Shown in pieces: positions 1-25,225 of a DNA stretch of 25,225 nt (positions within the stretch are counted from its first letter, which is position 1; each line of letters begins with the position of its first letter). The DNA lies in the IMG/VR virus record IMGVR_UViG_3300042542_001177, positions 1-25,225 of that record. The stretch is one strand, 5' to 3'. Source of the DNA: a virus. The translations under genes and the position numbers were made by a program. The notes under the pieces were generated by a model. The model was given only the letters and a program-made list of their open reading frames with translations. It searched no databases and had not been told where the DNA came from.

Positions 1-2
1 TA

Positions 3-284
3 TTTACAATTGATTGGGCACATCCAGAACCTAATATCTTGGATACTGAACATTCCGAAATTCCTGATCAACATAAGTGTGCACATATTTTGGCTCTTGA
101 TAACGGTAATTATGCAGCTCAGCCTAACAATCGTATTTTGTGGAACATTAGTAGTTTTACTACTTCTAAACATTGGCCAGATTATAAAGTTACAACTACA
201 GAATGGAATGTTGAAAATAAAGGGTTTGTAACTGATGACACAGACAATTTTTTTTATGATATAATTGATAAGGATAAAAAATAA
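3..284 (+). CDS. Unidentified phage protein, 3' end only (5' truncated by window)
   Basis: An open frame runs from the first bases of the window to a TAA at 282-284, immediately followed by the ATG of the next gene. No convincing start lies inside: a TTG at 39 exists, but the frame is open upstream of it and carries protein-like sequence (FTIDWAHPEPN). The gene therefore begins outside the window. The visible 93 residues are hydrophilic and rich in Asn, Asp and His, with a QHKCAHILALDNGNYA-type segment followed by QPNNRILW, and no membrane segment. I do not recognise a characterised family, although this style of sequence recurs in marine phages. Its place just before the lysis genes does not define a function. 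Another frame with an ATG at 10 is also open but ends at 231 and would overlap this one completely; the frame given here fits the junction with the next gene. Confidence 0.75.
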   Translation, partial: FTIDWAHPEPNILDTEHSEIPDQHKCAHILALDNGNYAAQPNNRILWNISSFTTSKHWPDYKVTTTEWNVENKGFVTDDTDNFFYDIIDKDKK

Positions 285-635
285 ATGAGTAGCGAATTTA
301 AATTAAGTGATCAAACAAATATAGCACTACCTATTAAAAATATAGTTGCTATTGTATCTGCTATTGTTGTAGCGGTGTGGACTTATTTTGGTATTGTTGA
401 AAGATTAAATAGATTAGAGACTAATGAAAAATTAATGGCTCAAGATCTTCTTAAGAAAGCAGATCAAACTCCTAAGAACCAAGAATTATTTATGTTGATT
501 GAGTATCAAGCTAAAACAATAGAGAAACATACAAAACAATTAGAAGAAAACGTTCATACAAAAGTATTAATATCTCAATTAGAAAAGAAAGTAGATAAAC
601 TAGAAAAAGAATTAGATACCGTAAGAGGTAAATAA
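285..635 (+). CDS. Membrane-anchored coiled-coil protein, possible holin or lysis accessory
   Basis: This 116-residue protein starts directly after the previous stop. Residues about 18-37 (NIVAIVSAIVVAVWTYFGIV) form one hydrophobic segment. Everything after it is charged and heptad-like, ending in KLEKELDTVRGK, which predicts a long coiled coil. This single-TM-plus-coiled-coil architecture resembles small phage lysis proteins (holin-like or inner-membrane spanin-like). The next genes include a glucosaminidase and an M15 peptidase, so a role in letting the lysins reach the cell wall is reasonable. That role is inference from topology and context, since no family-specific motif was seen. The stop overlaps the next start by one base (TAATG), which implies translational coupling. 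An alternative is a virion membrane-contact protein. Confidence 0.7.
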   Translation: MSSEFKLSDQTNIALPIKNIVAIVSAIVVAVWTYFGIVERLNRLETNEKLMAQDLLKKADQTPKNQELFMLIEYQAKTIEKHTKQLEENVHTKVLISQLEKKVDKLEKELDTVRGK

Positions 636-850
636 TGATTGAAGCAGTATTTGCATTATTAATGTATATGAATGGTAAGCTAGAAGGATATTCTCCTAAA
701 GCTAATATTGCAGATTGTTTGGAACAAAAAAGAAAAGTAGAACGTGATGGTAACCCAAATGTTACTTCATGGAGCTGTAAAGAAGTAAAAGCCGTTGTAG
801 AAGTAGATAAACATGGCGTTAAAAGAATCAAAGAAGTTAAGCAAGATTAA
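635..850 (+). CDS. Small conserved two-cysteine phage protein of unknown function
   Basis: This 71-residue protein starts in a TAATG overlap with the preceding gene. It has a short hydrophobic N-terminus (EAVFALLMYM, residues 3-12) that could act as a weak signal or membrane anchor. A basic body follows, with two cysteines (C28 in ADCLEQKRK and C48 in WSCKEVK) spaced 20 residues apart. Similar small proteins with an N-terminal hydrophobic stretch and two conserved cysteines are common in marine phages. The cysteines could form a disulfide if the protein is exported. Because it lies between a TM/coiled-coil protein and two peptidoglycan hydrolases, a periplasmic lysis role is conceivable, but nothing in the sequence proves it. 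Confidence 0.65.
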   Translation: MIEAVFALLMYMNGKLEGYSPKANIADCLEQKRKVERDGNPNVTSWSCKEVKAVVEVDKHGVKRIKEVKQD

Positions 851-903
851 TTGTATTAACAACCTAGCAGTTGGATGCTGCCTCTCAAATCAATGTAAAT
901 GTT

Positions 904-1509
904 ATGACAATAAAGAGTATAATAATAAAATATTTGATAGTAGCTCTAGTAGCATTTGTATTAGGTACATTCTTCCCGAACCCCGTCGCCAAGAAGAAGA
1001 CTGAGAACGCCACAATCGCCTGGGCCAAGAGCCTAGGATTTGGTCCCCCGAGGTTTGAATATCATAACAACCAAGAATTCATTACCTCCCTTAAAAAGTG
1101 TATCGCTTACCTCAATTTTGACATCCCTACAAATAAACACATAAATACAGAACTTATAGTTGCACAGGCTATAGTTGAAAGTAACTATGGAACGTCACGT
1201 TTTGCTACTGAAGGAAATAATCTATTTGGTATAAGAGTATGGTCTAAAGAAGGTATGTTGCCTTATAAACAACCAGATCATATAGATTGGCGTGTTAGAG
1301 TATTTAAAAGTAAGTGTGATTCTGTTAAATATTACATAGAAATTCTAAATACAAAAAAAGTGTATGCAGAATTTAGAAGAGTTAGAGAATTAACATTAAA
1401 TAGAAATCCTATTGCAATGGCTAAAACTTTAGATAACTTTTCTACAAATAAAGAATATGAAAAACAAGTTATTGAGATTATAAATAAATTAAGAAATGGA
1501 ACTAAGTAA
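904..1509 (+). CDS. Membrane-anchored glucosaminidase (GH73/Bax-like endolysin)
   Basis: This 201-residue protein is a likely peptidoglycan-cleaving N-acetylglucosaminidase. The ATG at 904 is preferred over an in-frame TTG at 871, because it puts a basic residue and the hydrophobic signal-anchor (IIIKYLIVALVAFVLGTFF, about residues 6-24) at the N-terminus. The catalytic domain covers roughly residues 75-195. It carries the family signature AQAIVESNYGTSRFA with the probable catalytic Glu at 92, followed by GNNLFGI (104-110), as in Bax/FlgJ-type GH73 enzymes. The domain would sit in the periplasm behind the anchor, in the manner of a SAR-type or secreted endolysin. Its 3' end overlaps the M15 peptidase gene by 14 bases. 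The linker after the anchor is encoded by unusually GC-rich codons (see findings). Family assignment is strong; glycosidic specificity is inferred. Confidence 0.85.
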   Translation: MTIKSIIIKYLIVALVAFVLGTFFPNPVAKKKTENATIAWAKSLGFGPPRFEYHNNQEFITSLKKCIAYLNFDIPTNKHINTELIVAQAIVESNYGTSRFATEGNNLFGIRVWSKEGMLPYKQPDHIDWRVRVFKSKCDSVKYYIEILNTKKVYAEFRRVRELTLNRNPIAMAKTLDNFSTNKEYEKQVIEIINKLRNGTK

Positions 1510-1954
1510 AAGCTTTACATTAAATGAACTAACAAAGTCTCAAGAGGCAACGAGACTTGGAATAGAAAACATTCCAAACGAAGAACATATAGAAAATTTA
1601 AAAATACTTTGTGAAAAAATATTACAACCTTTAAGAGATTATTATGGCATGCCTGTATCTATATCTTCTGGCTATAGGTCAGTTGCACTTTGTGAAGCTG
1701 TAGGGTCTTCAGCTAAAAGTCAGCATACCAAAGGTCAAGCTGCAGACTTTGAAATATTCGGAGTAGCAAATAAAGACGTTGCAGATTTTATTGTACAGAA
1801 CTTTGAATATGACCAATGTATACTTGAGTTCTGGAACGAAAATGAGCCTAATAGTGGATGGGTTCACTGTAGTTATTCAAAAGAAAGCAATAGAAAGCAG
1901 TACTTGAAGGCACAGAAGGTAAGTGGTAAAATTGTATATTCACCAATGGTTTAA
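1496..1954 (+). CDS. M15-family zinc peptidase (peptidoglycan endopeptidase/carboxypeptidase)
   Basis: This 152-residue protein has the M15 (VanY/DD-peptidase) layout. An SSGYRS motif lies at 57-62 and a QHTKGQAADFE motif at 76-86, with zinc ligands H77 and D84. A WVHCSY motif supplies the third ligand, H124. The likely catalytic acid is E111, in DQCILEF. Family members cut peptide cross-links or stems in peptidoglycan. No signal peptide is visible, so export would depend on a holin or on the virion. It overlaps the upstream glucosaminidase by 14 bases, so the phage pairs a glycan-cutting and a peptide-cutting enzyme. It could act in host lysis or, given the adjoining tail genes, as a virion-associated lysin; lysis is the simpler reading. 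The exact bond cleaved cannot be told from sequence. Confidence 0.85.
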   Translation: MELSKSFTLNELTKSQEATRLGIENIPNEEHIENLKILCEKILQPLRDYYGMPVSISSGYRSVALCEAVGSSAKSQHTKGQAADFEIFGVANKDVADFIVQNFEYDQCILEFWNENEPNSGWVHCSYSKESNRKQYLKAQKVSGKIVYSPMV

Positions 1955-1956
1955 TT

Positions 1957-2067
1957 ATGCCAATAGGAAGATCACAAATACCTCAACAAATAGAAGGAAA
2001 ACTTCGTGGAGCAAAACCATCTAGAGCTATGCTTACATATAAGAAAAGAAAGAAAAAAATAAAATGA
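1957..2067 (+). CDS. 36-residue basic phage protein
   Basis: A short frame starts with ATG at 1957, two bases after the M15 stop, and ends at TGA 2065-2067, overlapping the next ATG as ATGA. The product begins MPIGRSQIPQQIEGKLRGAK and ends in a very basic tail (TYKKRKKKIK). The tight packing on both sides and the ATGA junction support it as a real gene despite its length. The function is unknown. Its charge suggests nucleic-acid or capsid-interior contact, which is inference. Small proteins of this style precede the next two families in marine phages. Confidence 0.65.
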   Translation: MPIGRSQIPQQIEGKLRGAKPSRAMLTYKKRKKKIK

Positions 2068-2309
2068 CAAAATTATGTTCTAGAGGAAAATCAGCAGCCA
2101 AAAGAAAATTTGCAGTGTATCCTAGTGCATATGCGAATGCTTACGCTTCAAAAATATGTGCTGGTAAAATAAAAGATCCTTCAGGTATGAAAAGAAAAGA
2201 TTGGAAACCTAAAGGTGCTTATATGGGTAAATTTATAGAAGTAGAAATGAATGATAAAAATTATTCTAATGAATCTTTAAAAGATTATTATGGAGATTTA
2301 TTAAAATAA
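2064..2309 (+). CDS. Small Lys-rich protein with YPSAYAN motif, unknown function
   Basis: This 81-residue basic protein is dominated by one conserved-looking block. It has Cys5 in LCSRGKSAAKRKF, then VYPSAYANAYASKICAGK (residues 18-35, with Cys32), then IKDPSG. Sequences of this type (RGKSAAKRKF-VYPSAYANAYAS) recur in marine phages and some large algal viruses, without an assigned function as far as I know. The two cysteines and the basic helix could suggest nucleic-acid binding, which is inference. It is coupled to its neighbours by ATGA on the 5' side and TAATG on the 3' side. It belongs to a set of small basic proteins between the lysis and head-tail genes. Confidence 0.75.
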   Translation: MTKLCSRGKSAAKRKFAVYPSAYANAYASKICAGKIKDPSGMKRKDWKPKGAYMGKFIEVEMNDKNYSNESLKDYYGDLLK

Positions 2310-2776
2310 TGTCAGAAAATAAAAACAAAGAAGAATCTACAATAGAAATTGCTAAAAGAGTAGGATCTAAAGAAGCAGCAAGATTAATTACAGCTGAAAA
2401 AGCAAAATTAAAGCAAGAAAACAATTTTGAAAAGACTGGACAATATTATTTTGATCTTGATCTTGGTTTAAAACAAGGTGGTCTTGCAAAATGGTTTAAT
2501 GAAAATTGGGTAGATATTTCTGCCCCTAAAAAAGGAGGAGGTTACAAAGAATGTGGAAGAAAATCAGCGAATGGTTCAAAAAGAGGTTACCCAAAATGTG
2601 TTCCTGCAGCAAAAGCGGCAAGAATGAGTGAAAGTCAAAAGAGATCAGCGGTAATTAGAAAAAGATCTGTAGGTAATGTTGGTCCAAAACCAACAAATGT
2701 TAAAACAATAGTAAATAAACCTAAAAAAATGCAAACAGGTGGTATATATAACATGACAAAAATGAGGTATATTTAG
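2309..2776 (+). CDS. Basic phage protein with Gly/Cys-rich DUF5872-like region
   Basis: This 155-residue protein starts in a TAATG overlap. Residues 1-45 are charged and helical in character. Residues 50-66 contain LGLKQGGLAKWFNENW. A Gly/Cys/Lys-rich region follows (about 67-118), with WVDISAPKKGGGYKECGRK and YPKCVPAAKAARMS, including C82 and C97. This region is typical of proteins labelled DUF5872-like in marine phages and algal viruses; I recall that name without being able to check it. The C-terminus carries a second GG element (MQTGGIYNMTKM). Function is unknown. The GGLA-type element is shared with two putative virion proteins downstream (see findings), which hints at a virion-associated role. 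Confidence 0.7.
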   Translation: MSENKNKEESTIEIAKRVGSKEAARLITAEKAKLKQENNFEKTGQYYFDLDLGLKQGGLAKWFNENWVDISAPKKGGGYKECGRKSANGSKRGYPKCVPAAKAARMSESQKRSAVIRKRSVGNVGPKPTNVKTIVNKPKKMQTGGIYNMTKMRYI

Positions 2777-2782
2777 TATATT

Positions 2783-3121
2783 ATGAAAAAATCTAAAAAA
2801 TATAAAGACATGTCTATGAAACATGAAGGTATGGAATCAAAAGCTATGGAAGCTAGAGAAACTATGCTTGAAAAAAGAGGATATGAAGAAACTAAAAGTG
2901 GTAAAATGAGACCTATAAAAGCTAAAGAAGGTGTAATGGCAAAATTATCACCAAAAGCAGATTTAGATAATGATGGAAGCTTATCTTCTTACGAAAAAAG
3001 AAGAGGAATGGCTATTCAAAATGCTATGTCTAAAGAACCTATCAAAGCACAAAAAGGTAAAATGATAGTTAAAGGACAAAAGGCAATACAAGTTAACAAA
3101 CAATACTTTGGAGAATATTAA
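2783..3121 (+). CDS. Small basic protein with one canonical EF-hand loop
   Basis: This 112-residue, Met/Lys/Glu-rich protein is helical in character. At residues 60-71 it carries DLDNDGSLSSYE, an exact match to the 12-residue EF-hand calcium loop pattern: acidic residues at loop positions 1, 3 and 5, Gly at 6, hydrophobic at 8 and Glu at 12. Only one loop is visible, so it is either a dimerising single EF-hand or a dockerin/calcium-loop-like element. The C-terminal part contains short basic repeats (IKAQKGKMIVKGQKAIQV). It lies with small basic proteins upstream of the head-tail adaptor genes. A calcium-dependent structural or assembly role is possible but inferred. No homologue of known function is recognised. 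Confidence 0.7.
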   Translation: MKKSKKYKDMSMKHEGMESKAMEARETMLEKRGYEETKSGKMRPIKAKEGVMAKLSPKADLDNDGSLSSYEKRRGMAIQNAMSKEPIKAQKGKMIVKGQKAIQVNKQYFGEY

Positions 3122-3122
3122 A

Positions 3123-3242
3123 ATGGGAATGAAAACATATTTAAAAGCAGGGATAATTCCAAAAAACACACCAGCAAACGTTGCTAGTATGTTAAAAGGA
3201 TTTAGTGCTAAGAAAGTTTCTAAAAACGTTAAGAAAAAATAA
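3123..3242 (+). CDS. 39-residue basic phage protein
   Basis: A short frame runs from ATG 3123, one base after the previous stop, to TAA 3240-3242. The product starts MGMKTYLKAGIIPKNTPANV and ends in a basic tail (AKKVSKNVKKK). It fills the space between two well-supported genes with no other plausible coding frame. The function is unknown. It is the last of the small basic proteins before the adaptor genes. Confidence 0.55.
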   Translation: MGMKTYLKAGIIPKNTPANVASMLKGFSAKKVSKNVKKK

Positions 3243-3248
3243 TGTCTA

Positions 3249-3938
3249 ATGGCTACTTCAGGAACTACATCATTCGATTTAGACATAGATGACATTATTG
3301 AAGAAGCCTATGAACGTTGTGGTGTAAGAACTAACAGCGGATACAATATAAAATCAGCAAGACGAAGTTTAAACATTTTATTTTCAGAATGGGGAAATAG
3401 AGGTGTTCATCTTTGGAAAGTTGTTCTTAAAGAACAATTACTTACTGCTGGTACAGCAACTTATAATACACCACAAGATTGTAGCGATGTATTAGAGGCT
3501 TATGTATCTACTGCTCAAACAATAACTCAAACAACAAACGATATTTCATTAGATAAAATTGATAGATCTGCTTATGCAGCTCTTCCTAATAAAGGACAAC
3601 AAGGACAGCCTTCACAATACTATGTGGATCGTCAAACTAATCCAAAAATTAGTTTATATTTAACACCAGATTGTGCTCAATATATTTATTTAAAGTATTA
3701 TTACATTAGTAGAATTCAAGATGCAGGTGCTTATAATGATCAAGCCAATGTTCCTTATAGATTTTTACCATGTATGATTTCAGGTCTTGCATATTATCTA
3801 GGACAAAAAGTTGCACCAGATAGAGTGCAAGGATTAAAATTAATATATGAGGATGAACTACAAAGAGCTTTAGAGGAAGATTCTCAAAGAACAAGTTCTT
3901 ATATTTCACCTTATTCTTACTTTGGAGATGGAATTTAA
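3249..3938 (+). CDS. Head-tail adaptor, P22 gp4-like tail accessory factor candidate
   Basis: This 229-residue protein has an N-terminal region (about 10-60) made of DIDDIIEEAYERCG, then SARRSLNILFSEWGNRG and HLWKV. That pattern is characteristic of phage adaptor proteins of the P22 gp4 tail-accessory type, which dock under the portal and extend the DNA channel. The middle has aromatic-rich beta segments (IYLKYYYISRIQDAG), and the C-terminus ends SYISPYSYFGDGI. Its position upstream of other head-tail genes and far upstream of a gp10-like protein fits a short-tail connector. The assignment rests on local sequence pattern and gene order, not on an alignment. A non-ATG-coupled start is unlikely, since ATG 3249 lies 7 bases after the previous stop. 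Confidence 0.6.
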   Translation: MATSGTTSFDLDIDDIIEEAYERCGVRTNSGYNIKSARRSLNILFSEWGNRGVHLWKVVLKEQLLTAGTATYNTPQDCSDVLEAYVSTAQTITQTTNDISLDKIDRSAYAALPNKGQQGQPSQYYVDRQTNPKISLYLTPDCAQYIYLKYYYISRIQDAGAYNDQANVPYRFLPCMISGLAYYLGQKVAPDRVQGLKLIYEDELQRALEEDSQRTSSYISPYSYFGDGI

Positions 3939-4288
3939 TGGCATTTGCAAGAGGTAAAAGATCATTATCAATTTCGGACAGATCAGGAATGCAATTTCCA
4001 TACGTGGAAATGAAAAGAGAATGGAATGGTTCTTTTGTACATTTTAGTGAATACGAACCAAAACAACCTCAATTAGATCCAAGACATCATAAAGCAGATC
4101 CACAAGGACTTAAAAATGCTAGATCAGATACTGTTCCTGGTGGAGGATGTTTGGTACAATTAGATTTATATTTTTGGCCTGGACAATTTACATCTATAGG
4201 AATGCAACCTGGAATAAGTGGTGATGTAATCAATTCAGCTAGACAAGCATATTCTAGTGTTGGAGATGTAACAATAGTAATAACATGA
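3938..4288 (+). CDS. Conserved marine-phage virion protein of unknown function
   Basis: This 116-residue protein begins in a TAATG overlap and ends in an ATGA overlap, so it is translated as part of the adaptor block. It has a basic N-terminus (MAFARGKRSLSISDRSGMQFPY), a central EWNGSFVHFSEYEPKQPQLDPRHHKAD segment and a beta-rich C-terminus (LVQLDLYFWPG). The RSG-FPY and P-Q-P-H features are typical of a small family found next to adaptor genes in marine podoviruses. A head-tail joining or structural role follows from context only. No catalytic motif or membrane segment was seen. Confidence 0.65.
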   Translation: MAFARGKRSLSISDRSGMQFPYVEMKREWNGSFVHFSEYEPKQPQLDPRHHKADPQGLKNARSDTVPGGGCLVQLDLYFWPGQFTSIGMQPGISGDVINSARQAYSSVGDVTIVIT

Positions 4289-4968
4289 CATACGCAGAAT
4301 TATTATCAAATATAAGAAATTATACAGAAGTAGATTCATCAGTTTTAACTGATGGAGTTTGTGACACATTTATTAAAAATTCTGAATATAGAATATTTAG
4401 AGAAGCGGATTCTGACTATTCAAGAGAATATGCTACATCTAGTTTTAATTCTGGAAATAAATATTTATTATTACCAGATGATAATACAGATGAAGGATCA
4501 ACTACTGTTAGAAGAGCTTTTATAGTAAGATCTGTAGTTGTAACAAATACTTCATCGGCTCAAATATCATTAGAACCTAGAGATGATACATTTATTACTG
4601 AATATAATAGTTCTGGAACAAGCGGTTTTCCTAAGTATTATTCAATGTATAAAGAAAATGCTATTCAAGTAGCCCCTATACCAAACAGTAATTATGCAGT
4701 TACCTTAGATTATGTATATACACCTGATAATTTAAGCTCAACCAATACAAATACTTACATTAGCCAAAATGCACCAGAACTATTATTATATGCCTGTTTA
4801 ACAGAAGCTTTTGCATACTTAAAAGGACCGATGGATATGTACAAACTATACCAAGACAAGTATAATACAGCATTACAAGGATTTGCGTTAGAACAAACAG
4901 GTAGAAGACGCAGAGACGAGTTTCAAGATGGTGTGTTACGAATTAAAATTAATTCACCATCACCATAA
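4285..4968 (+). CDS. Phage adaptor protein (head-tail connector component)
   Basis: This 227-residue protein begins MTYAELLSNIRNYTEV. Its helical N-terminus has the pattern F-KNSEYRIFRE-DSD (residues 29-44), characteristic of phage adaptor proteins that assemble beneath the portal. The central part is beta-rich. The C-terminal third is helical, ending in LKGPMDMYKLYQDKYNTAL and a basic GRRRRDEF segment. A very similar arrangement (a small-residue loop, an ELLLYACLTEAFAYLKGP helix, then a basic tail) is common among podovirus connector proteins. The start overlaps the preceding gene as ATGA. Together with the gene at 3249 it would form the connector layers. The family label is by pattern recognition. 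Confidence 0.65.
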   Translation: MTYAELLSNIRNYTEVDSSVLTDGVCDTFIKNSEYRIFREADSDYSREYATSSFNSGNKYLLLPDDNTDEGSTTVRRAFIVRSVVVTNTSSAQISLEPRDDTFITEYNSSGTSGFPKYYSMYKENAIQVAPIPNSNYAVTLDYVYTPDNLSSTNTNTYISQNAPELLLYACLTEAFAYLKGPMDMYKLYQDKYNTALQGFALEQTGRRRRDEFQDGVLRIKINSPSP

Positions 4969-4975
4969 TAACTAT

Positions 4976-4981
4976 AAGGAG
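4976..4981 (+). promoter_or_regulatory. Strong Shine-Dalgarno site (AAGGAG)
   Basis: AAGGAG lies 8 bases upstream of ATG 4990. Most genes in the window overlap their neighbours and have no clear ribosome site, so this exact match suggests high independent translation of the following structural protein. Confidence 0.7.
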
Positions 4982-4989
4982 TACAACAT

Positions 4990-5421
4990 ATGGGCATAAC
5001 ACAAGCAGTGTGTAACACATTTAAGTCAGAACTTTTAGGTGCAGTACACGATTTCGATTCAGGTTCAGGACAAGTTTTTAAATTAGCATTATATACATCA
5101 GCAGCTAACTTATCCGCAGCTACTACAGCGTATACAGCTTCAGGAGAAGTTGCTAACTCAGGACAATACACGGCAACTGGTGGAATTTTACAAAGCCAAC
5201 AAGTATCACTTGATAACGCTACAGCTATAGTAGATTTTGCAGATTTATCTTTTACTGGTGTTACATTAACAGCGGCTGGAGCTTTAATTTATAATACATC
5301 CGCTTCTAATAAAGCAGTTTGCGTTTTAAGTTTTGGTGGAGATAAAACAGCTACATCAGGAACATTTACAATAGTATTTCCAGCATTTACATCAGCAGCA
5401 GCTATATTAAGAATCGCATAA
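4990..5421 (+). CDS. Small virion structural protein (beta-rich)
   Basis: This 143-residue protein begins MGITQAVCNTFKSELLGAVHDF. It continues with alternating beta-like segments rich in Ala, Thr, Ser and Gly (FKLALYTSAANLSAATTAY, then GALIYNTSASNKAVCVLSF) and ends with TIVFPAFTSAAAILRIA. This is a very common marine phage protein type, usually found among tail or capsid-decoration genes. It lacks catalytic motifs and a signal peptide. The strong AAGGAG site and location between adaptor and repeat-fibre genes indicate an abundant virion component. Whether it decorates the head or forms part of the tail cannot be decided here. Confidence 0.7.
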   Translation: MGITQAVCNTFKSELLGAVHDFDSGSGQVFKLALYTSAANLSAATTAYTASGEVANSGQYTATGGILQSQQVSLDNATAIVDFADLSFTGVTLTAAGALIYNTSASNKAVCVLSFGGDKTATSGTFTIVFPAFTSAAAILRIA

Positions 5422-5425
5422 TTTT

Positions 5426-5431
5426 AGGAGG
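5426..5431 (+). promoter_or_regulatory. Strong Shine-Dalgarno site (AGGAGG) deciding a GTG start
   Basis: AGGAGG lies 5 bases before GTG 5437 and supports that non-ATG start. With the site at 4976 it is one of two near-consensus ribosome sites in the window, both in front of putative abundant virion proteins. Confidence 0.75.
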
Positions 5432-5436
5432 GCCAG

Positions 5437-6348
5437 GTGGCAGATATTACAATAGAAGTAACGTCGCCTGGTACTCTTACCACATGGGGAAACTCTACTT
5501 GGAGTTCAGCAGCATGGGGACAAATTTCAGGATTAAGCACTGAGCAATCCAGTGCTGATATTACAATAGATTCATCAGTAGACTTATCTACAAATTTATT
5601 AAACACAACAACAGATAGTGTATCTTTTACAATTACAGGAAGTGTAGATCTATCTACAAATTTATTAAACACAACAACAGGTACAGCCGAAGGACAAAAT
5701 AATATAGAAGTAGAAGTTACTTCTCCTGGTGATTTACCTTGGGGTACTGAAGCGTGGGGTTATGGTTCTTGGGGTAATATTGGTGGAATGGATATTTCTA
5801 TTGGACAAGATACTGTTCTTGTTCCTTCAGTAGAAGTAGACATAACTGGTAATCAATTAAATACAACTACAGGAACTTTATCAATTACAGGAGATGCTAG
5901 CCTTGATTTAACTGGAATAGATTCTGCTACAACTACTGGAACAGTAACTGCTCAAATAGATTTTGATGCAGCTATTACAGGGCAATCTATAGTAACTACA
6001 GTAGCAACGGTTTCTATTACAGCGGATGCTAATATAGATGTAAATGGAAGTTCATTAATTATATCTATAGGAGATGCAGAAGAACAGATTACAGCTGATA
6101 TATTTTTAACTGGAAATGCAATTTCTATAGATCTAGGATCGGCTGAATTAGACGCAAATACACTTGTAGATGCAACATCCGTATCTGCAACAACTACTAT
6201 AAATTCAGTGTCTATAATTGTAGATGTAGCACCAGATATTACAGGTCTAAATATGACCACTTCTACAGGAACTGTGTTTATAAGTGCTTGGGCAGTAGTA
6301 GATATAGGTATAACTAACAATTGGGCTGTTGTTGACATAGCGGCCTAA
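5437..6348 (+). CDS. Repetitive beta-strand virion protein without basic residues
   Basis: This 303-residue protein starts at GTG 5437 behind a strong AGGAGG. The sequence is made almost entirely of Thr, Ser, Asp, Ile, Val, Gly, Asn and Ala in repeating beta-like units (VDITG, then LNTTTGTLSITG, then LDLTG). A short Trp-rich unit occurs twice: TWGNSTWSSAAWG near residue 16 and PWGTEAWGYGSWG near 101. By eye there is no Lys, Arg, His or Cys in the whole protein. The ending (FISAWAVVDIGITNNWAVVDIAA) resembles the C-terminal cap of a repeat protein common in marine phages. It is probably a fibrous or decorative virion protein next to the tail fibre. Function and location are inferred from composition and neighbours. 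Confidence 0.75.
   Translation: MADITIEVTSPGTLTTWGNSTWSSAAWGQISGLSTEQSSADITIDSSVDLSTNLLNTTTDSVSFTITGSVDLSTNLLNTTTGTAEGQNNIEVEVTSPGDLPWGTEAWGYGSWGNIGGMDISIGQDTVLVPSVEVDITGNQLNTTTGTLSITGDASLDLTGIDSATTTGTVTAQIDFDAAITGQSIVTTVATVSITADANIDVNGSSLIISIGDAEEQITADIFLTGNAISIDLGSAELDANTLVDATSVSATTTINSVSIIVDVAPDITGLNMTTSTGTVFISAWAVVDIGITNNWAVVDIAA
5578..5680 (+). repeat. Two 37-base direct repeats inside the repeat protein gene
   Basis: Segments 5578-5614 and 5644-5680 match at 35 of 37 positions, 66 bases apart, and encode VDLSTNLLNTTT twice. Such high nucleotide identity implies recent duplication within the coding repeat region. Confidence 0.85.
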
Positions 6349-6390
6349 TCAAACTAAAATTGGGTATTATTACAACTTTTAAAAGAATTT

Positions 6391-7626
6391 ATGGCATCTA
6401 GTTTTTCTACAGATCTTAAACTTGAGCTGATGGTAACAGGGGAAAACTCTGGAACCTGGGGCGATAAAACAAATACAAATTTAAACTTATTACAACAAGC
6501 AATAGCTGGTTATCAGTCTATAGCACTTACTTCCATTAATACAACTTTAGTAATGACTGATGCTACAATATCAGATGCTAGAAATGCTGTTATAGAATTT
6601 ACAGGAACCCTTGCAGCCAATGCTACTGTTTTTGTAGCAAGTGGAATTGAAAAAACATATACAATTAAAAATAGCACAACAGGTGCATTTACATTAGCAT
6701 TAAATCAAGTTGGTGGATCTTCTGTTATTTGGGGAGCAACTGAAAAAAATATTAAAGGTGTGTATTTAAATGGAACAAATGCAAATACAATTGACCTTAG
6801 CACATTAGGTGGACAGATTAGCACTAGTACAGCATTAGCAGATTTTGTTATTGGTCCTAATGAATTAGATACATCATCAGTTACATCAGTTAAAATTGCA
6901 TCTTTCGCAGTTACATCTACAGGATTAGATACATCGGCAGTTACATCAGTTAAAATTGCTTCTTTCGCAGTTACATCAGGAGCATTAGACACAGCATCAG
7001 TTACATCATTTAAAATAGCAGCAGCAGCTGTAGGACCTACTCAATTACAAAACACTTCAGTTACTGCAGCATCTTACACAGCAGCATCAATTACAGTCGA
7101 TGCTCAAGGTAGAATTACTGCCGCATCTTCTGGATCAGCAGGTGCTGGAATGGGGATACCTACTTTGATGGTACAAGGACCTGGTTCAGGAACTTATACT
7201 GCGGGACCAACTGCAAACAGAATTGGTGTATACATGTATGCAGGTGGAGGAGCTGGTGCCAGTCCTATGTGTGCTAATAATAGCGGTGGTAAGGGTGGAG
7301 CCGGATTTTATAATAAACCTATAACACAACCTTTTTCACAACCTTATTCTGTTGGTGCTGGTGGAAATTCACCAGGTGGAGCAGGAGGAAATACCACAAT
7401 CGCTAATGTAGGTACTGTTAATGGAGGGGGTAGTGGTGCTAATTCAACTGGAGCAAATGGCAATCAACCAGGTTCAGATTTAACAATAGTCGATGCATTT
7501 AGACCAGGAGGATCTGGCTCACTCTTTTCACAGGGCTCCAGCGTTGCTACTGGTAGAGGATCGCAGGGTGCTGGCCAACCTGGTGGAGCTGGGCTTTTGG
7601 TAGTTTTTGAAAACAGTGGAACATAA
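6391..7626 (+). CDS. Tail fibre/adhesin with glycine-rich tip
   Basis: This 411-residue protein starts MASSFSTDLKLELMVTGENS and continues GTWGDKTNTNLNLL, an N-terminal module typical of marine phage tail fibres that probably attaches the fibre to the virion. Residues about 159-218 are three 20-residue repeats (LDTSAVTSVKIASFAVTS-type), followed by ITVDAQGRITAASSG (234-248), a common shaft element. Residues about 284-402 are strongly Gly-rich (AGGGAGA, GGKGGAGF, YSVGAGGNSPGGAGGN, GPNG-like turns). These resemble glycine-rich receptor-binding tips built from polyglycine-II helices, as known for T4-like gp38 adhesins. The following gene encodes a small protein that may assist fibre assembly. Host receptor binding is inferred. 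Confidence 0.8.
   Translation: MASSFSTDLKLELMVTGENSGTWGDKTNTNLNLLQQAIAGYQSIALTSINTTLVMTDATISDARNAVIEFTGTLAANATVFVASGIEKTYTIKNSTTGAFTLALNQVGGSSVIWGATEKNIKGVYLNGTNANTIDLSTLGGQISTSTALADFVIGPNELDTSSVTSVKIASFAVTSTGLDTSAVTSVKIASFAVTSGALDTASVTSFKIAAAAVGPTQLQNTSVTAASYTAASITVDAQGRITAASSGSAGAGMGIPTLMVQGPGSGTYTAGPTANRIGVYMYAGGGAGASPMCANNSGGKGGAGFYNKPITQPFSQPYSVGAGGNSPGGAGGNTTIANVGTVNGGGSGANSTGANGNQPGSDLTIVDAFRPGGSGSLFSQGSSVATGRGSQGAGQPGGAGLLVVFENSGT
6865..7044 (+). repeat. Three tandem 60-base coding repeats in tail fibre gene
   Basis: Units start at 6865, 6925 and 6985, each encoding LDT-(A/S)-VTS-(V/F)-KIA-(S/A)-(F/A)-AV. The first two units are nearly identical in DNA and the third is more diverged. 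This is a repeat shaft whose copy number could change by recombination or slippage. Confidence 0.85.
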
Positions 7627-7627
7627 T

Positions 7628-8074
7628 ATGTCTTTTTTTATTTTTTTAAAAAACTTTGATAATGTGTCTGGTTCTATTTATAGAATTGCAGAAAATCAAA
7701 ATGATTTAAATAATTTAAATATTATTCAATCTGATTATAAAATAATTGAAGATTCGCAAGAAAACTTTAATGCAGTAAAATATAAAACAAAATCTATAGA
7801 TAAATATAACAGCAATCAAATATTTTATGAAGATTCCTCTATAAAATTTTTGAATAAAGAAGAGTTAAGTAATTACATTGTTTTAACAAAATATGCTATT
7901 CAGATGTTTTTAGACAGTAATCAAAATCATTCATTATTTAACCAATGGAATAATTATAAAAATCAATTAGGATCATTAAATTTAAATAATATTGAATATC
8001 CTTTAAATAAATCATTAGAGCAGTACTTTAATGATTTAGGGCAACCTTCTTATAATATTTTACAAATACCATAA
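7628..8074 (+). CDS. Tail-fibre-associated protein, possible fibre chaperone
   Basis: This 148-residue protein starts at ATG 7628, two bases after the tail fibre stop. An in-frame TTG at 7607 would overlap the fibre gene and is less likely. The N-terminus (MSFFIFLKNFDNVSGSIYRI) is hydrophobic. The rest is very rich in Asn, Lys, Tyr and Ile, and the C-terminus is PLNKSLEQYFNDLGQPSYN. Proteins of this type commonly follow tail fibre genes in AT-rich marine phages, so a fibre-assembly or fibre-tip role is plausible. It has no motif of a known chaperone family. It is the first gene of the markedly AT-richer block that extends to 11825. Confidence 0.65.
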   Translation: MSFFIFLKNFDNVSGSIYRIAENQNDLNNLNIIQSDYKIIEDSQENFNAVKYKTKSIDKYNSNQIFYEDSSIKFLNKEELSNYIVLTKYAIQMFLDSNQNHSLFNQWNNYKNQLGSLNLNNIEYPLNKSLEQYFNDLGQPSYNILQIP

Positions 8075-8093
8075 AAAATGCTACAAAAATAGC

Positions 8094-8849
8094 ATGTTCG
8101 ATAAAGAAATAGAGTTTAGTGCTCATGAAGATTATTTTGTATTAAAAGAAGATTATCCTATCCCTGCAAAATTAAATATACCCGAATGGTATAAAAAATT
8201 AGAACATACTATATTAAATAAAACTGTAAAAGGCTGTATGCCGTTTTTAGATTCTTTAACATCTGGTTACATTTTAAAAATGCCACAAGATTTTCATGTT
8301 AGACATAATGTAGATAGTAAAGACAATGAAGGAAAAGAAATTAAAGATTCTTTTCAAACTTTTGGACTTCATGATCAATTAAATTTTATAACTGCAAAAA
8401 ATCTTAATTTGAATTCTGGGATAGATGTTCATCCAACAAAACAGCTTACTGGATTTCCTTTAATTAAAAAAAATAAAAATTTACCTTTTTATAAAATACT
8501 AAATCCTTGGAAAATAAAAACACCAAAAGGATATTCTTGTTTATTTGTACCTCCGTTAAATAATTCAGATGATCGATTTTCAATAATACCAGGAATAGTT
8601 GATACAGATACTTTTCCAAATGAAATAAATTTTCCAATTATTATTAACGGAGATAAGTATCCTGTTTTAGAAACAACAATTCAAAAAGGAACCCCTTATG
8701 TTCAAATAATTCCTTTTAAAAGAGAAAGTTGGAAAATGAAATTAAAACAAAGAGAACAAAAAGAAATACAAAACTCTAGACTTTTTTATGGATTAAAATT
8801 ATTAAATATTTATAAAGATAAATACTGGAATAAAAAATCATGGAAATAA
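8094..8849 (+). CDS. DUF6065-like protein
   Basis: This 251-residue soluble protein matches in outline the DUF6065 pattern as I recall it. It has IPEWYKKLEH near residue 29, then VKGCMPFLDSLTSGYILKMP (residues 45-64). Further on come PKGYSCLFVPPLN near 144, IIPGIVDTDTFP (164-175), and a C-terminal GTPYVQIIPFKRESW (199-213). The family has no function known to me. In phages it is often adjacent to 2-oxoglutarate oxygenase genes, as here, where five follow. It may act on the same substrate or be another enzyme of the same pathway; this is inference. The stop overlaps the next start by 10 bases, implying coupled translation with the first oxygenase. Confidence 0.65.
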   Translation: MFDKEIEFSAHEDYFVLKEDYPIPAKLNIPEWYKKLEHTILNKTVKGCMPFLDSLTSGYILKMPQDFHVRHNVDSKDNEGKEIKDSFQTFGLHDQLNFITAKNLNLNSGIDVHPTKQLTGFPLIKKNKNLPFYKILNPWKIKTPKGYSCLFVPPLNNSDDRFSIIPGIVDTDTFPNEINFPIIINGDKYPVLETTIQKGTPYVQIIPFKRESWKMKLKQREQKEIQNSRLFYGLKLLNIYKDKYWNKKSWK

Positions 8850-9409
8850 AAAATTTTATAAAAATATACGATGAGCTTCTGCCTTGGAATGTGTTGTCTA
8901 ATTTAATACGTTTTGCAAATGTTTCAAAATTTGAAGAAACGAAAGTAGGGGGTAGTATAGAAAGCAGAATTGATTTTAATATTAGAAAAACATATACATT
9001 GCCGTTATCAAATTTAAATAATTCATTATCTAATGTTCATTGGTTTAATTTACTACATTCTTATTTTAATAAAAATTTAAAACAATACAAATTAGATGCA
9101 AATATTTTAGACTATGATTATCAAAATATTTTTGACATAGAAATTTTAAAATATGAAAACACTGGTTTTTATACTTGGCATGTAGATCATTTTGCAACAA
9201 TTCCAAGAACGATGAGTTGTATATTACTTTTAAATAATGATTACGAGGGTGGAAATTTATGTTTTAGAAATCCAGATGGCTCTGGAGAATGGGAAGTAGA
9301 AGTTAAACCAAATAGAATGATTATTTGGCCAAGTAATTTTTTATATCCTCATACAGTTAAACCAGTGACGAAAGGAAAAAGGTATTCAGTTGTAGCATGG
9401 GCACTTTAG
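8840..9409 (+). CDS. 2-oxoglutarate/Fe(II)-dependent oxygenase (prolyl-hydroxylase-like)
   Basis: This 189-residue protein has the complete metal triad of the 2OG-Fe(II) dioxygenase fold. H114 and D116 lie in FYTWHVDHF, and H171 in YPHTV. The 2-oxoglutarate-binding Arg is R181, in GKRYSVVAWAL. GGNLCFRNPDGSGEW (138-151) between them is the usual strand-turn of PKHD/prolyl-4-hydroxylase-type domains. Such enzymes hydroxylate peptides or small molecules using Fe(II), O2 and 2-oxoglutarate. It begins inside the DUF6065-like gene and its end overlaps the next oxygenase by 13 bases. The substrate is unknown; tail or surface molecules are suggested only by location. Confidence 0.85.
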   Translation: MEIKNFIKIYDELLPWNVLSNLIRFANVSKFEETKVGGSIESRIDFNIRKTYTLPLSNLNNSLSNVHWFNLLHSYFNKNLKQYKLDANILDYDYQNIFDIEILKYENTGFYTWHVDHFATIPRTMSCILLLNNDYEGGNLCFRNPDGSGEWEVEVKPNRMIIWPSNFLYPHTVKPVTKGKRYSVVAWAL

Positions 9410-9888
9410 ATTATAAAATAATAAATAATTTTTTAGAAAAAGATATTTTAGATAATTTTAAAAATATTTTATTTTCAAATAACATTGAATGGTTTTTTTT
9501 ACCACACATGACGAGAGAAGATCATTATTTTTTTAACCATTGTTTTTATAATAATTTTGTTCCAAGGTCTCCTTATTATTTAGGATATATTGAACCAATA
9601 TTAATTAAATTAAAAGTAAATGCTGTTTGTGAAGTAAGAGCTAATTTACAATTAAAAGGGAAAAATCAATATCAATCTGGTTTTCATGTAGATAGACCTT
9701 TTGAATGTAAAACAGCAATATTATATATGAATACATGTAATGGATATACTATATTAGATGAAAATAAAAAAATTAAAATTTACAGTGAAGAGAATAAAAT
9801 GTTGATATTTAATTCTCAAATTAAACATGCTGCAATGAGTCAGACAGACGTAGATAGAAGAATAGTAATAAATTTTAATTTTTTTTAA
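9397..9888 (+). CDS. 2-oxoglutarate/Fe(II) oxygenase-like protein
   Basis: This 163-residue protein shows the HxD...H...R arrangement. H97 and D99 lie in SGFHVDRPF, H144 in QIKHAAM, and R154/R155 in DVDRRIVINFNFF. The TAILYMNTCNGYT segment (106-118) is the strand following the HxD motif. It is short for the fold and ends right after the final strand. The sequence differs strongly from the other oxygenases here, so it is not a recent tandem copy. It overlaps the preceding gene by 13 bases and ends two bases before the next. The fold is well supported; the substrate is unknown. Confidence 0.8.
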   Translation: MGTLDYKIINNFLEKDILDNFKNILFSNNIEWFFLPHMTREDHYFFNHCFYNNFVPRSPYYLGYIEPILIKLKVNAVCEVRANLQLKGKNQYQSGFHVDRPFECKTAILYMNTCNGYTILDENKKIKIYSEENKMLIFNSQIKHAAMSQTDVDRRIVINFNFF

Positions 9889-9890
9889 AT

Positions 9891-10436
9891 ATGAAAACAA
9901 TAAAAGATTTTAAATATAAACTAGTTAAAAAATTTTTAACTAAAGAAGAAATTAAATTATTAACAGATTATTGTAGAATAAAGCATAGAATTAATTTTGA
10001 TTCTTTTGATTTTCAACAAAATAATAATGGGGATACTTTTTTCTATGGAGATCCTTTAATGGAATCTTTAATGATAAATAAATTAGAAATAATGCAAAAA
10101 GAAACAGGTCTTGAATTATTATGTACTTATGCTTTTTGGAGAATGTACACAATAAATGCAGATTTAAAAAAACACAAAGATAGACCTGCTTGTGAAATAA
10201 GTGTTACTGTAATGATTGGATCAGATGGAACTAAATGGCCAATTTATATGGATGGAACAGAAATAAACATGGAACCAGGAGATGCTGCCATATATCTTGG
10301 ATGTGAAATAGAACATTGGAGAGAAGAGTTTAAAGGAGATTGGCATGCACAAACGTTTTTACATTATGTAGATAAAAATGGTGAAAATAAGGATTGGGCT
10401 AAAGATAAAAGAATATTATGGGGAACGCAAAAATGA
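9891..10436 (+). CDS. 2OG-Fe(II) oxygenase-superfamily protein (KHKDRPxCEIS type)
   Basis: This 181-residue protein carries KHKDRPACEISVTVMIG (94-110), with a probable HxD pair at H95 and D97. MEPGDAAIYLGCEIEHWREEF (127-147) follows with the distal H142, and HAQTFLHYVDKNG lies at 152-164. This HKDRP...HWRE...FLHYVD pattern belongs to a recognisable phage/bacterial branch of the double-stranded beta-helix oxygenases. The usual Arg about 10 residues after the distal His is not obvious; Q154 or another residue would have to fill that role. 2-oxoglutarate use is therefore less certain than for its neighbours. The 3' end overlaps the next gene as ATGA. The substrate is unknown. Confidence 0.7.
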   Translation: MKTIKDFKYKLVKKFLTKEEIKLLTDYCRIKHRINFDSFDFQQNNNGDTFFYGDPLMESLMINKLEIMQKETGLELLCTYAFWRMYTINADLKKHKDRPACEISVTVMIGSDGTKWPIYMDGTEINMEPGDAAIYLGCEIEHWREEFKGDWHAQTFLHYVDKNGENKDWAKDKRILWGTQK

Positions 10437-10987
10437 ATTTTGAATTAAAGGTAAAAGAAGTTATTAAAGAAACTTTTATACTAACTGGTAAAATAGATAA
10501 TAAAGATATTATAAATAATTTAATAAATTTTGTAAAAAATAATAAAGATGAAGAACTAAGTTATAAAACAAATGTTAAAGGACATTTTACAGGTTTTTTT
10601 AGTTTAGTAAAAAATAACGACTTTATAAATTTTTTAAAAGAAATACAGCCACAAATAAAAACTGTATATCAAGACAATTTTATAATTTCTGAAGCTTGGG
10701 GAAATCTTTGTAAAATAGGAGAAGAAGTTACTGAACATTCTCATGCTGGTGTTTCTGGGTTTTGTGGTATACTATATTTAACTGATGGCGGGCCTGGTAC
10801 ATATTTTAAAGAATATGATTTATTAATTAAAGAAGAAATAGGAAAATTTATATTATTTCACCCTATTTTAAATCATAGTGTAAAAAAAATTGAAAATGAT
10901 ATAGAAAGAATTACAGTAGCGTTTAATATGGAACAATTTAAAAATTGGGAAAAAAATGATAACATAATGTGGGTAAATAAAAAATGA
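10433..10987 (+). CDS. 2OG-Fe(II) oxygenase-like protein (Oxy_5 type)
   Basis: This 184-residue protein starts at ATG 10433 in an ATGA overlap. An upstream in-frame ATG at 10418 would add five residues but overlap more, so 10433 is preferred. EHSHAGVSGFCGILYLTDGG (101-120) holds the metal-binding His pair (H102/H104), and LFHPILNHSVKKI holds the distal H148. R159, in ERITVAFNME, is the likely 2-oxoglutarate contact. The layout resembles the 2OG-FeII_Oxy_5 type, in which HxH replaces HxD. An N-terminal helical half precedes the domain. It ends ATGA-overlapped with the next gene. Confidence 0.75.
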   Translation: MNFELKVKEVIKETFILTGKIDNKDIINNLINFVKNNKDEELSYKTNVKGHFTGFFSLVKNNDFINFLKEIQPQIKTVYQDNFIISEAWGNLCKIGEEVTEHSHAGVSGFCGILYLTDGGPGTYFKEYDLLIKEEIGKFILFHPILNHSVKKIENDIERITVAFNMEQFKNWEKNDNIMWVNKK

Positions 10988-11202
10988 AATTTAAACAATA
11001 CCAAAATGGATCTTGTGATATAGAATTTTCTGTAAAAGAAAGATGGATTATTTTAAAAAAAGGAAAAATACATTTATCTGATGAGGCTTTAAGACATTTT
11101 GGAAATAATTTAGTTAAAATGGTTTCTGAATGGAATTTAAAATTTAAACAAGAAACACAAGAAAAAATTACATACGACAATACTAAAATTGAAGGTAAAT
11201 GA
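10984..11202 (+). CDS. 72-residue protein within oxygenase cassette
   Basis: This small hydrophilic protein has MKFKQYQNGSCDIEFSVKER at the N-terminus, then WIILKKGKIHLSDEALRHFGNNLV and WNLKF. It is coupled by ATGA overlaps to oxygenase genes on both sides. A GKI-LSDEALRHFGN-type segment is seen in small proteins of other marine phages; the function is unknown. No metal or cofactor motif is visible. Its conserved-looking core and coupling to two oxygenases suggest a partner or regulator of those enzymes, which is inference only. Confidence 0.65.
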   Translation: MKFKQYQNGSCDIEFSVKERWIILKKGKIHLSDEALRHFGNNLVKMVSEWNLKFKQETQEKITYDNTKIEGK

Positions 11203-11825
11203 GTTTAATTGAAAATCATATTTTTAATACACCTATTTATTTTAGTGAAAAAAAAGATTGGGTAGAAAAAATAAATAAAATATCTAATCCTTACATACAA
11301 AAAGCAAAAGAAGAAAATAAATTAATTAATAATAAAGATTTTGTAATAGTTCATCATTCTCAATCTTTAATTCAAGACATTGATTTTAAAGAATTTTTGA
11401 ACTATATAAATAGTAATGCTTTTGATATATTAAATAATCAAGGGTTTGATCTTACAAACTATTCATTAGCTACAACTGAATTATGGGTTCAAGAATTTCC
11501 AAGTTTAGGCGGTGGAAACCATTCTCCACATATTCATTGGAATGGGCATATATCAGGTTTTTATTTTTTAAAATGTTCAGAAAAAACATCATATCCTGTT
11601 TTTCATGATCCAAGAACTGGACGAATGATGAATTTACTTCCTGAAAAAGATCAATCCCAGATTACACTAGCTTCTTCTTCAATTAATTTTAAACCAGAAC
11701 CAGGAACTTTTATTTTTTTTAATTCATATCTACAACATGAATTTGTAGTAGATCATGGAATTGAACCTTTTAGATTCATTCATTTTAATATACAAGCTTT
11801 TCCTAATTATCTTATAAAGAAATAA
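11199..11825 (+). CDS. 2OG-Fe(II) oxygenase, Oxy_5 family-like
   Basis: This 208-residue protein is the clearest member of the HxHxN subgroup. HSPHIHWNGHISGFYFL (108-124) contains H111, H113 and N115. PEPGTFIFFNSYLQHEFV (167-183) contains the distal H180, and R192 follows in PFRFIHFNIQA. This spacing matches putative 2OG-Fe(II) oxygenases of the PF13759 type. An N-terminal region of about 90 residues (starting MSLIENHIFNTPIYF) is also typical of that family. It overlaps the 72-residue gene as ATGA and is the last gene of the AT-richer block; the promoter-bearing spacer follows. The substrate is unknown. Confidence 0.85.
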   Translation: MSLIENHIFNTPIYFSEKKDWVEKINKISNPYIQKAKEENKLINNKDFVIVHHSQSLIQDIDFKEFLNYINSNAFDILNNQGFDLTNYSLATTELWVQEFPSLGGGNHSPHIHWNGHISGFYFLKCSEKTSYPVFHDPRTGRMMNLLPEKDQSQITLASSSINFKPEPGTFIFFNSYLQHEFVVDHGIEPFRFIHFNIQAFPNYLIKK

Positions 11826-11832
11826 CTCTTTA

Positions 11833-11861
11833 TTGTTAATTATATAGATATGTGGTATAAG
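11833..11861 (+). promoter_or_regulatory. Putative promoter P1 (TTGTTA-17-TATAAG)
   Basis: TTGTTA at 11833-11838 and TATAAG at 11856-11861 are separated by 17 bases, with a TG extended -10 (GTGGTATAA). It would give a leader of about 60-65 bases before ATG 11932. The -10 sits in the left arm of an inverted repeat, which could affect regulation. Confidence 0.5.
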
Positions 11862-11889
11862 AACTCTTATATCTTTAAAAATATCTATA
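11843..11889 (+). repeat. Nested inverted repeats in spacer
   Basis: Outer arms TATAGATAT (11843-11851) and ATATCTATA (11881-11889) are exact reverse complements. Inner arms TATAAGA (11856-11862) and TCTTATA (11865-11871) are also exact. The inner loop is only two bases, so a protein-binding dyad is as likely as an RNA hairpin. No T-run follows, so it is not a standard terminator. Confidence 0.6.
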
Positions 11890-11911
11890 ATCTTTTAGCT
11901 ATATTCAATTA

Positions 11912-11924
11912 GTGGTATAATAAC
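11912..11924 (+). promoter_or_regulatory. Putative extended -10 promoter P2 (TGGTATAAT)
   Basis: GTGGTATAATAAC matches the P1 copy at 11852-11864 at 12 of 13 positions, exactly 60 bases downstream. TATAAT (11916-11921) with TG is a perfect extended -10, but the -35 at 17 bases is weak (TTTTAG). Transcription would start only a few bases before ATG 11932, giving a nearly leaderless mRNA. Confidence 0.5.
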
Positions 11925-11931
11925 CGTAAAT

Positions 11932-13884
11932 ATGCCATTAAAAAAGATACCATTACCTCCAGGCTTTGATAAGAATGATACTGCATCTCAAGCAGAAGGT
12001 CGTTGGATTGATGGAGATAATATACGTTTTCAATATGGATCCCCTGAAAAGATAGGTGGTTGGCAACAAATTAATACATCTATATTAGTAGGAGCTGCTA
12101 GAGATATACATTCTTGGTTTGATTTAACAGGCAGACGTTACGTGGCTATTGGAACAAATAAAGTTTTATATGTTCTTTTTGACCAAGTGTTTTATGATAT
12201 CACTCCCCTTGACGCAACTAGAGCTTTAGCTTCTTGCACGTATACTTCTATAACAGGATCAGCAACGGTTACAATTAATAAAAATTCGCATGGATTATTA
12301 GTTGGAGACTTAATTAAATTTACAAGTGCCACGACTCCAGGACCCACTACAACTGGATACACAACAGCAAGTTTTACAACAAATACATTTGAAGTTGTCG
12401 GTGTACCTAATTTAAACACATTTACTATTACTATGGCAACAGTTGAAACTGGAACTGGAGTAACTGGTGGAGGAACATTAGGATTAACACCTTATTATAT
12501 TATAGGTCCTCTTTCAGCAACATTAGCATATGGATGGGGAGCTGGAACATGGAACCTATCTACTTGGGGAACACCACGAACGGTATCTAATACAGATATT
12601 GCAGCAGCAAATTGGTCATTAGATAATTTTGGAGAAAACTTAATAGCAACGATTAAAGAAGGCTCAACATTTGAATGGGACCCAGCAGCAGGTACGGGAG
12701 TTAATACACGTGCAACTATTATAGCGGGCAATCCTACAACTACAGTTTTAACGAGAGTATCGGATAGAGATAGACATTTAATTCATTTTGGAACAGAAAC
12801 AGTTATTGGAACGTCCTCTACACTTGATCCAATGTTTATAAGATTTTCTGATCAAGAAGATATACAAGTATATGAACCAACTTCTACTAATACTGCTGGT
12901 ACATTTAGATTAGATAATGGCAGTAGAATTGTAGCTGCTGTTAAAGGTAAAGATTACATATTAGTTTTAACAGATGAAGCAGCTTATACAATGCAATTTG
13001 TAGGACCTCCTTTTACTTTCAGTATAAGACAAGTTGGATCTAATTGTGGATGTATTGGACAACATGCAGCGATTTTTGTAGACGGTGCTGTTTTCTGGAT
13101 GGGGGATTCTGGTAATTTCTTTGTGTTTGATGGAACAGTTAAAACATTACCTTGTACAGTAGATGATTTTGTATTTACAACAAATGGAGATAGTTTAGGT
13201 ATTAATTTTGTAAATGGTGAAATTGTATATGCAGGACATAATAGTTTATTTAATGAAATTAATTGGTTCTATCCTAAGAATACTTCTACTCAAATAGATA
13301 GAGTTGTTACATATAATTATGAAGAAAAATCTTGGTCTACAGGATCACTTGCAAGAACAACGTATGAGGATGCACATGTTCTTTCAACACCAACGGCTAC
13401 ACAATATTTATCTACCTTAACTCCTAATTCCCCTACTATTAATGGTGTAAGTAATAGTGGTAGTTATGTTTTTGCACACGAAGTTGGAGTTAATGAAGTA
13501 TTAAATTTAGCAACTAATAATACGACAAGTATAGTTATATCTTCTTACATAAGATCAGGAGACTTTGATCTTGATATAGAAGGAGATGGTGAATACTTTA
13601 TTAAAATTAGAAGATTTATTCCTGACTTTAAATATTTAGAAGGTAATGCCAAAGTAACATTATTCTTTAAAGCTTATCCCGCAGATTCAACCACGGCTCA
13701 AGGATTAACGACTATTGGTCCATTTACAATATCTTCAACAACAGATAAGATAGATACACGTGCAAGAGGAAGACTTGCTAGTATTAAAATTGAAAATGAT
13801 GCAATAAATGATAACTGGCGTTATGGGGTATTTAGAGTAGATATACAACCAGACGGCAGAGGCGGAAGTGCTCCACAAACATAA
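11932..13884 (+). CDS. P22 gp10-like tail hub / packaged-DNA stabilisation protein
   Basis: This 650-residue protein begins MPLKKIPLPPGFDKNDTASQ, followed by AEGRWIDGDNIRFQYGSPEKIGGW. That opening is typical of marine homologues of the phage stabilisation (P22 gp10) family. These proteins close the portal channel after packaging and form the tail hub with a beta-propeller. Repeated blade-like segments follow (GRRYVAIGTNKVLYV, KDYILVLTDEAAYTM, AAIFVDGAVFWMGDSGNFFV). A late RARGRLASIKIENDAINDNW segment matches the typical C-terminal strand. It is longer than P22 gp10, with Thr/Gly-rich insertions around residues 100-200. It is the first gene after the promoter-bearing spacer and has no Shine-Dalgarno site. 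Family assignment is good; exact structural role is inferred. Confidence 0.75.
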   Translation: MPLKKIPLPPGFDKNDTASQAEGRWIDGDNIRFQYGSPEKIGGWQQINTSILVGAARDIHSWFDLTGRRYVAIGTNKVLYVLFDQVFYDITPLDATRALASCTYTSITGSATVTINKNSHGLLVGDLIKFTSATTPGPTTTGYTTASFTTNTFEVVGVPNLNTFTITMATVETGTGVTGGGTLGLTPYYIIGPLSATLAYGWGAGTWNLSTWGTPRTVSNTDIAAANWSLDNFGENLIATIKEGSTFEWDPAAGTGVNTRATIIAGNPTTTVLTRVSDRDRHLIHFGTETVIGTSSTLDPMFIRFSDQEDIQVYEPTSTNTAGTFRLDNGSRIVAAVKGKDYILVLTDEAAYTMQFVGPPFTFSIRQVGSNCGCIGQHAAIFVDGAVFWMGDSGNFFVFDGTVKTLPCTVDDFVFTTNGDSLGINFVNGEIVYAGHNSLFNEINWFYPKNTSTQIDRVVTYNYEEKSWSTGSLARTTYEDAHVLSTPTATQYLSTLTPNSPTINGVSNSGSYVFAHEVGVNEVLNLATNNTTSIVISSYIRSGDFDLDIEGDGEYFIKIRRFIPDFKYLEGNAKVTLFFKAYPADSTTAQGLTTIGPFTISSTTDKIDTRARGRLASIKIENDAINDNWRYGVFRVDIQPDGRGGSAPQT

Positions 13885-14060
13885 TGGCTAAAATAAATTT
13901 ATATATACCAGAACCACCACAGGATTATACTGTTGATTCTTTAAGACAAATTAATCAAGCATTAGAAACATTAAAAGATCAATTAAATTTTTCTTTTCAA
14001 GAAGAACTAAAACAAGAAGTAGAAAGAAGCGTTTGGTTTAGTATGAGGTTTGGCTGCTAA
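13884..14060 (+). CDS. 58-residue small virion-region protein
   Basis: A short frame starts in a TAATG overlap after the gp10-like gene and ends with TAA overlapping the next ATG at 14060. The product is MAKINLYIPEPPQDY followed by a helical stretch (SLRQINQALETLKDQLNF) and an ending SVWFSMRFGC. A short IPEPP N-terminus plus one helix is a known style of small podovirus tail-region protein. The one-base overlaps on both sides strongly support coding. The function is unknown. Confidence 0.7.
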   Translation: MAKINLYIPEPPQDYTVDSLRQINQALETLKDQLNFSFQEELKQEVERSVWFSMRFGC

Positions 14061-15292
14061 TGAGTTGTAATAATGTAAATATTGGTAATGGTCAGTTAAT
14101 TACAATCGGTGGTAATAACGTTGATGCATTTGGAAGATTAAGGGTTTCTGAACCTTTGACTATTTTTGACAGTAAAAGTATTATGTCAAAGAATAATTTA
14201 TTTGATGAGTCTACTGCAAATGGTGGAAGTGTTACTTATACAGCTAATAAATCTACAGTTAATTTAAATGTAACAGAAGCAGCTGGATCTAAGACAATAA
14301 GACAAACTAAAAGAGTTATGTCTTATCAACCTGGTAAGTCATTGCTTATTTTTAACACATTCGTAATGAATACTTTAACTGCAAATTTGAAACAAAAGGT
14401 AGGTTTATTTGATGCTAATAACGGAATATTTTTTACAGCAGATGGAACAACACTTAAAATAGTAAGACGTACTTATACATCAGGTGCAGCAGATGATACT
14501 GAAATATCACAATCTAGTTGGAATGGAGATACCTTAAATGGAACTGGTGCAAGTGGATTTACATTAGATGCAACTAAATCTAATATATTATTTATAGATA
14601 TTGAATGGTTAGGTGTTGGATCTGTTAGAGTTGGATTTGTTATTAATGGTCAATTAATTACGGCTCATACTTTTTATAATGCTAATAGTTTAACAACTGT
14701 TTATATGCAAACAGCCAATCTTCCAATTCGTTATGAAATTGAAAGAGCTGGAACATTGACGGCTGGAACTTATACATTACAACAAATATGTTCTTCTTGT
14801 ATTTCTGAAGGTGGTTATCAACCAGAAGGTGTACAACAAATGATTGGTACTGCTAGTTTAGGTGGTGTTAATTTAAGTTCATCTAATACTTTATATAATT
14901 TAGCAACAATAAGAATTAGATCATCAAGACCTTATGCTGTAATAATTCCAGCAGGATATGAAACATCCGCTATATCTAATTCTGATTTTGAAGTTGGATT
15001 ATATTTAAATGCGACTCCATCTAGTGCTTTTTCATATACAAATTATTCAGATAATGTTGAATATGATATAACAGGAACATTAACAATAACGGGAGGTACA
15101 AGAATAGCTGGTTCTTTTTTATCAGGCAAAGGTACTTCTCTTGTAACAGCTTCTGAATCTGGTAATTTTAATTTTTCTTATCAACTAGGGCAAACCATTT
15201 CTGGAACTTCTGATACATTAACTTTAGCAGGAAAAGGTGCTGCTAATAATGATGATATAGTTGGTTTATTAAAATGGTTTGATTTAACATAA
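14060..15292 (+). CDS. Large virion structural protein (tail/fibre-associated)
   Basis: This 410-residue, Thr/Ser/Gly/Asn-rich protein is beta-rich throughout. The segment VDAFGRLRVSEPLTIFDSKS (21-40) is a widespread element in marine phage and T4-like cyanophage virion proteins near the tail. The middle reads like a jelly-roll or lectin-type beta sandwich (FTLDATKSNILFIDIEWLG, VRVGFVINGQLI). It has paired cysteines in QQICSSCISEGGYQPEG. No enzyme motif was seen. It is coupled by one-base overlaps to both neighbours. It is probably a tail spike, fibre or collar component; the precise place in the particle is unknown. Confidence 0.7.
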   Translation: MSCNNVNIGNGQLITIGGNNVDAFGRLRVSEPLTIFDSKSIMSKNNLFDESTANGGSVTYTANKSTVNLNVTEAAGSKTIRQTKRVMSYQPGKSLLIFNTFVMNTLTANLKQKVGLFDANNGIFFTADGTTLKIVRRTYTSGAADDTEISQSSWNGDTLNGTGASGFTLDATKSNILFIDIEWLGVGSVRVGFVINGQLITAHTFYNANSLTTVYMQTANLPIRYEIERAGTLTAGTYTLQQICSSCISEGGYQPEGVQQMIGTASLGGVNLSSSNTLYNLATIRIRSSRPYAVIIPAGYETSAISNSDFEVGLYLNATPSSAFSYTNYSDNVEYDITGTLTITGGTRIAGSFLSGKGTSLVTASESGNFNFSYQLGQTISGTSDTLTLAGKGAANNDDIVGLLKWFDLT

Positions 15293-15630
15293 TGGCTAAT
15301 TATTATAGAAACGCTTTTTACGATCCTACAACAGTATCAGTAATTTCTGTGTATGTTTGTCCATCTAATTCAAGAGCAATTATACAAAACATTCAAGTTA
15401 CAAATGAATCTGGATCTAAAATATTAAAAGCTTCAATTATAGATGCATCAGTAAGTACAACTTATCAAATTGCTTACGCTAGTATATCTGGTCCTACTAT
15501 TTGTAATATTGCAAATGGGCCTATTGTATTAGAAGAAAGCGATTCCATACTATTGCAAACTAATGATACGAATGCTATATCTGCCGTATTATCTATATTA
15601 GAAATGAATAGAAACGATCAAAACGGTTAA
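15292..15630 (+). CDS. Small beta-sandwich virion protein
   Basis: This 112-residue protein begins MANYYRNAFYDPTTVSVISV and continues in short beta segments (NSRAIIQNIQVTNESGSKIL, LEESDSILLQTNDTNAISAV). It resembles small Ig-like or decoration proteins that accompany marine phage fibre genes. It overlaps the previous stop and next start by one base (TAATG). It is possibly a partner of the 410-residue protein. Function is inferred from composition and neighbours only. Confidence 0.65.
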   Translation: MANYYRNAFYDPTTVSVISVYVCPSNSRAIIQNIQVTNESGSKILKASIIDASVSTTYQIAYASISGPTICNIANGPIVLEESDSILLQTNDTNAISAVLSILEMNRNDQNG

Positions 15631-15761
15631 TGGCTAGAAAAGTAAGTAATGGGTCTGGTTCTTTTATTAAACGTACTAATAAAAAAAGACCTGGAAGACA
15701 TTCAAAAAGTCCAAATAAAAGAAATTCTAGAAAAGAATATCGTGGACAAGGTAGACGTTAA
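15630..15761 (+). CDS. 43-residue very basic protein (RPGRHSKSPNK type)
   Basis: A short frame from ATG 15630 (TAATG) to TAA 15759-15761 encodes MARKVSNGSGSFIKRTNKKR, then PGRHSKSPNKRNSRK and EYRGQGRR. The KKRPGRHSKSPNK...YRGQGR signature is a small protein I recognise as recurrent in marine phages, usually annotated hypothetical. With about 17 Lys/Arg in 43 residues and no acidic patch, it could bind nucleic acid or act inside the capsid. That is inference. Confidence 0.7.
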   Translation: MARKVSNGSGSFIKRTNKKRPGRHSKSPNKRNSRKEYRGQGRR

Positions 15762-15779
15762 TAGTATATATTAAATTTT

Positions 15780-15917
15780 ATGTTTTATATTTGGCATACA
15801 TTACTTGTACTATTATTTATAGGCTTTGCATTTTTTATGGGGTATAGACTTGGTAGAAGTAAACCTGTAGAAAGTAAACAAGAAGTTAAAGCAAAATGCC
15901 CAATGGGATTTAATTGA
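15780..15917 (+). CDS. 45-residue single-TM protein
   Basis: A short frame from ATG 15780 to TGA 15915-15917 has one hydrophobic segment (WHTLLVLLFIGFAFFMGY, residues 5-22). A basic stretch RLGRSKPVESK and a C-terminal KCPMGFN follow. The hydrophobic-to-basic switch predicts a membrane protein with its C-terminus inside. It overlaps the next gene by one base (TGATG). Function is unknown; small TM proteins near virion genes may contact the membrane during infection or lysis. Confidence 0.6.
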   Translation: MFYIWHTLLVLLFIGFAFFMGYRLGRSKPVESKQEVKAKCPMGFN

Positions 15918-16138
15918 TGACACAGAAAACAGTAATTATAGATGGAGAAGAAGTTCCAGTATTACCAGCTAAGGCTGAAGAGATTATTAAGAATAAATCT
16001 ACTGGACAAACATATTCAAATTTAGAAGAATTCCATGCTGATGTAGCAAATCCTAACACACCCACAAAAGCAGAAGATTTACAGCAAGACCTTAAAATAA
16101 CAGTTGCATCTTTGACAGTATTTGGTAAAACCAAGTAA
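15917..16138 (+). CDS. 73-residue conserved marine-phage protein
   Basis: ATG 15917 is used rather than the in-frame TTG at 15914, because it overlaps the previous stop by one base. The product MTQKTVIIDGEEVPVLPAKA continues with STGQTYSNLEEFHADVANPN and ends in a QDLKITVASLTVFGKTK strand. A conserved-looking Y-(S/T)-x-L-EE-x-ADV-NP-T pattern is common in small marine phage proteins, whose function I do not know. It has no membrane segment. The stop overlaps the glycosyltransferase start as TAATG, so the two are translationally coupled. Confidence 0.65.
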   Translation: MTQKTVIIDGEEVPVLPAKAEEIIKNKSTGQTYSNLEEFHADVANPNTPTKAEDLQQDLKITVASLTVFGKTK

Positions 16139-17052
16139 TGAACCCATACGGCGGCACCGAAATTCAGGTAGAGTATTTACATAAATACGTATCTAAAGAT
16201 CTTCTTAATAAAGTTCAAATAACAACTTCTGTTCCAGAAAAAGATAAACTAGTAATAGATAAGTCTAATGTACTTTGGGTGCATAATAGTTATGATCAAC
16301 CTAATGTTATGCCTTGGTTTAAAAACAAATTAAATCACGGTAAGTACGATCATTATGTATTTAACTCTCACTGGACTTATGAAAAGTTTAGATATTTTTT
16401 TAGTCTACCTACAGAGTTATGTTCAGTTATTAAAAATGGATTTGATAATGATTTAATTATTAAGACTGATTTTAAACCTAAAGATAAAATAAAACTAGTT
16501 TATACTTCAACACCTTGGCGTGGATTAGATGTACTTCTAGATGCTATGGAACAGATTAAAACAGATAAAGTAGAATTAGATGTTTACTCAAGTACACAGA
16601 TATATGGAGATGCTTTTAAGAATCAAACAGATAAACAGTTTACAGCTTTGTACGATAAAGCAAAATCAATGAAAAATGTAAATTATAAAGGTTATCTACA
16701 CCATAAAGAATTAATGAAAGTATTACATACTTATGATGCTTATGTTCATCCATCTACATTTGAAGAAACTTTTTGTGTAGCTGCCATGGAATCATTAGCA
16801 GCGGGTCTTGTTGTAGTGACCACGGACCTCGGTGCTTTATATGAAACATGTGCTGAGTTTCCAATATATATTCCACACCAGAATAGTAAAAAATTATTAG
16901 CTACTCAATTTGCTTCAGTTATAGATCAATTACCTTCTATATTAAGTAATCCTGATGAAAATAAAATGAAATTTCAGCAACAGTACTATAGACAATTTTA
17001 TCATTGGAATGTAATAAAGACTTATTGGGAGAATTTTTTAAATGGGATTTAA
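16138..17052 (+). CDS. GT4-like (GT-B) glycosyltransferase
   Basis: This 304-residue protein has an N-terminal GGTE loop (residues 5-8) and an acceptor-side WVHNSYDQPNVMPWF segment. NGFDNDLI marks the domain junction. The donor-binding half has VYTSTPWRGLDVLLDAM and AYVHPSTFEETFCVAAMESL. The last contains the EX7E pair E210/E218, diagnostic of GT4-type retaining glycosyltransferases that transfer sugar from an activated donor. It is shorter than typical GT4 enzymes because the first Rossmann domain starts right at the GGTE loop; the same short form is common in phages. It overlaps the next gene, a GT-A enzyme, by 11 bases. The acceptor is unknown; virion proteins or host surface glycans are options. 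Confidence 0.8.
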   Translation: MNPYGGTEIQVEYLHKYVSKDLLNKVQITTSVPEKDKLVIDKSNVLWVHNSYDQPNVMPWFKNKLNHGKYDHYVFNSHWTYEKFRYFFSLPTELCSVIKNGFDNDLIIKTDFKPKDKIKLVYTSTPWRGLDVLLDAMEQIKTDKVELDVYSSTQIYGDAFKNQTDKQFTALYDKAKSMKNVNYKGYLHHKELMKVLHTYDAYVHPSTFEETFCVAAMESLAAGLVVVTTDLGALYETCAEFPIYIPHQNSKKLLATQFASVIDQLPSILSNPDENKMKFQQQYYRQFYHWNVIKTYWENFLNGI

Positions 17053-17869
17053 GCAACCTGTAAGTATCTTTGTAGCAACACCTGTTCATTCAGATGTATC
17101 AATTCATTATTTCAAAGCGTGTTTAGAATTTCAAAAAGAATGTTTTATTAGAAAAATACCTGTAATGTTCCAAGTTATGAAAAGTAGTTTGGTTACACAG
17201 GGAAGACAATTATGTGTATCTGGATTTATGGAATCAAGTTGTACTCATATGTTATTTATAGATTCGGATATATCTTTTAACTATAAAATGATTGAAAGAA
17301 TGATTAACCATGATAAAGAGATTTGTCTTGTTCCATATCCTATTAAGGGAACAGATCACGATAAAGTTAAAGCAAGAATATTAGCTGGGGATACTTTAAG
17401 TCCGCATTTATTAGGCAATCAATATACAATGTCTGTTCCAGATCCTACTAACGTTAAAGTTACTGACGGCTTTATAGAAGTAGAAAGAGGTCCTGCTGGA
17501 TGTATGTTAATTAAGAAAGAAGTAATTCATAAACTTATAAAAGAATATCCAGAATTCACTATTAATCAACATACTTTGATTGATGGTAAATTAGTTAAAA
17601 GAAATCATATGTATAACTTCTTTGATACTTATTGGAATAAAGACGATAAAACTTATACAGGAGAAGATTTTTACTTCTGTAAACTATGTAAACATGCTGG
17701 TATTAAGATGTATGCATTAGTAGATGAATATATATCTCACCATGGAGAATATAGTTATACAGGTAGACTTTTAGATGAATTTAAAAAGACAGACACCTCT
17801 ACTGAAATAGAAGGAAAAACAATCAATAGTGATATAGATCCTAACAGCTCTGATATTGCTAAGAGCTAA
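17042..17869 (+). CDS. GT-A fold glycosyltransferase
   Basis: This 275-residue protein has SIFVATPVHSDVS (8-20) as the nucleotide-binding strand and QGRQLCV near 54. LFIDSDISF (71-79) supplies the DxD motif (D74, D76). TGEDFYFCKLCKHAG (206-220) holds the acceptor-side acid, and HHG (233-235) is a further metal-side motif. This order fits a GT-A/GT2-like transferase seen frequently in marine phages. No membrane segment is visible, so it is probably cytosolic. Co-encoding with a GT-B enzyme suggests two successive sugars on the same acceptor. The last 40 residues are acidic and probably disordered. The terminal bases carry an inverted repeat (17846-17867). Confidence 0.75.
   Translation: MGFKQPVSIFVATPVHSDVSIHYFKACLEFQKECFIRKIPVMFQVMKSSLVTQGRQLCVSGFMESSCTHMLFIDSDISFNYKMIERMINHDKEICLVPYPIKGTDHDKVKARILAGDTLSPHLLGNQYTMSVPDPTNVKVTDGFIEVERGPAGCMLIKKEVIHKLIKEYPEFTINQHTLIDGKLVKRNHMYNFFDTYWNKDDKTYTGEDFYFCKLCKHAGIKMYALVDEYISHHGEYSYTGRLLDEFKKTDTSTEIEGKTINSDIDPNSSDIAKS
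17846..17867 (+). repeat. Inverted repeat at end of glycosyltransferase gene
   Basis: AGCTCT (17846-17851) and AGAGCT (17862-17867) are reverse complements across 10 bases, at the stop codon. No T-run follows, so it is a weak terminator candidate at best. It lies before the 42-base spacer that precedes the ejection-protein genes. Confidence 0.4.
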
Positions 17870-17911
17870 TAAATTCGTTAAAATGGTTAATTAGTTAACT
17901 ATTTATTATAT

Positions 17912-19111
17912 ATGGATCCATTAACAATTGCCCTCGCCATATATGGGGGATATCAAGGATATAAAAGTTCTAAAGGTGGTAGCCCATTAGCAAGAATAGC
18001 GGGTACTGCTTTAGGAGCATACGGTGGATATAATCTAGGATCAGGAATTACAGGTTCGGCAATAGGACAACAATATTTACCATCATTCTTAACAGAAAAA
18101 GTTACACCAGGTATTGGAGATATGTTTAGCGGTATTAATGTATTTAATCCTGCAAACACAGAAACTGCAAATGCAGTTACAAATGCTATAACTAATGAAG
18201 TTCCATTAGGTAATGTTCAAAAAGGTATTGGAGCATTTACTCCTCCAGGAATAGATGATCTTAGTCAAGTTGGTGTGTACCAACCAATACAATCTGTTAC
18301 ACCTTCAGCAGCTACACCTTTTAATATGACTGGCTACGATGATGCTGGACAATATGGAGTAAGACCAGATTATAGAGAAATGCAAAAACCAACTTCATTT
18401 GTGGACAAAGCAACACAAACAGGAAAAGATGCTTACAGTTATTTATTTGAAAAAACAGATCCTAAAACTGGGGAAAAAGTTTTAGATATTGGTAAGACAG
18501 CATTATTTGGAGTACCAGCATTAGCTTATGCTTCAGGTGCTTTTGAAACAGAACCATATGAAAGAAGTATGTTTACATACAATGTAGGTTATCCAGAACT
18601 ATATAGAAGTAGAAAATTTTATACACAAGATCCTAAAACTGGAGAAGTTAGAGAATTGCCACAACAAGATTATATTCCAGAAGAAAGTGCAGCAGCTTCT
18701 GTAACAAAACCAGGAGATAGATTTGGTCCTTACAAAAGAGAAACAATTACTTTGCAACAAGGTGGACTTGCTACTTTAAATCATTTTAAAGATGGTGGAG
18801 TTACTTATTTACCATCAAAAACTATTCATGATGAAGACGATGAAGATAATTATATGAGAACTAATGGTTATGTAGAAGATGATGCTGGTAATGGAGATAA
18901 AGAAGAAGATACAATGTTAGCTCAATTAGCAGACGGAGAATTTGTAACAAGAACAGATGGGGTCTTAGGGGCAGGTATATTAGCAGGAGCTAATCCTAAG
19001 AATGCAAAAGAAATGAGAAAACTAGGAGCAGAATTCTTTTATGAACAACAAAAACGTTTTAAAAGAATTTATGATTTATTAGATGCAAGCAGAAAAGCAA
19101 CAGCACATTGA
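17912..19111 (+). CDS. Putative internal virion / ejection-region protein
   Basis: This 399-residue protein starts MDPLTIALAIYGGYQGYKSS, with a Gly/Ala-rich, mildly hydrophobic N-terminal region (about 1-55) as in proteins that insert into membranes during DNA ejection. The centre is less conserved-looking. Residues 284-296 hold GGLATLNHFKDGG, and an acidic stretch (HDEDDEDN) follows. The C-terminus has MLAQLADGEFVTRTDGVLGAG (335-355) and a helical KEMRKLGAEFFYEQQKRFKRI. That C-terminal LADGEFV element is recurrent in marine podovirus virion proteins. It is the first of a run of large proteins to 24152. The internal-protein role is inferred from composition, order and the shared GG motif. Confidence 0.6.
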   Translation: MDPLTIALAIYGGYQGYKSSKGGSPLARIAGTALGAYGGYNLGSGITGSAIGQQYLPSFLTEKVTPGIGDMFSGINVFNPANTETANAVTNAITNEVPLGNVQKGIGAFTPPGIDDLSQVGVYQPIQSVTPSAATPFNMTGYDDAGQYGVRPDYREMQKPTSFVDKATQTGKDAYSYLFEKTDPKTGEKVLDIGKTALFGVPALAYASGAFETEPYERSMFTYNVGYPELYRSRKFYTQDPKTGEVRELPQQDYIPEESAAASVTKPGDRFGPYKRETITLQQGGLATLNHFKDGGVTYLPSKTIHDEDDEDNYMRTNGYVEDDAGNGDKEEDTMLAQLADGEFVTRTDGVLGAGILAGANPKNAKEMRKLGAEFFYEQQKRFKRIYDLLDASRKATAH

Positions 19112-19571
19112 TAATGTGTCGGTATTGCCGATTAATACCAAAAATACTAAAAGTAAGTTAGACTTAATAGTATTTAAACCGAATGAGGTTGCTGGTGTAT
19201 GGGTCTTAGTTAAAGATCTAATACAAAAAGCTTGTGAGAGGGCAGGATCTTTTGCAGATGCTGAAGATGTAAAAGCGTGGTTAGAAAAAGGAACTATGCA
19301 ATTATGGGTAGCGTTTGATGGTAAAGATAAAAAGATTAAATGTGTTTGTGTTACTGAAATAAGGCAGTATCCTAAATACAAAGTTTGTGACTGTAAAATA
19401 ACAACAGGAACAGACTATAGAAGTTGGGTAGATTTTATGGATAATGTAGTTAATTGGGCAAGATCAATAGGGTGTAAAAAGATGGAAATATTTACAAGAC
19501 CAGGTTGGGAAAAAATTCTTAAACATAAAGGATTTGTAAAAACACATATACAACTAGAGAAACCATTATGA
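19083..19571 (+). CDS. GNAT-like protein, possible internal virion protein A-like
   Basis: This 162-residue protein overlaps the previous gene by 29 bases if ATG 19083 is used. An in-frame GTG at 19116 would remove the overlap and 11 residues. Its sequence (WVLVKDLIQKACERAGSFADA, LWVAFDGKDKKIKCVCVTEI, CDCKITTG, WARSIGCKKMEIFTRPGWEK, LKHKGFVKTHIQLEK) follows the strand-helix order of GNAT acetyltransferases. The GW-K-L-x-x-x-GF ending is like the acyl-CoA-side strand of that fold. Podoviruses such as T7 encode a small GNAT-like protein near their internal virion genes, which matches the context. Enzymatic activity is unproven because the canonical CoA loop is not evident. Confidence 0.6.
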   Translation: MQAEKQQHIDNVSVLPINTKNTKSKLDLIVFKPNEVAGVWVLVKDLIQKACERAGSFADAEDVKAWLEKGTMQLWVAFDGKDKKIKCVCVTEIRQYPKYKVCDCKITTGTDYRSWVDFMDNVVNWARSIGCKKMEIFTRPGWEKILKHKGFVKTHIQLEKPL

Positions 19572-20602
19572 TTGATTTAAAAAATATTACATTAAAAGAA
19601 AAAATAGATTTATTTAAAATACTTTACAAAGAAATTTCTGGTAAAGGTATTGAGGGAGATACTGAACTTGCTCATATTAATGAATTTGAAGTTAGACTTC
19701 TTAAAATGTATGGTGGTGCTGGAACTATCAATGAAGAGACAGGATTACGACAATATCTTGGTGGTGGTGGTGGAGGTGGACAACAATCTGCTCCAGATAC
19801 AACTACTCAATTTGTTAGAGAAGCTCCAGGTATTGAAGAACGTAAAATTGAATTAATGGATATAGCACGTAGTGCTGCAGAAAAACCATTATATGCAAAC
19901 GTACCAGATGTTAGAGTTGCTGGTCTTGGTGCACTAGAACAACAAGGCATTCAACAAGCTGGAACAACTGGTGTTGGTGCTCCAACTACTCAAGCAGGTA
20001 TTGGTTCCGTATTACAAGCACAAGCAGGTCCAAACATTTCTCAATTTTATAATCCATATCAATCATATGTATTAGATGAAATTAATAGACAAGCTCAAAT
20101 GGCACAAAATCAATTATCTGGACAAGCTATTCAAGCTGGTGCATTTGGTGGTGGAAGAGAAGGTGTACAAAGAGCTGAACAAGAAAGAGCAAGACTTGGA
20201 GCAGTTGGACAAGCTCAACAACAAGGTTTTCAAACTGCATTAGGTGCCGCACAAAATCAACAACAAATTGGTTTACAAGCTGGACAACAATTAGGACAAC
20301 TTGGTGTTCAACAACAAGCTATGTCACAAGCTGATATAAATCAATTAATGGCTGGTGGTGGATTACAAAGACAACTTACACAACAAGCATTAGATGCTGA
20401 AAGACAATCTGCATTACAAAAAGCTACTGAACCTTTACAAAGAGTAGAGTTTTTATCAAACGTATATGCTGCTGGTCCTAAATCAACTTCAGGAATTACA
20501 GCTGCAACGGCTCCAACAACAAGTCCTTTAGCACAATCTTTAGGTAGTGGTTTAGGAGCGTATGCTACGTATCAAGCATTACAACCTAAGGCTACTGCAT
20601 AA
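19568..20602 (+). CDS. Gln/Ala-rich putative ejection protein
   Basis: This 344-residue protein has a charged N-terminal part with GDTELAHINEFEVRLLKMYG (30-49), then GGAGTINEETGLRQYL, a marine-phage element usually ending TGLPEFF or similar. A run of seven Gly (65-71) follows. The main body is extremely rich in Gln, Ala and Gly (FYNPYQSYVLDEINRQAQM, GQAIQAGAFGGGREGVQ, AQQQGFQTALGAAQNQQQIG), ending LGAYATYQALQPKATA. This helical, low-complexity type is typical of podovirus internal virion (DNA-ejection) proteins. It overlaps the previous gene as ATGA and the next as TAATG. Precise equivalence to T7 gp14/gp15/gp16 cannot be claimed from composition. Confidence 0.65.
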   Translation: MIDLKNITLKEKIDLFKILYKEISGKGIEGDTELAHINEFEVRLLKMYGGAGTINEETGLRQYLGGGGGGGQQSAPDTTTQFVREAPGIEERKIELMDIARSAAEKPLYANVPDVRVAGLGALEQQGIQQAGTTGVGAPTTQAGIGSVLQAQAGPNISQFYNPYQSYVLDEINRQAQMAQNQLSGQAIQAGAFGGGREGVQRAEQERARLGAVGQAQQQGFQTALGAAQNQQQIGLQAGQQLGQLGVQQQAMSQADINQLMAGGGLQRQLTQQALDAERQSALQKATEPLQRVEFLSNVYAAGPKSTSGITAATAPTTSPLAQSLGSGLGAYATYQALQPKATA

Positions 20603-21600
20603 TGGATAAAATATTAAATAGAAAATTATTTAAAGATAGATACTTACAATCAGTAAGTAAAAATATAGCACATTTTAAAAAAGGTGGACTTGCTTCTTTA
20701 AGAGCTAAACATTTTTTCTTAGGAGGAGAATCTACTTTTACTCCAGGTGAAAGACAAGCTGCAATTCTTGCCCCTATCGCATCTGCATTATTAACAGGAA
20801 CTAGAAGACCAGGACAATCACAATTAGGTGCTGTAGCTTCTAATATTGGAGCTGGAATACCAGGAGCAATTAATACTGCGGTAGAATTAGCTAAAGTTGA
20901 AAAAGAAGGAAAAGCAGGAGTTACTGTAAATACAGGAGAAAAAGAAACGACTGAACAAAAAGAATATGGAAAATTATATGCAAAAAAAGCAACTGATATT
21001 TTAGATCAGGGAACTGCAGCTGGTAAAGAACAAAATACTTTATCTATTATGAGACAAGCAACTAATCAAGCAGATTTAAAAACTGGAAGTTTTGGTGAAT
21101 TTAGAACAGGTATGGAAAAAGTTGGACAAGAATTTGGTTTAAATTTGAATTTACAAAACACTCCAGCAGCGGAAGTATTACAAGCTTATTCTGGAAAATT
21201 GGTTTTAGATGATTTAAATAAATTTAAAGGATCTATATCAGACGGAGAAAGAAGATTCGTTGTAGATAGAACTCCTGGACTTACTACTTCTAAAGAAGGT
21301 ATAAATACAATTTTAGATGTAAAAGAAAGAGCAAATGAACTTGCTAAAAAATTTGCAATTGAAACAGAACAGTGGATTATAAAAAATGAAGGCATATCTA
21401 AAAAAGATAAAGAAACTGGAATGACTTTTTCTGAATTTGAAACTAAATTTCAAAAAGACAATCCATTATTAACAGAAGAACTTAAAACAAAAATAAACAA
21501 TGCTTCAAAAGTAATAGATCCTCAATTTGGAAGTAATGTAAGAGAATTAGATGGAAAACGATACATAAGAATTAATAATAAAACTTATGAAGTTAAATAA
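20602..21600 (+). CDS. Putative internal virion protein with GGLA motif
   Basis: This 332-residue protein has an N-terminal region (FKKGGLASLRAKHFFLGGES, residues 25-44) with the GGLA...F..GG element also seen in the 17912 gene. An Ala/Gly-rich helical part follows (ILAPIASALLTGTRRPGQSQ). The second half has LDDLNKFKGSISDGERRFVV and TKSKEGI-like segments, common in marine phage virion proteins preceding the largest ejection protein. No catalytic motif or long TM segment is visible. It is flanked by one-base overlaps, so it is co-translated with the ejection-protein group. The internal-virion role is inferred from composition and order. Confidence 0.6.
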   Translation: MDKILNRKLFKDRYLQSVSKNIAHFKKGGLASLRAKHFFLGGESTFTPGERQAAILAPIASALLTGTRRPGQSQLGAVASNIGAGIPGAINTAVELAKVEKEGKAGVTVNTGEKETTEQKEYGKLYAKKATDILDQGTAAGKEQNTLSIMRQATNQADLKTGSFGEFRTGMEKVGQEFGLNLNLQNTPAAEVLQAYSGKLVLDDLNKFKGSISDGERRFVVDRTPGLTTSKEGINTILDVKERANELAKKFAIETEQWIIKNEGISKKDKETGMTFSEFETKFQKDNPLLTEELKTKINNASKVIDPQFGSNVRELDGKRYIRINNKTYEVK

Positions 21601-24152
21601 TGAATGAAGTTACTGATCCTAAAATATTAGAAAAGTTAGATCCCCTTTTTAAAGGTACTACTACAGGTACTACTAAAATTCAAGATACTACAATAGGTAA
21701 TGAAGTCACAGACCCAGAATTAACTAGAAGACTGGATCCACTTTTTGGTAAAGAACAAAAAGCTGGAGTAGTAAGACAGACAATAGATGCAGTTGGAGAT
21801 TTCTTTACTGGAACAAAAAGAACAGAGTATCCAGATTTACCAGAAATAGGTGAATTAAATAAAGGCGTTGGAGAAATGCAAAAAATAAAAATTGCTACTG
21901 GATTATTTTTAACACCTAGTCAAAAAGCACAATTAGAAATAGTACAAGCTCAAATACCAGGAACATCTGTATTAACAGACAAATTTGATAATCCAATTGT
22001 GGTTTTACCAGACGGTCAATCTTTTTATTTAAATAAACCAGGAGCATCTATGCAAGATGTTTTGGGAACAACTTCTCAAGTACTTCAATATATAGGTGCA
22101 TTTGGAACTGTAGCTAAAAAAGTTGGTCAGGGCTATTTAAAAAATATATTAGCACAAGGAGCAACAGGAACTGGGGTTTCTGTTGGACAAGATATAGCAG
22201 CAATGCCTTTAGGTGCTAAAGAAATTGATACTGGAAAAGCGGTAGTGTCTGCTGTTGTTCCAATGGCTTTTGAAGCTGCGTCTCCTTTAGTTAGAGCAGT
22301 GCTTCCTAAACTTTTTAAAAATCCTGTATTTTCAACTGTTGATGATGCTACGGGTGAAATTACTCTTACAGAAAAAGGAAAAAAAGCAGCACAAGCAGCA
22401 GGTATTGATTTAAATGTAGTTAATCAAGATTTTATAAAAAACTTTGCAAAAGAATTAGGTAGAGGAGCCGAAGCTAAAATTGCTTCTCAACAAGCAGGAG
22501 CTGGACAATTTAATTTTAGATTATCAAAAGGTCAGGCGGCAGGAGATGAAGAAGCTACCGCAATGTTGTTTGAAGCAGCTAAAGGTTCTTATGGACCAGA
22601 AAATCAAAATTTAGCACGTAATTTTTTAAAACAACAAAATATAGATATTGAAACAAGTGCTAAAGGTTTATTAGATAAATTTAATAAAGGTGATTTTGAA
22701 ATAGAAACTTTAGAGGGAGCTGGACAAGTTTTATTTGATAGTCTTAAACGTAATTTTAAAAAAGCATCTGATAAAGTAGATACTGCTTATAATCTTGTAG
22801 ATAAAGATGCTGTTTATACGGGAGCTAAAAGTAATATACAAGTATTAAATGCTTCTACTCAAAAAGCAGTTCAAGAAGCTACAAATGTAGTTTCTCCTAA
22901 ATTAACACCATCTACTGTAGAAAGTTTTAAAGTGATTAGTAATTTTGTAGACAAAGTTAAAAAAGGTGGAACTGTAGAAGGTCAGGGTACTGCAAAAAAT
23001 ATAAACCCTACTTTTTTTAATGACTTTGAAACAACAAGAAAAACTTTATCTAATTTAATTCAAACTTCTGCAAATAAAACAGATAAAAGAAATACGATAT
23101 CTATATTAAAAGAGTTTGATAAAGTTTATGATGATACTATTGATAATGCATTATTTGGAAGTGGTAATAACCCTAACGCATTAAAAGCAATTTTTAATGC
23201 AAGAGAGACATTTAAAAATAGACAAAAATTATTTGGTATTAATGATAAAGTTGCAGGCGGAGTAAAAATAAAAGATGACGCTGGAAAAGTAATTAATAAA
23301 ATATTAAATGAACCTGATGTTACTCCATTAAAAACAATTAACTATATATTTGGACAAGGTCAATTAGGTTTAAAAAATGAATCCTTAACTGTTGTAAAAA
23401 GACTAAAAGATGTATTTGGTGTAGAAGGTAGAGATTTTGCTAAACAAGCTTCTATCAATCCAGATTTTCAAGCTTTAAGAACAGCATCTTTTGATAAACT
23501 AATTTCTGATTCTATTAAAAATGGAAAGTTTTCTCCTCAGTCTTTTGTAAAACAATGGGAAACAGTAGGTTCAAAAAATAAATATTTATTAGACGAGTTA
23601 TTTACACAACCCGAAATAAAAACAATAGATACTTTTGTAAATGAAGTTAAAAAAACATTTGTACCAAAAGATCTTGTAAACTATTCTAACACAGCATCCG
23701 CTTTATCTAAAATGGTTCAACAAGTAGGTAGAGGATTAGCAGGTATAGTAGGATTTAAATTAGGTAATATTCAAGGTTTGCTTGCTGCAAGAGGAGCAGT
23801 AGATAGATTTAAAGATGTTTATAGTCAAAAAGCAGCTAAAAAATTAATTGCAAAAGAAATATCTTCTGATTTAAGATATATAGACGAAGGTAGTAAAAAT
23901 GTTTTAGGAGGAGTTACAGGTACTATTCAAGAACTTTTAGGAGAAGTAGATAAAGTAAAAGCCCCTAGAGTTCCACTTGGTTTATTTCCTAAAAATCAAA
24001 CTCAACCTACTAAACAAGAGCCTAGAACAGAAGTTCCTGTTTTAGATAGAAATATGATGACTGCTTCTACAACGCCAACAGCTGGAACATTAACAAATAT
24101 TCCACAAGAACAATTGAATAAATATAATACTTTATTTGGACCATTAGTATGA
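21600..24152 (+). CDS. Largest putative ejection / internal virion protein
   Basis: This 850-residue protein is the largest in the window. Its N-terminus contains two copies of an NEVTDP...LDPLF unit (2-17 and 34-49). A segment with LTPSQKAQLEIVQAQIPGTS and YIGAFGTVAKKVGQGYLKNI follows, with Ala/Gly-rich mildly hydrophobic stretches (about 170-245) that could insert into membranes. The long central part is helical and Lys/Asn-rich, and the end is QEQLNKYNTLFGPLV. Large, mostly helical proteins in this position are typical of podovirus ejection proteins that travel into the host with DNA. No lytic transglycosylase motif was found. It overlaps the next gene as ATGA. Confidence 0.6.
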   Translation: MNEVTDPKILEKLDPLFKGTTTGTTKIQDTTIGNEVTDPELTRRLDPLFGKEQKAGVVRQTIDAVGDFFTGTKRTEYPDLPEIGELNKGVGEMQKIKIATGLFLTPSQKAQLEIVQAQIPGTSVLTDKFDNPIVVLPDGQSFYLNKPGASMQDVLGTTSQVLQYIGAFGTVAKKVGQGYLKNILAQGATGTGVSVGQDIAAMPLGAKEIDTGKAVVSAVVPMAFEAASPLVRAVLPKLFKNPVFSTVDDATGEITLTEKGKKAAQAAGIDLNVVNQDFIKNFAKELGRGAEAKIASQQAGAGQFNFRLSKGQAAGDEEATAMLFEAAKGSYGPENQNLARNFLKQQNIDIETSAKGLLDKFNKGDFEIETLEGAGQVLFDSLKRNFKKASDKVDTAYNLVDKDAVYTGAKSNIQVLNASTQKAVQEATNVVSPKLTPSTVESFKVISNFVDKVKKGGTVEGQGTAKNINPTFFNDFETTRKTLSNLIQTSANKTDKRNTISILKEFDKVYDDTIDNALFGSGNNPNALKAIFNARETFKNRQKLFGINDKVAGGVKIKDDAGKVINKILNEPDVTPLKTINYIFGQGQLGLKNESLTVVKRLKDVFGVEGRDFAKQASINPDFQALRTASFDKLISDSIKNGKFSPQSFVKQWETVGSKNKYLLDELFTQPEIKTIDTFVNEVKKTFVPKDLVNYSNTASALSKMVQQVGRGLAGIVGFKLGNIQGLLAARGAVDRFKDVYSQKAAKKLIAKEISSDLRYIDEGSKNVLGGVTGTIQELLGEVDKVKAPRVPLGLFPKNQTQPTKQEPRTEVPVLDRNMMTASTTPTAGTLTNIPQEQLNKYNTLFGPLV
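21603..21746 (+). repeat. Duplicated N-terminal unit in the 850-residue protein gene
   Basis: Bases 21603-21650 and 21699-21746 encode NEVTDPKILEKLDPLF and NEVTDPELTRRLDPLF. The protein copies agree at 12 of 16 residues, but the DNA has diverged, so the duplication is old or under selection. Confidence 0.75.
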
Positions 24153-24379
24153 GAAGAATTGTAAAATCTAGATTAGACGAACATATGATAGACTTATATA
24201 ATAGAGTAGATAATTTAAAAAAAGATATATCAGTAATTAAAAACAATCATTTAAAGCACATGAGTTGTGCTATCTATAAAATAGAAAAGAAAGTAGACAA
24301 GATTCTTTGGTCCATGATCTGTGGTATGGGAGCCTTGATTCTTACTCTTATAGTTATAGCGTTTAAATTCACTAAATAA
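24149..24379 (+). CDS. Coiled-coil protein with C-terminal TM, XhlA/holin-like
   Basis: This 76-residue protein has a charged helical N-terminal half (MIDLYNRVDNLKKDISVI, then HMSCAIYKIEKKVDKIL) of heptad character. One strongly hydrophobic C-terminal segment follows (ILWSMICGMGALILTLIVIAF, about 52-72). Coiled-coil followed by a C-terminal anchor is the layout of XhlA-type hemolysin/holin accessory proteins. It mirrors the 285-635 gene, whose TM is N-terminal and coiled coil C-terminal. The two could form a lysis pair or contact the membrane separately. Assignment is from topology only. It overlaps the large ejection gene as ATGA. Confidence 0.65.
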   Translation: MRRIVKSRLDEHMIDLYNRVDNLKKDISVIKNNHLKHMSCAIYKIEKKVDKILWSMICGMGALILTLIVIAFKFTK

Positions 24380-24381
24380 TA

Positions 24382-24404
24382 ATTGATTATTTCAAATAAT
24401 TAAT
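24382..24404 (+). repeat. Dyad (operator-like or AT-rich hairpin) before nuclease gene
   Basis: Arms ATTGATTATTT (24382-24392) and AAATAATTAAT (24394-24404) pair fully as RNA apart from one G-U, across a single central base. It lies in the 37-base spacer after the ejection/holin-like group. An operator or transcript-stabilising hairpin is possible; no T-run follows. Confidence 0.55.
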
Positions 24405-24416
24405 CTAATAAGAGAT

Positions 24417-25136
24417 ATGAAACTTATTAGACAAGATTCCAGTTTTATAATTACGGATTTTAAAAGAATAGATAAGTATCCTTATGCCCGTTACACAAGG
24501 GACGATGACCACGGCCCACGGACCTATTTAGTAGGAGAAAAGAAAGTTCCATCAGTTACAACCATATTAGCTAAGACTGCTTCTAAAGATAAGAAAGCAG
24601 CCTTAGATGCTTGGAGAGAGCGAGTTGGATACCAAGAAGCACAGGCTATAACCGCCAAAGCGGCCTCTAGAGGCACGGAGATGCACTATGTCTTGGAGAA
24701 CTACATTAATGGTATAGGGTACCTTAATTTGAGCTCAGACGGGGCACAATCACGTCTCATGGCACACAAGATTATAGATAACTTAGAACCATTAAAAGAA
24801 GTCTATGGTAATGAAATAAATCTACAGTATGAAGGTAGATGGGCAGGATCCACGGATCTCGTAGGTAAGTTTGATGATAAGGATACTATTATAGATTTTA
24901 AACAATCTAATAAATTAAAGAGAGAGGACTGGATTGAGGACTACTTCTACCAAGTTGCAGCTTACTCTCTGGCTCACAAAAAGAATTATGGACCTATAGA
25001 GCAAGGCATCATTGCCATCTGTACTAAGGATGGACAGTACCAAGAGTTCAAAATGGACAAAATAAAATTATCAGAATATGAGGCTAAGTGGTTTGACAGA
25101 GTCGAAAAATTTTATACAATGTCAGGTAATGAATGA
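24417..25136 (+). CDS. PD-(D/E)XK nuclease (RecB/Cas4-like exonuclease)
   Basis: This 239-residue protein shows the ordered motifs of a RecB-type PD-(D/E)XK nuclease. VPSVTTIL (44-51) is followed by RGTEMH (85-90, with H90). GSTDLVG (144-150) supplies D147, IIDFKQSNK (158-166) supplies D160 and K162, and QVAAY (179-183) is the Q-x3-Y motif. Such single-domain exonucleases are frequent in marine phages and serve DNA recombination, repair or degradation of host DNA. It is the first replication/recombination-type gene after the virion genes, behind a 37-base spacer with a dyad. Codons appear less AT-rich than in the ejection genes. Substrate polarity cannot be told. Confidence 0.85.
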   Translation: MKLIRQDSSFIITDFKRIDKYPYARYTRDDDHGPRTYLVGEKKVPSVTTILAKTASKDKKAALDAWRERVGYQEAQAITAKAASRGTEMHYVLENYINGIGYLNLSSDGAQSRLMAHKIIDNLEPLKEVYGNEINLQYEGRWAGSTDLVGKFDDKDTIIDFKQSNKLKREDWIEDYFYQVAAYSLAHKKNYGPIEQGIIAICTKDGQYQEFKMDKIKLSEYEAKWFDRVEKFYTMSGNE

Positions 25137-25225
25137 AAATAAATTATTAGTTCACAAGCATCTAATAGTAAGAGCAGAGATCTACCGTCCACCAATGGAC
25201 GAGGAGTTTCTTAGGCGTTGGTTAA
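25129..25225 (+). CDS. Start of next gene (KHLIVRAE type), 3' truncated by window
   Basis: ATG 25129 overlaps the nuclease stop by 8 bases and opens a frame to the end of the window: MNENKLLVHKHLIVRAEIYR, then PPMDEEFLRRWL. The HKHLIVRAE...PP-DE-FL--WL opening resembles a marine phage family I associate with S-adenosylmethionine decarboxylase-like proteins. The active-site region lies outside the window, so the label is tentative. An alternative ATG at 25133 ends after five codons and is rejected. Confidence 0.55.
   Translation, partial: MNENKLLVHKHLIVRAEIYRPPMDEEFLRRWL

Follow-up and report, generated by a model that had tools for sequence, protein, structure and literature searches.

Constant Core and Exchangeable Slots in an Oxygenase-Type Gene Block of an HTVC023P-Type Pelagiphage Relative

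The Locus and Its Genes

The stretch of viral DNA analysed here (the window) comprises 25,225 nucleotides, positions 1 to 25,225 of IMG/VR record IMGVR_UViG_3300042542_001177. Judged by the sequence of its structural module and by its gene order, it is a fragment of a relative of the HTVC023P-type pelagiphages; HTVC023P and HTVC027P match 34% and 27% of a 7.6-kb query, respectively, at 68-69% DNA identity, and the gene neighbourhood is shared. The host group of the pelagiphages, SAR11, comprises the commonest bacteria of the ocean. All genes described below lie on the + strand. The upstream border of the block is a tail-fibre-like gene of 411 aa with a glycine-rich C-terminal tip (6391..7626; phrog_31104, 1.8e-24; phrog_892, tail fiber, 1.4e-5), and its downstream border is a gene for a virion structural protein, here called the hub (11932..13884; phrog_3287, 5.5e-87). 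The original prediction had placed the block between a tail fibre and a tail hub; a tail-fibre-like gene and a virion gene do flank it, while the name "tail hub" is not established, phrog_3287 being annotated as "virion structural protein." Upstream of the tail-fibre-like gene, at 6332-6360, lies a promoter-like TTGACA-17-TAAAAT element, although such matches occur at chance level: counts in the promoter scan were at or below the shuffled expectation, and terminator counts were about as expected.

Behind the fibre gene is a 155-aa gene (7607..8074; TTG start, with ATG 7628 as an alternative) that usually stands between the fibre and DUF6065-like genes, with synteny kept in the majority of 121 IMG/VR loci; profile searches, including Pfam and PHROG, returned no family match for it. 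The DUF6065-like gene (8094..8849, 251 aa) belongs to phrog_7084 (1.7e-47). Its likeness to DUF6065, part of the original description, is weak, as PF19541 has no match in the window protein and matches 6 of 23 relatives weakly (best E 0.019). A structural model of low confidence (pLDDT 72) resembles a dUTPase beta-barrel (Z 10.2, rmsd 2.4, 119 aligned), with Foldseek E-values not below 0.0036. Then follow gene 1 (8840..9409, 189 aa), gene 2 (9397..9888, 163 aa), gene 3 (9891..10436, 181 aa), gene 4 (10433..10987, a start at 10418 also being possible), a 72-aa gene (10984..11202) and gene 5 (11199..11825, 208 aa). The 72-aa gene, present in the block as predicted and in most of those 121 IMG/VR loci, has no significant family match in Pfam or PHROG. 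Five junctions between 8094 and 11825 overlap, by 10, 13, 19 (4 if gene 4 starts at 10433), 4 and 4 nt in order, so that the predicted overlap coupling applies everywhere except between genes 2 and 3, which are separated by 2 nt. A glycosyltransferase gene further along the tail module (16138..17052; PF00534, 1.1e-15; phrog_2170, 3.6e-35) is a possible partner, and in HTVC023P and HTVC027P the equivalent region likewise has an annotated glycosyltransferase.

Five Proteins of the Oxygenase Type

That 8840-11825 holds five genes of the 2OG-Fe(II) oxygenase type, as originally proposed, is borne out by the open reading frames, Pfam matches, conserved ligands and the predicted fold of gene 3. The metal motifs read H114-V-D116/H171 in gene 1, H97-V-D99/H144 in gene 2, H95-K-D97/H142 in gene 3 and H111-I-H113/H180 in gene 5, as had been listed. 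For gene 4 the listed H102/H104/H148 applies only when counting from ATG 10433, a start that creates an ATGA overlap and agrees with the starts of relatives; counted from 10418 the motif is H107/H109/H153, and in that numbering H107 and H153 are conserved and H148 is not. In all five families the ligands are invariant or nearly so across 129-243 distinct homologues per family (H114 of gene 1 is invariant in 243), the exception being the second ligand of gene 2, which is D or H. The pattern HxD/H...H...R occurs in 760 of 1223 ORFs labelled as oxygenases versus 7 of 1054 other ORFs. In 2OG-Fe(II) oxygenases a basic residue past the distal His, usually Arg, anchors 2OG, and an Arg follows the distal His in genes 1 (R181), 2 (R155), 4 and 5 (R192).

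The double-stranded beta-helix, the fold to be looked for in each protein, is predicted for gene 3 from its own model and assigned to genes 1, 4, 5 and, more weakly, 2 from Pfam and PDB profiles. Gene 1, of the PKHD/prolyl-hydroxylase type, matches PF13640 (2.6e-18) and, among PDB profiles, PKHD hydroxylase structures (1.8e-11) and prolyl 3-hydroxylase (5.2e-8). Gene 5, of the 2OG-FeII_Oxy_5/TIGR02466 type, matches PF13759 (3.5e-14), TIGR02466 (3.6e-16) and 3bvc (4.7e-11), and gene 4, of the 2OG-FeII_Oxy_5 type, matches PF13759 (1.7e-7) and weakly 3bvc (0.0032). Neither gene 2 nor gene 3 has a significant match in a PDB sequence search. The claim that the five fall into at least three sequence types, as an assembled set rather than a duplication, agrees with blastp, in which the sole pair with any match is genes 4 and 5 (E 0.045); lacking blastp similarity, the five genes cannot be attributed to tandem duplication. 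Pairwise hhalign of narrow family profiles gave nothing significant, a weak test with few effective sequences per pair. In hhalign the HxD motifs of genes 1 and 3 nevertheless fall in register.

Reassignment of PHROG 2954 and PHROG 274

Gene 3 belongs to PHROG 2954, which is named "ferrochelatase." Under that name, published ecological work has treated it as an auxiliary gene, paired it with 2OG oxygenases as an iron/haem set and, for seasonal viral types, reported its enrichment (PMC9599517, PMC11561400). The "ferrochelatase" of these ocean surveys is probably one more oxygenase, a reassignment made here from a predicted structure. The AF2 model of gene 3 (pLDDT 89.3, pTM 0.86) has as its best Foldseek match the Pseudomonas P4H-EF-Tu complex 4iw3 (8.8e-8), with 469 chains below 0.001, and in VIA it aligns with PHD2 (Z 15.2, rmsd 3.0, 161 aligned) over residues 1-173 of 181. 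The top VIA row, tied with PHD2, is the small-molecule enzyme SnoN (Z 15.7); families that do not appear in the VIA listings are not counted as excluded. A chelatase alpha/beta fold is rejected for gene 3, as the confident model is mainly a beta barrel matching PHD2/P4H. The HxD...H ligands are invariant across 229 homologues. The usual 2OG-anchoring Arg about 10 residues past the last His is missing, although R84 and R144 are invariant, and 2OG is thus only a putative cosubstrate of gene 3. The window protein has no Pfam match.

These results bear on the published readings, in which such genes serve host iron or haem metabolism or 2OG/nitrogen signalling. Ferrochelatase and oxygenase genes have been proposed as partners (PMC9599517, PMC11561400), and 2OG and NtcA have been invoked in cyanophages (PMC3037559). 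The supposed ferrochelatase has, however, a predicted prolyl-hydroxylase fold with an invariant HxD...H, and none of 43 PHROG 2954 members matched the ferrochelatase family PF00762 at E<=1, while drawdown of 2OG alone would leave many distinct families beside virion genes unexplained; we regard these as the least probable of the readings considered. If PHROG 2954 is an oxygenase, the iron/haem reading needs revising and two enriched categories merge into one.

Gene 2 belongs to PHROG 274, named "DNA endonuclease V," and on profile evidence it too is assigned to the oxygenases, again a reassignment new to this study. Its own PF13640 match (6.9e-4) is under the curated cut-off, yet 18 of 25 family members match PF13640 (2OG-FeII_Oxy_3; best 1e-6), and no endonuclease V or DenV Pfam family matched any of the 25 PHROG 274 members at E<=0.01.

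Among cellular relatives of gene 3, many metagenome-assembled matches are phage contigs by gene content; those that are truly cellular differ in their neighbours and were therefore not used to infer a substrate.

A Constant Core and Three Exchangeable Slots

The search of viral contigs for this gene order recovered the core in 121 IMG/VR loci, with order and overlaps kept. The block consists of a constant core (the DUF6065-like gene, gene 1, gene 3 and the 72-aa gene) and three exchangeable slots, an architecture described here for the first time; in the window the slots are occupied by gene 2 (between genes 1 and 3), gene 4 (between gene 3 and the 72-aa gene) and gene 5 (between the 72-aa gene and the hub), the 72-aa gene thus separating the second slot from the third. 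Interchangeable oxygenases fill the slots, in many cases alongside O-carbamoyltransferases, glycosyltransferases or sulfotransferases, and the slot ORFs comprise 22 oxygenase-like families (c5, c10 and c20 assigned by motif only) plus non-oxygenase enzymes. Representative partner matches are a carbamoyltransferase C-terminus (1.2e-51), a glycosyltransferase (2.9e-14), a sulfotransferase (3.2e-13) and a CmcI-like O-methyltransferase (5e-13), the main types being NodU/CmcH carbamoyltransferase, DXD glycosyltransferase and sulfotransferase. Tryptophan halogenases are seen in some arrays. The window's own slots carry no capping enzyme; there is only the glycosyltransferase gene 4 kb downstream.

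The 27 complete blocks have 27 different contents, and 13 of them include at least one non-oxygenase slot gene. The original prediction had suggested a hydroxylation pathway of several steps for one substrate class. Among the oxygenases, genes 1 and 3 alone are constant; with genes 2, 4 and 5 exchangeable and every complete block different, a combinatorial tailoring set fits better than a fixed pathway. The core is strongly constrained by selection, with dN/dS of 0.10 for gene 3, 0.17 for gene 1 and 0.18 for the DUF6065-like gene, compared with 0.28 for the hub, 0.44 for the fibre and 0.43-0.60 for slot genes. A possible covariation of slot content with the fibre tip gave a positive Mantel test in 27 blocks (r 0.29, p 0.003) and in 55 blocks, the latter set mixing two block types; physical linkage is a confounder, and a larger set of 66 blocks scored on the inner slots did not confirm it (r 0.06, p 0.08).

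When the hub gene is used as an anchor, oxygenases lie upstream in 32 of 33 loci, with at least four in 22 and runs of up to ten. A five-enzyme array is therefore not unusual, contrary to what was first supposed: clusters of 3-6 such genes stand beside tail or neck genes in the cultured phages HTVC023P, HTVC033P, HTVC008M and Mosig, and oxygenases of this lineage are already published (PMC9599517). Linkage to virion genes holds for the multi-gene arrays; outside them, a lone relative of gene 3 lies among the replication genes of P-SSM7, and relatives occur in bacteria, which by the original proposal's own test for unlinked copies counts in part against it.

Possible Substrates of the Block

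In HTVC023P-type pelagiphages the block may best be read as a module for combinatorial tailoring, which would most likely act on a virion tail protein, a reading to which we give a probability of roughly 0.4, its substrate being inferred. Block genes would be made late, alongside the tail proteins, and the oxygenases, with Fe(II), 2-oxoglutarate and O2 bound, would hydroxylate a macromolecule, whose new hydroxyls would in many relatives be capped by transferases. Exposed residues on the tail fibre or tail proteins of the phage itself would be the likeliest targets, so that each phage could acquire a different surface chemistry, for adsorption or for escape from resistance. Among solved structures, those nearest to the core are of enzymes that hydroxylate proteins, namely EF-Tu, HIF and collagen, while the PKHD PiuC-type enzymes matched by gene 1 are not proven protein hydroxylases. 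More tentatively, and in our view doubtfully, recombination may drive the block as a source of chemical diversity, the constant oxygenase pair working with swappable oxygenases, carbamoyl-, glycosyl- and sulfotransferases (in some arrays halogenases) to tailor the virion tail, such that related phages differ in both surface chemistry and fibre sequence.

The second likeliest target would be a glycan of the host envelope. Like the genes of serotype-converting phages, the block could modify envelope or LPS glycans, with transferases decorating the same glycan, and thereby prevent superinfection or change release. In favour of this, the partners are enzymes of sugar-decorating types and block content has a high turnover. 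However, the array is linked to the module of virion genes, those relatives of the core that are best characterised have proteins as substrates, and phages of the HTVC023P type are described as lytic (HTVC027P, PMC12753301), which leaves little time for surface remodelling; we consider host-surface modification unlikely. Less probable again is host takeover, in which proteins of the host, for example EF-Tu or those of the ribosome, would be hydroxylated and translation thereby retuned. The P4H-EF-Tu complex as top Foldseek match of gene 3 is suggestive of it, but for a fixed target neither capping transferases nor 22 families of exchangeable slot genes would be needed, and the genes sit amid late virion genes.

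In TET-type hypermodification of phage DNA, an oxygenase makes a hydroxyl that a transferase then caps. The same logic could operate on bases here, and both the weak profile match of gene 3 to a Tet-like dioxygenase (E 0.16) and the dUTPase-like model of the DUF6065-like protein point in that direction. The resemblance is nevertheless one of working principle only: profile searches of the block proteins, of slot families and of PHROG 2954 members gave no TET/JBP family match, no DNA methyltransferase was matched in the block, one base would not need so many oxygenases, and the genes lie in the tail module. DNA modification is accordingly judged very improbable. With the core-and-slots layout, the long-standing question about the role of 2OG oxygenases in marine phages becomes a specific one, namely whether they act on a virion protein, an envelope glycan, a host protein or DNA.

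Relation to Known Systems

Arrays of 2OG-Fe(II) oxygenase genes in the HTVC023P-type lineage were already reported by Wittmers et al. (2022; PMC9599517), who described several non-orthologous oxygenases near PHROG 2954-type genes, and HTVC023P itself has a cluster. There, the partner was read as a ferrochelatase for haem or iron and the oxygenases as "not adjacent," whereas here an oxygenase fold is predicted for the partner, the genes lie contiguously, and the core-plus-slots layout with capping enzymes is an added feature. In cyanomyoviruses, Sullivan et al. (2010; PMC3037559) found a number of 2OG-Fe(II) oxygenases as well as hypothetical proteins with a "ferrochelatase domain" (T4-GC 615). 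The families are the same, with several oxygenases per genome, the T4-GC 615 protein of P-SSM7 is a homologue of gene 3, and carbamoyltransferase and prnA genes are listed; these genes were explained by 2OG/nitrogen signalling or DNA repair, however, and the P-SSM7 copy stands alone.

Outside phages, P. putida P4H, PHD2/EGLN1, PKHD-type PiuC and P3H1 have the fold and metal triad in common with genes 1 and 3, but identity is about 10-19% and gene 3 differs at the Arg past the distal His. The family of genes 4 and 5, with an HxH...H site, is that of TIGR02466/2OG-FeII_Oxy_5 proteins such as 3bvc (Roseovarius Ism_01780), which, unlike the phage genes, are single uncharacterised bacterial proteins outside any array. 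HTVC023P and HTVC033P, on host HTCC1062, are cultured systems suited to the question of what the block modifies.

Oxygenase Genes of the Array

Between the tail genes of the window, five adjacent plus-strand genes (8840-11825) had been predicted to encode 2OG/Fe(II) oxygenase-like proteins, and their ORFs, order and overlaps were all confirmed. The metal motifs lie where the original prediction placed them, with gene 4 numbered from the ATG at 10433. This is the better start for gene 4 (10433-10987 rather than 10418-10987): the resulting ORF overlaps gene 3 through an ATGA, and it agrees with the relatives of gene 4. Across related loci, the HxD/H...H...R pattern is carried by 760 of 1223 oxygenase-labelled ORFs vs. 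7 of 1054 other labelled ORFs.

Gene 1 (8840-9409) matches PF13640 (2.6e-18), and its nearest solved structures are PKHD-type hydroxylases and prolyl 3-hydroxylase. Genes 4 and 5 (11199-11825) encode 2OG-FeII_Oxy_5 proteins; gene 5 matches structure 3bvc, and the gene 4 match to it is weak. Gene 2 (9397-9888) scores under the Pfam cut-off by itself, and its assignment as a putative oxygenase comes from its relatives, 18 of 25 of which match PF13640 and among which the metal ligands are conserved.

Gene 3 (9891-10436) gave no match in a Pfam search. An AlphaFold2 model built from 43 relatives was confident (pLDDT 89.3, pTM 0.86). Searched with Foldseek, it matched 469 chains of solved structures at values under 0.001; at the top were Pseudomonas prolyl-4-hydroxylase bound to EF-Tu (8.8e-8) and the HIF prolyl hydroxylase PHD2. 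By VIA, gene 3 aligned to PHD2 with Z 15.2 and rmsd 3.0 over 161 residues, with SnoN tied at Z 15.7. The modelled fold is thus that of a 2OG oxygenase. H95, D97 and H142 are invariant across 229 distinct homologues. Gene 3 lacks an Arg at the usual spacing, approximately 10 residues past the last His; R84 and R144 are also invariant and could stand in for it.

Family Names

Gene 3 falls in PHROG 2954 (4.8e-47), a family that carries the name "ferrochelatase"; gene 2 falls in PHROG 274 (3.5e-39), which is called "DNA endonuclease V." The Pfam ferrochelatase model matched none of 43 gene 3 relatives at E ≤ 1, and a role for the oxygenases in iron/haem or 2OG signalling is the least probable of the explanations considered here. 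The ferrochelatase name probably traces to cyanophage T4-GC 615, labelled as hypothetical with a ferrochelatase domain (PMC3037559); the P-SSM7 T4-GC 615 protein is a member of the gene 3 family. Two later accounts draw on this name, one of pelagiphage "partner" genes (PMC9599517) and one of the seasonal enrichment of phrog61 and phrog2954 (PMC11561400); genes 1 and 3 are members of exactly the latter two PHROGs. Many marine phage 2OG oxygenases have already been reported to resemble EGLN3 in the Phold paper, the text of which does not name PHROG 2954 (PMC12774648). The presence of multiple oxygenases in these phages is known. The literature searched, whose coverage was partial, did not contain the re-annotation of PHROGs 2954 and 274, nor the capping partners and the core-and-slots layout described below.

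Distribution and Architecture

The array had been thought unusual, and here the original prediction is not supported. Oxygenase clusters adjoin tail or neck genes in HTVC023P, 023Pt_psg01, HTVC033P, HTVC008M, Mosig and S-T4, misnamed genes included, so that this layout characterizes a whole group rather than this phage in particular. The window is a virus record of 25,225 bases. The SAR11 phages HTVC023P and HTVC027P matched 34 and 27%, respectively, of a 7.6-kb query from its structural region, at 68-69% identity, and these two cultured phages share the gene neighbourhood of the window.

In 121 IMG/VR loci fetched using genes 1 and 3, a constant order is kept, with conserved overlaps (coordinates are those of the window): fibre (6391-7626), 155-aa gene (7607-8074), DUF6065-like gene (8094-8849), gene 1, gene 3, 72-aa gene (10984-11202) and structural gene (11932-13884). 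Three gaps, between genes 1 and 3, between gene 3 and the 72-aa gene, and between the latter and the structural gene, range from empty to six ORFs. These slot ORFs form 34 families, those of genes 2, 4 and 5 among them, of which 22 are labelled oxygenase-like, or 24 with genes 1 and 3. Of the 24, 17 match 2OG or cupin families of Pfam directly at values under 0.01, three match DUF6445 or WelO5, three are assigned by motif alone, and gene 3 is assigned by its fold. Other slot families comprise O-carbamoyltransferases (PF16861, 1.2e-51), glycosyltransferases (PF04488, 2.9e-14), sulfotransferases (PF13469, 3.2e-13), a CmcI-like O-methyltransferase (5e-13), a QueC-like protein, and small kinase-like and cytidylyltransferase-like proteins; tryptophan halogenases (PF04820, 1.4e-88) occur within some arrays. 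All 27 non-redundant complete blocks differ in content, and 13 carry at least one non-oxygenase slot gene.

Since these loci had been fetched using genes 1 and 3, a second, less biased search was anchored on the downstream structural gene. Among the 33 loci whose upstream sequence spans 5 kb or more, 32 had oxygenase genes there, on the opposite strand in several; at least four were present in 22, gene 3 in 27 and gene 1 in 24. The array thus regularly accompanies this structural module. Runs contain up to ten genes, and in two related loci (L237, L239) ten consecutive oxygenase-type genes stand immediately upstream of the structural gene. In another, L291, the structural gene is 95% identical to that of the window and the upstream oxygenase genes are on the opposite strand with different content, which suggests whole-cassette replacement.

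In the window's clade, NG86 estimates of dN/dS were 0.10 for gene 3, 0.17 for gene 1, 0.18 for the DUF6065-like gene, 0.28 for the structural gene, 0.44 for the fibre and 0.43-0.60 for slot genes; dS is close to saturation, and only the ranking is meaningful. By this ranking, constraint within the region is strongest in the core and loose in the slot genes.

Possible Function and Target

Hydroxylases adjoining hydroxyl-capping enzymes suggest a chemistry in which a substrate would be hydroxylated and then decorated. A virion protein target is favoured because the array sits in the virion module and its two constant enzymes have protein-hydroxylase relatives. The transferases are sugar-type, and so an envelope glycan may also be the target. 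Modification of host glycans is considered unlikely, that of host proteins less likely still and that of DNA highly improbable. When 27 blocks were compared, slot content covaried with the fibre tip (r 0.29, p 0.003), but a comparison of 66 failed to show this (r 0.06, p 0.08), and thus the test does not decide the target. We tentatively favour a tailoring module for the virion or envelope, the virion being its first target, at a probability of roughly 40%.

Other Observations

The model of the DUF6065-like protein (pLDDT 72) has dUTPases as all of its top 50 matches (Z up to 10.2). Its conserved stretches GIVDTD and KGTPYVQ(V/I)IPF are reminiscent of dUTPase motifs III and IV, and homologues are present in haloarchaeal tailed viruses. 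In three loci (L416, L418, L419), a distant relative of gene 3 is flanked by the genes for the two ribonucleotide reductase subunits, large and small; in a fourth (L373), both genes are also its neighbours. PF04820 tryptophan-halogenase-like genes occur in the oxygenase arrays of phage contigs L394, L376, L384, L389, L406 and L203, some of which are binned as bacterial genomes. Phage-type arrays are also found on contigs assigned to a Maricaulis metagenome-assembled genome (isolate IN14; L366, L372, L376, L392, L394, L406); some carry fibre- or hub-like genes, and these contigs are probably mis-binned phage.
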